Assembly (NCBI GenBank): GCA_934436435.1
Contig: CAKSAN010000014.1
Coordinates: 62,001 to 126,000 of the forward strand
Origin: an uncultured Acetatifactor sp.
Lineage (GTDB): Bacteria > Bacillota > Clostridia > Lachnospirales > Lachnospiraceae
Direction of reading: 5' to 3'
DNA length: 64,000 nt
The position numbers and the translations under genes were made by a program. The number at the start of each line of letters is the position of its first letter. The stretch's first letter is position 1. The notes beneath the pieces were generated by a model. That model made no database searches, was not told the DNA's origin, and worked only from the letters and a program-made list of their open reading frames with translations. Below are positions 1-64,000 of the stretch, one piece after another.

Positions 1-74
1 ATGCTGATGGCACCAAAAGGATCCTTTCTCTCATTACTTCCCTGGACACATATGGTCTCTGCTGCAAATGCCAT
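1..74 (-). CDS. PLP-dependent Cys/Met metabolism enzyme, N-terminal fragment
   Basis: Only the first 24 codons are inside the window; the gene runs off the left edge. The start reads MAFAAETICVQGSNERK, which resembles the N-terminus of cystathionine gamma-synthase / O-acetylhomoserine sulfhydrylase type PLP enzymes, where the ETxCVQG segment precedes the first substrate loop. A perfect AGGAGG lies about 6 nt upstream of the ATG and fixes the start. metAA (about 29 kb away in this window) would supply O-acetylhomoserine, a fitting substrate, but that link is inference. The exact enzyme cannot be decided from 24 residues. Confidence 0.6.
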   Translation of the reverse strand, partial: MAFAAETICVQGSNERKDPFGAIS

Positions 75-144
75 CTTTTTCTCCTCCTATTCCTATATTC
101 TTTTATACCTTTATATTTCCTACTGTTCCAGTAGGTATAGTATA

Positions 145-186
145 TATTTAGCATAGTAAACGTAAAAAGTCAATGACTTTTTTACG
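145..186 (-). promoter_or_regulatory. Promoter with overlapping inverted repeat
   Basis: Minus-strand TTGACT (168-173), 17 nt, extended -10 TGC-TAAATA (145-150) lies about 70 nt upstream of the edge gene. An inverted repeat with arms CGTAAAAAGTCA (161-172) and TGACTTTTTTACG (174-186) covers the -35 hexamer, an arrangement typical of a repressor operator. The regulator is unknown. Confidence 0.5.
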
Positions 187-218
187 TTTCGGCCCGTACA
201 AATGGAAACTTCTAATCT

Positions 219-272
219 CGTAAAAAAACACACAACAATAAGGCCATGGAAATTGTACATTTCCACGGCCTT
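219..272 (-). terminator. Terminator of the pilus operon
   Basis: On the minus strand a stem with arms around AAGGCCGTGGAAAT and ATTTCCATGGCCTT is followed within 12 nt by a run of seven T. It lies 35 nt past the stop of the 1796-aa protein, the last gene of the pilus operon. Confidence 0.75.
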
Positions 273-306
273 CGTCTTTGTGCATTCTGCCGATTGCATT
301 ATTTAT

Positions 307-3300
307 TTAATTCAGTTCAAACAGTTTCTCCACGCTGACGCTGAGCTGTGCGGTCGCGATCGGAGTTTGTTCTGTCCCGTTATTATAAACAGTATAGGCT
401 CTCATATAAATAACAGCGGGCGACGCATCTGATTTTAGTGTTACATCGGAGGAGACATCGCTGCTGAACAGACCCATTTCAGACAAATCATATGTCAGCG
501 AATATACCCCGCCGTTGGTTACATTATATCGCTTGCTTTCTCCATTGCCTGTCAGTTCTGCACCGGCAGCATTCGTAACCTTTTTTGCCCCAAGGGGAAT
601 GACTTTTCCAACGATTCCATCTACGGTAATACCATTCGTATCCCCTTCATTGCAGGCCTTATAGAATTCCACATAGGTCTGGCGGTCACCGGACAGTACA
701 TTATAATCCGTTACCTTGAACTTCACCTGTACTTCATCCTGGTTCTCCCCGGCCTGTCTGAGCACCACATGATTCTGTTCATCGTAAATCATATAAATAG
801 AACCGATCTGATTGCCATTGCTGTTCTGGAACTCAGCCTTGGGAGCCTTCACTCCCGAACTGTATGCAGCCACGATCGTATTTACAAACAGCTTCATCTC
901 CGTGGTACTTTCCGGTACTCTGTGCCCCGCTCCGGAATAAGTAACATTTCCCATGGAATAAATATAATAATTGTTTACGACATCCTTCGGGTCAATGCTG
1001 TAAATATTATTTCCTATATACGGCGCTGCCTTACCGGTTGCACCCTGGTCAATATCCGAAAGTGTGTACCATACCACAATATCATTCTTACCGTCACCGT
1101 CTTTGTCCAGTTCCATATTAGGCTGCAACCACTGGTAATGTGTGGAGTTAACCTTTAATGACTTCTGTTCCTCATCTGTGATCAGGTAGGGGTACTTTGT
1201 AATCTGCCCGTCGTTTACCTCGGACACACGAAGCTGCGGCTCCGATTTATTATACATATAGGTTCCGTCCAACATCTGACTTGTTCCCGCACTCACCTTG
1301 GTACTGCCATTATTAAAGCCTACCCGGTTCAGAAGATCATTGTTCACAGGGAAATAGAAATTATCAACTTTTCCGTTCAATCGCAATGCTTCCAGATTTT
1401 GTGTCATGAAACGAATTACCGTGTACTTTGTCAGACCTTCCTTCTGTCCCAGAACCATATCGGTATTGGGTTCCTTCAACTGATCATAATTATATACTGC
1501 GTCTTCCCGATCCGGATCCAGTTTCTCCGCATAAGACTTATATTCCTCATACAAAGCATTCCTGGAGTCAGACATATAATATCGATTAAACAGACTATCC
1601 GCTGTCTTCGCATAATAACTTTGCAGTGCACCGTAACGGTCCAGTCCTAAGGCAGCACGCATGGAACGGTTAAATTCATATCCCCAGTACCAGTTATTAT
1701 CCACTGCCTGTGCATCCCTATATGCTATATAGGAGGATGTATCATGGGTAAACAAAATACTTTTCCCGGATTCCACATAATCTCTGATAGCTCTGGCAAC
1801 TGCCATATTCTGATCCGGGGCATTGTCATTTTCTTTTCCCTCTTCCAGGGATTTCGCTGCTTCGCCGCTGTAATAATCCGAACCCAGCTGAAGAGTATCC
1901 GCGAAACCTACGATCAGCATATCGTATTGCTGGAAATACTCATAGGCTTTCTCCTGACGTACCCTGATATAATCATAGTTAGTCTGATAATGCCAGTCTG
2001 ATACATCAATGCTGTCAACCAGATCCGAAACATATATCGAATGAACCGATACATCATAGTCCTTCAAAGCAGAAATATATTGCCGGAATACACTGTTGGC
2101 ATCCGCCAGATTATCCAGTTGTTTCTTCGTATCCGACTTAAGGTTCCCAAACTGCTTATAATCCTTGTTATAGAGATAATCAAAGTCTCCGCAGTTATCA
2201 TTATCCAGTATCCAGTTATTATTTTCGAATTTATGAGTCTGCTTATTCCGGTTGTCCGATAAAATCTGCAGTATGGATATCTGCTTTCGTCCACTTCCGG
2301 TGGGAACCGCCGTGTAATCCAAAACAGCCGTCCGGACCAGTCTGTCCGCATTGTCATAGAGCACTAATTTCCAAGGCAGAACGCCTGTGAAATCATCCGG
2401 CAGAACACGACTCACCTTATAGACTCTTCCGGTACGCAATTCATAATGGCGGCTGTTCTCCGTCGTTACCTGCTCCACCTTCTCCCATACATCGCCATTA
2501 CGCACATAGATTTCCAGCCCCGTCAATTCTTCTGTGGCGGAACCCGTACCTCCGGTCGTATACTCCGATCCCGCAAATCTGCCATCGGAATTCTTATCGA
2601 TGAAAAGTCTGCAATCATATGTCGTACTGGTGTGAGATAATGCTGCATCATTGGCCAGAGAGAATATATACTGCAAACGATACTCTCCGTCTATCGGCTG
2701 TAATCTGCTGGAATACTGATCTCCCGTTTCGGCTCCTGCAGTATATAACGCATCCGGACGATATACCTCCCCCAGATTCGTTACCCAGTTCAGTGTCAGT
2801 TTGGACAGATTCAGATAATCGCAGAACGTATTCTGTCTTTCCGTCAATGTTGTGGTGATTCCCAACAACAGATTCTCTTCTGTCGGTTTTGAGGAATTGC
2901 TGCTCTTCAGCTGGCTTTCCGCGTATACATTCTTCTGCCAGTAGAGATAATTGCCGTTAGTGTCCGTACTCATTGCGAACTGTACCAGCTGATAGAAATA
3001 GGAATTCTTATCCAACGTCCTGTAGGAGGCCACCACTTTATTGCCTTCCACTTTTAAAAACTTATCCGCAAACACTACCGGATATCCGGCCTGAATATAC
3101 TGTTTGAATTCCTCCAGCTTGGTGGAATTCATATCATTGCCCGGCCCACGATAAGTATACTTTGCTTTCTCGGCATCCCCCAGCGTCTGGTCATATTTAT
3201 TCTCTATATGCTGTAAGGAGTCATCCCGCAGACGCAGTTTATTGTTCGCTGACTCCCCGGAATAATCATACGCATCTCCCACATGGGTGTAGATCAGCCC

Positions 3301-5697
3301 GTTCATATTGCTGTCGTTGTAGACCGTTTCCCCGTTGGAATCCGTATTCATATTACCGCATCTGGCGCCCACATAGATCAGGTCATAGCAGGCGTTCAGA
3401 TCTTCTACCTTACCGATGAACTCCGTAGATGCCATCTGGGTGATCTCGATGGTTCCCTCGTAGGTATCTCCCAATCCCATCAGTTCTTTTACTCTGGCCG
3501 CCGTCAGTGCATTCTGTCCGAAATCATAACAGGGCTCCAGATCCAGCACCTTAAGTTCCGACTTTACGATCACGCGGTGCATATACCAGTTCAGAATATA
3601 ACGGGTGATGGATGCCTTGGTAATACTCTCCTTCAGATCTTCTCCCTGATTCTGGGAAGATTTCTGACTTAAGAAATTCTCATAGCGGATCTCTGCCAGT
3701 ACATCACTGTAGATTCCTGCGCGCTCCGAATCGGACGGAATCTCGGTCAGGTAATCCTTCGCTGCATAACCGCTCGTTCTGTCATCATTGAGGTACACAT
3801 TCTGCGTGAGATACTCAAATAAATTAACGCCGAAAGCAGAACCGGACATCCGGCTCTGAACCATGGCATTGACTTTACTCTCCAGTCCGGCTGCCACAGT
3901 GCCCGTCCAGAAAGCATTCCCCTGGGCTCCCACAGCAGCTGCCACCTCTTCATCGGATACCAGCAAAAGGCTTAATGCCAGATTGGCAAATGCAGTATTT
4001 CCCGCTGCTTTGTTTCCACTGTAAAATCCGTAATCCAACACCACCGGGATCCTGTCGGCATCGCTGCGGATCGTGTTGCTGCCTGCTCCATAACCGAAAC
4101 CAAGTCTCGCAAGCAGGGTAGCTGCCGCCGTCATATTCTCCTGCTGCGTATCTCCCAGGTATACATAGGTTCCCCGGCCGGACAGATAGATCATATCCAC
4201 CTTGGACAGATCCACGCCGCAGTAAGCCGCCTTCATGGCCTGTGTGCGGGCAGTTTCATCCGTAAGTGCCATGGCTCCCGCAAGCTTTGACAGTTCCTCC
4301 AGCGTCACGGTGCTGACTTCGATCTTCATTCGGTTCATCTCGGAAGAAGTATCCGTGTCGGCATTTGTCTCATACCGGCCATGGCCGCTTAAGTTCAACA
4401 CCTGCTTTTTGAACCATTCCTGATTATAAATACCACCGGAATAGGTAACGGCAGCATAGACAGAGGCGCTGTCATCCCCGATAAAATCATAGGTCGCCCT
4501 TGCCGGATCAAAGTTCGCGTCATCTCTGGCAATCAGGGTATCGTCCCCGCCCCCTGCATCTGCGCTGACATAATTTCCGGCATCATCCTCGATAAAACTG
4601 TCCACTAATGTATAATCACTGTCATCACAGTAAACAGCCTCAGAGACATGGTAATCTCCGTTCTCGTTCACTTCAAAATAACAGAAGGTTCCGTTTGCAA
4701 TGGGGATGGCATTCTCCTCATAATAAGGGTTTCCGCCATTTTCGTGGTAATCGGCCCAGGGAATGGCCTGCTTCTCCTTACGGTTCAGTACATAGAGGCT
4801 GTTGGCATCCGCAATCGCCGCATTACCGTCCGTAACCGTGGTATAACCGGCAGGTACATTCTCACCCTTTGTTACCTTACCGAGATAAGTATAGACGGCA
4901 CTCTCCCCGTCTCCCTGCTTCAGCCATACCTGTTTTCCCACATAATTATCGGGCTCCAGATCGGGAAAGCTTACATTATCCATACTTTCAGATGGAATAT
5001 AGCTGTAAGGCTTCCGGGCATATCGCTCCAGTCCGTTTGCGGTCACCGTTCCGGGATTGGTAGTATTTCCCTCCGTCACATTGATCTTAAGGGAACCGTC
5101 CACTTTCGCCATGGTGATCTGCACCGGATGGGCATTCTCCCCAATGGTACCGGATTCCTCTACTCTACTGTCTCTCCGGTAGGTCTTGCCCTCTGTTGTC
5201 TCTCCCGCCGTAAGCATCCGGTATTCTCCCGTGCTCTGGCCGTAGTTATAATGACCCAGACCGCCCTCTCTCTGTACAAAGGTACCCCGGATTTCTTCCT
5301 GTCTGTTGCCACTGTCACTCTCCGTATAGGGAGACACCGTGAACAATCCGTCCGGACCCACATAATCCGACGCACTGACGGACAGCCCTGCCATGGCCCC
5401 TGCTCTCTCTGTAGCCAAAGGCAGTTCGGAAAGCTTTCTTCCCTCAGACACCGGTTCCTCTCCGCCGATCAGGTATCCGATAGAGGCATCCGCTCTGGTC
5501 GGAACCACCTCCAGAATATGGAAGGTGTCTCCGCTGTCCACGGTCTCCTTTACCAGTTGTTCGATTCCCGGCAGAGTTCTCTCCTGCGCGTTAACGACCT
5601 CCGCTTCTCCATAATAACCGACAGCACCGGCGATAACCGCTGCTGTCAGTGAAAAAGCTATGCACTTTTTAAGTGTTTTCCTATGGTTCTGTGTCAT
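307..5697 (-). CDS. Giant secreted protein, DUF5057-like, end of pilus operon
   Basis: A 1796-aa protein with a basic start and hydrophobic signal segment (about residues 11-28, ending in VVNA-QE), so it is exported. No LPXTG motif or C-terminal anchor is visible. The opening GDTFHILEVVPT and the overall composition recall DUF5057 proteins of Clostridia; that assignment is from memory. Two Asp-rich calcium-loop-like motifs occur, DKNSDGRFAG near residue 1032 and DKDGDGKND near 1530. The start abuts the stop of the 834-aa pseudopilin directly, so the two are cotranscribed and probably translationally coupled. Position at the end of a type IV pilus operon suggests a pilus-borne adhesin (a PilY1-like role) or a secreted substrate; this is inference. 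Confidence 0.75.
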   Translation of the reverse strand: MTQNHRKTLKKCIAFSLTAAVIAGAVGYYGEAEVVNAQERTLPGIEQLVKETVDSGDTFHILEVVPTRADASIGYLIGGEEPVSEGRKLSELPLATERAGAMAGLSVSASDYVGPDGLFTVSPYTESDSGNRQEEIRGTFVQREGGLGHYNYGQSTGEYRMLTAGETTEGKTYRRDSRVEESGTIGENAHPVQITMAKVDGSLKINVTEGNTTNPGTVTANGLERYARKPYSYIPSESMDNVSFPDLEPDNYVGKQVWLKQGDGESAVYTYLGKVTKGENVPAGYTTVTDGNAAIADANSLYVLNRKEKQAIPWADYHENGGNPYYEENAIPIANGTFCYFEVNENGDYHVSEAVYCDDSDYTLVDSFIEDDAGNYVSADAGGGDDTLIARDDANFDPARATYDFIGDDSASVYAAVTYSGGIYNQEWFKKQVLNLSGHGRYETNADTDTSSEMNRMKIEVSTVTLEELSKLAGAMALTDETARTQAMKAAYCGVDLSKVDMIYLSGRGTYVYLGDTQQENMTAAATLLARLGFGYGAGSNTIRSDADRIPVVLDYGFYSGNKAAGNTAFANLALSLLLVSDEEVAAAVGAQGNAFWTGTVAAGLESKVNAMVQSRMSGSAFGVNLFEYLTQNVYLNDDRTSGYAAKDYLTEIPSDSERAGIYSDVLAEIRYENFLSQKSSQNQGEDLKESITKASITRYILNWYMHRVIVKSELKVLDLEPCYDFGQNALTAARVKELMGLGDTYEGTIEITQMASTEFIGKVEDLNACYDLIYVGARCGNMNTDSNGETVYNDSNMNGLIYTHVGDAYDYSGESANNKLRLRDDSLQHIENKYDQTLGDAEKAKYTYRGPGNDMNSTKLEEFKQYIQAGYPVVFADKFLKVEGNKVVASYRTLDKNSYFYQLVQFAMSTDTNGNYLYWQKNVYAESQLKSSNSSKPTEENLLLGITTTLTERQNTFCDYLNLSKLTLNWVTNLGEVYRPDALYTAGAETGDQYSSRLQPIDGEYRLQYIFSLANDAALSHTSTTYDCRLFIDKNSDGRFAGSEYTTGGTGSATEELTGLEIYVRNGDVWEKVEQVTTENSRHYELRTGRVYKVSRVLPDDFTGVLPWKLVLYDNADRLVRTAVLDYTAVPTGSGRKQISILQILSDNRNKQTHKFENNNWILDNDNCGDFDYLYNKDYKQFGNLKSDTKKQLDNLADANSVFRQYISALKDYDVSVHSIYVSDLVDSIDVSDWHYQTNYDYIRVRQEKAYEYFQQYDMLIVGFADTLQLGSDYYSGEAAKSLEEGKENDNAPDQNMAVARAIRDYVESGKSILFTHDTSSYIAYRDAQAVDNNWYWGYEFNRSMRAALGLDRYGALQSYYAKTADSLFNRYYMSDSRNALYEEYKSYAEKLDPDREDAVYNYDQLKEPNTDMVLGQKEGLTKYTVIRFMTQNLEALRLNGKVDNFYFPVNNDLLNRVGFNNGSTKVSAGTSQMLDGTYMYNKSEPQLRVSEVNDGQITKYPYLITDEEQKSLKVNSTHYQWLQPNMELDKDGDGKNDIVVWYTLSDIDQGATGKAAPYIGNNIYSIDPKDVVNNYYIYSMGNVTYSGAGHRVPESTTEMKLFVNTIVAAYSSGVKAPKAEFQNSNGNQIGSIYMIYDEQNHVVLRQAGENQDEVQVKFKVTDYNVLSGDRQTYVEFYKACNEGDTNGITVDGIVGKVIPLGAKKVTNAAGAELTGNGESKRYNVTNGGVYSLTYDLSEMGLFSSDVSSDVTLKSDASPAVIYMRAYTVYNNGTEQTPIATAQLSVSVEKLFELN

Positions 5698-8202
5698 TTA
5701 TTTCTTCACCCTGTTCCAATAAATCGTTACGATTCGGTCGATGCCGATATTTCTGGAATCATAGAATTTCAAATACATTACCGGCTCTTCTACATCTGCA
5801 TTGATATACAGCTTGATATATTCTCTGGAATCTATCAGATCGGCACTTACCCTGGTACCTGACACGATCTGCTTGTTGTCGTTATACAATTTGGGCTCCA
5901 ATACCATTCTGGGGGTGGTATCCGTCAATCCCGCATTGCCTCCGTAGAATCCGTAGATCGTAGCCTCCAGAGGATAGTCGTAGACACCACCGTCCGACAG
6001 CTTTCCATCAATATAAATCCAGTCCGCCTGATTGATGGTGATGGATCTCATATCCTGCGGGAAGAAAATATCTACCTCGGGAATCAGCAGATCCGTCTCG
6101 GCGATCAAATTCCCCGCCTTGTCCCTGGCCTGCAGCTTCAGACGGTATTCCTTCGTCCAGTCCAGATATCCCTTTGCCCAGATATATGCATATTCTCCGG
6201 TGGCCGTAGGGTATACGTTATTACATCCTGCCGCAGCATCCGGTGCCCCGCTGATTGCCTTCGGAACAATGGTACTATCATAATCTTCCGCAAAAATCTT
6301 CTTCCGGTTCGCAATATTGATCGCTTTGCCGCTGCCATCGTAAGTATACTCCGGTTCTCCGCTGGAAAAGCCTACGGTTCTGTAATTCCGGACTAAGCCG
6401 ATGGACTCTGCATTGGGATAACCGTTCTCGTAATCATATTTATGATTCGCCTGATAGATCAGAGTCTCTTCCTCTTCTTTGGTCATCTTACCGCCGTTTA
6501 CCGTATCTAACAGCCCCAGCTCCGCATCATTGGCAATACTCCATACCACTTCCTCCATATTGCCGTCATAATTCCTCAGCTGGCATTTTACAGAACCATT
6601 TCGATATAATACGAACTGGCTGCTGTCGATGTAAGGAGCCTTGGTATCCTTTGCCTTCTGCAGATCCGGAATGGGAATATCCAGTGTGGGATAATACCAG
6701 TTCTCATCATCCAGCTGTACTTTAGCCCTTACGGTAACCGTGGTGTTGATATTGGTACTGCAATACAACGTCTGCTTATAGATATTGGATTCGTCCACTT
6801 CATAGGCTCCCAGAATATATCCGCTGGCATCATCTACCACTTCCCAGGTGATCTTGGGATAGCCATTGATATAATCCGCCCAGGAAGGCAGACACTCGAT
6901 ATTGACCTTATAACCGGTCCGGATCTCGCCGCTCTCTGTGAATTCATATGTGGTCAGGACTTCCGGAATCAGTTCCACCGTATACTGTCCCTTAATTACA
7001 GACACCGTCACCAGTGCCGTATCATAATAATCACTGTCTGCATTGGAAGTACAGGTCACCCGCAGCACATAAGTACCGTTTCTCTCCGTAGTTCCTACTG
7101 CCAGACTTGCGGTGCCGTTCTTCACCAGATGACCGCTTCCGTCAGGTACCGGTGTACCGTCTCCGGTGGGGGTGATCTGTGTGCCGGAAGCCAGTGCCGC
7201 GCCGTTGACACGCTCTACCTTCCAGGTCACTCCGGCATCCATTCCTGCCTGGGTACCGGTCAGCGTATAAGTGAAGGTATCGGAGGAGCCCCGCTCAATA
7301 TCCGCATTTTTCGGGGTGATGGTCAGCCCCAGTACTTTCCGCTCCAGGACATTGACCAGTGCGGTATCCCGGAAAGAAGGATTGGAATTCAGTGTACAGG
7401 TAACCAGCAAAATGTTATTGCCTACTACTTCATCCGCAGCAACGGTAAGTTTTCCCGTCTTGGGGTCTATGGAGCTCTTACAAGGCGTCGGTGTACCGCC
7501 GTCATTGTAATACTCCACCTTCCAGGTCACAGGATCCGGCTTCGCCATCTCCTCTGCCGCAGCTTCCGGATCCCCCAGAATACGATAGGAGAAATTCAGG
7601 GAATCCGACTGCTTCAATGACGGATTCTTGGGGCTTACCTGTAATCCGGAGATCCAGACATAATCCGTCCCCTTTGCCGCAGACAGGTCGTTTCTAAGCC
7701 TTATGGTCTCGTTGATACTGTAGCTTCTGTCCTGATAAGCGAAATCCATTCGCAGGATCACCGTGCGGTCCTTGCGCACTCCGGACAGATCCACGTCAAA
7801 TTTCGTTACATATTCCGCCAGAAGGGACTCGGAGCTCCAGGTAAGATTCCCGTCGGCATCCAGCGTATTGTCGGATTCATAGAAATATACTTTGCCCGGA
7901 TCCGCCACGCCGCTTCCCTGCCGCCACTGCAACAGGTAACTGCTCTTCTCATTCTCCAGAAACAGCTCCGAACTGGTACCGCTGTCTGTGAACTGAATGT
8001 CCTTCTCCACATCAATGATCATATCAATGATCTGATTGGCTGTCAGCTGCGCTTCCTCCTGCAAAGTCAGTTCCTTGTTGCCCCGCATATAAGAGTTGTT
8101 GCCCGCTATCATGAAAGCACCGACGGCCCCTGCCACAATAGTCATAATGGCAAGAGATACAATAACCTCTACCAGCGTAAATCCCTTTTTCCCGATATGC
8201 AT
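5698..8202 (-). CDS. Minor pilin/pseudopilin (GspJ/PilW-like) with large Ig-like ectodomain
   Basis: 834 aa. The N-terminus carries a class III prepilin signal, GKKG^FTLVEVIVSLAIM, with Glu5 after the cleavage site, followed by the usual hydrophobic helix. GspJ/PilW proteins are normally about 200 aa; here roughly 600 extra residues follow, with repeated beta-rich segments (for example LQVSPKNPSLKQSDSL and LTITPKNADIERGSSD) that read as bacterial Ig-like repeats. An AGGAGG about 6 nt before the ATG supports the start. It follows the GspH-like gene and abuts the 1796-aa secreted protein, suggesting an exposed subunit, perhaps at the pilus tip. Confidence 0.8.
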   Translation of the reverse strand: MHIGKKGFTLVEVIVSLAIMTIVAGAVGAFMIAGNNSYMRGNKELTLQEEAQLTANQIIDMIIDVEKDIQFTDSGTSSELFLENEKSSYLLQWRQGSGVADPGKVYFYESDNTLDADGNLTWSSESLLAEYVTKFDVDLSGVRKDRTVILRMDFAYQDRSYSINETIRLRNDLSAAKGTDYVWISGLQVSPKNPSLKQSDSLNFSYRILGDPEAAAEEMAKPDPVTWKVEYYNDGGTPTPCKSSIDPKTGKLTVAADEVVGNNILLVTCTLNSNPSFRDTALVNVLERKVLGLTITPKNADIERGSSDTFTYTLTGTQAGMDAGVTWKVERVNGAALASGTQITPTGDGTPVPDGSGHLVKNGTASLAVGTTERNGTYVLRVTCTSNADSDYYDTALVTVSVIKGQYTVELIPEVLTTYEFTESGEIRTGYKVNIECLPSWADYINGYPKITWEVVDDASGYILGAYEVDESNIYKQTLYCSTNINTTVTVRAKVQLDDENWYYPTLDIPIPDLQKAKDTKAPYIDSSQFVLYRNGSVKCQLRNYDGNMEEVVWSIANDAELGLLDTVNGGKMTKEEEETLIYQANHKYDYENGYPNAESIGLVRNYRTVGFSSGEPEYTYDGSGKAINIANRKKIFAEDYDSTIVPKAISGAPDAAAGCNNVYPTATGEYAYIWAKGYLDWTKEYRLKLQARDKAGNLIAETDLLIPEVDIFFPQDMRSITINQADWIYIDGKLSDGGVYDYPLEATIYGFYGGNAGLTDTTPRMVLEPKLYNDNKQIVSGTRVSADLIDSREYIKLYINADVEEPVMYLKFYDSRNIGIDRIVTIYWNRVKK

Positions 8203-8251
8203 GGTTCTCCTCCTTCTGGCTCTGTACCGCTCCCTGTCCGCGAACCGGGCA

Positions 8252-8851
8252 TTACTTTACTTCCTGTAATATCTTACCGGTAGGTCCTACCGTAGTAATC
8301 TCTATGGTTCTGCCGTTTCCGGTGACTACGATTTTGTCACAATAGGTCTTCACACCACCAGCACCACCCACCGCATTGGTTCCCTTTTCAAAAGCACCGG
8401 AGGCCCGGTTGAAGATCAGGCGAAGACCGCCCTCTCCGGCTGCATGAATGGCATGAGGTGAATTGCCCACAATATCGCCAAGCTCCACCGCATCGGCCTC
8501 GGTTTCACCACTGAAAATCACTTTTACCTCTATGGGATCTTTTCCCACCACTCTGTCCAGGATCGGACCATCGGATGCATTGCTTCCCTGATAGATCCTG
8601 ACATGATAATCGCCGGAAGCATCATCCTGTGACAGGATAAACTCCACCTGTCCCTGATCCTTTCCCAGAGACAACACTCTGGTCCTCTCAATGGTCGAGA
8701 CGATCTCATCTGCACATTTCTTCACTTTTCTTCCGGATACCAGGGAGATGGAAAGTCCCACCGTAGTCACGACGATCGCCATGATTGCCATTACGATGAC
8801 CAGTTCCACCAGAGAAAATCCCTGATTATTACTCTTTCTGCCAGTTCTCAT
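8252..8851 (-). CDS. Pseudopilin, GspH/FimT-like
   Basis: 199 aa with a prepilin peptidase site NNQG^FSLVELVIVMAIMAI, Glu5 and an N-terminal hydrophobic helix, then a small mixed domain beginning with a helix (KKCADEIVSTIERTRVLSLG) typical of GspH/FimT. Its 5' end overlaps the 3' end of the 846-aa PilX/GspK-like gene by 23 nt. In type II secretion and type IV pilus systems GspH is one of the minor subunits that prime assembly. Confidence 0.85.
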   Translation of the reverse strand: MRTGRKSNNQGFSLVELVIVMAIMAIVVTTVGLSISLVSGRKVKKCADEIVSTIERTRVLSLGKDQGQVEFILSQDDASGDYHVRIYQGSNASDGPILDRVVGKDPIEVKVIFSGETEADAVELGDIVGNSPHAIHAAGEGGLRLIFNRASGAFEKGTNAVGGAGGVKTYCDKIVVTGNGRTIEITTVGPTGKILQEVK

Positions 8852-11369
8852 AAGTGATCAAATCTCCCAGATTAACCTCTGCACTATAGGATTTGCCGCT
8901 TCCGTCCAGATAGCCCTCGCCACCCTTCAGGAAATCGGACACATGAAATTCCGTATTTCCCACGACCTTGCTTAAGGTCATTACCTGAAGCACCGCCTCG
9001 TTGTCCGGCGACACCTTTACATTATCCCGCAGATACACATTACCGGCTGCGATGATGGTACCCTGAAAATCCTTCTCTACCGTCACATCACCGGTGGAAA
9101 TAATCAGTCCGTGGAAATTGTCCGCACCGCTTCCCGTGTAGACATAATCCGCATTGGTCACCACCGCTTTCCGGGACTCCCCGCTCTCCGTGGTGCCGGC
9201 ATCAAAATATTTTGCGGCAGACTTGTCCGGAATGCCCGGGTCTCCTGCCACTGCGCCGTAAAACGTTGTCACATTGCCCTTCTCCACCAGATTGGTAAAG
9301 ATATCGGCATTCTGCTCCGCTGCATCCAGTTCCACATAATTATCCAGTAACTTATGGCACAATGCCAGATACTTCTCCCGATATTCCGTCAGGGCATTCT
9401 GGTAGCCGGTATTGGTGAGATCCGACTGCATCGTGCCGCTCTGCAAGCTCTTAGAGCCATTATTTCTGGTGGTCACCACATTTCCTGCCAGATGTAAAAT
9501 ATAGGCACCGTCTGCCTGATCCCGGATCTGGATCTTGTCCGTATAGATCTCGGCATAGGCATCCATGGTGGATTTATTGGCATTATAATAATCACTGAAA
9601 TATTTTCCGGCATTGATCCTGCCCTCTGCCGTATTGCGGTCAAAGGCCACGTAGAAATACACCAGTGTGATCTTGCTGTTGACTCTCCGGAAATATCTCT
9701 GAATATCTGTGGCGGTCAGTCCGTAATCCGCCAGAGTATGTCCTCCCAGTTCACTGCAGGCAATATCAAGTCCTACGGGAGCCACATCCGTCTTCCCCTT
9801 GATCCGGCTGTTATACTGTTCCAGCGTGATGGGATTGGACACTGTGGTAAGCACGCTTTTTCCGGAATCATCGATACCGATGCACCTTGCCGGAACCAGA
9901 TATGCCAGCTGGTCACTTTTTACCGCGATGGACTGTCCCATGAGGATATCCCTGCTGTCATCCGCCGAATTCGTCCAATCCGGAGCCGGCGTACTCTCCG
10001 CCTTCTGCCGTTCCTCCGCTTCGTTGACCGCAATATAGCTGTCACCTGCCAGCGTCAGACTCTTCAGGCGGCTTAGATCCAGCAGTGTATCGGCACCATT
10101 TACAATAATGGCACTGTCTTCGGTATAGTCTCCGTTGATCTTCTCTCCGGTACCGAAGCCGATATATCTTCCGAGATATTCTCCCGTGGTCCCGTCCTGG
10201 GAGCCCGCGGTAAATTTATTCGCATCTCCTGTAAATATCAGATCTCCCGCCACATAAGTATCACTCTCCGGCAGCGTCGCACTACAGTTGTCGCCATCCT
10301 GGGAACCCTGCATTACAATGGAGCCCGCCCAGAGTTCTCCTGTGGTATTGGTCTCCAATTCTGCACCCTTGCCCAGCACCAGCGCCTCTTCTACCACCAT
10401 TCTGTTGTCGGCACTTACGCTGCTTCCGGTGCCGGGTACCATCCCCAGCGTGAGCTTGACATTCCGGCCGGTCCCGTCTTCTCCGCTTCCCACTACCAGC
10501 CTCTTGGCATAGAAGCTTCCGCCGATATAATTCTCACTGTTAAAATTCGCCGTTTTCGGCATCGCCTGCAACGTTCCGCCTGCGATCAGCGAAATATCCC
10601 CCAGCGAAGGCAGGGTCGATGACTGGGTAAAATCGATCTCCGGGGTCTTTACCCGCAGATCCGTCTCAATAATAGATACATAACCCGCATCGTCCGTATA
10701 AATGATCTTCAGACGACTGAAACCCAGTCCATCCGTATACAGATTAAAATTGCCACGGGGTCTGCCGGAAGCATCCGCAAATCCGGGAACAGTTACCAGA
10801 TTGCCCGATGCATCGATCAGAGTCTTCCAGTTCTCCGCATCCGTCTCTCCCTTTTTACCGCCCTGCACGGTTCCGGCTTCTTTTTTGATCTGGTATGTGA
10901 TCTCACTGGAAGAAGCGTCCGTGTAAATGATCTCCATGACGGTCCGGTCTGCCACATCACCGGTCAGATAGGAAAAAAGTTTTGCCGGATCAAAAGTTGT
11001 GTTATCCGTAGATAACGCATAACGGTTCTGTAATGCGGTCAGATAATAATAGCGAAGCTTTGTCCTCTTCTCCGCCGCTGTGGTATTGTCATAGCTTACC
11101 AGCACCTTCTGATAAGCCTCCTTCAGGGAATCCGATACCTCATCCTGCATTCCCAGACGAATCTGGTCCAGTACGGTCTCTGCGGAATAAAAATTGTCCT
11201 TCGCCTTCAGATTGTTCACCTTCATCTGATAGTTCAGCAGGGACATATACATCAGGACGCTGGCCAGAATTCCGATAAAAGCCATGGCAATGATCACTAC
11301 CACGATCGCCGAACCCCTGTTGTTCATTCCCTTATGCAGTTTTCGTTTCTCTCTGCCCTGTTTCCTCAT
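8829..11369 (-). CDS. Large PilX/GspK-like minor pilin
   Basis: 846 aa. After a basic leader (start at MRKQ or at MNNRG, residue 15) comes NNRGSAIVVVIIAMAFIG, a prepilin-like segment with a hydrophobic residue where Glu5 would be. Loss of Glu5 is a known property of GspK-type tip pseudopilins. The helix continues into FYSAETVLDQIR, as in PilX N-terminal domains. The rest is much longer than usual and rich in short beta segments (about residues 255-400, with recurring GS/GG-hydrophobic-V patterns), suggesting a beta-helical ectodomain. It sits between GspI/PilV-like and GspH-like genes, completing an H-I-J-K-like set. Confidence 0.75.
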   Translation of the reverse strand: MRKQGREKRKLHKGMNNRGSAIVVVIIAMAFIGILASVLMYMSLLNYQMKVNNLKAKDNFYSAETVLDQIRLGMQDEVSDSLKEAYQKVLVSYDNTTAAEKRTKLRYYYLTALQNRYALSTDNTTFDPAKLFSYLTGDVADRTVMEIIYTDASSSEITYQIKKEAGTVQGGKKGETDAENWKTLIDASGNLVTVPGFADASGRPRGNFNLYTDGLGFSRLKIIYTDDAGYVSIIETDLRVKTPEIDFTQSSTLPSLGDISLIAGGTLQAMPKTANFNSENYIGGSFYAKRLVVGSGEDGTGRNVKLTLGMVPGTGSSVSADNRMVVEEALVLGKGAELETNTTGELWAGSIVMQGSQDGDNCSATLPESDTYVAGDLIFTGDANKFTAGSQDGTTGEYLGRYIGFGTGEKINGDYTEDSAIIVNGADTLLDLSRLKSLTLAGDSYIAVNEAEERQKAESTPAPDWTNSADDSRDILMGQSIAVKSDQLAYLVPARCIGIDDSGKSVLTTVSNPITLEQYNSRIKGKTDVAPVGLDIACSELGGHTLADYGLTATDIQRYFRRVNSKITLVYFYVAFDRNTAEGRINAGKYFSDYYNANKSTMDAYAEIYTDKIQIRDQADGAYILHLAGNVVTTRNNGSKSLQSGTMQSDLTNTGYQNALTEYREKYLALCHKLLDNYVELDAAEQNADIFTNLVEKGNVTTFYGAVAGDPGIPDKSAAKYFDAGTTESGESRKAVVTNADYVYTGSGADNFHGLIISTGDVTVEKDFQGTIIAAGNVYLRDNVKVSPDNEAVLQVMTLSKVVGNTEFHVSDFLKGGEGYLDGSGKSYSAEVNLGDLITYENWQKE

Positions 11370-11390
11370 ACGCCGTTGCCTTCTATCCTG

Positions 11391-12824
11391 TTATCTGGTC
11401 ACCGTACCTGTCATGATCGAGATCGGCTGTCCGTCTCCCGATCTGCCGGCCTCGTAGATCTCTACCGCAATGTCATACAATCTGTCATAATTCTCATCCG
11501 GAGTCAGAACATCCGCACTCATAATGGTCAATGCGGTGGCGCCGGTTCCCGCCGGGAGTTTCGCCGCCCCCGTCACATTCAGATACCCCTCGCCCTCATA
11601 GCTCATCATGGCCGTGCTCAGGTTCCGGAAAATATATCTGTGATGCTGATAAGAAAAATCCGCGCCGTGATCCGGATCCGGCACCAGGAAATTGCTCCTT
11701 AAAGTACATGCCGAATTCTGCGGTCCTGCCGCCCATCCGGGCCAGAACTCCTGCAGTTCAAATGCCATCTGATAACTGGAATCCCACAGGGAGTCATCCT
11801 CTGCCTGTTGTCTTACCAGGAAAAAGTTGGTGGCAACATTCTTGGGATTATGAACGATTACCTTATCCACCACTTTGTTCACTGCCGCACTTTCATATCT
11901 GGGGCGTATGCAGAATACAATATTCGCCAGTCCGGAATCCACCTGTCTGTCCGCTGCTGTCACCGGGTCTGCCTCCCAGGCGGACCGGATGCCGGCAGCC
12001 TGCTCCTTCACATCCTTCTCATTGGAAAAAATTACATGATTGTTGCCATGCTGCGGATAGGTGGCGGTATTCGTTCCGTCATCATAGAGGTATTGCACTG
12101 CAGCCGTTACCAGATAGGTGGGAACCTCCACGGTTCCGTAGCCCAGATCCGCACTGATCCGGCTGCTGTTGATGTCCACGGTTACCGTCCGGGTGACATA
12201 AGGCACCACGGCCTGCACTGCCACAGAAGCAGTATCATCATCCTGCATTTCCGCAGCAGTCTTGCCCAACACAGTAGTAGCAAAATAACGGTAGGCACTT
12301 AAAGCTTCATCCGGGCTCTCCTGATACACCGCATTTACCGTACCGGTCAGGTTCTGTAAGTTCACCGTCTGCTTATCGTTGATTCCCTTCAGATCTGCCT
12401 GATGGTATCCGGAGGGATTCAGCCGTACGATCACATCATACTGTCCGGAAGTCACACTGTCCGCTGCCAGCGTACCTGAGAAAAGCCACTCTCCGGCCGT
12501 TCCGGGATCTGCACTGCCGTCGCCGTCCGCGTCTACACCGGTGCCGTCACTGCCCTGCACCGTAAATCCCTGTGCCGTATAGCGCTTCTCCAGTTCCTCC
12601 AGAGAATATGCCTCGAAATTCTCCATAACATCCTCGGCGATGGCCGTGGCCCGCATGGTGTTTCCCGCCTTAGCATTGGTCCTTGCCGATGTCACAAAGC
12701 TGTGCAGCAGCGGAACCACAATGATGGACAGGATCACCATGGCGATCAGAAGTTCCACCAGGGAAAAGCCGTCGTTATTCAGTTGTCTTTTCTCACCTTT
12801 CACATTGGAAACTTCGTCACGCAT
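11391..12824 (-). CDS. Minor pilin, PilV/GspI-like
   Basis: 477 aa from the ATG that follows CAGGAG by 7 nt; a longer frame upstream lacks a site. A prepilin signal NNDG^FSLVELLIAMVILSI is at about residues 15-35, with Glu5. The following helix (ARTNAKAGNTMRATAIAEDVMENF) matches PilV/GspI proteins. The ectodomain is longer than in classical GspI (about 120 aa) and contains an Asp-rich loop, GVDADGDGSADPG, near residue 100 that may bind calcium. It lies between pilO and the GspK-like gene. Confidence 0.8.
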   Translation of the reverse strand: MRDEVSNVKGEKRQLNNDGFSLVELLIAMVILSIIVVPLLHSFVTSARTNAKAGNTMRATAIAEDVMENFEAYSLEELEKRYTAQGFTVQGSDGTGVDADGDGSADPGTAGEWLFSGTLAADSVTSGQYDVIVRLNPSGYHQADLKGINDKQTVNLQNLTGTVNAVYQESPDEALSAYRYFATTVLGKTAAEMQDDDTASVAVQAVVPYVTRTVTVDINSSRISADLGYGTVEVPTYLVTAAVQYLYDDGTNTATYPQHGNNHVIFSNEKDVKEQAAGIRSAWEADPVTAADRQVDSGLANIVFCIRPRYESAAVNKVVDKVIVHNPKNVATNFFLVRQQAEDDSLWDSSYQMAFELQEFWPGWAAGPQNSACTLRSNFLVPDPDHGADFSYQHHRYIFRNLSTAMMSYEGEGYLNVTGAAKLPAGTGATALTIMSADVLTPDENYDRLYDIAVEIYEAGRSGDGQPISIMTGTVTR

Positions 12825-12843
12825 CTCGTATCTCCTGTCAGTC

Positions 12844-13635
12844 CTAATTCGCCGTCTGTGTATTTTCCGTCTCTCCGGAAACATTCTCTCCGAGGTTACC
12901 GAAGATCGTATCTACACCCATTTCCATACCGGGGATCATGGGCTCACTGTATACCTTGTCCGTACCCTGGAGATAATAAGTGCTCATGGTCATATTACCG
13001 GACAGGTCTCCGGTCTCGGTGTTGTAGCTTAAGCTGACACCACGGATATTCTCTCTGTCCTGTAAATTATAGATATAACGTACCAGTCCCTTGAAATCGT
13101 TGTAAGAACACTCGATGCTGAAGCTTAAAGGCACTTCATACAATCTGGTATCCGGGTACTGGGTTCCTTCGGTCGTCACCGGACCGGATGCCGTGGCTGT
13201 ATCTGCCGCAGCAGCAGTCGCCGCAGCATCGGCGGTGGCAGGATCCGTTGCCGTGGTATCCGCAGCAGCGGTCTGCGCCGCCACATAAGGCACTTCCGTA
13301 TCCGCGCCGAAGCCTAGACTTGCCACTTTGGTGTTCGTTGCCTCTTCCAGATGCAGGATATTCATAATACTATCCTCCGGAAGGATCCCCGCCGGGAATC
13401 GGTTCTCGAAACTGATAATATACTGTTTCATGTCCTCTGTGGACTTGGCATAATCCGCTTTCTTCTGATCCAGGATCTCCAGCGTTGCCACCCTGCTCTG
13501 TAAAGCAGCGTTCTCTGTCTCCAAAGCCTCTGATTTCTCATTGAATTTTGCATAGACGAAGAAATAGGTACATACTGCCAACAGCACACCGATGGCTCCG
13601 ATCAAAAGTTGAATCTCACTTTTCTTTACTTTCAT
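12844..13635 (-). CDS. pilO: PilO-like pilus alignment protein
   Basis: 263 aa from the ATG preceded by AAGGAGGGG. A short cytoplasmic start (MKVKKSEIQ), one membrane helix at about residues 8-27, a coiled coil (EKSEALETENAALQSRVATLE) and a C-terminal ferredoxin-like region are the PilO layout. An Ala/Thr-rich linker (about residues 125-165) interrupts the ectodomain. PilO pairs with PilN in the periplasm-facing alignment complex; here it directly follows the PilM-PilN fusion with a 13-nt gap. Assignment rests on architecture and position. Confidence 0.75.
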   Translation of the reverse strand: MKVKKSEIQLLIGAIGVLLAVCTYFFVYAKFNEKSEALETENAALQSRVATLEILDQKKADYAKSTEDMKQYIISFENRFPAGILPEDSIMNILHLEEATNTKVASLGFGADTEVPYVAAQTAAADTTATDPATADAAATAAAADTATASGPVTTEGTQYPDTRLYEVPLSFSIECSYNDFKGLVRYIYNLQDRENIRGVSLSYNTETGDLSGNMTMSTYYLQGTDKVYSEPMIPGMEMGVDTIFGNLGENVSGETENTQTAN

Positions 13636-13648
13636 GTCCGTCCCCTCC

Positions 13649-15337
13649 TTACTGTGCCGTGGCTGCCGTGCCGTCGGAAGTGTTCTCTTCCTCCGCACCC
13701 GGTGCCTTGTAGGTGCCGCTTAAGGAAAAGGTAACTGTAGAATTGCCGGCTTCATCCACCGTATCCGTAATGCCGCTCACCGAAACGGATTCGATGCTCT
13801 TCATATTACGGATATTGAGGATCGTGCGGGCTGCCGCTGCTTTTCCTTCTACCGTGATGGTCATGCTCACGCCCATTTCATCCGAGCTGAAGCTGTTGGT
13901 GTAGAAAGAGGCCGGAAGGATCTGTTCCAGTTCGTTCATAAAGTCTACCAGATTCTCATTGGGAGTCTGTGTATAAGCATAGAAATAAGCGTATTTATCA
14001 TACTGTCCTGCCGTCGTCAGGTATTCATTATAAATTGCCTCTGCCGGCTGCAATTCCACGATCCGGTTCTGCAAATAGGCATTTGCCGCCTCGTCCACCA
14101 GGTATCTCGGAATCGACATTGCACAGAACGCAATGGATAGAACGATTCCCAGTATTAATACTGCTACGCTGACAAAGGTATAATTCGTACCGCTGACAAC
14201 AGTGATGCCCTTTGCCTTCTGGGTACTCTTGTCAATCAGTCCTACGGGAGCAAGTACCGCGCCCAGACAGGAAATATAAGCTGCGGGTCTCGTGGAACGG
14301 ATGGCTTTGCTCATACCGATCTTGTCCACCTCGGACAGAGTATGTACCTTTCTCTCCAGACAGTTGGTCAAAAGCTTACTCATGCCGCTGAAGCTGCCGC
14401 CCAGACCCGTAACGTATGTTCTCTCAATGGGGGTATCCCCGTTTCTGGAATCATAGAAATCAATGACACGGCTGACACCCACGATCAGGGATTCCAGGGA
14501 AGCTGTGATCTTCTGTCTCGCCTCCATGACCGTTACATTGCCGGCGTCTTCGTCTTCCCAACGTCCCGCATTCTCTTCCCAGAGCTTGTCTCCCTGATGA
14601 AGCACTCTGTTCAGGCAGGTCTTCTTCTGGAAACGTTCCACTGCACTGATGGGATCCGTCACGGCATAGGCATTGGAAGAGATCATGGTCTCGATGGCAT
14701 CCTGCACACCGTAAGCCACGGTTCTCTGCAATAACACCTTACCGGCGGAAAGCACGGTAACAATGGTGCTGTTCTCATCGATCTTGATGACCATAGTGAC
14801 CCTCTCTGACTTCTCATCACGAAGGATCTGGTACAGGCTGTTACTGCTGTAGTCGAAACACTCGACTTCCCATCCGCACATCTGTGCCAGCTGATAATAA
14901 CTGTTTAACAGCGCCTTGGGAACCGCCAGTGCCATAACGCGCAGTTTGCCGTTCTCCGCCAGTCCCCCCGCCATATAATATCCGATCTCATACTGGGTCA
15001 GATCCACGGGGAAATAATCGTTGGCATTGGTCTTCACCAGTGCTTCGATCTTGTTCGCCTTCACATTGGGGATCTGTACCTCACGGCTTGCCACTCTGGT
15101 AGAAGAAATGGTGAAGATCACTTTCTTCGTGTGGATGCCGTTAGATCCCAGTGCGTTCACCAGATGATCCGCATACTCCTGTGTCGGCTGCAACATGCCG
15201 TCCACTACGATACCCTCTGATGTTGCCACCGTCAGTACCTTATAGACCTTCGGTTTTTTCACCTTATAGTCTATCTCGCAGATCTTCGTAAAAGAGTTGC
15301 CGATCTCAATACTCAATACGCGATTGTTCATTGCCAT
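13649..15337 (-). CDS. pilM: PilM-PilN fusion protein
   Basis: 562 aa. Residues 1-370 form an actin-like PilM ATPase: SIEIGNSFTKICE (phosphate-1 motif) at the start and VTGLGGSFSGMS near 309-320 (adenosine motif). A membrane helix follows at about 388-408, then a roughly 150-residue extracytoplasmic domain that reads like PilN. In most pilus operons pilM and pilN are separate, with PilM binding the cytoplasmic tail of PilN; here the two are one chain. It lies between the prepilin peptidase and pilO. Start at MAMNN, with the alternative MNN two codons later. Confidence 0.85.
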   Translation of the reverse strand: MAMNNRVLSIEIGNSFTKICEIDYKVKKPKVYKVLTVATSEGIVVDGMLQPTQEYADHLVNALGSNGIHTKKVIFTISSTRVASREVQIPNVKANKIEALVKTNANDYFPVDLTQYEIGYYMAGGLAENGKLRVMALAVPKALLNSYYQLAQMCGWEVECFDYSSNSLYQILRDEKSERVTMVIKIDENSTIVTVLSAGKVLLQRTVAYGVQDAIETMISSNAYAVTDPISAVERFQKKTCLNRVLHQGDKLWEENAGRWEDEDAGNVTVMEARQKITASLESLIVGVSRVIDFYDSRNGDTPIERTYVTGLGGSFSGMSKLLTNCLERKVHTLSEVDKIGMSKAIRSTRPAAYISCLGAVLAPVGLIDKSTQKAKGITVVSGTNYTFVSVAVLILGIVLSIAFCAMSIPRYLVDEAANAYLQNRIVELQPAEAIYNEYLTTAGQYDKYAYFYAYTQTPNENLVDFMNELEQILPASFYTNSFSSDEMGVSMTITVEGKAAAARTILNIRNMKSIESVSVSGITDTVDEAGNSTVTFSLSGTYKAPGAEEENTSDGTAATAQ

Positions 15338-15447
15338 ACTTATACCCTTCCTCTTACCAGTATTTATCGTATTTTAGGACTGAAACGTCCCAAAGAACTT
15401 TCCAATTCATGTCAGATCTATGGTATCCGGACTTTTTCTTCAAAGTC

Positions 15448-16203
15448 TCAATGATACAACGCCAGATACCACTGTAAGAATTCATTTCCCCAGAGAACGG
15501 CTGCCGCCACTCCCACGGAGAGATACGGTCCCATGGCGAGGACATGTCCTTCGCCGCTTACTTTCATACGGATCAGATGAATCACGGAACCGATGATGCA
15601 TCCCAGTAAAAATGCAAAAATAATCAGTTTCCAGCCGAGTAACAGTCCACAGACTGCCATCAGCTTCACATCGCCGCCACCGATGGCTCTGCCTCCGGTA
15701 GCGTAATACAACAGAAGCAAAAATACACTGACACACAGGAAACCGATCAAATAGTCCAGCCAGTTTGTGTAATGGCAGGCTAAATGGATCAGCCCCAGTG
15801 TCAGTATAAAAATGTTAAATCCCACAGGGATCTCATATGTTCTGAAATCAATCACACTTAAAGCAAGAAGTGCACTAAACAACAAGCAGTAGACTAGGGA
15901 ATCCACGCTCATCCCATATTTCCAGAATACGATCAGGTACAGCACTCCGTTCAGTGCCTCGATGACGGGGTACTGAACGGAAATGTGTGCCTTACATTTC
16001 CGACATTTACCTCCCAGTGCCAGGTAGCTGAAAAGAGGCACGAGATCGTACCACTTCAGCTGATAACCGCAGTTCATGCAGTGAGACCTGGTAGTGACAA
16101 TATTCTCTTTGTTAGGGATACGGTAGATCAACACATTGAGGAAGCTACCGATTACAATGCCATAGAGGAAAACCACTATGTAGAGAAGAATTGTTGGGAG
16201 CAT
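15448..16203 (-). CDS. pilD: Prepilin peptidase / N-methyltransferase (A24 family)
   Basis: 251 aa integral membrane protein. It has the N-terminal GSFLNVLIYRIP motif, the zinc-binding cysteines HCMNCG (about 42-47) and CRKCK (about 66-70) of the methylation domain, and the catalytic aspartates: one in SVIDFRTYEIP (about 116-126) and one in the GGGDVKLMA motif. It cleaves the class III signals seen in the five pilin-like genes of this operon and methylates the new N-terminal Phe. It follows the major pilin gene by 18 nt. Confidence 0.93.
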   Translation of the reverse strand: MLPTILLYIVVFLYGIVIGSFLNVLIYRIPNKENIVTTRSHCMNCGYQLKWYDLVPLFSYLALGGKCRKCKAHISVQYPVIEALNGVLYLIVFWKYGMSVDSLVYCLLFSALLALSVIDFRTYEIPVGFNIFILTLGLIHLACHYTNWLDYLIGFLCVSVFLLLLYYATGGRAIGGGDVKLMAVCGLLLGWKLIIFAFLLGCIIGSVIHLIRMKVSGEGHVLAMGPYLSVGVAAAVLWGNEFLQWYLALYH

Positions 16204-16221
16204 GTCAGTTGCCTTTCAAAA

Positions 16222-16668
16222 TTAGTTTGCAGTCTTATAAGCAGCTGCGTCATCCGCATCTGTCAAATCATACGTTGTACCACCATTTGTTAATGTCACC
16301 TGGCAGGTACCTGCGGTAGAATTGAAAGTTACTGTAAATGCTGTACCATGTAAAGAACCCAGGTTACCCTGCACAGTAGGTGCTGTGGTAATAGAAGAAG
16401 CCATTGTTCCATCACCTACATAAGGGGTAGCTAAGTTGCCAAATGTTTTAGTATCAGATCCAGTAATCAATCCATCTGCAATATCAGCTAAAATAGCAGT
16501 CTTAATATTTTCTGCATTCTGAATATCTGTGGATCTCCTGGACTGTTCTACATATTTGATGAACTGAGGTGCCAATACACCAACCAGTACTGCCATAATA
16601 GCAATAACGATAATCAGCTCTACCAGGGAGAAACCTTTGTTTGTTAAGCTCTTCTGTTTCTTGTTCAT
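16222..16668 (-). CDS. pilA: Major type IV pilin
   Basis: 148 aa. The prepilin leader ends TNKG^FSLVELIIVIAIMAVLVG, with Glu5 and a long amphipathic N-terminal helix running to EQSRRSTDIQNAENIK. The C-terminal domain is small, Thr/Gly-rich and contains a single Cys, so no disulfide loop. Its size and position between the platform protein and the prepilin peptidase make it the probable major shaft subunit. AAGGAG precedes the ATG. The 104-nt gap upstream holds a short stem (16741-16760) that could tune expression relative to pilC. Confidence 0.88.
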   Translation of the reverse strand: MNKKQKSLTNKGFSLVELIIVIAIMAVLVGVLAPQFIKYVEQSRRSTDIQNAENIKTAILADIADGLITGSDTKTFGNLATPYVGDGTMASSITTAPTVQGNLGSLHGTAFTVTFNSTAGTCQVTLTNGGTTYDLTDADDAAAYKTAN

Positions 16669-16740
16669 AATAACATTCTCCTTTTTATGTGTTTTTTAAT
16701 TTCAGGGTAGTTAAGTTTTCCGCCCCATTTATTAATTATC

Positions 16741-16760
16741 GTCCTGTCCCTACACAGAAC
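16741..16760 (-). promoter_or_regulatory. Short stem-loop upstream of major pilin
   Basis: Minus-strand arms GTTCTGT and ACAGGAC (one G-U pair) flank a 6-nt loop, just after the pilC stop. No T-run follows, so it is not a standard terminator; it may stabilise a processed pilin mRNA. Weak evidence. Confidence 0.3.
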
Positions 16761-16772
16761 GGATAATCCATC

Positions 16773-17987
16773 TTATAAGCTGTCAAGTGCTGTGTACATC
16801 TGCATCATAGGCATCATACATGCAGCAATCAATCCGCCGACTACTACTGCCAATACAATGATGATCATAGGTTCCATTGCTGCCATCAATGACTGCACGG
16901 ACATTTCCACTTCTTCATCATAGTAATCAGCCAGCTTGTCCAGCATTTCTTCCGTATTACCGGATTCCTCACCGATACGGATCATTTGATATACCATCGG
17001 AGGGAACAATCCACTCTCCTGCAGAGGTCTGGATAACGGCATACCAATGGTGATTTCTTCCTTTGCATCTTCCATTGCTTCTTTGAAATAGACATTACTC
17101 ATAACCCCCGAAACAATGTCCACTGCCTCAATCAATGGAACACCTGCCCCCAATAGGGTACTCATGGTCCGGGCCATCATAGAAGATGCAGATTTCGTAG
17201 TCAATTTTCCAAACAGCGGTGCTTTCAATGCAATTTTTCCGAAAAAGTGTTTTCCGGCATCCGTCTTGGCAAATGCCCGGATAGCAAATACCAATGCAAT
17301 AATCACCGGAATAATAATAAACCAGTAATTAATAATTCCATGGCTCAAATTCACATAAAACTGAGTGATCCAAGGCAATTCTGTTCCCAGATCCTTAAAC
17401 ATGTCTTCGTAATTAGGAATTACCACAATCAGCATTACGATCGTGACAATAATGGCAACAACGCACACCGCAATCGGATAAATCATTGCCTTTTTCACCA
17501 TGGCCTGTGTCTTATGGGATCGCTCCAACTGTGTTGCCACTCTCTCCAATGCGATTTCCAGACTACCGGATGCTTCACCGGCAGCCACCATATTTACCAT
17601 AATTCCCGGGAATATTTTCGGATGTTCCGCCATGGAAGTTGCTAAGGTCTCACCTTTTTCCACACTGATGCGGACTTCCTTCAATGCATCCTGTAATCTC
17701 TTGTTCTCCGTCTGCTCACAGAGCATTTTCAAGGAATCTAGGATACTGACACCCGCTTTGGTCATGCTGACGAACTGGCGGCACATGACACTTAAATCCC
17801 TGGCCTTCGGCCATCCACCGATCTGGATGTCGATGTCTTTCGTCAGGAAGCTCTGCTCGCTGACATCAATTACAGTCAGTTCCTGTCTCCGCAGTTCCGC
17901 CATGGCGAAATCTTTGTTGTCCGCCTCGATGCTTCCTTTTACTTCTTTTCCAGCCTTTGTAATGGCCCGATAGCCATAGGTTGCCAT
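16773..17987 (-). CDS. pilC: Type IV pilus inner-membrane platform protein PilC
   Basis: 404 aa with the duplicated T2SSF (GspF) domain: cytoplasmic repeats at about 65-190 and 270-395, each followed by hydrophobic segments (about 170-195, 220-240 and 375-398). Typical motifs are FVSMTKAGVSILDSL and MARTMSTLLGAGVPLIEAV, and GEESGNTEEMLDKLADYYDEEV near the end. The length matches the family. It is the membrane partner of PilB and the second gene of the operon; a 122-nt AT-rich gap without clear structure separates it from pilB. Confidence 0.93.
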   Translation of the reverse strand: MATYGYRAITKAGKEVKGSIEADNKDFAMAELRRQELTVIDVSEQSFLTKDIDIQIGGWPKARDLSVMCRQFVSMTKAGVSILDSLKMLCEQTENKRLQDALKEVRISVEKGETLATSMAEHPKIFPGIMVNMVAAGEASGSLEIALERVATQLERSHKTQAMVKKAMIYPIAVCVVAIIVTIVMLIVVIPNYEDMFKDLGTELPWITQFYVNLSHGIINYWFIIIPVIIALVFAIRAFAKTDAGKHFFGKIALKAPLFGKLTTKSASSMMARTMSTLLGAGVPLIEAVDIVSGVMSNVYFKEAMEDAKEEITIGMPLSRPLQESGLFPPMVYQMIRIGEESGNTEEMLDKLADYYDEEVEMSVQSLMAAMEPMIIIVLAVVVGGLIAACMMPMMQMYTALDSL

Positions 17988-18109
17988 GTGCCTTCCTCCA
18001 ATACGCCTTTATCGTTAACTTACTCCCCATTTATATAAGACCGGAGCAGGTTCAAAAACGGTTCACATTTTTTACAAAATTTTAAAAATTTTTATTTTTT
18101 ATTTCACAA

Positions 18110-19801
18110 TTATACGTCAAAGGACACTTTTACCATCTCCGAGAAGGATGTAGTGCCGTCCAGTACATAGTCCGTGGCACTCATGCGCAGGGTATGCATA
18201 CCCTCTTTCAGCGCCTCTTCCTTTAATACATCAGCGCCCTCCCTCTTGCTGATGATGTTTTTCAGCTTCGGGGTGATCTGCATGATCTCATAGACACCGA
18301 TTCGTCCTTTGAAGCCGGTGTTGTCACATTTGCTGCATCCGCAGGGCTCGTAGATCGTTACATTTTCGTCCTCGTTCTTGCCCATGAACTCTTTTTCATC
18401 CTTCGTGGCCTGCTTCGGCTTCTTACAGAAGGGGCAAAGTCTGCGGACCAGTCGCTGGGCAATAACGCCGATGACGGAATCTGCGATCAGGTAGGACTCG
18501 ATGCCCATATCCTCCAGACGGGTGATGGTGCTGGCGGAGGAGTTGGTATGCAGGGTACTTACTACCAGATGTCCGGTGATGGATGCCTGTACGGCGATGC
18601 TGGCGGTCTCCTGGTCACGGATCTCACCGATCATGATGATATCCGGGTCCTGTCGCAGGATAGAACGAAGAGCCGATGCAAAGGTCAGGTCTGCCTTGTT
18701 GTTGACCTGTACCTGATTGATGCCGTCGATGTTCGCCTCCACAGGATCTTCGACGGTGATAATGTTCACATCTTCTTTGTTCAGTTCGCTTAACGCGGTA
18801 TACAGAGTGGTGGACTTACCACTACCGGTAGGTCCGGTTACCAGAATGATACCGTGAGGATTTTTCAGAATATAGTCAAACTGCTTTAATTCGTAAGGTT
18901 TGAAGCCCAGCTGGCTCTTGTCGCGGTTCAGTGCACTCTTCGCGGCAAGACGCATTACGACTTTTTCTCCGTATACGGTAGGCAGGATGGATACACGGAT
19001 ATCGTATTCCACACGGTCTACCACCTGGGTAATACGGCCGTCCTGCGGTTTTCTCTTCTCGGAGATGTCCATACCGCCGATGATCTTGATACGGGCGATG
19101 ATGGCGGACAATACATTGATACCGTATCTGGCTCTCTCATAGAGGGCACCATCGATACGGTAGCGGACACGGATAATCGTTTCCATGGGTTCGATATGAA
19201 TATCGGACGCGCGCTGGCGGACTGCTTTTTCGATCATATCCTTTACCAGCATTACGATAGGGGAACTGTTGATGTTCTCCTCGGTGGCGATGTCTTCCAC
19301 CACGTCCAGTTTTTTCTCTTTGGCGTAGGCCGCCAGTGCCTCGGTCACTTCTTCCTGTCCGAAGTATTTATCAATAGCCAGCATAATGCTGCGGGTGGTG
19401 GCTACTACGGGCTCTACCTGGAAATTGGTAATAATATTGATGTCGTCGATGGCGTTGTAATCCAGAGGATCCGCCATGGCCACCACCAGAACGTTGAAGT
19501 TGTTCTCCTTGTAAGCAAAGGGGAAGATCTTGTTCTTCTTCAGGACATTGACGGGTACCAGTTCCAGTACTTCCTTGTCCACGTTAGTGCTCTGCAGATC
19601 CACCATCTCTATATCCAGCTGTCTGCTCAGTGCTCTCGCCAGATCATCCTCAGATACAATGCCTTCATCTACCAGAAATTCTCCCAGCTTCTTGCCATGA
19701 CGCTGTGGGTTGTCCAATGCCTGCTGCAACTGTTCTGCCGTGATTACGCCGCTGTTTACCAGTAATTCCCCTAAGCGGACTTTTTTTCTGCCTGTTTCCA
19801 T
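18110..19801 (-). CDS. pilB: Type IV pilus assembly ATPase PilB
   Basis: 563 aa from ATG (METGRKKVRLGELL). A GTG 12 nt upstream could extend it by four codons, but AGGTGAGAG fits the ATG better. An N-terminal MshEN domain (about 1-150, RLGELLVNSGVI and GKKLGEFLVDEGIV) is a c-di-GMP-binding module in some relatives. The ATPase core has Walker A GPTGSGKST (323-331), an Asp-box/Walker B around DPDIIMIGEIRD (385-396) and the zinc cysteines CPFC (456-459) and CGCSKC (487-492) typical of extension motors. It is the first gene of the operon, behind the promoter at 19903-19930. Confidence 0.95.
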   Translation of the reverse strand: METGRKKVRLGELLVNSGVITAEQLQQALDNPQRHGKKLGEFLVDEGIVSEDDLARALSRQLDIEMVDLQSTNVDKEVLELVPVNVLKKNKIFPFAYKENNFNVLVVAMADPLDYNAIDDINIITNFQVEPVVATTRSIMLAIDKYFGQEEVTEALAAYAKEKKLDVVEDIATEENINSSPIVMLVKDMIEKAVRQRASDIHIEPMETIIRVRYRIDGALYERARYGINVLSAIIARIKIIGGMDISEKRKPQDGRITQVVDRVEYDIRVSILPTVYGEKVVMRLAAKSALNRDKSQLGFKPYELKQFDYILKNPHGIILVTGPTGSGKSTTLYTALSELNKEDVNIITVEDPVEANIDGINQVQVNNKADLTFASALRSILRQDPDIIMIGEIRDQETASIAVQASITGHLVVSTLHTNSSASTITRLEDMGIESYLIADSVIGVIAQRLVRRLCPFCKKPKQATKDEKEFMGKNEDENVTIYEPCGCSKCDNTGFKGRIGVYEIMQITPKLKNIISKREGADVLKEEALKEGMHTLRMSATDYVLDGTTSFSEMVKVSFDV

Positions 19802-19902
19802 AAATTCTCTCACCTGTTAGTTTTTGTCGATAATTGTAAATATTTGTATATTGTGGTAATTTTTGGATACAACTCACAAATATTTTGTCTCAATATGAAA
19901 AT

Positions 19903-19930
19903 ATTATAGCACATTTTGCGTGTAAGTAAA
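19903..19930 (-). promoter_or_regulatory. Promoter of the pilus operon
   Basis: Minus-strand TTTACT (19925-19930), 16-nt spacer, extended -10 TGC-TATAAT (19903-19908). The predicted start is near 19896, giving a roughly 95-nt AT-rich 5' leader before pilB in which I recognise no riboswitch. Confidence 0.6.
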
Positions 19931-19966
19931 TTGTTTTTGGTACTTTTGTTGCAATTTCTGTGAAAT

Positions 19967-20446
19967 TTATATTCCCAACTCCCGGTGAAAATAAGTAAGC
20001 GGCGAATAAGCGTATCTTCTCTTGAACTCTCGTGGATCCATTTTCTTGCTGCCGGACACATGCTGTACATATTCCTCTACAAATGTTATTGCCTCTTTTT
20101 TTATCCTTTCCAGATGTTTTATTGTCTCATTAAATTCATCTTTATCAATAAGAGCATCTTTCGTATCAACATATTCACTTTTGGTTATGATAACTATTTT
20201 GGTGTAATCAAGACCCGATTTATGTTTCTGGGATCTCTGAGTTTTTCTGAATCGAAAAGAATATGGATGTGTTATTTCACTTCGATATGGTATGCATATG
20301 TAATAGTCATAATGGGATTGAAAAAGTAAGCAATTGTAGGCTCGCTGTTTCTTTTTCAATATTTCGTGATATGGCGGATCCGGGTGATCCCTGTAGAATT
20401 GTGGTGTCAATTTCAAGATCTGATAATCATTTTCCGGTAGATTCAT
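19967..20446 (-). CDS. Type III toxin, ToxN/CptN-like endoribonuclease
   Basis: 159 aa. The segment PYHEILKKKQRAYNCLL, followed by a YICIPYRSEI stretch and KSGLDYTKIVII, is the pattern I associate with type III toxins (ToxN/AbiQ, CptN and TenpN groups), endoribonucleases held inactive by a small repeat RNA. The surroundings are decisive: upstream on the same strand come a sigma-A promoter, two identical 52-nt repeats able to form stem-loops, an intrinsic terminator, and then AGGAGGG just before this ATG. That is the standard promoter-repeat RNA-terminator-toxin order. CptN-like is the likeliest subgroup, from memory. Known loci act in phage defence or plasmid maintenance. Confidence 0.85.
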   Translation of the reverse strand: MNLPENDYQILKLTPQFYRDHPDPPYHEILKKKQRAYNCLLFQSHYDYYICIPYRSEITHPYSFRFRKTQRSQKHKSGLDYTKIVIITKSEYVDTKDALIDKDEFNETIKHLERIKKEAITFVEEYVQHVSGSKKMDPREFKRRYAYSPLTYFHRELGI

Positions 20447-20460
20447 TTTCCCTCCTATGT

Positions 20461-20494
20461 AAAATAAAGAAACGAGAGGCCATTCAGCCTCTCG
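20461..20494 (-). terminator. Terminator between antitoxin RNA and toxin
   Basis: Minus-strand stem CGAGAGGC / GCCTCTCG (20473-20480 and 20487-20494) with a 6-nt loop, followed by TTTCTTTATTTT. In type III loci leaky termination here sets the excess of antitoxin RNA over toxin mRNA. Confidence 0.85.
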
Positions 20495-20503
20495 CCAAAT
20501 CCT

Positions 20504-20611
20504 TCATCATTCGGTCAATTTTTATTTTACCGTCCTGTCAGAACCGTCACAGGACTCATCGCTCGGTCAATTTTTATTTTACCGTCCTGTCAGAACCGTC
20601 ACAGGACTCAT
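20504..20611 (-). ncRNA. Type III antitoxin RNA repeats (ToxI/CptI-like)
   Basis: Two tandem copies of a 52-nt unit (20504-20555 and 20556-20607) differ at two positions (AT versus GC), followed by the first 4 nt of a third. In transcript sense each unit carries a stem with arms GTCCTGT and ACAGGAC around a 10-nt loop, plus CGGT/ACCG arms flanking an A/T-rich stretch that could pair as a second stem or pseudoknot. The RNA would be cut into units by the toxin and bind it. Two repeats is a low copy number within the range of type III systems. Confidence 0.85.
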
Positions 20612-20645
20612 TAAATAGATGAAGAAGAACTCTGTTCTCAATGCT

Positions 20646-20674
20646 AGTATATACATTTTCTGTGGAAAAAGCAA
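20646..20674 (-). promoter_or_regulatory. Promoter of the type III toxin-antitoxin locus
   Basis: Minus-strand TTGCTT (20669-20674), exactly 17 nt, TATACT (20646-20651), placing the RNA start near 20639, about 30 nt before the first repeat. Confidence 0.75.
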
Positions 20675-20766
20675 TATTTTTTATAAAATTTACTATTTTC
20701 TCTATAAAATTTTACAAGCTCATTGTATGATTCTACATTTAATCAATAAGCTATATGCTTATTATG

Positions 20767-21717
20767 TTATAGTGTCACCGCATATTCACTGTCATACATC
20801 TTCTTCAGATTTTCTACACTGTTATATTTTTCGCCGATGCAGAATTCTTTGGACCAGGTCATGTAATAGGCCCAGGGAATTCTGTTTTTTTGCAAAAGTT
20901 CCGCGTCCGGAAGGTAACCGACCTCTGCCAGGGCCGCCACTTTTTCCCGGGAGGTTGCTGCCACAAGTTTTTCGTAGGTTTCCGCATAGTCTGTCTCTCG
21001 GTACTCCGGCAGATAAACGTCTACGGATACCACATCCACATAAGTATCTCCAGGATACCCTCCCTCAATGTCACTGTTCCATACCCAGAGAAGGTTGTGC
21101 AGGTCTTTTTCGCCGGTGTAATATTCAAACATCAGGCGAAACAGTTCCCTTGCAACTCCGGGGCCTTGGGCTCCCCACCAGAACCAGGTGCCGTTAGATT
21201 CGTGAAACGGGCGCCAGAGAATGGGAATCTTTTCTTCCTGAAAACGTTGCAAGATTCCGGCGATCACATCCATGTCACGGTAGAATGCCGCTCTCTCCGG
21301 GGTTCCCGCCTCCAATACTTTCTTTGCATCAAAATCCGTATGCTCCGTATAAAAGCTTTTATCCCTGCCGCCTAAGGGCGAGAACCAGTGAAAGGTAAAG
21401 GTGAGGATGCCATCCGTCCCGGCCTCCCGCTGTTCCTTCGCCCACTGCATTGCTGTCTCCATGGTTCCCTTATTTTCTTCCACTTCGTTCAGGCACTCCG
21501 GGGAAGCATCCTCATAATTGATATTAGGAGAATACGCCAGCAGTTCAAAGCCCCGCAGCTTTGGTTCTTTTCCGGTGTTCTTCCGGATGTATTCTATTTC
21601 TTCGCAAGGGTTCGTCTGGGTATGCTGACCGGTAATGATCTGTTTTCCTGCTACATTATGAAGATATTTCAGTAATTCTGCGGCCTCTTTTGTTGCCTTC
21701 GGATCTGCTGTCATCAT
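20767..21717 (-). CDS. Glycoside hydrolase family 26 (beta-mannanase-like), intracellular
   Basis: 316 aa without a signal peptide. GH26 landmarks are present: GKQIITGQH near the start, TFHWFSPLGG at 108-117, the acid/base Glu173 in WRPFHESNG, and the probable nucleophile Glu265 in ALAEVG. GH26 enzymes are mainly endo-beta-1,4-mannanases; a cytoplasmic form would act on imported manno-oligosaccharides. No transporter or other mannan gene is adjacent. The ATG follows AAGGAAG; a second ATG is adjacent. Upstream lies a 51-bp hairpin repeat array, and a small reading frame within it (21714-21785) ends in TGA overlapping this ATG. Confidence 0.88.
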   Translation of the reverse strand: MMTADPKATKEAAELLKYLHNVAGKQIITGQHTQTNPCEEIEYIRKNTGKEPKLRGFELLAYSPNINYEDASPECLNEVEENKGTMETAMQWAKEQREAGTDGILTFTFHWFSPLGGRDKSFYTEHTDFDAKKVLEAGTPERAAFYRDMDVIAGILQRFQEEKIPILWRPFHESNGTWFWWGAQGPGVARELFRLMFEYYTGEKDLHNLLWVWNSDIEGGYPGDTYVDVVSVDVYLPEYRETDYAETYEKLVAATSREKVAALAEVGYLPDAELLQKNRIPWAYYMTWSKEFCIGEKYNSVENLKKMYDSEYAVTL

Positions 21718-21736
21718 TTTTTCTTCCTTTTCATTA

Positions 21737-21960
21737 TCTTGTGGGTATCTATGACACTTTTTTCGCCATATACCCTGCTCGCCATCTCACCTTGGGTATA
21801 TACACGCTTTTCCTCGCTCTATACCCTTTTCGTCATCTTCCTTTGGGTATATACACGCTTTTTCCCGCTCCATACCCTTTTCATCATTTTCCCTTGGGTA
21901 TATACACGCCTTTTCCTCGCTCTATACCCTTTTCATCATCTCACTCATGGTATCAACAGG
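21737..21960. repeat. Tandem array of imperfect 51-bp hairpin repeats
   Basis: Four copies plus a decayed fifth, anchored by GGGTAT(A) at 21743, 21794, 21845, 21896 and about 21949 (spacing 51, 51, 51, then 53). Each unit contains GGGTATA and TATACCC arms about 19 nt apart, so either strand can form a hairpin per unit. Units are not open in any single frame on the minus strand; on the plus strand they are open but the peptide is low complexity, with no start site. The array lies between a terminator-like hairpin and the GH26 start, within or just upstream of the GH26 leader. Confidence 0.85.
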
Positions 21961-21998
21961 ATTCTTCGTCCTTCCGTACCATTTCTCACAAAAGTAAG

Positions 21999-22033
21999 AG
22001 GGTACAGAGACAATTTTTCCATCTCTGTACCCT
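21999..22033 (-). terminator. Hairpin terminator after flotillin gene
   Basis: Twelve-bp perfect arms AGGGTACAGAGA / TCTCTGTACCCT around an 11-nt loop, then CTTACTTTTG on the minus strand; 35 nt past the flotillin stop. Confidence 0.6.
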
Positions 22034-22067
22034 ACAGTTTATGACAATATAGCTTTTATGGCAAGTA

Positions 22068-23669
22068 TTATTCCGGCTTTACTTCCTGATAGTCGGTGCC
22101 GGTGGCAGTTTTGGTCTCTTCGGCCTTTGCTGCGCCTGCGGTCTCCTTGGAGAAGCCCTTTGCCAGCATCTCGTTGATGTCCAGTCCGGTGGATTCCTTG
22201 ATGCCGTCGGTGACCTGGGTCACGGTGGTCATGATGTCACCGGCCAGTTTGCTGGAATCGCCGCCGAACATCTTGATGGAATCGACATTCATATAGCCCT
22301 TGGCCACTGCCTCGGCGATCTTGGGCAGCTGCTCGAAGTATACCTTCAAAGTATCCAGCTCCATCTGCTGTCTTGCAGCGTCGCCGTACTGTTTCATAGC
22401 CTCCGCTTTCTTCAGAATACCGGCTGCCTCTGCCTCTGCTTTCGCCTGAATGGCTTCTGCTTCCGCTTTACCTTTGGCCGCTACGGCTGCTGCCTCTGCC
22501 AGACCTGCTGCCTTGACTGCCTCTGCCGCCTGTTCCTTGGCGAATCTTTCTGCCTCGGATTTTGCCTTTTCTGCCTCCGCCTGTCTCTGGATCTCGAAGA
22601 GTTCGGCCTCCGCTCTCTTCTGTCTCTCGTACTGTTCGGCATCCGCCTTCTGCTGTGCCGCGTATTTATTTGCTTCTGCGGTCTTCTTGACCTCAGCCTC
22701 CAGAGCCTTCTCCTTGATGGATACTTCTCTTTCCTTTAACTCCAGTTCCTTCTCCTGACGGGCCAGGTTCGCATTCGCCGTGGTAATCTCCACGGTCTTA
22801 CGCTGTTCCTCTTCCTGGATCTTGTAAGCGGCATCTGCCTCCGCCTTCTTGATATCGGATTCCTTCTTCAGTTCCGCTTTCTTGATGGCCAGTTCGGTCT
22901 GCTTCTGGGCAATCTCGGTCTCTGCGATGACCTGCGCATCGTTGGCATCCTTCTGGGCCTGTGCTCTGGCGATGGCCACATCTCTGTCCGCCTGTGCCTT
23001 TGCCACGGAAGCATCCTTCTGGATCTGGGACATGTTATCCTGTCCCAGAGCAGTGATCAGGTTGTTCTCATCCTCGATCTTCTGGATGTTGCAGGACTCG
23101 ATCCAGATACCCAGGGCATTCATATCCTTCTGGGCTTTCGCCTGTACCTCGTCACCGAACGTCTTACGGTCGTTGCACAGTTCCTTCAGGCACTGGGTAC
23201 CGATGATCTCACGCATGTTACCCTGTAAGGAATCGGTCAGAGCGTCACGGATCTGATCCTCATTCATGTTCAGGAAGTTCTTCATGGCTGCGTTCGCCAT
23301 CTCCGTGGTAATTCTCTTGTTGGGATCCACACCCTCCTGCAGTTCCCCCCTTGCATTTACGGTGACATCCTTCTGGGTCAGGACTCTGACCTTTGCCACA
23401 GCATCAATATCCACACCGATGAAATCCTTGGTGGGAATGTAACCGTTGGTCTTGATGTCGATGCTGATCTGCTTCAGGATCAGTTCATCCTTCTTCTCCA
23501 AAAAAGGAATCTTGATACCCGCACGGCCGATCAGGACCTTAGGTTCTCTCTTGATACCGGAGATGATGTAGGCTTTGTTCGGTGAAGCCTTCACATAACC
23601 GGATGCCAGAATCGCCAGAATGACAATGGCAATCACAACTGCTACAATAATACCAATGTTAATTTCCAT
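22068..23669 (-). CDS. floT: Flotillin-like SPFH membrane scaffold protein
   Basis: 533 aa. An N-terminal membrane helix (about 5-25) is followed by an SPFH/band-7 domain (about 28-200; KAYIISG and IKTNGYIPTKDFIGVDIDAVAKV) and a long Ala/Glu/Lys coiled coil (about 215-425) with many EAEA repeats. The C-terminus (MFGGDSSKLAGDIM) is a flotillin signature. Flotillins organise functional membrane microdomains. The gene appears monocistronic with its own terminator. No NfeD partner, common beside such genes, is adjacent. Confidence 0.9.
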   Translation of the reverse strand: MEINIGIIVAVVIAIVILAILASGYVKASPNKAYIISGIKREPKVLIGRAGIKIPFLEKKDELILKQISIDIKTNGYIPTKDFIGVDIDAVAKVRVLTQKDVTVNARGELQEGVDPNKRITTEMANAAMKNFLNMNEDQIRDALTDSLQGNMREIIGTQCLKELCNDRKTFGDEVQAKAQKDMNALGIWIESCNIQKIEDENNLITALGQDNMSQIQKDASVAKAQADRDVAIARAQAQKDANDAQVIAETEIAQKQTELAIKKAELKKESDIKKAEADAAYKIQEEEQRKTVEITTANANLARQEKELELKEREVSIKEKALEAEVKKTAEANKYAAQQKADAEQYERQKRAEAELFEIQRQAEAEKAKSEAERFAKEQAAEAVKAAGLAEAAAVAAKGKAEAEAIQAKAEAEAAGILKKAEAMKQYGDAARQQMELDTLKVYFEQLPKIAEAVAKGYMNVDSIKMFGGDSSKLAGDIMTTVTQVTDGIKESTGLDINEMLAKGFSKETAGAAKAEETKTATGTDYQEVKPE

Positions 23670-23699
23670 ATGTACTCCCTCTCTTTTTACTTTTGTAGT

Positions 23700-23746
23700 A
23701 TATGAAAAGCTGTTTGTATCGTATGTATCATACCATACAAACAGCT
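23700..23746 (-). terminator. Terminator after aepY (bidirectional form)
   Basis: Perfect 12-bp arms AGCTGTTTGTAT (23708-23719) and ATACAAACAGCT (23735-23746), loop 15 nt, followed by TTTTC on the minus strand and CTTTTT on the plus strand. It would end the phnW-aepX-aepY transcript before the flotillin promoter. Confidence 0.75.
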
Positions 23747-23865
23747 CTTTTTATAGAGGTATATTTGTTATTTTCCCAAAAATAACTGTGCAAAACATGC
23801 ACGATATCCCATACTATTTCGCTGAAAAGTCTATAAACGGTAAACGATACACATTACTGATCTTC

Positions 23866-24987
23866 TTATCTGCTTCCCAGGTATTCCATAAAGTTCTGTT
23901 TATTCTCCAGTGCCGTTGTGGTGGGTCTGCCGAGGTCGTCTCTGGCACCGATGCCGCATTTTACTTCTATAAAGGTCAGTGCCTTTCTCTCTTTCGCCGC
24001 TGCCAGTTCTCTGTCCAGTTCTTCGTAGGTGGTGGCAGATACGGCATGGGGATAGCCGCAGGCTGTGGCAATGGCTGTCAGGTCTATGTCCGCCGCCACG
24101 GTGGGCATGCCTCCCACGGTCTCATGGGCTCCGTTATTGATGACGATGTGCACCATATTTTCCGGTGCCGTGCTGCCCAGTACCGCCATGGCTCCCATGT
24201 GCATCAGCACCGCGCCGTCGCCGTCCACGCACCATACTCTGGTGCCCGGTTTCTGTACCGCCACTCCCATGGCAATACTGCTGCTGTGTCCCATGGAACC
24301 TACGGTGAGAAAATCATACTTGTGGCTCTGTCCGTTCTGCTCTCTGATCTCGAACAGTTCCCTGCTGGCTTTTCCTGTGGTACTTATGATGGGATCCTCG
24401 CCGGAAGCCTGCACGATGTGACGGATGATCTCCTCCCGGATCATGGGATTATCATTGCGATACTCCACTTTTTCCTCATAGGTCAGAGCCCCTTTGCGGA
24501 TAACAAACGCCACATCTTGGCCCTGTTCCAGAGTCGTCCCAAACTCCTGCATCGCCTGTGCGGCTTCTTCCTCCGTAGTATCCTTTCCGATGACAAAATA
24601 GCGGATCCCCATATCCTCCAGCAGTTTCAGGGTCACCTCTCCCTGATAGATATGCTGGGGTTCATCGTGGATCCCCGGTTCCCCACGCCAGCCGATGACG
24701 AAGATCATGGGAATGGCGTAGACTTTATCGTTCAGCAGGGATGCCACGGGATTGATGATATTGCCCTCGCCACTGTTCTGCATATATACTACCGGAATTT
24801 TTCCGGTGGCCAGATGGTAGCCTGCTGCCAGCGCGGTACAGTTTCCCTCATTGGCGGCGATCACGTGATGCTTCGGATCAATGCCATAAGTATGCATCAG
24901 GTAATTACAGAGGGCTTTCAACTGGGAATCCGGCACGCCGGTATAAAAATCCGCATTTATAATTTTCGCAAAATTTTCCGCTTTCAT
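23866..24987 (-). CDS. aepY: Phosphonopyruvate decarboxylase
   Basis: 373 aa TPP enzyme. The N-terminal pyrimidine domain has the activating Glu47 in ANEGN; the C-terminal domain has the TPP/Mg motif VDGDGAV (GDG at 256-258) ending INN (283-285). SGEGNIINPVASL and WRGEPGIHDEPQH are typical of phosphonopyruvate and sulfopyruvate decarboxylases. It turns phosphonopyruvate into phosphonoacetaldehyde, pulling the unfavourable PEP mutase step forward. It follows aepX after a 100-nt palindrome-rich gap. The neighbours make the phosphonate role clear. Confidence 0.93.
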   Translation of the reverse strand: MKAENFAKIINADFYTGVPDSQLKALCNYLMHTYGIDPKHHVIAANEGNCTALAAGYHLATGKIPVVYMQNSGEGNIINPVASLLNDKVYAIPMIFVIGWRGEPGIHDEPQHIYQGEVTLKLLEDMGIRYFVIGKDTTEEEAAQAMQEFGTTLEQGQDVAFVIRKGALTYEEKVEYRNDNPMIREEIIRHIVQASGEDPIISTTGKASRELFEIREQNGQSHKYDFLTVGSMGHSSSIAMGVAVQKPGTRVWCVDGDGAVLMHMGAMAVLGSTAPENMVHIVINNGAHETVGGMPTVAADIDLTAIATACGYPHAVSATTYEELDRELAAAKERKALTFIEVKCGIGARDDLGRPTTTALENKQNFMEYLGSR

Positions 24988-25013
24988 GTTGCTGTTGCTC
25001 CTTCCATCACTTA

Positions 25014-25089
25014 ACTGCCTTGCGGATTGCTTCGCGCCATGCGCTCATGCAATCCTGCCCGCTATTCGCATATTGCGGAGCTTACGCTC
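25014..25089. repeat. Palindrome-rich spacer between aepX and aepY
   Basis: Contains GGATTGC/GCAATCC arms (25024-25030 and 25049-25055) and GAGC-TTAC-GCTC (25078-25089), the last overlapping the aepX stop codon. It resembles the palindromic spacer at 53454-53569 in style. It may modulate aepY expression or be a degenerate intergenic repeat. Confidence 0.4.
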
Positions 25090-26383
25090 ATATCTCATCG
25101 ATCAACGTAATAATGTCCTTGATCGGCATTAATCTGCTGTCCACTTCCTGTGCTCTGTGATACCGCAGGATATCCTCTGCGGTCTGCTGCATGGCGGGAA
25201 ATGCACTTCTGGTCAGCTGATTTGCATAGATCACGATATTCACGCCATGAGCAGCCAGCTCACTTTCCGTAATACTGTTAAAGGAAGACGGTACCACGAC
25301 AATAGGGGTCTTGGCGTCCTCCGCCCGGAACTTGTCGCAGAATTCCAGGATCTCATCCGGGGATTTCTTCCGGCTGTGGATCATGATGCCGTCCGCTCCC
25401 GCTGCCACGAAAGCTCTGGCACGGTTCAGCGCATCCTCCATGCCCCGCTCTAAGATCAGGCTCTCGATTCTTGCAATGATCATAAAATCATCCGTCAGCT
25501 GTGCCATTTTTCCGGCTGTGATCTTGGCGCTGAAATTCTCGATGCTGTCCTGTGTCTGCTCCACATCGGTTCCGAAGAGAGAATTCTTCTTCAGTCCCGT
25601 CTTGTCCTCGATGATAATGGCCGAGACTCCCATTTTTTCCAAAGTCCGGACCGTATAGACAAAATGCTCCGTCAGTCCACCGGTGTCTCCGTCAAAAATG
25701 ATGGGCTTGGTGGTCACTTCCGTCACGTCGTCGATGGTGCGGAAACGGGAAGTCATATCCACCAGTTCGATATCCGGCTTGCCCTTCGCCGTGGAATCAC
25801 ACAGGGAGCTGATCCACATGGCATCGAACTGATCCAGTTCACCGTCATGCTCCACAATGGTCTTCTCCGCGATCAGTCCTGTCAATCCGCTATGTACCTC
25901 CAGCGCTTTTACAATGGGACGGATCTCGATCAGCTGTCTCAATCGTTTTCTGCGGTATTCCGGCATCGCCAGCTTTTCTTTTATTTTCGTATCAATGCGT
26001 TTTACCTCTTCATTATAGGTATAAGGCACATCCAGGATCTCGCCGCCGTAAGCGGAAAGCAGCTTCTCCACGTTGTCGCGGATGGCCTTCAGCGGCCCCT
26101 CCAGCCAGTTGTCCCCATGGATCACATAGTCCGGATGCAGTTCTTCGATGACCTTGTCGTACATGACGTCATCCTGTACCACCACATTGCTGACCTCCGG
26201 AATGTCTTTTACCAGCTGCATGCGCTCCTCAAAGCTGATGGTAGGAAAACGATTGAACCGGATCATGGCTTCGTCACTCAATACACCGACGGTCAGTTCT
26301 CCGTACTTTCTGGCTTCTCTGATAATATTGCGGTGTCCCTCGTGAATGACATCCGTGCAGAAACAGGTATATACTCGTTTCAT
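25088..26383 (-). CDS. aepX: Phosphoenolpyruvate mutase with N-terminal nucleotidyltransferase-like domain
   Basis: 431 aa, two domains. Residues 1-130 form a cytidylyltransferase-like fold (CFCTDVIHEGHRN, with H14-x-G-H17; TISFEERMQLV). Residues 145-431 are PEP mutase of the isocitrate lyase superfamily, with IFDGDTGG (231-236 core) and the diagnostic EDKTGLKKNS (259-268). PEP mutase makes the C-P bond, turning PEP into phosphonopyruvate, the entry step of almost all phosphonate pathways. N-terminal nucleotidyltransferase fusions are known in this family; whether this domain activates the final phosphonate is not known. It lies between phnW and aepY. Confidence 0.95.
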   Translation of the reverse strand: MKRVYTCFCTDVIHEGHRNIIREARKYGELTVGVLSDEAMIRFNRFPTISFEERMQLVKDIPEVSNVVVQDDVMYDKVIEELHPDYVIHGDNWLEGPLKAIRDNVEKLLSAYGGEILDVPYTYNEEVKRIDTKIKEKLAMPEYRRKRLRQLIEIRPIVKALEVHSGLTGLIAEKTIVEHDGELDQFDAMWISSLCDSTAKGKPDIELVDMTSRFRTIDDVTEVTTKPIIFDGDTGGLTEHFVYTVRTLEKMGVSAIIIEDKTGLKKNSLFGTDVEQTQDSIENFSAKITAGKMAQLTDDFMIIARIESLILERGMEDALNRARAFVAAGADGIMIHSRKKSPDEILEFCDKFRAEDAKTPIVVVPSSFNSITESELAAHGVNIVIYANQLTRSAFPAMQQTAEDILRYHRAQEVDSRLMPIKDIITLIDEI

Positions 26384-26447
26384 ATTAATTCCTCATTCCT
26401 TTCAACAACCTACAGTCCTTGTGCCCGCGGCACAAAGCCGCGCACTG

Positions 26448-27596
26448 TTACTTCTCATATCTTGCCGGGATCTGGATCCGGTTTGCTTCCAGCGCTTCCC
26501 GGAATACTTTGAAAAAGGCTTCGATATCCGGCCGGTCAATGGCTCCCAGTGCACACAGTCTAAAAGTATTGGTGGTGGAGATCTTGCCGGGATAGATGGT
26601 AAATCCCCGCTCATAGCAGTAATCATGTACCTTCTCAAAATTCCAGTTCGGATCATCGGGATAACGCACGGACACCACCAGTCCCGACTGCCACTCTCTG
26701 CGGATCACATCTTTGAATCCCAATTCGTCCAGTCCTTCGTGGATCGCCTCAAAGACTCTCGTGTGTCTCGCCCACTTTGCTTCCTCACCTTCCGCCCAGT
26801 ATTCCTTCAATGCCTGGATCGTGGCATAAATGGTCTGTACCGGCGGGGTAAAATGCATTTCCCCGGTTCTCTGGAAAAAGTCATACTGCTGATACAGGTT
26901 GCAGTAATAAGAACGCTTGGGGTAATCCTTCGATGCCTCCAGGATCGCCCGGTTCCCTACGACAAAGGAGAGCCCCGTCATGGCCATAAGTCCCTTCTGG
27001 GCGGAGGCCATACAGAAGTCAATGTTGTCTTCCTCAATATGAATGGGCCGCATGGCATAGGTAGAGGTGGTATCCACGGTAAAGGTGGCATGATATTTAT
27101 GGGCCAGCGCGCCGATCTCACGGATCGGATTCAGAATACCGGTGCCGGTCTCATTATGGGTGGTATGTACCAGTGCGATGTCCGGATTCTCCTTCAGGGT
27201 CTGCTCCACCTTTTCCAGATCCGGCAGCTCGTCCACCGGAAAACGCAGATCAATATGGGGCAGCCCGTAATATTCACACACTTCCACCGCTCTGCTGCTG
27301 TAGGCTCCGTTATTCACCACCAGCACCTTGCCGCCCGCAGGAAGCAGGGAGCTGATGCAGGCGTCGATATTGATGGTGCCGGAACCGCAGAACAGGACAC
27401 TGGTGTATTTTTCCAAATCTCCATGGACGATGCGGACGAGATCCTCCCGCAGTCCTTTCATCAATCCGCCGAATTCTTTCTCTCTGGGACAGATGTCCGG
27501 TACCACCTGTGCGTATTTTACGGTGTCTGTGGTGGTGGACGGTCCGGGATTCAATAATATATTTCTCTGAATCGGTCTTTGTATCAACTGTTCCAT
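26448..27596 (-). CDS. phnW: 2-aminoethylphosphonate-pyruvate transaminase
   Basis: 382 aa from the ATG preceded by AAGGAGGAG; a longer frame lacks a site. Class V PLP aminotransferase: LLNPGPSTTT at the start, FCGSGT phosphate loop (69-74), TVDTTSTYA with Asp175, and the PLP lysine K201 in ASAQKGLMAMTG. Next to PEP mutase and phosphonopyruvate decarboxylase it should run in the biosynthetic direction, aminating phosphonoacetaldehyde to 2-aminoethylphosphonate. No phnX (degradative hydrolase) is present. First gene of the operon, behind the promoter at 27754-27782. Confidence 0.92.
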   Translation of the reverse strand: MEQLIQRPIQRNILLNPGPSTTTDTVKYAQVVPDICPREKEFGGLMKGLREDLVRIVHGDLEKYTSVLFCGSGTINIDACISSLLPAGGKVLVVNNGAYSSRAVEVCEYYGLPHIDLRFPVDELPDLEKVEQTLKENPDIALVHTTHNETGTGILNPIREIGALAHKYHATFTVDTTSTYAMRPIHIEEDNIDFCMASAQKGLMAMTGLSFVVGNRAILEASKDYPKRSYYCNLYQQYDFFQRTGEMHFTPPVQTIYATIQALKEYWAEGEEAKWARHTRVFEAIHEGLDELGFKDVIRREWQSGLVVSVRYPDDPNWNFEKVHDYCYERGFTIYPGKISTTNTFRLCALGAIDRPDIEAFFKVFREALEANRIQIPARYEK

Positions 27597-27701
27597 TCTG
27601 GTACTCCTCCTTTTGTTCGCATTCTTCTTCCTGCTGTTCATTTATATCTTTATCAAATCAAATATTTGAACGGCTTTTACAGGTTTTCGGTTAAAGTAAA
27701 T

Positions 27702-27740
27702 ACACAAAATGTCTGCGTTCCATTCGCAGACACTTTGTGT
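27702..27740 (-). promoter_or_regulatory. Stem-loop at the 5' end of the phnW leader
   Basis: Arms ACACAAA-A-TGTCTGCG and CGCAGACA-C-TTTGTGT (15 bp, one mismatch) with a 7-nt loop. It begins a few nt after the predicted transcription start (about 27747) and is not followed by a clear T-run on the minus strand. It could be a 5' stabiliser, an attenuation element, or a terminator left from the decayed permease gene. Confidence 0.5.
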
Positions 27741-27753
27741 CAGACATGAACAT

Positions 27754-27782
27754 ATCATAATACCAATGGAGAAAAATAGCAA
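27754..27782 (-). promoter_or_regulatory. Promoter of the phnW-aepX-aepY operon
   Basis: Minus-strand TTGCTA (27777-27782), 17 nt, TATGAT (27754-27759). It sits in sequence that follows the truncated permease start, so phnW has its own transcription start. Confidence 0.6.
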
Positions 27783-27960
27783 TACTATTTTTCCTGAAAA
27801 TAACGAATCTGTCGCAGATAGAAAACAATCCCCAGCCTACCACACATCCGAAGGCCAGAGCCCATACGTGCATGGGGCTTAACTGGCGCTTCAGTTCCTG
27901 CTTATTTTCTTTTTGATTCATGTTCACTTTCCTTTTCTTGTCGGTTTCTCATCCTGTCTT

Positions 27961-28857
27961 TTAGACATCGTAGGTCTTATCAATAGCTTTCAATTCCCGG
28001 AAAGTATCTATTTCGATGATGTCATCTTCCTGACATTCCCGTACTTCTACTTTATAATGCTTCTGGCAGAATACCAGAGGCACCTGCTCCCAATAGCGTT
28101 CCTTGCCGCCGGGCTGCTCATAGGTGGTCTTAATATCGTCGGACAGCTTATGGCCATCCTCTTCATTCCAATAGGAAATGCCTACCATCTGCCAACAGTC
28201 CAGACCGCCGACCTTCTCCTCCACGATGATCCCGTCCTTTACCTTAAAGCACCAGTCATCGGTTCTGTCCTTCTTAATGGCCAGAAAATCGGAGCTGTAG
28301 TGATACTTGGTAATGATCTTCGGATTGGAGATCAGCAAGTCAGCCTCGAAGACATACGCATTGGAAAGCATATATCTGGCCACCATGGAAGAGGAAATAT
28401 TGTTCGCCTCATTGTAGACCGGATTCTCCAGGAATTTGATCATGGGATATTTGTACAACAACTGATCGAACTGTTCTGCCAGATATCCCCGGACGATATA
28501 GATCTCGTTGATCCCGGCATCCAGGCAGGCATCGATCAGACCGTCGATGATACGTTGTCCGTGTACGCGCACCAGCGGCTTAGGGGTATTAAAGGTAATG
28601 GGCACCAGTCTGCTTCCGAATCCGGCAGCAATGAAGATCGCACGTTTGGCGCGGTAAGGCTCCAATGCGGAGATTCCGACATTCGTGATCTCTCCTTCTG
28701 CCACATACTGTAACTCCGTCAGTTCCTGCATGACGCGGTTCACCGTTCCCAGGGAATGTCCACTCTTTTCCCCCAACTGTCTCTGGGACAACGCACCTTT
28801 TTCTTCTGCCAGTATCGATAAAATATCGAATTGTTTTCTTGTCAGTGTCTGATTCAT
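27961..28857 (-). CDS. HTH domain fused to LicC-like cytidylyltransferase
   Basis: 298 aa from the ATG after AAGGAAA; a GTG 33 nt upstream gives a longer frame. Residues 1-70 are a winged-helix DNA-binding domain (TRKQFDILSILAEE, LSQRQLGEKSGHSLGTVNRVM). From residue 75 an NTP transferase domain follows: FIAAGFGSRLVPIT, TPKPL, then FEADLLISNP for the metal Asp. The sequence type is that of LicC (CTP:phosphocholine cytidylyltransferase) and of enzymes activating phosphonates such as 2-aminoethylphosphonate. Next to the aminoethylphosphonate genes, CMP-aminoethylphosphonate is a reasonable product, but this is inference. Cotranscribed after metAA. Confidence 0.8.
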   Translation of the reverse strand: MNQTLTRKQFDILSILAEEKGALSQRQLGEKSGHSLGTVNRVMQELTELQYVAEGEITNVGISALEPYRAKRAIFIAAGFGSRLVPITFNTPKPLVRVHGQRIIDGLIDACLDAGINEIYIVRGYLAEQFDQLLYKYPMIKFLENPVYNEANNISSSMVARYMLSNAYVFEADLLISNPKIITKYHYSSDFLAIKKDRTDDWCFKVKDGIIVEEKVGGLDCWQMVGISYWNEEDGHKLSDDIKTTYEQPGGKERYWEQVPLVFCQKHYKVEVRECQEDDIIEIDTFRELKAIDKTYDV

Positions 28858-28892
28858 TTTCCGTTTCCTTTCTTCTTTTGGTTTTCCCACTC

Positions 28893-29810
28893 TTAACGGA
28901 TCTGGGTCAGATCGTAAGGAGTTGTCTGATATACATAATAGTTCAGCCAGTTGCTGTAGAGGTTGTTACTATGGGACCTCCACTGTAACAGAGGTCTCTG
29001 CTTGGGGTCATCCTCCGGATAATAATTATAGGGGATCTGGATGGGCAGACCCTTGTCCAGGTCTCTGTGATATTCATTGTTCAGGGTATAGCGGTCATAC
29101 TCCGGATGTCCCGTCACGAAGATCTTCCTGCCCTCTTCCGCGATCGCCAGAAATACTCCGGCTTTCTCCGATTCCGCAAGGATCGTCAGATCCTTACAGG
29201 CATGAATGGCCTCCGAAGGGGTCTCGGTATGACGGCTGTGGGGTGCCATGAAAATATCATCAAAGCCCCGCACCAGCGGCACCTTCCGGTTGGATACTCT
29301 GTGTTCATAGACACCAAACAGCTTCCGGGGCAGCTGTCTCTTATTGATTCCGTAATAATGGTAGAATCCCGCCTGCGCCGCCCAGCAGATATGTAAGGTG
29401 GAGGTCACATGGGTCTCCGCCCAGTCCAGGATCTGGCAGGTCTCGTCCCAGTAATCCACTTCCTCGAAAGTAATGTCCTCCACCGGGGCTCCGGTGACGA
29501 TCAATCCATCGAAAGTACGGTCTTTGATCTCATCAAACGTCGTGTAGAATTTATTCAGATGGCTGGCCGGAGTGTTCAGAGACACATGGGTCTTGGTGTT
29601 CATAAAAGTAACATCCACCTGTAACGGCGTATTGGATAACGCACGTAACAGCTGTAACTCTGTGTCCTGCTTCACCGGCATGTTGTTTAAGATCAGCACC
29701 TGTAACGGACGCATGTCCTGATGCACCGCGCGAAATTCGTCCATGACGAATATATTTTCGTTTTCCAGTATCTCTTTGGCTGGCAGATCATTTTGTGTTT
29801 TGATAGGCAT
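28893..29810 (-). CDS. metAA: Homoserine O-acetyltransferase (MetA family)
   Basis: 305 aa, the normal MetA length. Catalytic Cys142 lies in ICWAAQAG. Position 111 is Glu (TGAPVE111), the residue known to select acetyl-CoA over succinyl-CoA (Gly111 in E. coli MetA), so the product should be O-acetylhomoserine. RHTE and GHPEYDRYTL carry the other conserved active-site residues. First step specific to methionine synthesis. It precedes the HTH-cytidylyltransferase by 35 nt and follows ligA by 25 nt, so no methionine riboswitch fits between. Confidence 0.95.
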   Translation of the reverse strand: MPIKTQNDLPAKEILENENIFVMDEFRAVHQDMRPLQVLILNNMPVKQDTELQLLRALSNTPLQVDVTFMNTKTHVSLNTPASHLNKFYTTFDEIKDRTFDGLIVTGAPVEDITFEEVDYWDETCQILDWAETHVTSTLHICWAAQAGFYHYYGINKRQLPRKLFGVYEHRVSNRKVPLVRGFDDIFMAPHSRHTETPSEAIHACKDLTILAESEKAGVFLAIAEEGRKIFVTGHPEYDRYTLNNEYHRDLDKGLPIQIPYNYYPEDDPKQRPLLQWRSHSNNLYSNWLNYYVYQTTPYDLTQIR

Positions 29811-29835
29811 TTTATTTTCCTCCGGGTATCATTGA

Positions 29836-31809
29836 TTATTCCTCGTAAGGAATATTATAAGCTTTCAGGAACTCCTCTTCTGTCATGATGGGCACCTGCA
29901 ATTCCTTGGCTTTCTTATTCTTGGAAGAAGTCGAGGTAATATCGTTGTTAATGAGGCAGGTGGTCTTGCCGGTGACGCTTCCCGTCACTTTGCCGCCCCT
30001 CTCCTCGATGACTTCCTTTAAATCATTCCGGCTGGCATAATGGATCAGGCTTCCCGTCACAACAAAGGACAGTCCGGCCAGCGTCTGGGTGTTCTCATCG
30101 ATCTGCGGAACTTCGATGGTCAGAATCTCTTTTAAATGCGCGATCTTTTCCAGATTTTCCGGGTCCTTCATATAGTCCACAAATGCGGACGCAATCACTT
30201 CTCCCACACCGGGAATGGCACTTAAGGTCTCCACATCCGCCGCCTGCATTCGTTCCAGATCATAGTCAAAATACCGGCACAGCATCTTGGCATTGGCCAC
30301 ACCGATATTGGCGATCCCCAGTCCGTAAATCAGACGGGGCAGCGTGGTATGTCTGGCGGTCTCGATGCTGTCCATCATATTCTGATAGGATTTTTCTCCG
30401 AAGCCTTCCATTTCCGTAATGACATCCTTATAACGTTCCAGTCGGAACAGGTCGGCATATTCGTGGATAAATCCCTGGTCAATCAGCTTTTCCATGGTGG
30501 CCTCGGAGAGACCGTCGATGTTCAGTGCATCTCTGCTGACGAACAGGGTGTAGGCCTTGATCTCCTTGGCCGGGCATTTTTCATTGGTGCAATACAGAGA
30601 CTGTACCTCATTCACCTGCCGGATCTCGGTGGGCTGTCCGCACACCGGACATACCTTCGGGATCTCCACGTTGTCGCTGCCGGTCAGGTTTTCCGCGATC
30701 TGGGGAATGATCATATTTGCCTTGTACACCGTGATATGATCGCCGATCCCCAGCCGAAGTCCACGCAGAATACTTATGTTATGCACGGAGGCCCGGCTGA
30801 CCGTAGTACCTTCCAGTTCCACCGGCTCGAAAATAGCTACCGGATTGATCAGCCCGGTACGGCTGGCGCTCCATTCGATTTCCTTTAAGGTAGTCTCCCG
30901 TAATTCATCCGCCCATTTGAAAGCAATGGAATCTCTGGGGAATTTCGCCGTTCTGCCCAGGGACTGTCCATAGCTGATACTTTCATAAGTAAGTACCAGT
31001 CCGTCGGAGGGAATATCATAGTGTTCAATCTTATGTTCAAAATCTTCGATGGCTGATAAAATGTTCTCTTCCGTCACCGCCACATGTTCCACCACCGCAA
31101 AGCCCTGCTCCTGCAAAAAGGCAAACTGTGCCTCCTTGGAATCCTTAAAATCCACACCATCCGCTTTCACCAGCGTAAAGGCATAGAATCTGACGTTACG
31201 TTTCGCCGTGATCTCATTGTTCAGCTGACGGACAGAACCGCTGCACAGATTGCGGGGGTTCTTGTACTTTGCCTCCGCATCCGCGATCTCCCCATTGATC
31301 TTCTCGAAATCACTGTAGGTAATCACCGCCTCTCCCCGGAGGATCAGTTCTCCGGTATAAGAAATATTTAAAGGAAGGTTCTTAAAAGTACGGGCGTTAT
31401 TGGTAATGACCTCGCCGATCTCGCCGTTTCCCCGGGTCACTGCTTTTGCAAGTTTTCCTTCACGATACGTCAATACAATGGTCAGTCCATCCAGTTTCCA
31501 GCTTAGAATTGCAGGATTCCCTTGCAGCCAGTCCCGCAGTTCTTCCCGGCTTTTTGTCTTGCCCAGAGACAGCATCGGACTCTCGTGACGTTCCTTGGGA
31601 AGTTCATCCACAGCTTCGTAGCCCACATTTACTGTGGGACTGTTGGCCAGAGTAACGCCTGTCTCTTTTTCCAGTTCCACCAGCTCATCATAGAGTTTAT
31701 CGTATTCATAATTGCTCATGATCTCCCGGTCTTTGGCATAATAGCTCTCCGAAGCCGCATTCAGTTGTTCTACCAGATATTTGATCCGGTCTATTTTGGA
31801 AGACTGCAT
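29836..31809 (-). CDS. ligA: NAD-dependent DNA ligase
   Basis: 657 aa with all expected domains: Ia, adenylation domain with the nucleotide-accepting Lys105 in SWKLDGLT, OB fold, a four-Cys zinc finger (CPVC and CTNEKC, about 393-418), helix-hairpin-helix repeats (GLGIANIG, IPGVGEVIASAF) and a C-terminal BRCT domain (LSFVVTGSL). It seals nicks in replication and repair. Intact and slightly shorter than E. coli LigA. Confidence 0.97.
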   Translation of the reverse strand: MQSSKIDRIKYLVEQLNAASESYYAKDREIMSNYEYDKLYDELVELEKETGVTLANSPTVNVGYEAVDELPKERHESPMLSLGKTKSREELRDWLQGNPAILSWKLDGLTIVLTYREGKLAKAVTRGNGEIGEVITNNARTFKNLPLNISYTGELILRGEAVITYSDFEKINGEIADAEAKYKNPRNLCSGSVRQLNNEITAKRNVRFYAFTLVKADGVDFKDSKEAQFAFLQEQGFAVVEHVAVTEENILSAIEDFEHKIEHYDIPSDGLVLTYESISYGQSLGRTAKFPRDSIAFKWADELRETTLKEIEWSASRTGLINPVAIFEPVELEGTTVSRASVHNISILRGLRLGIGDHITVYKANMIIPQIAENLTGSDNVEIPKVCPVCGQPTEIRQVNEVQSLYCTNEKCPAKEIKAYTLFVSRDALNIDGLSEATMEKLIDQGFIHEYADLFRLERYKDVITEMEGFGEKSYQNMMDSIETARHTTLPRLIYGLGIANIGVANAKMLCRYFDYDLERMQAADVETLSAIPGVGEVIASAFVDYMKDPENLEKIAHLKEILTIEVPQIDENTQTLAGLSFVVTGSLIHYASRNDLKEVIEERGGKVTGSVTGKTTCLINNDITSTSSKNKKAKELQVPIMTEEEFLKAYNIPYEE

Positions 31810-31833
31810 CTTGTGTCCCTGCCTTTACAAATT

Positions 31834-32547
31834 TTAATTACGATTTAACATTCCGGTCTTTTCAAGGAGGCTGTCCAGTTCCTCTCCGGTGACCTCCCGC
31901 CACTCTCCGGGCTTCAGATTTCCTAATAAAACACTCATTACCCGGATCCTTTTCAGTGCTTTTACCTTTACTCCGCAGGCCTCACACATGCGCCGGATCT
32001 GTCTGTTGACTCCTTGGGTCAGTATAATACGAAAGGTAAATTTTCCGATTTTTTCTACCTTACACTCTCTTGTAGTGATGTCCAGATCCTTCAGATAAAT
32101 ACCTCTTGCCATCTTCTCTAAAAAATCGGGTGTTATTTCTTTGTCTGTCTTTACAAGGTATTCTTTTTCATGGCGGTTGGCTCCCCGCATCATGGCATTG
32201 ATCAGGTCTCCGTCATTGGTCAGAAGGATCAGACCCTCGGAATCCTTGTCCAGTCTCCCCGCGTAGGTCAGCCGCTCCGGATACCGGATCATATCCATGA
32301 TTTTCTTCTCCGCATGGGGATCTCTCTCCGTGCAGGTCACGCCTATGGGCTTATAGAACGCCAATACCTTACGAGACTGCTTTCCCTGCAATATCTTCTT
32401 CCCCACCTGTACGGTGTCCGTCTCTTCTACCTGCTGTCCCATTCCGGCGATCTGACCGTTGACCAGTACTTTTCCCTGTTCGATCAGCTTATCCGCATCT
32501 CTTCGGGAGCATACGCCGCACTGTGCCAGATATTTATTCAGACGCAT
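31834..32547 (-). CDS. Pseudouridine synthase, RsuA/RluB/RluF family
   Basis: 237 aa. An N-terminal S4 RNA-binding domain (MRLNKYLAQCGVCSRRDAD) is followed by the catalytic core with Asp in AGRLDKDSEGLILLTNDG and the motif GVNRQIRRMCEACG. Members modify rRNA (16S U516 or 23S U2604/U2605) or tRNA. The short linker and VTCTERDPHAEKK loop suggest RluF-like, but the target is uncertain. It lies immediately upstream of ligA on the same strand. Confidence 0.9.
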   Translation of the reverse strand: MRLNKYLAQCGVCSRRDADKLIEQGKVLVNGQIAGMGQQVEETDTVQVGKKILQGKQSRKVLAFYKPIGVTCTERDPHAEKKIMDMIRYPERLTYAGRLDKDSEGLILLTNDGDLINAMMRGANRHEKEYLVKTDKEITPDFLEKMARGIYLKDLDITTRECKVEKIGKFTFRIILTQGVNRQIRRMCEACGVKVKALKRIRVMSVLLGNLKPGEWREVTGEELDSLLEKTGMLNRN

Positions 32548-32614
32548 TCTACCTCATTCCTTTCCGCCCCCCGTAAATCCCGGGCTGCCGGCACAAAGCT
32601 GCGTGTAAATGACT

Positions 32615-33160
32615 TTACGCATCCACGCGGTCTGCCGCTTCAAAGTCACTGAGACTTTTGACTTTGGGAATGCCGTTTCCGTTTGCCACTCCCAACTTTG
32701 CCGTCTCGTCTGCCAGTTCATTGTATTTTACCTTGGAATGAGCCGGAACCTTGGTGAATCGGATCCGGATCTTCTGTCCCCAGCCCCGCATGGTCTGGGC
32801 ATATTTCTGTGTCAGTTCATTTTTGCTCTTCCATGCCCCGGTGACCCATTTTTCAATTCCTTCATAGTCATAGCGGATCTCGATGGCCGGAAAGCCGCTG
32901 TTTAAAGCAAACCGCACCGCATACATGGCTCCCAGCATCTCTCCGGAGACATTCCGTTGTTTCAGAGAGTCCGGATTGTCGCCGTTGCCGTATTCCGTGT
33001 AGATCCGCCCGTCGGCAAGGATAAAAATACAGCCGAAACCGTATTTTTTCAATGCATCCTGATAGCTTCCGTCCACATAGGCCAGTAAAGTACCCTCTTC
33101 CGGGCGGTCACAGATGTCTGCATCCTCCGGATATCTTCCCAATCCATTCCACTCTGCCAT
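32615..33160 (-). CDS. rnhA: Ribonuclease H family protein
   Basis: 181 aa from the ATG after AGGTGG. It carries the RNase HI acidic tetrad: Asp30 in YVDGSY, Glu74 in SGEMLGAM, Asp98 in RYDYEGI and Asp151 in NELADETAK, with VPAHSKVKYN matching the loop before the last Asp. It would cut RNA in RNA-DNA hybrids. The 26-residue start (AEWNGLGRYPEDAD) lacks a recognisable hybrid-binding domain. A 16-nt gap separates it from the flavin reductase gene upstream. Confidence 0.88.
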   Translation of the reverse strand: MAEWNGLGRYPEDADICDRPEEGTLLAYVDGSYQDALKKYGFGCIFILADGRIYTEYGNGDNPDSLKQRNVSGEMLGAMYAVRFALNSGFPAIEIRYDYEGIEKWVTGAWKSKNELTQKYAQTMRGWGQKIRIRFTKVPAHSKVKYNELADETAKLGVANGNGIPKVKSLSDFEAADRVDA

Positions 33161-33176
33161 AATACCACCTATCTCC

Positions 33177-33797
33177 CTATCGAATAAAGTTGGTCTTCTG
33201 CGCCGGTTCTCTCTCCGGGAAGTCCACTCCGGCTGCCTTTCCCGCCGCAATACATTTCAACAGCCATGCCATGTTGTAGCCCAGCGTGCGCATGGTCTGC
33301 ATGCCTTCCAGATCCTGTTTTACCTCCTCGGGGGTGTTGCCGTGCACCTGGTTCCAGTACTGGCTGGATACCACCGGCATACAGTTGATGGTAAAATATT
33401 TGTTCAGCTGGTCAAAGGCTGCGGAAGCGCCGCCACGTCTGCAGCTTACAATGCAGGCACCGGGCTTTCCCTGAAACAGTGCGCTCTTACCATAAAAAGC
33501 TCTGTCCAGAAAAGAAGTGATCATTCCGGAGGCGGAAGCATAATGTACCGGAGATCCGAATACAAAGCCATCTGCCGTCTTCGCCTTTTCCACAAATTCA
33601 TTCACGCCGTCCTCCCGGAAACATTTTCCGTTCTTTAAGCAGGCACCGCAGCCGATACATCCGGCGATGGGCTGTGTGCCCACCTGAATGATCTCTGTCT
33701 CAATGCCGTTTTTTTCCAATGCTCCGGCCACTTCCTCCAGCGCCGTGTAAGTACATCCCTTCGCATGTCCGCTTCCGTTTACCAGTAATACTTTCAT
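33177..33797 (-). CDS. NADPH-dependent FMN reductase / flavodoxin-like protein
   Basis: 206 aa. The start MKVLLVNGSGHAKGCTYTALEE is the FMN phosphate loop, GSPVHYASASGMITSFLDR the second flavin loop. Four cysteines between them (CIGCGACLKNGKC, about 47-59) suggest a metal or Fe-S-like site as in iron-sulfur flavoproteins. The substrate is unknown. Divergent from lepB. Confidence 0.88.
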   Translation of the reverse strand: MKVLLVNGSGHAKGCTYTALEEVAGALEKNGIETEIIQVGTQPIAGCIGCGACLKNGKCFREDGVNEFVEKAKTADGFVFGSPVHYASASGMITSFLDRAFYGKSALFQGKPGACIVSCRRGGASAAFDQLNKYFTINCMPVVSSQYWNQVHGNTPEEVKQDLEGMQTMRTLGYNMAWLLKCIAAGKAAGVDFPEREPAQKTNFIR

Positions 33798-33963
33798 TGT
33801 GCTACCTCTTTTTTCTCTTTTATTTCTCTTCTGTTTTCTCTTATTTGCTTTATTACTTACTATTGCTTATCTTTTCTGGCTCTGTCGGGCAAAATATGTT
33901 ATGCTGTCTGATAGAGCAATTCACTATTGCAATTATTATTGGAATCCTTTGGAAAGGAATTGT

Positions 33964-34467
33964 ATGAACCGCAGAACCCGTTCTTATCTTCTTTTTATAC
34001 TGCTTATCGGCTGTATCTGTTACCTGCTGTCCCATTTTGTGGTGCAGCTGTATTTTGTAACCGGTCCCTCCATGGAGCCTTCCTATGCCTCCGGTCAGCC
34101 CGTCCTCCTTCGGAAATTCGGTCTGCCGGATTGTCTGGGCTACGGAGACGTGGTGGTCATCCGCAGAGAGGATCTGGGCCGTGACATCATCAAACGTATC
34201 GTCGCCCTGCCGGGGGATACCGTACAGGTCACAGATGGCATTCTCTATGTGAACGATATGCCACAGCCTACGCCTGTGTCCCTCTCCCCCATGGAAGATG
34301 CCGGCAATGCTGCCACTGCCATAACGCTCCAGCCGGGAGAATATTTCGTCTTAGGCGACAACCGCAACCAAAGTATCGACAGCCGCTTCGACGAAGTGGG
34401 GATCATCTACGCTCCCACCATTGCGGGCAAAGTCATCTTTCCCACAGTGCAGCTTACTTCCCGATGA
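33964..34467 (+). CDS. lepB: Signal peptidase I
   Basis: 167 aa from the ATG preceded by GGAAAGGAA; the frame extends upstream without a site. One N-terminal membrane helix (about 8-31), catalytic Ser36 in GPSMEP, general base Lys77 in IIKRIVALPGD, and box E GDNRNQSIDSR near the C-terminus. Length is that of short Gram-positive type I signal peptidases. It cleaves exported preproteins at the outer face. Its last 14 nt overlap, tail to tail, the end of the first EptA-like gene. Confidence 0.95.
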   Translation: MNRRTRSYLLFILLIGCICYLLSHFVVQLYFVTGPSMEPSYASGQPVLLRKFGLPDCLGYGDVVVIRREDLGRDIIKRIVALPGDTVQVTDGILYVNDMPQPTPVSLSPMEDAGNAATAITLQPGEYFVLGDNRNQSIDSRFDEVGIIYAPTIAGKVIFPTVQLTSR

Positions 34468-36166
34468 ATTCTCTGCCGGTAGGCAGTATCGTCGTCAGGT
34501 CGTGTGCATACCCCGTCTGCGTATATTCCGTGATTCTTTCTTCCTGTCCCATGGAATCCACTAAGAATCTGCGTTCTCTGGTATCTCCTTCCTTCCAGTC
34601 AAATACCTCTGCGCTTTCTGCCCCATCCAGCAGTCTGACATAGGCCTGCTGTAGATCCACATAGCTGATGGGGGCCTGAGAGGTTTCCATAGTGTCATGG
34701 TGTTCGCCTCTTCCTTTGATCAGAAGCATTGGTGCCTGCCGTAGCATCCATTCCTCTCCTCCGGGGCCGTTGTACCCGTGATCCGCCATGACGATCAATG
34801 CCGTATTGTCATAAACATCACTTTCTTTCAATTTTTCCAGATATTCCGCCGTAATGGCGATAGATGCCTCCACGCTCTGTCGGTAGCTTCCCTGACTTTC
34901 GTCGATCACATTACCGTCTTTATCATACACATAAGGGCTGTGCGCTCCGTCCAGATGGATAAATTTGAACTGGCTGTCCGATTCCGTCGACAATTCTACC
35001 CTCTCCACATTTTCTTTAAACACGCTATTGTCAGCGGTATATCCCCTGTATTCGCATTCTACCTGAATCTCTTCGTCAAATCCAGCCTTTCTTGTCATGC
35101 AGAACCGTTTCAGATCAAAAGGCGCATAACGGTACCCTACCAGTTTCAATTCCTGAATGGCAAGTCTCTTATAAGACTTTACTTTATATTCTCCCGGTAC
35201 CACATTCTCAAATCTCGAAATAACGGATTCCTCCTGTGTATACAGCTGATCCTCATACAGTCCCAGCTGATAGCCCCTCTGCTCCAGTTCCCCGAACAAC
35301 GGTGACTGGCTGTACACTCTGTTCAAATGATCTATGAAAGGTTCCTCTTCCTCATACCACTCACCGGTCAAAATAAAAGGAATGGCATTCTTGGTGCATG
35401 CGTAGCCTCCCGTGGTATTTTCAAAATAGGTAAAATCCTGGAAGATCTCCCGGTACTCCGGATGTTCTTCCAAAAGAGAGGCAAAATCCCGGGAATCCAC
35501 GGTGTCCAGAACAAGAATCACAAAATTCTCGTTCTCAGACATGTTAAATTCATCTTTTTCCGTTATATAGAGCTCGCTCTGGGGATTGCCTGTTCCCTTA
35601 GTCATTATGGTGCTGATCATAGTCACCAGCAGCATGAGCGTCATGCATCCGCTGATAAACATCAACACGTTTTCAAACATCTGCTTTTTGTTCTTAAGCA
35701 CGATCAGCAGTACCACCGTAATGAGGATCACCACCGCCCACAGGATCAGGGATCCTCTTCTCAGTTCCGGATAGTCATTCCAGTCCAGCGCGGTTCCGTC
35801 CAACACCGGCAGCCCGGTGATCAGAAACTCTCCCTGCACATAAGAGCAGAGGAACAGAATCAGCCCCCCTGCCAGTCCGATCTTGTACAAAACAGGATGG
35901 ATCCGCAAAAGAATCGCATACACCGCTGTAAGAACCAGTGTCCCTACGGCAAACATTCCCAGGGCAAGTCTTATCAGCACTCCAAAATCAAACCAGAATT
36001 CATCCAGGTTACTGCAATACAATTCCACCGGCGCATATAAAAGCAACAGGAATCCAATAGCCACAGAGATCAATATTCCCGGAAGCAGCTGTTGCCTTGT
36101 TATTTTTCTGTCCTTCCTTATCTTCTGTTGTCTTTCTGTCTGTTTCTTTTCTCTGTTATCTGTCAT
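34454..36166 (-). CDS. EptA/sulfatase-fold membrane transferase, paralogue 3
   Basis: 570 aa. About five membrane helices (27-47, 62-85, 93-113, 139-157 and 165-187) precede an extracellular alkaline-phosphatase-fold domain. Metal and catalytic residues: Asp221 in VILVLDTVDS, the probable nucleophile Thr258 in CTKNAIPF, His404 and His409 in FIHLDGAHSPY, Asp462/His463 in ADHGYNG. The TxxxxPF spacing and HxxGAHxPY resemble EptA phosphoethanolamine transferases; LtaS is the other relative. Last of three tandem homologues; starts inside the end of paralogue 2 (11-nt overlap). Acceptor unknown; a surface phospho-headgroup transferase is inferred. Confidence 0.8.
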   Translation of the reverse strand: MTDNREKKQTERQQKIRKDRKITRQQLLPGILISVAIGFLLLLYAPVELYCSNLDEFWFDFGVLIRLALGMFAVGTLVLTAVYAILLRIHPVLYKIGLAGGLILFLCSYVQGEFLITGLPVLDGTALDWNDYPELRRGSLILWAVVILITVVLLIVLKNKKQMFENVLMFISGCMTLMLLVTMISTIMTKGTGNPQSELYITEKDEFNMSENENFVILVLDTVDSRDFASLLEEHPEYREIFQDFTYFENTTGGYACTKNAIPFILTGEWYEEEEPFIDHLNRVYSQSPLFGELEQRGYQLGLYEDQLYTQEESVISRFENVVPGEYKVKSYKRLAIQELKLVGYRYAPFDLKRFCMTRKAGFDEEIQVECEYRGYTADNSVFKENVERVELSTESDSQFKFIHLDGAHSPYVYDKDGNVIDESQGSYRQSVEASIAITAEYLEKLKESDVYDNTALIVMADHGYNGPGGEEWMLRQAPMLLIKGRGEHHDTMETSQAPISYVDLQQAYVRLLDGAESAEVFDWKEGDTRERRFLVDSMGQEERITEYTQTGYAHDLTTILPTGREFIGK

Positions 36167-37838
36167 ATTCCCTTCCTGTCGGTACCATAGTCGTCATATC
36201 CTGTGCGTGTCCTGTCTGAAGGTACTCCACCATATGTTCCTCGTTGTCGGGAGCATATTCCAAAAATCTCCGTTCCCTCACATCTCCTTCTTTCCAGTCA
36301 AACACGCCTGCGCTCTGTGTACCGTCCAACAATCTGACATAGGCTGTCTGCAGATCTTCATAACTAATCGGTGCCTGCGAAATCTGCATGGTATCGTGAT
36401 GCTCGCCCCTTCCCTTGATCAGGAGCAGGGCTGCCTGTCGTAAGAAATCCTCTTCTTTTTCTCCTATTCCGTTATATCCGTGATCCGCCATGACGATCAG
36501 TGCGGTATTATCGTAGGCACCGCTGTCTTTCAATGCCTGAATGTAATTCGATGCCAGTGTGATGGAGGCTTCCATGCTCTGACGGTAAGATCCCTGTTCC
36601 ACACCGATGACATTGACATCTTTATCGTAGACAAAAGGGGCATGGGCACCGTTCAGATGAATGAACTTAAAATGGTTCCCCGTCTCGTCCATCACCACAC
36701 CCTGTGCTGCCAGATCCTCCTTAAAGGCCGTATTATCCGAGGTAAATGCCCGGGAATCCGAACCTTCCGGATAAGATACGCGCAATTTGTTAAAATATAC
36801 CTCTTTGATTACACAATAACGTTTCAGATCATAGGGTGCATACCGGAAGCCTACCAGCTTCAATTCCTGCTTTGCCAGTTCCAGATAAGAACTGGGACGG
36901 ACTTTGGTAAAATAGACATTGTCAAAATTGTCCACAATGGAACCGTCCTGCGCACGGATATCATCCTCATAGAGATCGATCTGATACCCCCTGCTCTTCA
37001 ACTCACTCCAAAGCGGAGCTTCTCTGTAGACTCTGTCCAGATATTCCTGAAAAGAGCCTTCGTTCTCATACCATTCTCCGGATAAAATAAAGGGAATGGC
37101 ATTCAGCGTGCTGGTATAAGTTCCCGTGGTATTTTCAAAATAAGTAAAATCTCCGAAAATGTCACGGTATTCCGGATGTTCCTCCAAAAGGGATGTAAAC
37201 TCTCTGGAATCTGCGGTATCCAACACCAGGATCACAAAATTCTGATCCTTTGACATCTCAAATTCCTCTTCCACGCTGACATGCAGGTGCAGCTTGGAAT
37301 GCAGCGCACCACTGGTAACCACGGTACTGCATGCAGTGACCAGAAGCATCAGAGTCATGCATCCGCTGATAAACATTACGGCATTGATAAATTTCTGTTT
37401 TTTTAACACGATCATTGCCGCAATTACAACAATCGCCACCACCGCCCAGAGAATCAGGGTATCCTTCCGGAGAATATCGTATTTTTCCCACCAGATCGAG
37501 GTTCCGTCCAAGGGCGGCAGTCTGTCGATCATAAAATTTCCCTGAATATAGGTGCAGATAAAAAGTGTCAGCCCACCGGCCAGTGCGATCCGGTAAACAT
37601 ACGGATGAATCAGCGCAGCTATCAGATACCCCACCGCCAGTACTACAAAGCAGGCCGCAAACATCCCTGACGCCGTAAGGAACAATGTGGAAAAATCAAA
37701 CCAGAATTCCGCAGTATTCGCGCAGTACAGATCGATCGGCGCATATAAAAACAACAAAAAGCTGATAGCCAGGGATACTAAAATCCCCGGCACCAGCTGT
37801 CTGCCCGTTATCTTTCTTTTCGTAACACTTTTACTCAC
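36156..37838 (-). CDS. EptA/sulfatase-fold membrane transferase, paralogue 2
   Basis: 560 aa, homologous to its two neighbours along the full length. It has the same five-helix N-terminal part and the same active-site set: VILVLDTADS, STLNAIPF with the probable nucleophile Thr, FIHLNGAHAPF, ADHGYNG, and the shared tail GDVRERRFLEY. Differences concentrate in the middle of the soluble domain (about residues 280-400), where acceptor specificity would lie. A 31-nt gap follows paralogue 1. All visible catalytic residues are kept, so it is probably active. Confidence 0.8.
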   Translation of the reverse strand: MSKSVTKRKITGRQLVPGILVSLAISFLLFLYAPIDLYCANTAEFWFDFSTLFLTASGMFAACFVVLAVGYLIAALIHPYVYRIALAGGLTLFICTYIQGNFMIDRLPPLDGTSIWWEKYDILRKDTLILWAVVAIVVIAAMIVLKKQKFINAVMFISGCMTLMLLVTACSTVVTSGALHSKLHLHVSVEEEFEMSKDQNFVILVLDTADSREFTSLLEEHPEYRDIFGDFTYFENTTGTYTSTLNAIPFILSGEWYENEGSFQEYLDRVYREAPLWSELKSRGYQIDLYEDDIRAQDGSIVDNFDNVYFTKVRPSSYLELAKQELKLVGFRYAPYDLKRYCVIKEVYFNKLRVSYPEGSDSRAFTSDNTAFKEDLAAQGVVMDETGNHFKFIHLNGAHAPFVYDKDVNVIGVEQGSYRQSMEASITLASNYIQALKDSGAYDNTALIVMADHGYNGIGEKEEDFLRQAALLLIKGRGEHHDTMQISQAPISYEDLQTAYVRLLDGTQSAGVFDWKEGDVRERRFLEYAPDNEEHMVEYLQTGHAQDMTTMVPTGREYDR

Positions 37839-37869
37839 AAGTTTTCTCCCTGTCCTGCTGCGTCTTTCA

Positions 37870-39537
37870 TCAGTTACGGTTATACTCTTTTCCGGTAAGA
37901 ATCATGGTGTCTCTGTCAAACGCATATCCCGTCTGCATATACTCCTGCATATGATCTTCATCCAGAAAAGAATATTTTAAGAAACGGCGTTCTCTCACGT
38001 CGCCTTCCTTCCAGTCAAAGACAACATCACTCTGTTTTCCGTCCAGCAGACGCACATATGCTTCCTGCAGATCTTCAAAACTGATGGGGGCCTGTGATAT
38101 CTGCATGGTCTCATGCGTTTCGTCAAAACCCTTCACCATCAGCAGCGGGCACTGGCGCATCCACGCCTCATCTCCGCTTTCTCCCAGGCTTCCGTTAAAT
38201 CCATGGTCTGCCATAATGATGAGTGCCGTATTATTGTAGGCACCGCTTTCGCGCAGTTTTTCAACATAGTTCGCAGCTCCCAGAATTACCGCCTGTACGC
38301 TCTGCTCATAGGTTCCGTTCTCTTCATCGATAATGTTCATATTCTCATCATAGATAAAAGGAACATGCGCTCCATTCAGATGGATAAACTGGAATTTGGC
38401 TCCGGAGTCCTGTACGCTGATACCGCTTTGATCCAACAGACTCTTAAATACGTGATCCAGCTGACTGAAGCTGACCGTTTCCGATGCATCGTCCACCTTG
38501 ATCAATTCACTGAACGCAGCATTTTTGAAAATACATTTCTTTTTCAATTCAAACGGCGCATATCGAAATCCAACCAGTTTTAACAAAGGTTTGGCAAATT
38601 TGGTATACGAACTCAATTCAAAATTTACTCTGTATACATTGCTGAACATCTGGGATATCTCATCATCCATGTAAAGTTCCTCATCATAGAACTCCATCTG
38701 ATACCCACGTTCCTGTAACGTCCGGAACAAAGGGGACTCCCGATACATCTGACGCATATAATCCTCAAACGGTTCATCATTCTCGTACCACTCCCCCGAC
38801 AGAATATAAGGGACGGCTCTTTCGGTACAGGAATAAGCCCCTACCGTATTTTCAAAATAAGTAAAATCCTTAAATTCCTCTGCATATTCCGGATGTGTCT
38901 CCAAAAGCTTTGCAAAGGTTCTGGAATCTACGGTATCCAATACCAGAATGATAAAGTTCTGATCATCGGACATTACAAATTCATTATCTCCGCCGATCTG
39001 ATAATGTGCTCTCTCCTGCAGTGCCCCGCTGGTGAACACAACGCTGACTGCTGTAATCAACAGCATCAACGTCAGACCACCGCTTAAATACATCACTGTT
39101 TTGGAAAGCAGATCTTTTTTCAGGAAAATAAACATAAGAACAACGATCAAAAGACCGATGCCCCAGAGGACAAGATCTTCTGTTCTGAGCACCGTATAGG
39201 ATTCCCAGTCAATCGTTGTCCCATCCAGGGGTGGCAGATTTTTTACCAGAAAATTACCCTGAATATAGGTGCAGAGCAGTCCCAGAAAACCTCCTGCCAG
39301 TCCGATGCGGTACAATACCGGATGAATCAGCCACAAAATAATGTAGATCAGGCTTAACACCACGGCGCTGATCACAAACAGTCCCAAAGATGCCCTGATC
39401 AGTATCCCGAAATCAAACCAGAATTCAGAAATATTACTGCAATATAAATCTACCGGCGCATACAGAAACACCAGGAAGCTGATGGCAACTGCCACCACGA
39501 TTCCCGGCAGCAGCTGCTTCTTATCCCTTTTCTTCAT
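37870..39537 (-). CDS. EptA/sulfatase-fold membrane transferase, paralogue 1
   Basis: 555 aa, first of the three homologues. Five N-terminal helices, then VILVLDTVDSR, CTERAVPY (probable nucleophile Thr), FIHLNGAHVPF, and ADHGFNG. The tail ends in DVRERRFLKY. It follows the 93-aa membrane protein by 6 nt, so it belongs to the operon driven from 42004-42031. Family members move phosphoethanolamine or glycerol-phosphate groups outside the membrane, or hydrolyse sulfate or phosphate esters; the membrane helices favour a transferase. Confidence 0.8.
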   Translation of the reverse strand: MKKRDKKQLLPGIVVAVAISFLVFLYAPVDLYCSNISEFWFDFGILIRASLGLFVISAVVLSLIYIILWLIHPVLYRIGLAGGFLGLLCTYIQGNFLVKNLPPLDGTTIDWESYTVLRTEDLVLWGIGLLIVVLMFIFLKKDLLSKTVMYLSGGLTLMLLITAVSVVFTSGALQERAHYQIGGDNEFVMSDDQNFIILVLDTVDSRTFAKLLETHPEYAEEFKDFTYFENTVGAYSCTERAVPYILSGEWYENDEPFEDYMRQMYRESPLFRTLQERGYQMEFYDEELYMDDEISQMFSNVYRVNFELSSYTKFAKPLLKLVGFRYAPFELKKKCIFKNAAFSELIKVDDASETVSFSQLDHVFKSLLDQSGISVQDSGAKFQFIHLNGAHVPFIYDENMNIIDEENGTYEQSVQAVILGAANYVEKLRESGAYNNTALIIMADHGFNGSLGESGDEAWMRQCPLLMVKGFDETHETMQISQAPISFEDLQEAYVRLLDGKQSDVVFDWKEGDVRERRFLKYSFLDEDHMQEYMQTGYAFDRDTMILTGKEYNRN

Positions 39538-39543
39538 GTCTGA

Positions 39544-39825
39544 TTACTTCTCCTGCTTGTCTTCTGCCTGATCCAGCATAATATCATCGGACTCTACTTC
39601 TTTATTTCTGTTCTCGTCAATGCCCAGGCTCTTGTCGATCTTCTTCTTAGCCTTTCTCCAGTAGATTCCGGCTGCGGCACCTACTGCGATCACGATACCG
39701 GCTACTGCCTGAATGGCATAGTTCATAACCGAAGGATCAATATATGCATCTGCGGTTCCGGAGAACAGTACGGCAAATGCTGCTGCAAAAAATGTTACCT
39801 GTGCGATCTTGCTTAATTTTTTCAT
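39544..39825 (-). CDS. Small membrane protein of the EptA-like operon
   Basis: 93 aa. A cleavable-looking N-terminal segment (about 8-27, ending ADA-YID) is followed by a second hydrophobic stretch (about 35-55, AIQAVAGIVIAVGAAAGIYW), a basic stop-transfer WRKAKKK and an acidic cytoplasmic tail. I do not recognise a named family. Its fixed place between the YidC-TagF fusion and the transferases suggests an accessory or scaffold role. Confidence 0.75.
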   Translation of the reverse strand: MKKLSKIAQVTFFAAAFAVLFSGTADAYIDPSVMNYAIQAVAGIVIAVGAAAGIYWRKAKKKIDKSLGIDENRNKEVESDDIMLDQAEDKQEK

Positions 39826-39865
39826 GTTTTCTACCTCTTTCTTTTGCTTTTTGTATTACAAATTT

Positions 39866-41962
39866 TTATTGTTCTTTTGCTTTTTTGATCTGTTCCTGTA
39901 CTGCCTGTACAATGTATTTTGCACCTACCTCAGCACTGTTGCCCAGATTATATACATATTCTTCCACGAATTTCTCAATTCTGTCATGGTAGGCATCCTT
40001 CTGCTCCAGCAGATTTCTGACCTTCTTTTCCGTCTCCTCTGTCTTCTCGGGATCCAGACGGTCACCGATGACATCACGCATCCAGATATTGATAGGCACG
40101 GTGTCAATCTTCTGGTACTCAGGGTTCATGACTTTCATGGGCGTATCCACGAACAGAACCGGTTTATTCGTCGTAAAGGCATATTCATAAGCAATACCGG
40201 ACCAGTCGGTCACCAGCAGATCCGCTTCGAATACGGTACTGTTGGAGGAAAAGTCTGTCTGGATCTCGATATCCGGATTGTTTGCATAACGCTCTTTCAG
40301 ACGATCCATCTTATCCTGCTGTAAACGTACCTGTTGGGGATGAGGACGTACTACCACTTCATAGCCCTTTCCTGCCAGATCATCCAGCATGCCTTCCAGA
40401 CAGCTGTCCACAATGTTGTCCTTCTGCCAGGAGGGTGCGATCAGGATATGCTTTTTCTCATGAGGTGTCTTATCTGCCTTCTTATAATCTTCGATCATGC
40501 GGTCCAGCAGACAGTATCCCCAGTCGATCAGCTTCTTGGGAGGCAGGCCGTAGGCTTCCTCTGTCTTGCGGATTTCCTCGGTATGGTGCTTGCCGACACA
40601 GTATACGGTATCATAGTGATCCATGGAACCGGTACGCATGGTCATATTCAGACTGTCCATGCAGTGAGGGATATAGATATACTCAATATCTTTTCTCACA
40701 TAGCTGCGCTTGATATGGAAATTCTCGATATCCGGCATGGTCATGACCACCACATCCGCATCCATTTTCATCATCAATGTGATCAGACGCTTTTCTCCGA
40801 TATAATATGCCCGAATCTTGTCCTCTTTTTCTGCCAGTGCGAAGATCTGATCCTCCGGATCACTGGTAATATAATGAATCGTCAGTTTCGTATGTGCCAG
40901 AAGCCACTCGATGATTCCCTGATAATATTTGTAGAAACCGCTGCTCTCGGAATAAAATACCAGATGCTTGTTCACTACCGAGAAGAAACGTTTGAAATCC
41001 TTCTTCTCTCTCTTGGCATAGGGATTTTTCTCAAAGAGTTTCTTCTTGCCGCCGATGGACTGTAACTCTGCCAGATCCTGTTTACTGGCTTCCAGTGCTT
41101 CGTAATCCACATAGTCCTTCGGGTTGATAGCCCAGTTCAGCAGATACTGCTGCAAAATAGCAAACAGGTTGCTGGCGATCCAGTACAGAGCCACACCTGC
41201 CGGAACGAACCAGCCCAGATACAGGGACAGACCTACCGAAAATGCCATCATACCGTATTTGTTCAGCTTGGACTGTTCTGCCTGAATAACGTTGGCAGCA
41301 TTCTGCGCCACACACAGCAGCCATGCGGAAATACCGGCTGCGATGGGCACGATAATATCAATGCCTCCCACTTCGGAAGGTACCCAGCTTAAATTGATGC
41401 CGCAAAAATCCAGAGAGATTCCCTGCACCTGCTGCAATACGGAAGCAATATCCACTCCTGCCAGTCCGGACTGCAATGCCGCGAACTGTTCCACATAATT
41501 GCCGCTCTTGATCATTTCCACCACAGCCAGCTGAATGGAGGAACTTTCCGGATTCGCACCAGCCAGACTGACAGCCAGTCCGTTGAATGCCGTGATCACA
41601 TCCTGAGACAGATGAAGCAGATGATCCAGCGGATGGTAGATAACCTCTACCAGTCCCATCAGCAGGATCAGCTGTACTGCCAGAGGTATCAGGGACGCCA
41701 GAGGATTGTACTTCTCCCTCTTGAAGATCTTGGACTGCTCGTCCGCGATCCGGTCCGCATCTCCGAAATGCTTTGCCTTGATCCGGTTGATCTCCGGCTG
41801 CATCTTTACCATTTTAATGGAGTTCTTCTGTACCCAGACAGATACCGGCAGAAGTACGATCTTGCTGATCAGCGTAAACAAAATAATGGCCAATCCGTAA
41901 TTATGCGCCAGATAATAGCAAAAATACATCACATATCCTAACGCTTCTGATAGTATTCGCAT
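39866..41962 (-). CDS. YidC-like insertase fused to CDP-glycerol glycerophosphotransferase-like domain
   Basis: 698 aa from ATG; a TTG 33 nt upstream gives a longer frame but overlaps the promoter region. Residues 1-285 form a YidC/Oxa1 domain: GLAIILFTLISKIVLLPV (TM1, with Lys34 where family members have Arg), QPEINRIKAKH, PLAVQLILLMG and LYWIASNLFAILQQYLLN. Residues about 310-690 read as a TagB/TagF glycerophosphotransferase: IYIPHCMDSL, VRPHPQQV and the sugar-phosphate motif VTDWSGIAYEYAF. TagF-type enzymes polymerise teichoic acid from CDP-glycerol. The fusion would tether such an enzyme to a membrane insertase fold. First gene of the operon with the EptA-like proteins. Confidence 0.85.
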   Translation of the reverse strand: MRILSEALGYVMYFCYYLAHNYGLAIILFTLISKIVLLPVSVWVQKNSIKMVKMQPEINRIKAKHFGDADRIADEQSKIFKREKYNPLASLIPLAVQLILLMGLVEVIYHPLDHLLHLSQDVITAFNGLAVSLAGANPESSSIQLAVVEMIKSGNYVEQFAALQSGLAGVDIASVLQQVQGISLDFCGINLSWVPSEVGGIDIIVPIAAGISAWLLCVAQNAANVIQAEQSKLNKYGMMAFSVGLSLYLGWFVPAGVALYWIASNLFAILQQYLLNWAINPKDYVDYEALEASKQDLAELQSIGGKKKLFEKNPYAKREKKDFKRFFSVVNKHLVFYSESSGFYKYYQGIIEWLLAHTKLTIHYITSDPEDQIFALAEKEDKIRAYYIGEKRLITLMMKMDADVVVMTMPDIENFHIKRSYVRKDIEYIYIPHCMDSLNMTMRTGSMDHYDTVYCVGKHHTEEIRKTEEAYGLPPKKLIDWGYCLLDRMIEDYKKADKTPHEKKHILIAPSWQKDNIVDSCLEGMLDDLAGKGYEVVVRPHPQQVRLQQDKMDRLKERYANNPDIEIQTDFSSNSTVFEADLLVTDWSGIAYEYAFTTNKPVLFVDTPMKVMNPEYQKIDTVPINIWMRDVIGDRLDPEKTEETEKKVRNLLEQKDAYHDRIEKFVEEYVYNLGNSAEVGAKYIVQAVQEQIKKAKEQ

Positions 41963-42003
41963 TTTAATTAACCATGCCTTTCTCCTTTTAGTCAATAGTA
42001 TTA

Positions 42004-42031
42004 ATTATAACATACTCATACGGTTTTTCAA
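42004..42031 (-). promoter_or_regulatory. Strong promoter of the YidC-TagF/EptA-like operon
   Basis: Minus-strand TTGAAA (42026-42031), 16 nt, TATAAT (42004-42009). Between it and the fusion ATG lies AAAGGAG followed by a three-codon frame (ATG GTT AAT TAA) whose stop is 1 nt from the fusion start, hinting at coupled reinitiation. Confidence 0.7.
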
Positions 42032-42057
42032 CATGGAAAGCAATTTTTCCGTTCAAA

Positions 42058-42105
42058 AAGCAGGCAGAAACTTCCGTTATTGTAACAGTAAATTTCTGCC
42101 TGCTT
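42058..42105 (-). terminator. Terminator after the diguanylate cyclase gene
   Basis: Perfect 13-bp arms AAGCAGGCAGAAA / TTTCTGCCTGCTT, followed by TTTTTG on the minus strand, 37 nt past the stop. Confidence 0.8.
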
Positions 42106-42141
42106 CCTTATTTTTCTGTATTCTTTGTTCTATTTCCGGTT

Positions 42142-43827
42142 TTACTGCTTATTGTCCGGTGATTCTTCCTCCGGCTTCTTATAGAAAGCGAAATCGTTCT
42201 TGCCGTTCTTCTTGACCTGATACATGGCATCGTCCGCACATACGATCAATTGTTCCAGGTTATCTGTGTCTTTCGGATAGCTGGCAATACCGATACTGCC
42301 GCCGATCTTCCGCTTCGTACCACAGAGTACCACATCCTTCGTGAATACCTGTCTGCACTGGTATGCCGTCTTCTCCACCAGCATATTCTGGCTGCTGCGC
42401 AGGATCAGAATAAATTCATCTCCGGCAAATCGATATGGCGTAAGTATCTGGGAATGCATCTCCTTCAGACGCCCCGCCACCTGCTGCAATGCCTCGTCTC
42501 CGGCGGTATGTCCGTAAGTATCATTGATCTTCTTGAAATTATCAATATCCAGCATCATGACGGTACAGGGAACCTTCGCTTCGATCAGGCTCTCCAGATC
42601 CTTCATAAACTTGCTCCGGTTCGGCAGTCCGGTCAGGAAATCATGCTGGGATGCCACCTCCATGATGGATCTGGCATTCTCCAGCTCCTCCAGAAGCTTT
42701 CTTCTGCGGAGATTGTCGAAACATACCCACAGGATGATGACCACCAGTGCTACGATCAGTACCAGTGACGGTACTAAAGCCTCCCGGTTTCTTACGAAAA
42801 AGTTCTCCTCATGATTTACAAATACCGTATCTTCCGGAAACTGTCGTGCCGCCAGTCCGAATTTCCGCATGACAGTTTCATCCACACAGTAGATATTCGG
42901 GCTGTCCTGTACCACATTGATCTCGCCGCTGTCCGTACCGTTCAGAATGTCCATGGCGATCTGTGCCGCGATCTCTCCCGATTTGTACATGGACACCACA
43001 TTACCGCCCAACAGTCCGTCGCCGATTCCGGCTTCCACCATACGGTAGACCGGTACTTTGGCATAATTCGTAACCATGCGTACTCCCTGCAGACTGGTAT
43101 ACTGTTTGCCGCTGGCATCCTCTGCCATGGAGATATAGATCAGGATCGTCTTATCATCCACCTTACTGATCGCCGACTGCAAACGGGCCGTTGACAGTTC
43201 GGAGGCATTGATCTCTTTGAATTCCAGATCCGGATAATTCTCCTCCACACTATAGAAGTTCTTCCGTTCCGCCTGCCCGGTGACCGTGTTATCCAATATG
43301 GCAACTACCTTCGTTGCACCGGGGTTCACATTTAATGCCATCTGGATATTTTTGTCCACGGACAGTTTTTCCAAAATTCCGGTGACCAGCGGATTCTCCG
43401 CTGCCTTCAGAGCGTATTCTTCATCATTGACTCCCTCGAAGACGATGGGAATATCCCGGAATAATTCTTCCCGAAACTCCATGGCAAACATTAGCGCCGC
43501 ATCATCTCCCACAATAACCACACCATAGGGATCCGTATTCTCCAGATGATATTTCAGCATATCATGGAACATATTCAAGGATTCCTCTGTGGCAAAACGC
43601 TTCGTGTCCATGAATTCGTAATCAATGGTGGTACCTTCGTCCACTCCGGCCTGAATACCTTCGATCTGCGTCTGCACCGTATCCCATCCGTAAGAATAGG
43701 AACTGATAAAAAGCACTCGTTTACTCTGATTGATTTCCTGCGCCTCTGCCTGTACGGAAGCCGTCCCCATGGTCCCCACGCCTATGAGTGCAGCCAGCGT
43801 CAGCAGCAAAACCTTCCACTTTCCCAT
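42142..43827 (-). CDS. Diguanylate cyclase with ABC-type substrate-binding sensor domain
   Basis: 561 aa from MGKWKVLLL; a GTG 36 nt upstream has no site. Signal segment (about 5-25), then a periplasmic-binding-like sensor (about 35-320; KRVLFISSYSYGWDT, GVVIVGDDAALMFA, of the ABC_sub_bind type), one membrane helix (about 367-388) and a GGDEF domain (about 405-555). The catalytic loop is RFAGDEF, an accepted variant, with HDFLTGLPNRSKF and DIDNFKKINDTYGH intact. No RxxD inhibitory site is seen upstream of the loop. It would make c-di-GMP in response to an external ligand; PilB in this window has an MshEN domain that could respond. Confidence 0.88.
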   Translation of the reverse strand: MGKWKVLLLTLAALIGVGTMGTASVQAEAQEINQSKRVLFISSYSYGWDTVQTQIEGIQAGVDEGTTIDYEFMDTKRFATEESLNMFHDMLKYHLENTDPYGVVIVGDDAALMFAMEFREELFRDIPIVFEGVNDEEYALKAAENPLVTGILEKLSVDKNIQMALNVNPGATKVVAILDNTVTGQAERKNFYSVEENYPDLEFKEINASELSTARLQSAISKVDDKTILIYISMAEDASGKQYTSLQGVRMVTNYAKVPVYRMVEAGIGDGLLGGNVVSMYKSGEIAAQIAMDILNGTDSGEINVVQDSPNIYCVDETVMRKFGLAARQFPEDTVFVNHEENFFVRNREALVPSLVLIVALVVIILWVCFDNLRRRKLLEELENARSIMEVASQHDFLTGLPNRSKFMKDLESLIEAKVPCTVMMLDIDNFKKINDTYGHTAGDEALQQVAGRLKEMHSQILTPYRFAGDEFILILRSSQNMLVEKTAYQCRQVFTKDVVLCGTKRKIGGSIGIASYPKDTDNLEQLIVCADDAMYQVKKNGKNDFAFYKKPEEESPDNKQ

Positions 43828-43937
43828 ATTCTGTTCGCCCCAATCCCAATACATTTCCGTCACTTGAGCTGTACAGTTGTCTGTACCTGTACCTCTCTAG
43901 TACTATTCTACCACACAACTTTCCGAAAACAAAGGGA

Positions 43938-44909
43938 TTAATTTAATCTTATCATAATTCCCTCTTCTTTTTTCTCTTTCAGCTTACTGCGGATCGCAGG
44001 TACTGCTCCCAGCGCCACGAATGCGTACAACAGAATCAGATTGCCCACATAGCTTGTAAGGTCAATAATTTCTGCGGCTAATGCATAAGATACCAGACGA
44101 TAGCATTCAAAAATATTGTAACCGGCCTCTCCACCACCGCCTTCGCGGAATAAAATAAGTGCCCAGTCCATACGATCCGCAAAATATGTCATCAGTATCA
44201 TAATGATCACGCTGATCACAATTGCTTTCTTCGTAAGCTTGCCGCCCAGCATCTCATAGCCCTTCAGGACACACACTGCCATGATGGCACCTGACAGTGC
44301 TGCCACATAACCCAACTGGCTGAGTACCAGAATACACAGTGCTCCCAACAGAGATCCCAACAGGGCACCGACGATACCGCCGACGATATTTTCGTTCTTC
44401 TGTGTTGTCTGCTGTGCCTTCATGGCAAAGCTGCTGCGCAGCTTCGTCTCACATTCCGGACACATATGGTAATATACTCCGCCGGTCTTCAGTGCTGCCG
44501 TCTCCACGTCCTGTTGTCCGCAGACATCACAGCAGGGAGTATACCCGTGACTGCGCAGGAAGCTCACCGTCTGATTCACTGCTTCATTTGCGACGCACTT
44601 CAGCCTCTCCAGAGAGTGCTGTACTCCCATGTTGACCCTGATATCCAGATTCTTCTGTCTCAGAGACGTAACAACCACCCCTTTGCTCTTACAGAATTGC
44701 TTGACCGCATCCATGTCAAGGGGGCTTCCGTCCGCGCTCTTCGCCGCAGTGTGCAATTCCATGACCAACGGATGGGAATCGTCAGTCGGATACATCAGGA
44801 AATCAAATCCGTCCCTCTGTCCATGCATTACACCGTTGGCCTCGTCATAGTGCATACCGGTTGCCATTGCCAGTTCCTGATAGTTCTGATTCTTTTTCTT
44901 CTTTGTCAT
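43938..44909 (-). CDS. Zinc-ribbon membrane protein of unknown function
   Basis: 323 aa. Residues 1-125 are soluble and unrecognised; a four-Cys zinc ribbon follows (CDVCGQ and MCPEC, about 128-153); then four or five membrane helices (about 174-196, 200-220, 227-245 and 285-310). The cytoplasmic tail is basic. No catalytic motif is visible. Its promoter is probably in the AT-rich sequence at 45010-45050. A regulatory or stress-related membrane protein is possible, but there is no direct evidence. Confidence 0.65.
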   Translation of the reverse strand: MTKKKKNQNYQELAMATGMHYDEANGVMHGQRDGFDFLMYPTDDSHPLVMELHTAAKSADGSPLDMDAVKQFCKSKGVVVTSLRQKNLDIRVNMGVQHSLERLKCVANEAVNQTVSFLRSHGYTPCCDVCGQQDVETAALKTGGVYYHMCPECETKLRSSFAMKAQQTTQKNENIVGGIVGALLGSLLGALCILVLSQLGYVAALSGAIMAVCVLKGYEMLGGKLTKKAIVISVIIMILMTYFADRMDWALILFREGGGGEAGYNIFECYRLVSYALAAEIIDLTSYVGNLILLYAFVALGAVPAIRSKLKEKKEEGIMIRLN

Positions 44910-45079
44910 TTCACTCTTCTCCCCGTCTTTAGTATTTTAAAAATTACTGTGTTTTATTTTACTCCCTGTCCTGCCTGCTTGCAACCTTTTCTGTTCATGC
45001 TGTGAAAATACACCTTTTGTAAAAATATCTAAAATGATTATAAAATTCAACCATTATTGCATAATCCGGTATTTTTCAA

Positions 45080-45236
45080 CATTATCCGTGTGTTTTAATA
45101 TCGAAAGGGCCTCAACAACCAAGCCCCAGGATCATCAGGCACACACCTGCACCGGTTAGAAACGTGGGCCGCAGGGCGCACTATATCAAAAAAGAGCTGC
45201 AGGCACTCTGCCCACAACTCTTTACAACTCTTTTTT
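45080..45236 (+). other. GC-rich non-coding island, candidate small RNA
   Basis: The 355-nt gap between the zinc-ribbon protein and the C39-like gene is AT-rich except for about 45105-45180. Plus-strand candidates for a promoter precede it: TTGCAT-17-CATTAT (45057-45085) and TTTTCA-17-TAATAT (45073-45101), and a terminator hairpin with a T-run ends at 45236. Internal stems such as CAGG-CACACA-CCTG are possible. No RNA family was recognised and either strand could be the real one. Confidence 0.35.
45187..45221 (-). terminator. Terminator after the C39-like gene (bidirectional)
   Basis: Minus-strand arms AGAGTTG / CAGCTCT with an inner GGCA / TGCC stem (45193-45221), followed by six T. On the plus strand the same hairpin is followed by CTTTTTTG at 45229-45236, so it may also end a plus-strand RNA. 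Confidence 0.75.
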
Positions 45237-45266
45237 GATTATTCTCTGATTCTTCTATGTTCGTGC

Positions 45267-45935
45267 TTAACACTTGATCTCAAGATATCCCAACAGCTTG
45301 CTCATATCATACTCCTCCAGCACGCCAAGGTTGGAATCGTAGAACTTGCCGTCAAAGTGTACCAGGTAATGGCAGAAACGTCCCATCTTCTCCATCATGA
45401 TACAGCACTTCGGCAGTACAGCGGGTCTTCCTTCGGTATATACGATAATATCGGTATGATCGATACCATAGTAGTTCAGTGCGGAGATCACGCGGCCCAT
45501 GGTAGCCTGCCACTCTCTGCAGTCCATAACGCTGATCACTTCCGCAATGGTAACACCGGCCAGCATTGCCACGCAGGCCTGACCGCACAGACCATCTTCG
45601 GGCTGGATGATCACGTTCATGCTGTCGATCTTGCGGATGGGCTTTTCAAAGCTGTAAGGACTGTTCTGGTCCATACGGATCAGGGAGCCGTTGATATGCA
45701 GCAGGATCTTATGTACTACACCCAGTTCTACCTTTACGGCACTCTCATCGGTGATAATGATCTCATAATTGCCCTTCTCCTTGGGATGCAGTTCGCACTC
45801 AATAATATTGTTGTCCAGAACAATGTCTCCCTTGATCACTTCTCTCTGCTTACATACTTCCCATACATTGAAAGGGATCTGAATGGTATATCCGGCATCC
45901 TTTTTTTCTACTTTAGATTCAAAAAAATATCTCAT
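45267..45935 (-). CDS. DUF1905-like domain fused to C39 peptidase-like domain
   Basis: 222 aa, no signal peptide. Residues 1-82 look like a DUF1905 beta-barrel (FESKVEKKDAGYTIQIPFNVWEV, IIECELHPKEKGNYEIII). Residues about 105-220 resemble a C39-type cysteine peptidase: GLCGQACVAMLAG with the Gln-Cys pair, FCHYLVHFDG with the His, and YDSN with the Asp. C39 domains normally process bacteriocin leaders as part of ABC exporters, but no exporter or leader peptide gene is near, so this could be a free intracellular papain-like peptidase. Function unknown; single-gene unit. Confidence 0.6.
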   Translation of the reverse strand: MRYFFESKVEKKDAGYTIQIPFNVWEVCKQREVIKGDIVLDNNIIECELHPKEKGNYEIIITDESAVKVELGVVHKILLHINGSLIRMDQNSPYSFEKPIRKIDSMNVIIQPEDGLCGQACVAMLAGVTIAEVISVMDCREWQATMGRVISALNYYGIDHTDIIVYTEGRPAVLPKCCIMMEKMGRFCHYLVHFDGKFYDSNLGVLEEYDMSKLLGYLEIKC

Positions 45936-46121
45936 GATTCATTCCTCCGTTGCTTTTGCTGTTTCCCGAATATTCTCTGAAGAAAAATCCTTACGAAAGC
46001 GGTTACATTTGCTATTTACCTTGATTCTAGCAAAAATTTGTGTCCTTGCAAAGGGCTTGCTGGAAAGTACTTAAAAAAAAACATCCTGTCAAATTTTTAT
46101 CATAATAACAGGGTATAAAAT

Positions 46122-46163
46122 AAGTCATGCCCCCGCAATACTCTCTCTGCGGACGCATGACTT
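46122..46163 (-). terminator. Terminator after mgtE
   Basis: Arms AAGTCATGC (46122-46130) and GCATGACTT (46155-46163), with an inner GCGGG-type pairing, followed on the minus strand by ATTTTAT; about 30 nt past the mgtE stop. Confidence 0.65.
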
Positions 46164-46195
46164 ATGAACAATTTCGTATTCTTGCATTTATATTT

Positions 46196-47545
46196 CTATA
46201 GTCCCAAAATGGCAGATGCCACGCGGAAGTATACCAACAGTGACATGGCATCCACAATGGTGGTAATGAACGGGCTCGCCATTACCGCAGGGTCAAAGCC
46301 CAGACGCTTTGCCAGAATCGGCAGAAGGCATCCGATGATCATGGCGATTACTACCGCCGCTATCAGAGTCAGACACACGGAAGCCGCCACCAGCATCCCT
46401 ACCCGGTCCAGTAATATAAGCTTTGCAAAATTGGCTGCGGAAAGTGTGATACCGCAGATGATTGCCACACGGATCTCCTTCCAGATGACTCTGGGGACAT
46501 CCCGGTATTCGATCTCATTTAAGGACAATCCGCGGATGACCGTAACGCTGGCCTGGCTTCCGGCATTACCGCCGGTATCCATCAGCATAGGAATATAGGC
46601 CACCAGCACCGCACAGACACTCAGGGCATCCTCAAAAGATGAAATGATGGCTCCGGTAAAGGTTGCGGATACCATTAAAAGCAACAGCCAGGGAATACGC
46701 TTTTTAAAAGTCTCAAATACCCCTGTTTTCATATAAGGCTTATCGCTTGGCACGATAGCCGCCATCTTTTCCATATCCTCCGTGGTCTCTTCTTCAATGA
46801 TATCCACGATATCATCCACGGTGATAATACCTACCAGCCGGTTCTCATTGTCCACTACCGGCATGGCCGTAAAGTCGTATTTTTTGAACTGTTTTGCTAC
46901 TTCCTCCTGATCCATCAGGGTATTGATGGAAATGACATTCTCATGCATGATGTCACCGATGATCTCGTCACCGTCCATGAGCAGCAGATAACGCAGTGCT
47001 ACGGTTCCCACCAGTCTTCTCTGGGCATCCAGAACGTAGCAGATATTGATGGTCTCACTGTCCAGGCCCACCCTACGGATCCGTTCGATGGCCTGATTCA
47101 CCGTCAGGTTCTCCTTCAGATCTACATATTCAACCGTCATGATACTTCCGGCGGAATCTTCCGGATAGCGCAGCAAGTGGTTAATATCTCTGCGCACATC
47201 GGGGCTTGCGTTGGTCAGAAGCTTTTTGACAATATTGGCAGGCATCTCCTCCAACAGGTCGGCCGCATCATCCGCCATCAGGTTGTTAATAATGCTGGCA
47301 GCCTCCTTATCCGACAGGGAGGTAATGATCTTCTGCTGATTGTCCATATCCAGATAGGAAAAAACGTCTGCCGCCAGATCCTTGGGAAGAATGCGGAAGA
47401 CCTTTAACATGTCCTCTTCTTCCAGTTCTTCCAGAAGTCCTGCAATATCGGCATCGTTGAGTTCAGCCAGATACTGGCGCAGCTTGGTATACTGCTTGGT
47501 ATTAAGAAGCTCTAAGACTTCTTCCAGTTCTTTGATCTGTTCCAT
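46196..47545 (-). CDS. mgtE: Magnesium transporter MgtE
   Basis: 449 aa with the full MgtE layout: N domain (about 1-125; DIAGLLEELEEEDMLKVFRILP, MPANIVKKLL), paired CBS domains (about 130-255; YPEDSAGSIMTVEYV) and five membrane helices (about 285-449) with MDTGGNAGSQASVTVIRGL, the pore motif binding Mg2+. The CBS and N domains close the channel when cytosolic Mg2+ is high. AGGAGG precedes the ATG. The 135-nt leader has a good promoter, a hairpin and an overlapping upstream reading frame instead of a recognisable M-box. Confidence 0.96.
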   Translation of the reverse strand: MEQIKELEEVLELLNTKQYTKLRQYLAELNDADIAGLLEELEEEDMLKVFRILPKDLAADVFSYLDMDNQQKIITSLSDKEAASIINNLMADDAADLLEEMPANIVKKLLTNASPDVRRDINHLLRYPEDSAGSIMTVEYVDLKENLTVNQAIERIRRVGLDSETINICYVLDAQRRLVGTVALRYLLLMDGDEIIGDIMHENVISINTLMDQEEVAKQFKKYDFTAMPVVDNENRLVGIITVDDIVDIIEEETTEDMEKMAAIVPSDKPYMKTGVFETFKKRIPWLLLLMVSATFTGAIISSFEDALSVCAVLVAYIPMLMDTGGNAGSQASVTVIRGLSLNEIEYRDVPRVIWKEIRVAIICGITLSAANFAKLILLDRVGMLVAASVCLTLIAAVVIAMIIGCLLPILAKRLGFDPAVMASPFITTIVDAMSLLVYFRVASAILGL

Positions 47546-47639
47546 GATGATCCTCCTTATGATGTTTTCTATGGGTGTAACTTAAGTGACAACTTCGCCC
47601 CGGAAGTGGGTTGTCAGAACTCTTCTGTGTACACTTCAT
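47502..47639 (-). promoter_or_regulatory. Leader reading frame and hairpin upstream of mgtE
   Basis: A 45-codon frame (MKCTQKSSDNPLPGRS...) starts at ATG 47639 after AAGGTGGTGG and runs past the mgtE start in another frame, so translating it would cover the mgtE ribosome site. Inside it a bulged hairpin with arms TGACAA / TTGTCA and CTTC / GAAG (47587-47616) is visible. This looks like a possible translational leader, though the peptide may be fortuitous. Confidence 0.4.
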
Positions 47640-47685
47640 AAAAACCACCACCTTTCCTCATGGAATCTTAAAACCGCTACGCTTA

Positions 47686-47714
47686 ATTGTAACTTTTAGA
47701 CTATTCTTTGTCAA
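47686..47714 (-). promoter_or_regulatory. Promoter of mgtE
   Basis: Minus-strand TTGACA (47709-47714), exactly 17 nt, TACAAT (47686-47691). The -35 hexamer lies within the last codons of yigZ. Confidence 0.75.
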
Positions 47715-48348
47715 TGAAATACGTCTCTTTCAATTTCTCAATTTTTACCTTTCCGCAGGTGGTTTCTGTCAGGTTTTTCCTGATGTTTTCCTCTTTTTCC
47801 ACCGGGATGCGTAAAATAAATTTTACATTTTCCGCATAGATGCTGTCCACGGGAACAATGCCCTGCTGTCCGAAATAGTATTGCAACTTTCCCACATCAT
47901 TATAATCCGCAGTCACTTCCAGTTCACAGCCCTTTCGCATGATGCCCGTCTCACAGTGTGCCAGTCCTTCCTTCACCGCCTGAGTGTAGGCCCGCACCAG
48001 GCCGCCGGTGCCCAACAGTGTACCGCCGAAGTATCGCGTCACTACCACCGCAAGGTTGCGGATCCCGGAACCCGTCAACACCTCTAACATCGGCCGTCCC
48101 GCCGTTCCAGAGGGTTCTCCGTCGTCGCTGCACCGGGTGAGTTCTCCTCTGCTTCCTATGATAAATGCCGAACAGTTATGTCTGGCATCCCAGTATTTTT
48201 TCTTCATTTCCTCTATAAAAGCCACTGCCGCTTCCTCGGTCTCGCATTTGCGGATTGTGGCGATAAAGCGGGATTTTTTCTCCACGATCTCACCCTCGCC
48301 GCCGGATAAAAGGACTCTGTAGCTGTCTGTTGTTACGGTGTTGCCCAT
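47701..48348 (-). CDS. yigZ: YigZ/IMPACT family protein
   Basis: 215 aa. The N-terminal IMPACT domain shows EKKSRFIATIRKCETEEAAVAFI, DARHNCSAFIIG, the signature CSDDGEPSGTAGRPML and VVTRYFGGTLLGTGGL. The C-terminal DUF1949 ferredoxin-like domain follows (DYNDVGKLQYYF). Members are linked to translation or stress response in eukaryotes; bacterial function is not settled. Divergent from the PBP gene. Confidence 0.92.
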   Translation of the reverse strand: MGNTVTTDSYRVLLSGGEGEIVEKKSRFIATIRKCETEEAAVAFIEEMKKKYWDARHNCSAFIIGSRGELTRCSDDGEPSGTAGRPMLEVLTGSGIRNLAVVVTRYFGGTLLGTGGLVRAYTQAVKEGLAHCETGIMRKGCELEVTADYNDVGKLQYYFGQQGIVPVDSIYAENVKFILRIPVEKEENIRKNLTETTCGKVKIEKLKETYFIDKE

Positions 48349-48467
48349 ATATGCCCTCTCTTATAATAAATAATCTTTTCAAAATTTATGATTTCTTCCG
48401 AATTCTTTTTCAGTGTAGCATAACTTCTCCAAAATGTGAAACAATTCTAAAGACTGGAAAGAAAACC

Positions 48468-48496
48468 TTTATTTACATAACATTATTTGGTATAAT
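48468..48496 (+). promoter_or_regulatory. Promoter of the class A PBP gene
   Basis: TTTATT (48468-48473), 17 nt, TGG-TATAAT (48491-48496), an extended -10 with a weak -35. The ATG at 48495 overlaps it, which supports the later ATG as the real start. Confidence 0.6.
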
Positions 48497-48533
48497 GGAT
48501 GCGTCTGTATCTCAGGCAGAAAGGACTTATTTT

Positions 48534-51206
48534 ATGAATTATGGTAAAAAAGGTGTCCGTGCGAAGCAGAAGACACTCAATTCTAAATCACAAAAATGGG
48601 GAAGGAAAATTGCCCTGACCTGTGTCAAGGTCCTGCTGGCGGCTATCGTCGGTATCGGCATCTGCGGTGTTTCCGCCGGTATCGGTGCTTTCCGCGGTAT
48701 CCTCTCTTCCACCCCCACGATCCGTCTGTCGGATGTCGTAGCCGTAGGTGAGGCCACCATTGTCTATGACAGGGAGGGCAACGAGCTCGACCAGTATGTC
48801 AGCACCAACTCCAACCGCCTCTCTGTCGGCATGGACGAGATCCCCGACTACATGGGCAAGGCTTTCGTAGCCATCGAGGACGAGCGTTTTTATCAGCACA
48901 ACGGCATTGATTTCAAGAGTATTCTCCGTGCCGGTTATCAGTTTTTTAAGACTGGCGGCGAAGAGGCTCAGGGTGCAAGTACCATTACCCAGCAGCTGTT
49001 GAAAAACACCGTCTTCACCGACTGGACTTCCGAAGGTAATAACAAGATCAAAAAGATCAAACGTAAGATCCAGGAGCAGTATCTGGCACTGGAGATCACG
49101 AAGTACTACTCCAAGGACGAGATTCTGCTGCGTTACATGAACGCCATTAACCTGGGTCAGAATACTCTGGGCGTGGAATCTGCTTCCTTGCGTTACTTCG
49201 GCAAGCATTGCAGCGATCTGACCATCTCCGAGTGTGCGGTCATCGCCAGCATTACGCAGAATCCTTCCAAATACAATCCGATCCGTCACCCGGAGGAGAA
49301 TGAAAAGCGTCGTAAGACCTGCCTGAATAAAATGCTGGAACTTGGCTTTATCAGTCAGGCGCAGTATGACGAGGCCATGGCCGATACCGATGCAGTGTAC
49401 GAGCGGATCGGTCTGTACGACATTGATTATCAGGAGGCGAATGCCACCACCGGCTCCTACTTCTCAGATGCGGTATACGAGCAGGTAAAACAGGATCTGA
49501 TCCTGAGCGGTTACAATGAAGCCATGGCCGAGACGCTGCTTACCTCCGGAGGCTTACGTGTGGAGTCTACTCTGGATCCCAAGATCCAGAACATCCTCAA
49601 CGAGGAATACGCAGATCCTTCCAACTATCCGGAGAGCATAAAGTGGTACCTGAACTACGCGCTTACCATCATCTCTCCTGACGGCACGAAGAACAACTTC
49701 AGCAAGGAAAATATGATGACCTGGTTCAAAGAAAATCAGAACAAGAAATTCAATCTGATCTTCTCTTCCCAGGATGATGCCTACGCAGCTGTGGACACTT
49801 ACCGTTCCGCAATGCTGGCCCAGTTAGGTGTGGAAGACAATGCGGACAATTATGAAGAGACCATTTCCATGACTCCTCAGCCCCAGTCGGCTATGGTTAT
49901 CGAGGAACAGAGCACCGGCTATGTGGTAGCCATGATCGGCGGACGCGGTGCCAAGGAAGGTCGTAGAACCTTAAACCGTGCCACCAGTGCAAAGCGTCTG
50001 CCGGGATCTACCTTCAAGGTAGTTGCCTCCTACGCTCCCGCTTTGGACAGTGCCGGCAAAACACTGGCCACCGTTTACAACGATGCACCGTTCAATTACT
50101 CGGACGGTACCCCCGTGCGTAACTGGTACAAGACCGGTTACCGCGGCATTCAGAATATCCGTAGTGCGATCCGTGACTCTCTGAATATTATTGCAGTTAA
50201 GAACATCACGGTGATCACTCCGAGACTTGGCTATGATTATCTGTTGAACTTTGGATTCACTACCCTGACCGACGGTGTACAGGTCGGCAATGAGATCAAA
50301 TCCGACGTGAACCAGTCTCTTGCCTTGGGAGGTCTGACCTATGGTGTTACTCCTTACGAACTGACCGGTGCCTACGCTGCTATTGCCAATGGCGGTACCT
50401 ATGTCACTCCGAAGCTCTACACCAGAGTCACGGATTCCGATGGAAATGTGATTCTGGACAACACCAATCCTCCTACGAGACAGGTCATCAAGGAGTCCAC
50501 TGCTTTCCTGCTGACCAGCGCCATGCAGGATGTAGTTACCTCAGGTACCGGTGCCCGTGTCAACTTCGGTGGTATGGCTATCGCCGGTAAGACCGGTACC
50601 ACTACCGGACCTACCGATGCCTGGTTCGTGGGATACACTCCGTATTACACTGCCGCTACCTGGACGGGTTACGATAACAACGTAGACTTAAACAGCGCGG
50701 AGGACGGTGTCTCCAAGACCTTATGGCGTAAGGTCATGAAGCGTGTCCATGAGGATCTGCCCAATACCCAGTTCCCGGTTCCTCCCGGAATCGTGCAGGT
50801 AGCGGTATGTTCCCAGTCCGGCAAACTGCCGATCCCCGGTCTCTGCGACGGTTCCGTTTACACGGAATACTTTGCGGAAGGTACGGAACCTACGGAAAGC
50901 TGTGATGTGCACTATCAGGGTGAGATCTGTGCTTACGACGGATTGCCCGCAAGCCCCGATTGCCCGTTCAAGTACTCCGGTGTGGCTACGATGCCTCTGG
51001 TAGAGGATCCCGCATTGCAGCAGGGCTCCACCGTCATCATCAACAATCCGGACGGCACACAGACCGTCAGCACGCCGAACACCAGAAGCCAGTGTGAACA
51101 TGACGCCACCTTCTTCGCCAACCCGGATTACGAGGCCGTGATCAATCAGCAGCAGGCCGAGATCAATGCCCGAAATGCCGCTGCACAGCCGCAATCGGAA
51201 GAATAG
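48534..51206 (+). CDS. ponA: Class A penicillin-binding protein 1A
   Basis: 890 aa from the ATG after AAAGGA; upstream codons overlap the promoter. Short basic cytoplasmic tail, one membrane helix (about 26-50), GT51 transglycosylase domain (catalytic Glu in AIEDERFYQHNGID; GASTITQQLLKN), then transpeptidase domain with SxxK in LPGSTFK, SLN as SxN and GKTGTT. The C-terminal region (VCSQSGKLPIPGLC, then Gln/Ala-rich tail) is a usual extension. It polymerises and cross-links peptidoglycan. The only long gene on the plus strand here, monocistronic with a strong terminator. Confidence 0.95.
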   Translation: MNYGKKGVRAKQKTLNSKSQKWGRKIALTCVKVLLAAIVGIGICGVSAGIGAFRGILSSTPTIRLSDVVAVGEATIVYDREGNELDQYVSTNSNRLSVGMDEIPDYMGKAFVAIEDERFYQHNGIDFKSILRAGYQFFKTGGEEAQGASTITQQLLKNTVFTDWTSEGNNKIKKIKRKIQEQYLALEITKYYSKDEILLRYMNAINLGQNTLGVESASLRYFGKHCSDLTISECAVIASITQNPSKYNPIRHPEENEKRRKTCLNKMLELGFISQAQYDEAMADTDAVYERIGLYDIDYQEANATTGSYFSDAVYEQVKQDLILSGYNEAMAETLLTSGGLRVESTLDPKIQNILNEEYADPSNYPESIKWYLNYALTIISPDGTKNNFSKENMMTWFKENQNKKFNLIFSSQDDAYAAVDTYRSAMLAQLGVEDNADNYEETISMTPQPQSAMVIEEQSTGYVVAMIGGRGAKEGRRTLNRATSAKRLPGSTFKVVASYAPALDSAGKTLATVYNDAPFNYSDGTPVRNWYKTGYRGIQNIRSAIRDSLNIIAVKNITVITPRLGYDYLLNFGFTTLTDGVQVGNEIKSDVNQSLALGGLTYGVTPYELTGAYAAIANGGTYVTPKLYTRVTDSDGNVILDNTNPPTRQVIKESTAFLLTSAMQDVVTSGTGARVNFGGMAIAGKTGTTTGPTDAWFVGYTPYYTAATWTGYDNNVDLNSAEDGVSKTLWRKVMKRVHEDLPNTQFPVPPGIVQVAVCSQSGKLPIPGLCDGSVYTEYFAEGTEPTESCDVHYQGEICAYDGLPASPDCPFKYSGVATMPLVEDPALQQGSTVIINNPDGTQTVSTPNTRSQCEHDATFFANPDYEAVINQQQAEINARNAAAQPQSEE

Positions 51207-51234
51207 CAATTATTTATAATTGACCATAAACAAT

Positions 51235-51281
51235 ACCCGCCCCTGTGGCTGCTCTGCGCAGCCACAGGGGCGGGTTATTTT
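51235..51281 (+). terminator. Terminator of the PBP gene
   Basis: An 18-bp GC-rich stem (ACCCGCCCCTGTGGCTGC and its complement, 51235-51275) with a 5-nt loop, followed by TATTTTT. Confidence 0.92.
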
Positions 51282-51285
51282 TGTG

Positions 51286-51331
51286 CAAAAATACCACCGG
51301 ATCAAACGTTTTTTCCATTCGATCCGGTGGT
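51286..51331 (-). terminator. Terminator of gdhA
   Basis: Minus-strand stem ACCACCGGATC / GATCCGGTGGT (51293-51331), followed by ATTTTTG; 31 nt past the gdhA stop and back to back with the PBP terminator. Confidence 0.88.
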
Positions 51332-51361
51332 CATTATACACTTTGCTTTGGAAGCTGTTTC

Positions 51362-52765
<1,404 letters not shown>

Positions 52766-52767
52766 TT

Positions 52768-52796
52768 ATTATAAAACGTCTTTTTTAATTGTACAA
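52768..52796 (-). promoter_or_regulatory. Promoter of gdhA
   Basis: Minus-strand TTGTAC (52791-52796), 17 nt, TATAAT (52768-52773), near-consensus. Confidence 0.72.
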
Positions 52797-52926
52797 TAAA
52801 CTTTATCCCACTAAATCATAAAAGTTTTTGCCGTTTTTCTGTATAATTTGCACAATAAATTATACAAGTATACAATTTGTGCGTTATGGTGTATGTTAAA
52901 TTTAACGAAAGCGGTCGTTTTGTATG

Positions 52927-53385
52927 TTATAGATACTCTTTCAGGGTACGGATATTGGCATTCTCCATCTCGATCAGTTCTTTGGCAAGGCTGCGGCAGG
53001 CATTTCCCGCAAACTCCTCATTGTGCGCCAGTACCTTTTCCATCTCCAGAACGCCGTTATTGCTGCCTTTAATGATCATTTCCGCAATATGGCCGGTGCT
53101 GGTGTTGAGCAGGGTGTTATAGCCGATCCCGAAGCGCAGCATCATATTTTCCATGGCATTCTCCCGATAGGTCTGGGCTTTGCCCTCCACCAGATTCTGC
53201 ACCGCCCTGTCATGCAGTCTGGAATACTGTAGTTCCTGCTCCGCCACGACAGTAGCCAGTCTGTCATCATAAATCTTGTCCGTAACAGCATCCAGGGCTT
53301 TCATGGCCATTTCCGTGTTGCGCTGGATCTCCCGATAAATATTGATCTCCTGTTTTTTCAGATTGTGATTTCCCGTTTTATTCAT
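52927..53385 (-). CDS. Small all-helical protein of unknown function
   Basis: 152 aa, soluble, predicted mainly alpha-helical with four long helices, recalling a ferritin-like or four-helix bundle outline (for example EIQRNTEMAMKALDAV, MIIKGSNNGVLEMEKV and ELIEMENANIRTLKEYL). There are scattered His and Glu residues but no clear ExxH metal motif pair. No membrane segment or signal. I do not recognise a named family. Confidence 0.65.
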   Translation of the reverse strand: MNKTGNHNLKKQEINIYREIQRNTEMAMKALDAVTDKIYDDRLATVVAEQELQYSRLHDRAVQNLVEGKAQTYRENAMENMMLRFGIGYNTLLNTSTGHIAEMIIKGSNNGVLEMEKVLAHNEEFAGNACRSLAKELIEMENANIRTLKEYL

Positions 53386-53453
53386 AGAAAAAGCTCCTTA
53401 CCGTTTTTGGTAAGAAGCTTTCCCTGAAATGTCTTATTTTATTCGTACAACAC

Positions 53454-53569
53454 GAATTGCTCCGCAGCTATGCTGCTCTCGCAATTCTACCTGCATTCGG
53501 ATTCCGCTGATTTGCTTCTGCAAATCGCTTCTTCCTTCCGCAGTGCAAGCTCAAAAACGCTTCGCGTTT
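53454..53569. repeat. Cluster of short palindromes in intergenic DNA
   Basis: Within the 281-nt gap upstream of the helical protein gene: GAATTGC/GCAATTC (53454-53460, 53481-53487) enclosing GCAGC-TAT-GCTGC, GATTTGC-TTCT-GCAAATC (53509-53526) and AAACGC-TTC-GCGTTT (53555-53569). A REP/BIME-like mosaic of small hairpins; no coding frame or T-run terminator stands out in this gap. Confidence 0.5.
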
Positions 53570-53666
53570 CTTCGCTGTCGGGCATTCGCCCTATCAAAAA
53601 TAAATCATCAAAAATCATGCCTGCAAGCAGTCAGATTTTTGCCGATTCATTTTTGGCACTGCTCAT

Positions 53667-54884
53667 TTATTGCACATATTCCGTTTTTACATACCCGATC
53701 TGTCCGTTGTACTTGATTTTGCTCCAATCACCCTCGGTACCTACCAGTTCTGCGGAATCGCCGCCGGAGAGAACTCCCAGCCGGTCTGCTGTCTCACTGG
53801 CGGATGCACGTACGTTAATGTTGGTGGTGGCTGTAACGGTTCCGATGGTCTCAGCACCGGCTGCGCTCTCTGCCAGCTGCAGGAACTCTGTCTTGATATA
53901 ACCTTCCTTGCCTTCGTAATCCACCTTGGTCCAACCGTTGGGACGCTGCTCCAGTACCTGAAGCTTCGTGCCTCCTGTCACCTTGCCCAGTTTATCTGCC
54001 TGCTCGCTGTCTGAGCTTCTTACATTTACGGTAGTCGTCGCAGTCACGTACTGAGGTCCCTGCTCTTCTACGGGCTGCTCGGTACCTTCGGCGGAAGTAT
54101 CCTGACCTTCTGCGGTCTGTTCACCGCCTTCCGTTCCGGTCTCCGTATTCTGGGAATCCCCTGTTACCTGATCAGCCAGCTTCTCACCTACGGCAATGCT
54201 TACCTGTGAATCCAACTCACTGATATATTGCAGCACTTCCGGATGCTCTACCATCAGTTCATTATATTCTACCGTGATCTTGTTGTTAAACTCCACAACA
54301 TCATCCTGTGTGCTTACCGTCTTGATATAGTCATTGACTTCTTCGTTGTTCTCACCGCGCTTGATATACAGTTCTCCCTGATCATTGGTGCAGATGTAGA
54401 GCGCCTGATAACCGGGAACCTCTTCCTCATGACCTACAAAGGAGATCTTGTAATATACATAAGCGATTACGGAGCCCTCTTCCGGACCGATCTTGGTGTA
54501 GATCTCCAGCGTAGGATAATAATCAATGTACTGTGACAGCTCCAGATAACGGTACATGTCCTTATCGGAGATCTCGTCGCACACAGAACGAAGGGTCGTC
54601 TCATCTCCGGTAGCCATGGCATTGTAATAAGTAGCTACCAGTGTGTATACCGCACCTTCCTCATTCGCTACCAGAGGTACCTCTTCCGTTGCGGGTTCCG
54701 TAGCCATCTCACTGGAAGCAGCTGCTGTGCTCTCCGCGTTCAACTGTTCCTCGCGATGGCGGTTATTCATGCTCAGGCTTACGGATACGGTGACTGCCAC
54801 TGCCACAACAACGACAGCCGGCAGAACCACTTTACTATGCTTTATAATATAATTCCCAAGAAAATGTAATTTTTCTTTCCACAT
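53667..54884 (-). CDS. Membrane-anchored protein with two SH3b domains
   Basis: 405 aa from MWKEKLHF, after GGAAAGGA; the frame continues upstream through the tRNA without a site. One membrane helix (about 18-40) near the N-terminus leaves the rest outside. A central domain (about 70-245) of unknown type is followed by a Glu/Gly/Thr-rich linker and two bacterial SH3 domains (about 285-345 and 352-405; TVNVRSSDSEQADKLG and NINVRASASETADRLG), the usual cell-wall-binding type. No hydrolase domain is recognised. Probably a wall-associated protein. Confidence 0.85.
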   Translation of the reverse strand: MWKEKLHFLGNYIIKHSKVVLPAVVVVAVAVTVSVSLSMNNRHREEQLNAESTAAASSEMATEPATEEVPLVANEEGAVYTLVATYYNAMATGDETTLRSVCDEISDKDMYRYLELSQYIDYYPTLEIYTKIGPEEGSVIAYVYYKISFVGHEEEVPGYQALYICTNDQGELYIKRGENNEEVNDYIKTVSTQDDVVEFNNKITVEYNELMVEHPEVLQYISELDSQVSIAVGEKLADQVTGDSQNTETGTEGGEQTAEGQDTSAEGTEQPVEEQGPQYVTATTTVNVRSSDSEQADKLGKVTGGTKLQVLEQRPNGWTKVDYEGKEGYIKTEFLQLAESAAGAETIGTVTATTNINVRASASETADRLGVLSGGDSAELVGTEGDWSKIKYNGQIGYVKTEYVQ

Positions 54885-54925
54885 ATAGTGTCCTTTCCAA
54901 ATTCTGTAAAAAAAGTTCTTTAATC

Positions 54926-54946
54926 GCAAAAAGCCGCAAGCGGCTT
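54926..54946 (-). terminator. Terminator after tRNA-Arg
   Basis: Minus-strand stem AAGCCGC-TT-GCGGCTT followed by TTTGCG; lies between the tRNA and the SH3b gene start. Confidence 0.65.
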
Positions 54947-54982
54947 CTCTTATCTCTCTCCCTATAATCAAGGTGATGTAAA

Positions 54983-55054
54983 TGCATCCGACAGGAATCG
55001 AACCTGCATTAAAGGCGTCGGAGGCCTCCGTTCTATCCATTAGACTACGGATGC
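54983..55054 (-). tRNA. tRNA-Arg (anticodon CCG)
   Basis: Cloverleaf read by eye: acceptor GCATCCG / CGGATGC, discriminator A, D arm with TGGAT, anticodon stem GAGGC / GCCTT with loop CTCCGAC (anticodon CCG, reading CGG), T arm GCAGG-TTCGATT-CCTGT. CCA is not encoded. The D stem has one C-A mismatch. Confidence 0.93.
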
Positions 55055-55172
55055 AAATATTACAAATTTGTTACATCACCTCGACTATAATATCACAAAA
55101 CACTACATATGTCCAGTTTAAATTGTTGGAATTATTCAGTTTTTTGTGAGTCGGGATTTCCGGCAGGCTGTC

Positions 55173-56069
55173 CTAGACCATTCTTACTTCTTTCTCCCGG
55201 CAGCAATACAGATACAAATGATCCGACAACACTTCCTCCGCAGACAGCTCCGTCCGGTTGACTTCGGCAATCATGTCTTTCAGTTCCTCCTCTCCCTGCT
55301 CCCTATCTCTGGGCATCAGAAGAAATTCATGTACAGAACTGGGGATCATATAAAAGTCTCCACCCATGCGTTCCGCCATCCGCTCCAGCACCCCGGGATA
55401 TAAAATACTGCATGCACCGTAGGTCTTCCGGGAATTGGTCAGGATCACCATGGAAATTTTCCGTAGGATCTCATCTCTCATCTCTTCCGGAAGCTCCCGG
55501 ATCATATTCTCCAACGCGTTCTCCATGGGAATGATCTCATAAGGAAACAGTCTGGGGGTATTTTTCACGGCCCATTCCAGCAATTCCCTGTCCGTTACCT
55601 TCCAGTTCTCCAGATGTGACCGGTAAATGGGGATCATGCCGTTCTCCACCCCCGCTCCGTCAAAGGCATAATAGAAGCAGACCGCCAGATCCAGCAGAGG
55701 AATATAAGGAACCTTTTCCAGCAATTCCCGATTCTTTTCCCGGTTCACCAGCCGGAAACACAACTTTTCCTTTACTTTTTCAAAGTCTCTGAAAAAAGAA
55801 ACATCGATTTTCCGTCCGATTCCGTCCTCTCTGTAGATGCTGATGATCTTCTTAATAATATCCGCAAAAGTCACCCCGCCTTCATAGGCTTCCCAGAAAG
55901 AATTGAGATAGATCGTAGGTGTCACATTGTCTTCTCCCTTGCGAATCGTCAATCCCTGCAACACTACTCCGTTGTTCTTCTGTACCTCCCGCAGTTCCAC
56001 GGTGTATTCCTGTCCCAATACTTCTCTGACTGCCTTCTGTACCTTTACTTTAAATGTAGAAATCTCCAT
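55173..56069 (-). CDS. DUF5688-like protein
   Basis: 298 aa from MEISTFKVKV; GGAGG lies 8 nt upstream. No signal or membrane segment. The pattern, with YTVELREVQKNNGVVLQGLTI and PTIYLNSFWEAY at the start and VHEFLLMP then EVLSDHLYLYC at the end, matches DUF5688 proteins that are common, often in several copies, in Lachnospiraceae; recalled from memory. Function unknown. It follows efp, beyond efp's terminator. Confidence 0.78.
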   Translation of the reverse strand: MEISTFKVKVQKAVREVLGQEYTVELREVQKNNGVVLQGLTIRKGEDNVTPTIYLNSFWEAYEGGVTFADIIKKIISIYREDGIGRKIDVSFFRDFEKVKEKLCFRLVNREKNRELLEKVPYIPLLDLAVCFYYAFDGAGVENGMIPIYRSHLENWKVTDRELLEWAVKNTPRLFPYEIIPMENALENMIRELPEEMRDEILRKISMVILTNSRKTYGACSILYPGVLERMAERMGGDFYMIPSSVHEFLLMPRDREQGEEELKDMIAEVNRTELSAEEVLSDHLYLYCCREKEVRMV

Positions 56070-56149
56070 AATCAATACCTCCATGCCTCTCCGAAGCGGG
56101 CTCCCCGGGCTCCGCTTTTCCCATGTGGTATTCCGTATTTCAAATGCTG

Positions 56150-56200
56150 TAAAACAACAAAGGCAATAAGCCATCCCTTAAAAGGATAACTTATTGCCTT
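56150..56200 (-). terminator. Terminator after efp
   Basis: Arms AAGGCAATAAG (56160-56170) and CTTATTGCCTT (56190-56200), followed on the minus strand by TGTTGTTTT. Confidence 0.8.
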
Positions 56201-56247
56201 ACAGGTCTCTTATCGGATATTACTCAGAACAAAGGTGGTCTCCGCAA

Positions 56248-56805
56248 TTATGCACGAGACAGATATTCACCGGTTCTGGTATCGATCTTGATCTTGTCGC
56301 CCTGGTTAACGAACAGAGGTACCGCAACAGTAGCTCCGGTCTCAACGGTAGCAGGCTTGCTGGCACCGGTAGCGGTATCGCCCTTGAATCCGGGCTCGGT
56401 CTCGGTGATCTCCAGTTCTACGAACAGAGGAGGCTCAACGGAGAATACACTGCCATTATGAGAACAGATCTTGCACATCTCGTTCTCTTTTACGAACTTC
56501 AGTGCATCGCCTACGGTCTCAGAGTTCAGTGCAACCTGATCGTAAGTCTCGGTATCCATGAAGTAGTACAGATCACCATCTTCATACAGATACTGCATAT
56601 CCTTTCTATCAATACGCGCCTGAGGGCACTTCTCAGTAGGACGGAAGGTCTTCTCAACCACACCGCCACTCTTGATGTTCTTCAGCTTGGTTCTGACGAA
56701 TGCTGCGCCCTTTCCCGGCTTCACATGCTGGAATTCGATAATCTGGTAAACATTGTTATCATACTCAATGGTAATACCATTTCTGAAATCACCTGCAGAA
56801 ATCAT
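56248..56805 (-). CDS. efp: Elongation factor P
   Basis: 185 aa, standard length. Three OB-like domains: N-terminal KOW-like part with [22 protein letters not shown], where the lysine of PGKGAA is the position modified in other bacteria, middle domain with [19 protein letters not shown], and C-terminal [43 protein letters not shown]. It rescues ribosomes stalled at polyproline. No EpmA/B or EarP gene is near. Follows the aro genes with a 97-nt gap and its own AGGAGG. Confidence 0.97.
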
Positions 56806-56901
56806 AATGTATTCCTCCTAAACATTTTCACGTCATAATTCTTTAACATTTTAATATAAAAACATGCACATTTCAACTACTTTTGAAAAAAATATTCAAA
56901 A

Positions 56902-57879
56902 TTATTCAAAAAAATCAATAGCCTGAAGGTATCCGTCCAGCCCCTGTCCGTAGATCTGCTTATTACATACCGGTGCGGTCACGGAGATTTTGCGGAACTC
57001 CTCCCTGTTCGTAATATCGGAAATGTGTACTTCTACCTTGGGAATATCCACGCTTGCCAGTGCATCCCGGATAGCGTAGCTGTAATGGGTATAGGCACCG
57101 GGGTTGATCACGATCCCTTCCGTTCCGTCAAAATAAGCTGCCTGGATCCGGTCGATAATGGCACCTTCGTGATTGCTCTGGAACACCTCGATTTCCCTGC
57201 CGGTCTCCTTCGCCTTCTTGTCGATCAGATCTAACAGATACTGATAATCCTGGGTTCCGTAGATCTTTTTCTCACGAATCCCCAGAAAATTCAGATTAGG
57301 GCCGTTGATCACCAAAATCTTCATCTTTTTTCTCTCCTTTTTCTTCTGTATGTCCTTCTGCTTCCGTAATTGCAGCTGCAATTCCTCCGCCAGTTCATCG
57401 GAATGTCTGTTGTCCACATCCAGTATGATGTCGGCACATTCCGCATAAATTTCGTCCCGGGTCTTAAGCAGTTCCCGGATCTTGTTCAACGGATCCTCGC
57501 ATTGCAGCAACGGTCTTGTGGTATCGTTTTTCAAACGCTCATAGACCACTTCCGGCGACACTCGCAGGTATACCACGGTCCCGCACCGGTGCAGCAGCGG
57601 ACGGTTCACCGGATTCACCGGGGTTCCCCCGCCCACAGACAGGATGCGCTCATATTTCTGTTCTCCGCATTTTTGCAGAACTTCTGTCTCCAGTTCCCGG
57701 AAATAGGCTTCTCCGTCATCCGCGAAGATTTGTGTAATGCTTCTGCCTTCCTGTCTCTCGATCAGCTTGTCCGTATCCTCCACCGGCATCCGCAGCAGGT
57801 AGGACAGTTTCAGTCCCAGTGTCGTCTTCCCCGATCCCATGAATCCGATCAGGACAATATTTTTACGCTTGTGCTTCAT
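56902..57879 (-). CDS. aroKQ: Shikimate kinase fused to type II 3-dehydroquinate dehydratase
   Basis: 325 aa. Residues 1-170 are shikimate kinase (Walker A GFMGSGKTT, DTDKLIE, GGGTP). After a basic linker (about 171-185, QKDIQKKKERKK) residues 186-325 are a type II dehydroquinase (KILVINGPNLNFLG, QSNHEG, NPGAYTHYSYAIRDA, and VEVHISDI). They catalyse steps 5 and 3 of the shikimate pathway. An AAAGGAGAG lies 8 nt before the internal Met186, so the second domain may also be made alone. Overlaps aroE by 4 nt. Confidence 0.93.
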   Translation of the reverse strand: MKHKRKNIVLIGFMGSGKTTLGLKLSYLLRMPVEDTDKLIERQEGRSITQIFADDGEAYFRELETEVLQKCGEQKYERILSVGGGTPVNPVNRPLLHRCGTVVYLRVSPEVVYERLKNDTTRPLLQCEDPLNKIRELLKTRDEIYAECADIILDVDNRHSDELAEELQLQLRKQKDIQKKKERKKMKILVINGPNLNFLGIREKKIYGTQDYQYLLDLIDKKAKETGREIEVFQSNHEGAIIDRIQAAYFDGTEGIVINPGAYTHYSYAIRDALASVDIPKVEVHISDITNREEFRKISVTAPVCNKQIYGQGLDGYLQAIDFFE

Positions 57880-58775
57880 TCTTTTTTTCCGTCCTCTGTC
57901 TTTTTCGCTTCCTGCATCCGTTCATAGACTTTGTCCGCAAGCCACTGCTCGATCTCGCAGCCTGTCCACAGTTCGAAAGCTATGATTCCCTGATAGAGCA
58001 GCATCTTCGCACCGTTGTAGGCTTTGCCGCCCTGTGCTTCCACCAATTCCATAAAGCGGGTCTTCGGCGGGTTGAAGATCAGATCATATCCGGTGTGTAC
58101 TCTCTTATAAAATGCGGGATCCTCGATCACCGCCGCGTCACAGTGCGGATACATTCCCACGCTGGTAGCCTGTATTGCCAGATAGCGTTCCCCTTCCGGC
58201 AGTGTATCATGCGCATCCACAGGCAGTGCTTTTGCAAAATCTCTTCCCGCCAGGCGGTTGACCTCGTCCGCTATGCTCTGCGCTTTCTGTACCGTCCGGT
58301 TCAGAAGGATGGCTTCCTTTGCTCCCTGGTCCAACAGCATCATGGCTACGGCTCTTGCCACGCCGCCGGCACCCAGGATCAGCACTTTTCCATCCCTGAC
58401 CTTCACACCGTCCTCACACATGGCACGGTACAGCCCGGGCATATCGGTATTGTATCCCTTGTAGCCTTTTTCCGTCCGCACCAGCGTATTCACCGCACCG
58501 ATATTGGCGGCCAGCGGATCAATATCCACCAGATACGGGATCACATCACTTTTGTAGGGAACCGTCACATTCATCCCCAGAAGATTCAGGGCAAAGGCAC
58601 CTTTTACGGCATCCTCCAGTCTTCCGGTCTCCACATGAAACGGAACGTAAGCCAGATTTTTCCCAAGTACCATGGACAGTGTGTTATGGATCACCGGCGA
58701 CAGGGTATGTTCCACCGGATTTCCGATCAGTCCGCAGGTTCTGGTATAGCCATTGATATCATTCAGCATTTTCAT
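57876..58775 (-). CDS. aroE: Shikimate dehydrogenase
   Basis: 299 aa. Substrate domain with GLIGNPVEHTLSPVIHN and the catalytic Lys in NVTVPYKSDV, NAD(P) fold with ILGAGGVARAVAMMLL and NRTVQKAQSIA. The residues after the strand (LNRT) favour NADP. It reduces 3-dehydroshikimate to shikimate, substrate of the kinase encoded directly after it. Overlaps yqeG by 17 nt upstream. Confidence 0.95.
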   Translation of the reverse strand: MKMLNDINGYTRTCGLIGNPVEHTLSPVIHNTLSMVLGKNLAYVPFHVETGRLEDAVKGAFALNLLGMNVTVPYKSDVIPYLVDIDPLAANIGAVNTLVRTEKGYKGYNTDMPGLYRAMCEDGVKVRDGKVLILGAGGVARAVAMMLLDQGAKEAILLNRTVQKAQSIADEVNRLAGRDFAKALPVDAHDTLPEGERYLAIQATSVGMYPHCDAAVIEDPAFYKRVHTGYDLIFNPPKTRFMELVEAQGGKAYNGAKMLLYQGIIAFELWTGCEIEQWLADKVYERMQEAKKTEDGKKE

Positions 58776-59280
58776 TTCCTTTCCGGCGGCATTCTCTATG
58801 GTAGAAAAACAGCACGATTTTCTCTAAATATCTCTTCAACACGATCTGAATCTCTTCCTTCGGATGGATGGGCCTCGTCAGATAAGTCACAATTCCACAT
58901 TTTTTGGCTCCCCACACATCGGTGAACAGCTGGTCTCCCACAAAAAGAGTGGTATCCGCCCTGGTATGCATCTGTTCCATGGCCCGCAGATAACCGTCCC
59001 TTCCGGGCTTTCCCGCCTTATAAATATAGGAAGCTCCCACCGCATCCGCGAAACTTTTCACCCGGGGTTCCTTGTTGTTCGATAAAAGCAAAGTCCGAAA
59101 TCCCAGTTCCCGCAGTCTGCCGAAAAATTCAACTGCCTGTGGTGTCGCCGGTGCGCCGTGAGGTACCAGCGTGTTGTCAATGTCAAAAATGATTCCACGA
59201 TACCCCTGTTCATATAATGTTCTGTAATCTATGCCATAGGCGGAATCCGCCTCATGATCCGGGTAAAACTGATGCAGCAT
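58759..59280 (-). CDS. yqeG: YqeG-family HAD phosphatase
   Basis: 173 aa, type IIIA HAD: nucleophile motif FDIDNTLVPHG (Asp and Asp+2), motif II LLLSNN, Lys in KAGKPGRDGYL, motif IV FVGDQLFTDVWGAKKCG. YqeG in other Firmicutes acts on phosphatidylglycerophosphate (PgpP-like) in some cases; here it sits in front of the aro genes. Overlaps both neighbours, so translation is probably coupled. Confidence 0.92.
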   Translation of the reverse strand: MLHQFYPDHEADSAYGIDYRTLYEQGYRGIIFDIDNTLVPHGAPATPQAVEFFGRLRELGFRTLLLSNNKEPRVKSFADAVGASYIYKAGKPGRDGYLRAMEQMHTRADTTLFVGDQLFTDVWGAKKCGIVTYLTRPIHPKEEIQIVLKRYLEKIVLFFYHRECRRKGNENAE

Positions 59281-59863
59281 CTGTCTCGCCTTTCGCCTTA
59301 TTTATAATATAGTCTGCATTTTCCTCCACGGAAAATGCCAGGAAATATGCCTCTTCCAACGGGATCCACAGTTGCAGGAAGTCCTGTAATCTGTCTTCAC
59401 CGTTCCGTCCGCGGATCCGTTCTGTCTGGTTCACTCTGTCAATGTCCAGAAATACTTTCCGGTCCATATAGTTCCCCAGCACCGGATGACAGCTGTAGGC
59501 TCCCTCCACGAATACAAAGCCGTTATTCTGCACCGGAATCCGATCCCCCGGCGCCATGCGGGAGCAGTCAAATCTCTGATAGGAAAAAGCTTCCCCCGAT
59601 GCCAGCTTCGGTATTACTTCCGTCAAAAAACGTTCATAGTGCACATTTCCGCCGGGCTCGCTTCTGCGCTCCGGTGTCCGAAGCTTAGGCGGAAGAAAAA
59701 AGTCGTCCATATGTATAACATCTCCGCCGAGCTGTTCCGCAAGTTCTGCGGCCAGCGTCGTCTTCCCGGCGGCGCATCTTCCGTCAATGGCAATGATGCG
59801 TATCTCTGCTGGGAGCGTCCGTAATTCCTCCAGCAGTTCAGAAACAGTTTTTAGCGATCTCAT
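59252..59863 (-). CDS. Uridine kinase-like P-loop protein
   Basis: 203 aa from ATG after GGAGG; 26 nt overlap with the upstream gene. Walker A GRCAAGKTT, then HMDDFFLPPKLRTPER (the DDF motif of nucleoside kinases), FVEGAYSCHP, and RIRGRNGEDRLQDF as lid. It resembles uridine kinase/phosphoribulokinase-type enzymes, but substrate is not determined; it may salvage a nucleoside or other small hydroxyl compound. Confidence 0.8.
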   Translation of the reverse strand: MRSLKTVSELLEELRTLPAEIRIIAIDGRCAAGKTTLAAELAEQLGGDVIHMDDFFLPPKLRTPERRSEPGGNVHYERFLTEVIPKLASGEAFSYQRFDCSRMAPGDRIPVQNNGFVFVEGAYSCHPVLGNYMDRKVFLDIDRVNQTERIRGRNGEDRLQDFLQLWIPLEEAYFLAFSVEENADYIINKAKGETDAASVLPGS

Positions 59864-60245
59864 CCGCTGCCTCCGCAATATATTCTCCCAGTCGTTTGCT
59901 CTCGACTCCCACAATAGTGGCATGGCATTTACTCATGGGGATCAGAATCAGTTTCGCGTCATTGGAAGCTACTGCCGCTGCCATCGCAGGGGTGATCTCA
60001 CCCAGCATGGCATCCGCCATGACGATTCCCACGGGGCCTACGATCACGTCTGCTCTCTTACTGTTATATACCACGGCGTTCTCTCCGGTAACTCCGCTTG
60101 TCACACCGCTCTTCATCATATTTGCCGTAGCCGTGGCGTTGGTTCCCACGGCAATCAGTTCTGCCTCCGGAAAACGCTCTTTCAAAGCCTCCAACAGGCT
60201 TCTGCCTACGCCTCCGCCCTGGCCGTCCATTACCATAATACGCAT
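59838..60245 (-). CDS. DUF3842 family protein
   Basis: 135 aa from ATG after CAGGAGCGA. A Rossmann-like start MRIMVMDGQGGGVGRSLLEAL, then LIAVGTNATATANMMKSG and GPVGIVMADAMLGEITPAMA, as in DUF3842, a short cytoplasmic family common in Clostridia without known function. First gene of the overlapping operon that leads to efp and the aro genes. Divergent from the ECF S component. Confidence 0.82.
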   Translation of the reverse strand: MRIMVMDGQGGGVGRSLLEALKERFPEAELIAVGTNATATANMMKSGVTSGVTGENAVVYNSKRADVIVGPVGIVMADAMLGEITPAMAAAVASNDAKLILIPMSKCHATIVGVESKRLGEYIAEAADEIAKNCF

Positions 60246-60317
60246 ACGATCGCTCCTGTAAAAAATAATACATACATGTTCCATGATAGCATGGCATATG
60301 CTTTTTTGCAATTTATC

Positions 60318-60346
60318 TTGACAAAAAATTGCTGACCCTTTATCAT
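60318..60346 (+). promoter_or_regulatory. Promoter of the ECF S-component gene
   Basis: TTGACA (60318-60323), exactly 17 nt, TATCAT (60341-60346). The RNA would start near 60353, directly before the attenuator-like leader. Confidence 0.72.
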
Positions 60347-60350
60347 GGAT

Positions 60351-60427
60351 TATGCTTCAGGAAGGAGCTTAACGCCAGAAGGCATATTACCCCCAGAAGG
60401 GGAAAGTATGCCGTTCTGGCTTTTTTT
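60351..60427 (+). promoter_or_regulatory. Attenuator-like leader with intrinsic terminator
   Basis: A strong hairpin (GCCAGAA-GGCATA at 60374-60386; TATGCC-G-TTCTGGC at 60407-60420; inner CCCC/GGGG) is followed by seven T, before the coding start at 60455. Upstream TATGCTTC (60351-60358) can instead pair with GAAGGCATA (60378-60386), breaking the terminator, so two exclusive folds are possible. No known riboswitch class fits this short leader. Confidence 0.55.
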
Positions 60428-60454
60428 ATATCTTTATCAGGAGGTTTTATTTCC

Positions 60455-61027
60455 ATGAAAAAATTAACGGTTTTGAACAAGAGCATCCTCACTGCCCTGT
60501 GTGTCGCCCTGTGTGTGGTACTTCCCATGACCCTGCATGCGATTCCCAAGGGGGGCGTCCTGTTCTCTCCCATGCATCTGCCCGTGCTTCTGTGCGGTCT
60601 GGTCTGCGGTGCTCCCTTCGGTCTGGTCTGCGGCATTCTCGGCCCTCTGGTGTCCAGTCTGCTCACCGGTATGCCCGCCTTTGGTTATATGCCCGTCATG
60701 ATGATCGAGCTGGGACTCTACGGTCTGATCAGCGGTCTGGTCATGCAGTTCCTTCACAGCGGCAGGCTGGTCATCGATCTGTATGCTGCTCTTATCATTG
60801 CCATGCTGGGCGGCCGTGTGATCACCGGAATCCTGCGTGCGCTGATCTTTGCAGGGGGCTCCTACAGCTGGTCTGCCTGGGCTATGGGTTATTTCGTATC
60901 CTGTCTCCCCGGTATTATCATCCAGCTGATTTTACTTCCTACCATCTATGTGGCACTGGAACGCGCCCATCTTCTGCCGGTGCGCTACCCGGCCGGATCC
61001 GTTTCTGCGAAAGCGGAAACTGCATAG
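60455..61027 (+). CDS. ECF transporter S component (substrate unknown)
   Basis: 190 aa from the ATG after CAGGAGG. About six membrane helices: ILTALCVALCVVLP, FSPMHLPVLLCGLVCG, FGLVCGILGPLVSSLL, and so on, with the small-residue pattern of S components that bind a shared energising module. The energising ATPases and T component are not nearby, so it is of group II (shared module). MHLPVLLCG with LLTGMPAFGYMP resembles S components of vitamin or related uptake, but the vitamin cannot be named. Expression is likely controlled by the leader hairpin. Confidence 0.85.
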   Translation: MKKLTVLNKSILTALCVALCVVLPMTLHAIPKGGVLFSPMHLPVLLCGLVCGAPFGLVCGILGPLVSSLLTGMPAFGYMPVMMIELGLYGLISGLVMQFLHSGRLVIDLYAALIIAMLGGRVITGILRALIFAGGSYSWSAWAMGYFVSCLPGIIIQLILLPTIYVALERAHLLPVRYPAGSVSAKAETA

Positions 61028-61070
61028 ATCCTTCCCTGCCTGCAAATCGGGCAGGCAGGTTCATCGTATA

Positions 61071-61114
61071 CAGAAAATGGCTCCTCTGTCTTACGACAGG
61101 AGAGCCATTTTCTG
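61071..61114. terminator. Bidirectional terminator shared by the ECF and MATE genes
   Basis: Arms CAGAAAATGGCTC and GAGCCATTTTCTG with inner CTGTC/GACAG, T-rich on both sides. The MATE stop codon lies in the loop. Confidence 0.8.
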
Positions 61115-62437
61115 TTTGTAGATCCGTATAAAATATAAGATCTCCACCACTGCCGTGATGCTCCAGGAAAAGACATACAAAAGATACAGGGACGGAATGG
61201 TGTGAAAATATGCAAATATCGTATAGACCCAGATCACGCGGAATACGCAGGATCCCATGATGACAATAAGCATCGGCGCGATACTCTTGCCCATGGCTCT
61301 GGCCGCTGCAATGGTACAGTCCATAAATGCAGAGACACAATAGGAAAAGCCCATAATCGTCAGGCGGTACATCCCGGCATCCATAACCGCCGCATCTCGG
61401 GTAAACAGAGACAAAAACGGTCTTCCGAAAAACACCAGCGACAGGCCAAGGATCAGACCGATGCCGAAGGAATAAGCCAGACTGATGAGATAACTGTTCC
61501 GCACTCTTTTCTTCTTGCCAGCACCGTAATTCTGCCCCATAAAGCTGCCGCAGGCAGTGTAAAATGCCGCCATGACATCATATACCATGGCATCCGCATT
61601 GGTGGCGGCGGAGTTGCCTGCCACCATGATAGCATCAAAGGAATTCACACCCATCTGCACAAAGCTGTTGGCGAACTGGAAGATCACATTCTGCAATCCG
61701 GAAGGCATTCCCAGCTTCAGAATATCCTTCGTAAGTTCCGGATCCAGCCGCAGTTTTCCCGGATGCAGGGCATAAATGTCTTTGCAGCGAAGCAATGCCT
61801 GCAGGATCAACGCTGCGGACACATACTGGGAAATGATACTGGCCAGTGCCACTCCCGCCACATCCATATGACAGACAATAACAAAAAACAGATTCAGAAT
61901 AATATTCAGCACTCCGGAAAATCCCAGATAATACAGAGGCTTCTTCGTATTGCCCACCGCACTGTACACCGCATTACCGAAATTATAGATCGCCAGCGCC
62001 GGCATTCCCAGATAATAGATCCGCAGGTACATTACCGCCTTGTCCAAAAGCTCTTCTCTGGTCCTCAACATCGTCAGCATCCACTCGGACAATCCCACGC
62101 CCAATAGCAACAACAGTACTCCCATGATCAGGCTGACCAGCGCCGCGGAGTGGATGGTCTTCGACAGGCTGTCCCTATCCTTTGCCCCGTAATAAAGGGC
62201 AGTCAGTACGTTGATACCGCCGGACAGGCCGATGAGGAATCCGGTAAACATGGTGACCAGTACCGCTGTGGAACCCACCGCCCCCAGTGACAGAGAACCC
62301 GCGAACTGTCCGATCACCGCAATATCCGCCATATTGAAAAGCACTTGCAGCAGGTTGGAAAGCATTAACGGCACACTGAAGATCAATATTTTCTTTCCTA
62401 AGGATCCTTCTGTCAGATCCTGCATGTTCTGTTTCAT
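61091..62437 (-). CDS. MATE-family efflux transporter
   Basis: 448 aa from ATG after AGGATGGAAA; the frame extends upstream without a site. Twelve membrane helices in two halves (about 15-215 and 235-440), with the MATE starts PLMLSNLLQVLFNMADIAVIGQF and GMPSGLQNVIFQFANSFVQMGVN. These proteins export cationic drugs or metabolites with Na+ or H+. Substrate unknown. Its last codons form one arm of the terminator shared with the ECF gene. Confidence 0.93.
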   Translation of the reverse strand: MKQNMQDLTEGSLGKKILIFSVPLMLSNLLQVLFNMADIAVIGQFAGSLSLGAVGSTAVLVTMFTGFLIGLSGGINVLTALYYGAKDRDSLSKTIHSAALVSLIMGVLLLLLGVGLSEWMLTMLRTREELLDKAVMYLRIYYLGMPALAIYNFGNAVYSAVGNTKKPLYYLGFSGVLNIILNLFFVIVCHMDVAGVALASIISQYVSAALILQALLRCKDIYALHPGKLRLDPELTKDILKLGMPSGLQNVIFQFANSFVQMGVNSFDAIMVAGNSAATNADAMVYDVMAAFYTACGSFMGQNYGAGKKKRVRNSYLISLAYSFGIGLILGLSLVFFGRPFLSLFTRDAAVMDAGMYRLTIMGFSYCVSAFMDCTIAAARAMGKSIAPMLIVIMGSCVFRVIWVYTIFAYFHTIPSLYLLYVFSWSITAVVEILYFIRIYKQKMALLS

Positions 62438-62516
62438 TTTCCATCCTATCCTTTTTATCTTCTTCCCACAATTGGTTTCTCTGTGATTCCTCTCCCCATC
62501 AGCTTCCACTCTGACG

Positions 62517-62554
62517 AAAAGAACGGTCAAAGAGCTTATCGCTCCTTGACCGTT
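62517..62554 (-). terminator. Terminator after cstA
   Basis: Arms AACGGTCAAAGAGC (62522-62535) and GCTCCTTGACCGTT (62541-62554), one mismatch, followed by CTTTTC on the minus strand; about 75 nt past the cstA stop. Confidence 0.65.
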
Positions 62555-62629
62555 CCTTATTCTAGCATATCTTTTCTTTCTTTTCTACCGGAAAATCATG
62601 AAAAGGCAACAATTCCATCCAGGAACCTG

Positions 62630-64000
62630 TTAAGCTGCCTCTTTTTCTGTATTTTTACCGGCACCGAACAGCTTGCGGATGCAGCTGTATGCTACCATGA
62701 CACCCAGTACCATAAGCAGTACCGCAACAATCAGCTGTAAACCGTCCACCAGGAAAGTTGCCTGTCCGGCTGCCACATTTTTCACCAGTGCAATCGTCTT
62801 CTGGATCAATGCGGTGAAGGTTACAACCAACATCATTCCCATGGGGAAGTACAGTGTCCAGCCGGTACGACCGGTGGTCTTTAAGAATACGGCCAGTGCA
62901 ATCAGTACCAGTGCGGCTAACAACTGGTTCGCAGAACCGAACAGCGGCCATACATTGTTGTATCCGCCAAGGGTCAGCAGATAACCGAAGAACAGAGTGA
63001 TCACGGTTGCAAAATATTTATTGGTCAGAACTCTCTGTACCGGAGTCATTTTTGCAGTATCCGTAGTGTCCCCTAAGAACAGCTCCTGGAAGGACATACG
63101 TCCGATACGGGCTACGGAATCCAGAGAAGTCAGTGCCAGTGCGGATACACACATGGTCATGAATACGGTTGCCACGGTTACGGGAACACCCATCTTCTCC
63201 AGGAATCCTGCGACACCGGAGGAGAAAATAGAGAACGGTGTGCCATCGGGCTTTGTACCGCCTACAGCCACTGCACCGACAACCACCAGTGCTACCACGC
63301 CCAGCAGACTCTCTACGATCATGGCACCGTAACCTACCATAGGCATATCTTTTTCATTGCTGATGGTCTTGGAAGAAGTACCGGAGGATACCAGACTGTG
63401 GAAGCCGGATACCGCACCGCAGGCGATGGTGACGAACAGGGTCGGGAACAGGCTGCTATTGCCTACCTGAAAACCGTTAAATGCATTCAGCTGCATATCG
63501 GGATGCGCTACTACCACACCAAGTACGGCACCGATGATCATACCCAGTAACATAAAGGTGGTCATGTAATCTCTGGGCTGCATCAGAAGCCACATAGGCA
63601 TAACGGATGCCAGGAACAGATATGCCATGATGATGTAGATCCATGCATTCTTGGAAGCATAGATGGGAAGATTCATACCTACGGCGAACATTACTACCAG
63701 CAGGCCGATAGCTACTGCAGCCTTGACCCATTCGTTCATCTTGCCAACCTTTTTCTGGATCAGACCGAAGATCACGGCTACAACGATGAACAACATGGAG
63801 ATGGATGCTGCACTGCCGTTGGCATATGCCACGCTGGCATCTTCCAGTCCGGTACCTACGAAAGTACCTGCCACCATATCGGTAAAGGCTGCAATGACTA
63901 ACAGAGTAAACAGCCAGCAGAACAGCATGAACAACTTTCTGCCGGTTCTGCCGATGTATTTCTCAATGATCATTCCCATGGATTTTCCTTCGTTCTTCAC
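62630..64000 (-). CDS. cstA: Carbon starvation protein CstA (C-terminal part)
   Basis: 456 residues without the N-terminus, which lies beyond the window edge. Starts mid-protein at KNEGKSMGMIIEKYIG, a conserved cytoplasmic loop, and continues through about ten membrane helices (for example WLFTLLVIAAFTDMVAG, VTIACGAVSGFHSLVSSGTSSK, MTMCVSALALTSLDSVARIGR). CstA/BtsT proteins take up peptides or pyruvate. The segment GFHSLVSSGTSSK is a family signature. No further gene of the operon is visible at the 3' side. Confidence 0.95.
   Translation of the reverse strand: MKNEGKSMGMIIEKYIGRTGRKLFMLFCWLFTLLVIAAFTDMVAGTFVGTGLEDASVAYANGSAASISMLFIVVAVIFGLIQKKVGKMNEWVKAAVAIGLLVVMFAVGMNLPIYASKNAWIYIIMAYLFLASVMPMWLLMQPRDYMTTFMLLGMIIGAVLGVVVAHPDMQLNAFNGFQVGNSSLFPTLFVTIACGAVSGFHSLVSSGTSSKTISNEKDMPMVGYGAMIVESLLGVVALVVVGAVAVGGTKPDGTPFSIFSSGVAGFLEKMGVPVTVATVFMTMCVSALALTSLDSVARIGRMSFQELFLGDTTDTAKMTPVQRVLTNKYFATVITLFFGYLLTLGGYNNVWPLFGSANQLLAALVLIALAVFLKTTGRTGWTLYFPMGMMLVVTFTALIQKTIALVKNVAAGQATFLVDGLQLIVAVLLMVLGVMVAYSCIRKLFGAGKNTEKEAA

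Follow-up and report, generated by a model that had tools for sequence, protein, structure and literature searches.

Known type III toxin–antitoxin systems

The toxin of type III toxin–antitoxin systems cuts a repeat RNA and holds on to the fragments, which block it within a closed ring, as described in the available portions of three articles (PMC5086642, PMC4627078, PMC8860590), one of which calls the closure of the ring not completely clear (PMC8860590). The structures named in the portion of a review available to us are those of ToxIN and CptIN systems only (PMC5086642). ToxIN/AbiQ (PDB 2xd0, 4ato, 4glk) are described there with units of 34–36 nt in 2.8–5.5 copies, compared with 51–53 nt in two copies here. 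CptIN of Eubacterium rectale (PDB 4rmo) is not the family to which the present toxin is assigned by sequence, and a closing helix is unmentioned in the part of its published description that was available. TenpIN of Photorhabdus is described to abort phages (PMC5377504), and TenpIN of Photorhabdus luminescens shares with this locus the toxin family (NCBIfam equivalog) together with the arrangement of antitoxin repeats, terminator and toxin on one strand.

Organization of the locus

The window, which is the whole stretch of 64,000 nt analysed, contains a type III toxin–antitoxin locus running from 20674 to 19967 with every element on the minus strand, in the order promoter-like sequence, leader hairpin, two 52-nt units, terminator, ribosome-binding site (RBS) and 159-aa open reading frame (ORF) (Table 1). 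A sequence-only reading of this DNA had described a complete type III locus adjoining pilus genes, and all of its elements are indeed present, next to T2SSE/T2SSF (PilB/PilC-like) genes. The two near-identical tandem repeats it reported were recovered by Tandem Repeats Finder as an array at 20504–20611 (52-nt repeat, 2.1 copies, 96% match), the GTCCTGT/ACAGGAC stems exist in both units, and the intrinsic terminator, AGGAGGG and the 159-aa ORF were found on one strand as it had proposed. It had missed the leader hairpin, the CGGT/ACCG pairing of the pseudoknot and the helix P0 that closes the array.

The promoter of that reading, TTGCTT-17-TATACT, is also present, though weak on its own, since it has 8/12 consensus matches (hand count), is absent from the program's promoter list and is equalled by a second promoter-like pair in the window that also scores 8. 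It is backed by the relatives: of 54 distinct loci with two units, 40 have a promoter-like score of at least 9 (mean 9.43 vs 7.90 in shuffles), at the corresponding place in 11 of the 12 listed. The TenpI unit pattern occurs twice in the window, while shuffles average 0.00 occurrences; the RNA of array plus terminator is more stable than its shuffles (z −4.5, 0/200), and the plain minimum-energy fold of the window RNA mixes the two units.

Table 1. Elements of the TenpIN locus and their positions in the window.
Feature	Position	Strand	Remarks
Promoter-like sequence TTGCTT-17-TATACT	20646..20674	-	TTGCTT 20674-20669, TATACT 20651-20646, 17-nt spacer
Leader hairpin GAGAAC-AGA-GTTCTT	20625..20639	-	At probable 5' end of the RNA
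P0 closing helix, 5' strand CTTCATC	20618..20624	-	
Junction AATGA preceding unit 1	20608..20612	-	GATGA in 27/56 two-unit loci
TenpI unit 1	20561..20607	-	P1 20607-20601 with 20590-20584; PK 20598-20595 with 20567-20564
Internal junction GATGA	20556..20560	-	GATGA in 46/56 two-unit loci; candidate toxin cleavage site
TenpI unit 2	20509..20555	-	P1 20555-20549 with 20538-20532; PK 20546-20543 with 20515-20512
P0 closing helix, 3' strand GATGAAG	20502..20508	-	
Intrinsic terminator separating antitoxin from toxin	20471..20496	-	11 pairs
RBS AGGAGGG	20450..20456	-	
tenpN toxin ORF, 159 aa	19967..20446	-	

Toxin

The 159-aa protein passes the NCBIfam TenpIN equivalog model NF047358 with 167.2 bits against a cut-off of 90, and by sequence the toxin is TenpN. 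The CptN-like identity given to it by the sequence-only reading is not supported, as the TenpIN model wins; CptN or ToxN models and PDB chains are absent from its matches at E up to 1, in libraries that possibly contain no such models. Pfam matches were limited to two rows below the cut-off, PADLOC gave a single weak one (REase_II, 17 bits), and the search of PDB sequences yielded nothing significant, i.e., no solved TenpN structure by sequence. A ToxN/MazF fold is predicted for TenpN: with the best of five structure models (pLDDT 81; 50–59 for the other four), the four type III toxins rank first among 363 chains. For this model, plain Foldseek found nothing at E up to 1e-3, and the top rows were weak MazF matches.

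Pseudoknots of the TenpI units

Each TenpI unit forms an H-type pseudoknot with compensatory changes, composed of P1 (seven pairs) and PK, in which the loop CGGT pairs with a downstream ACCG. Across 70 distinct units, P1 and PK are paired in 99.7% of cells vs 84.9% in shuffles, a comparison that favours P1, because the units were picked by a pattern demanding at least six of the seven P1 pairs, with the 3' strand of PK unused in the picking. When the threshold was lowered to four P1 pairs, all array units still had 7/7, and one chance match, in L057, had four. Both-sided changes occur somewhere in seven of the 11 P1 and PK pairs of the same 70 units. P1 takes at least seven forms, for instance GTCCTGT/ACAGGAC, GACGAGT/ACTCGTC and GTTGAGT/ACTCAAC, and PK is compensated from C-G to U-A in unit 2 of L023 and from G-C to U-A in unit 1 of the L026 group (four rows). 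The sole two PK mismatches belong to L043 and L057, which are one-unit arrays resembling fusions of unit 1 with unit 2 and whose toxin frames lack the conserved end. On this sequence comparison, the pseudoknot of TenpI RNA is supported by covariation.

Of 56 two-unit loci, 17 have a different P1 strand in each unit, a divergence that would prevent cross-pairing of the units; in the window, the strands are identical. An alternative hairpin, CGGT (positions 30–33) with ACCG, was rejected, as it has no compensatory change and is unpaired in 9 of 280 cells. The search of Rfam gave no type III antitoxin family among its matches.

Closing helix, leader and terminator

In the closing helix P0, the part of the leader that immediately precedes unit 1 (CTTCATC in the window) pairs with the nucleotides directly following unit 2 (GATGAAG). 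Averaged over 52 distinct loci with two units, the duplex energy of the leader is −10.85 kcal/mol with this terminal partner vs −7.08 kcal/mol with the internal junction, the terminal partner being favoured in 50 loci and the internal junction in two. When terminals were permuted among loci, the observed mean was reached in 0/5000 permutations, and the 13 loci whose leader lacks TTCATC have, taken as a set, the same preference (0/20000), counts that overstate the independence of the support since the loci share ancestry. One of these 13, L058, which has a broken toxin frame, lacks P0. The test is alignment-free, and P0 counts on a MAFFT precursor alignment were dropped owing to misalignment of rare leaders. 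The best duplex has at least six pairs in 51/52 loci, and G-U pairs make up 20 of 452, which favours pairing as RNA. As judged from these sequences, P0 is supported by covariation between loci. Upstream of P0 lies the leader hairpin: of 54 distinct loci with two units, 52 have a leader whose stability exceeds the average of its shuffled versions, and terminator-like hairpins follow the array in 46 of 56 two-unit loci.

Relatives and the two-unit rule

A scan of 84,980 species genomes yielded 61 loci, of which 51 are titled Lachnospiraceae or belong to genera that we take to be Lachnospiraceae. In a family sample around the genome of one of these loci, 27 of 397 genomes matched and 14 were over the cut-off, and in a phylum sample, 8 of 398 matched and two were over it (the centre genome included in each case). 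Once 11 duplicates had been removed, at least one unit was found by the pattern in 65 loci, the window among them: 56 with two units, eight with one (among them L001, truncated by a contig end) and one with three.

Copy number was related to the state of the toxin, counted as intact where at least 90% of the close-relative profile lies in one frame. Among 65 loci with usable upstream DNA, the 49 with an intact toxin comprise 47 with two units, one with three and one with one, and the 16 non-intact loci comprise nine with two, six with one and one with none (Fisher p 1.1e-4, for loci that are related and in which some frame breaks may be assembly errors). By this rule, the one-unit locus L055 is non-intact, if doubtfully so: its 168-aa frame is open and is accepted by the TenpIN model, but the last third is unlike its relatives; p is 1.3e-3 with L055 as intact and 4.1e-4 with L055 omitted. 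Two units are the rule in this group of loci. The low repeat number that had been thought to make this locus a useful variant is the norm here.

Parablautia muri has two TenpIN loci in one genome, the intact two-unit L026 and L055. The detector used found no tandem array in L077, L079 and L080, all TenpN homologues scoring above the cut-off, and a 47-nt array of 1.9 copies in L081. L093 is a weak match of the TenpN profile (E 4e-4), with an upstream 45-nt repeat in 2.2 copies, which is the CptI length.

Distant relatives on plasmids and a phage

More distant relatives were identified on plasmids and in one Vibrio phage, with units of about 48–53 nt in a sequence other than that of the window; the window's DNA itself gave no match in the plasmid search. 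The 16 plasmid matches were hand-chosen from the best 50 of 74, and 14 of 19 such loci were scored, L106, L123, L124, L128 and L138 being excluded. All 14 have two units. P0 has at least six consecutive pairs in nine of them, with a mean over the 14 not reached in 2000 shuffles; it is changed yet still paired in L132 and L137, and absent or interrupted in the other five (L107, L125, L126, L130, L131). In the available part of one article, TenpI of S. aureus is drawn with three repeats in a figure legend (PMC4885055), so that two units are not universal in TenpIN.

Three of the excluded loci, L106, L123 and L124, are TenpN relatives on plasmids of Jeotgalibaca porci, Enterococcus faecalis and Staphylococcus arlettae, respectively, in which a two-unit array of GTGGC-loop-GCCAC-GTTAAA-type units apparently points away from the toxin, on the other strand. 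Promoters of the form TTGACA/TTGACT-17-TAAGAT/TAATAT were seen by eye on the array strand, and terminators past the array in L106 and L123. Such divergent arrays, if true, would break the co-operonic rule of type III systems.

Genomic site

The toxin gene sits between pilB-like and GH26 genes. In a genome with a 95% identical PilB, TenpIN adjoins it in the same order, the other flank being lost at a contig end, and in another with a 96% identical PilB (L109:3157-3941, G406), a HicB-type antitoxin gene (PF15919, 41.7 bits) stands between the same neighbours, flanked by an interrupted hicA-like frame (named by eye). Thus, one site has held two kinds of toxin–antitoxin module. Elsewhere in the window, a 51-nt tandem repeat of 3.4 copies lies at 21769–21941 between GH26 and flotillin-like genes, in a segment (21733–21988) that has no counterpart in the relative L109, and a Clostridiales-1 RNA (RF01699, 57 bits) and a tRNA are located at 53444–53580 and 54983–55054, respectively.

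Solitary TenpI units in viral records

The pseudo-ToxI of phage PhiTE is a phage-borne antitoxin mimic, as solitary TenpI units may be; wild-type PhiTE has 1.5 repeats that do not readily form the full pseudoknot and need expansion, according to the available part of the source (PMC3475682), whereas the TenpI units are complete, single and placed among tRNA genes. RNA anti-CRISPRs are likewise solitary viral copies of a host defence RNA repeat, but they mimic CRISPR repeats, not toxin–antitoxin RNA, and the word tRNA occurs 0 times in the main text as available (PMC10651486).

Scans of 2.9 million viral contigs with the unit patterns gave 30 records, 26 of the Lachnospiraceae type (including the L067 record) and four of the distant-relative type. 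TenpN is present in four (L147, L156, L165, L067) and was not found in the other 26, many of which are fragments with the toxin possibly outside; the search that covered three of the records had no match in any of them. Within the fetched stretch, 23 of these 26 have a single unit and three have two or more (L155, L162, L163). Viral DNA holds a complete TenpI unit in records where no toxin was found, records that are often fragments. One record, L140, has a terminase large subunit gene close to its solitary unit, and the named phage record MT835481 has a degraded unit.

All but one of the 23 single units are situated amid tRNA genes and share their strand. In 16 of the 22, a tRNA ends 18–30 nt before P1 (types L139, L140, L151); in L145 and L160, a tRNA is 85 nt from the P1 start on the downstream side; L153 has a contig end on one side and a tRNA downstream; and in L164, L173 and L174, the unit is between tRNAs, one tRNA of each pair being without an assigned type. 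The 23rd, L146, has neither a tRNA nearby nor a PK partner. Rfam 'skipping-rope' RNAs were also noted near solitary units in these tRNA arrays (L145:773-842, L151:11103-11175).

From their position and structure, the solitary units may be decoy antitoxins against TenpN, and they are at most indirect evidence that systems of this kind are of consequence to phages. A competing account, to which we assign a real though minority share of probability, takes them as processing sites or relics in tRNA operons. It would fit the weakened PK (ACCA) of L148 and L150, two of the 19 Lachnospiraceae-type units, the grouping of all 22 into about six sequence types with many near-copies, which leaves few independent events, and the lack of a clear P0 around the units, which was not significant vs shuffles (481/2000) and mixed vs same-locus windows (p 0.03–0.32). 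It fits less well with the pairing of P1 in 19/19 of these units, the search pattern having left four of the seven P1 pairs unconstrained, with the retention of PK (ACCG) in the other 17 (L145 and L160 read by eye), and with a second unit type of other sequence that is solitary and similarly placed in three further records, where the near-identical L173 and L174 have a compensated PK, GGAG/CTCC vs GGAA/TTCC in relatives.

Apart from the solitary units, the 85-kb viral record L162 contains a pair of units for which a promoter, a terminator and a start site were recognized by eye, with only a short ORF behind them; no TenpN was found in this record, and the locus is apparently antitoxin-only.

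Proposed mechanism and alternatives

The family, the predicted fold of the toxin, the unit pseudoknot, P0 and the two-unit rule are results of computation, and with them the locus is very probably a TenpIN type III toxin–antitoxin system with a two-pseudoknot, P0-closed antitoxin RNA. For its working, we infer the following. One promoter would produce a short RNA with a 5' hairpin, two H-type pseudoknots enclosed by P0 and an intrinsic terminator, and occasional read-through of the terminator would yield TenpN. TenpN, expected to be an endoribonuclease, would cut the precursor at the GATGA junctions, whose conservation (Table 1) makes them likely cutting sites, and would be kept in check by the pseudoknots; were the RNA to be lost, e.g., during phage infection, the toxin would be freed and could cause abortive infection, which the sequence-only reading had inferred as a role alongside stabilization. 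By placing the end of unit 2 next to where unit 1 begins, P0 would make the two-unit precursor a ready-made closed ring in which two toxins and two RNAs assemble, as in CptIN.

P0 may instead be a stabilizer only, its end pairing shielding the antitoxin RNA from exonucleases with no relation to ring assembly or copy number, an account whose chances we put close to, and slightly below, even. The 5' hairpin just upstream of P0 is what end protection would have, and P0 is kept in one-unit loci as well, e.g., L031; taken alone, however, stabilization leaves the rule of exactly two units in intact loci unexplained. It is very improbable that the inverted repeat flanking the array works at the DNA level, as an operator or as the ends of a mobile cassette, rather than as an RNA helix: the presence of the HicB-type gene at the same place in a close relative suits a site that hosts different modules, but the arms covary between loci, include G-U pairs and are inside the predicted transcript. 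Similarly improbable is a decaying relic with an inactive toxin and left-over repeats, for which the broken toxin frames in 15 or 16 of the 65 scored loci might be cited; in the window, the toxin frame spans the whole profile and both units retain every P1 and PK pair.

Returning to the P0-closed ring, an extended account joins it to the viral units: phages, with two unrelated-looking unit types, would keep a complete solitary TenpI pseudoknot in their tRNA operons as a ready antitoxin that is produced and trimmed along with the tRNAs and disarms host TenpN, and the host RNA would be a ring closed by P0 that gives one 2+2 complex per precursor, hence the two copies. We propose this tentatively, rating it just short of an even chance.

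Significance

TenpIN is a known family, and what appears to be new is an RNA architecture backed by covariation and a candidate phage counter-measure; full-text searches of the open-access literature found no earlier description of a P0-type architecture or of solitary phage TenpI units. A concrete fold of TenpI RNA, closing helix included, is provided by the covariation. If the phage units do neutralize TenpN, they would represent a natural, ready-made RNA counter-defence placed in tRNA arrays, and TenpIN systems would be known to meet phages in nature.
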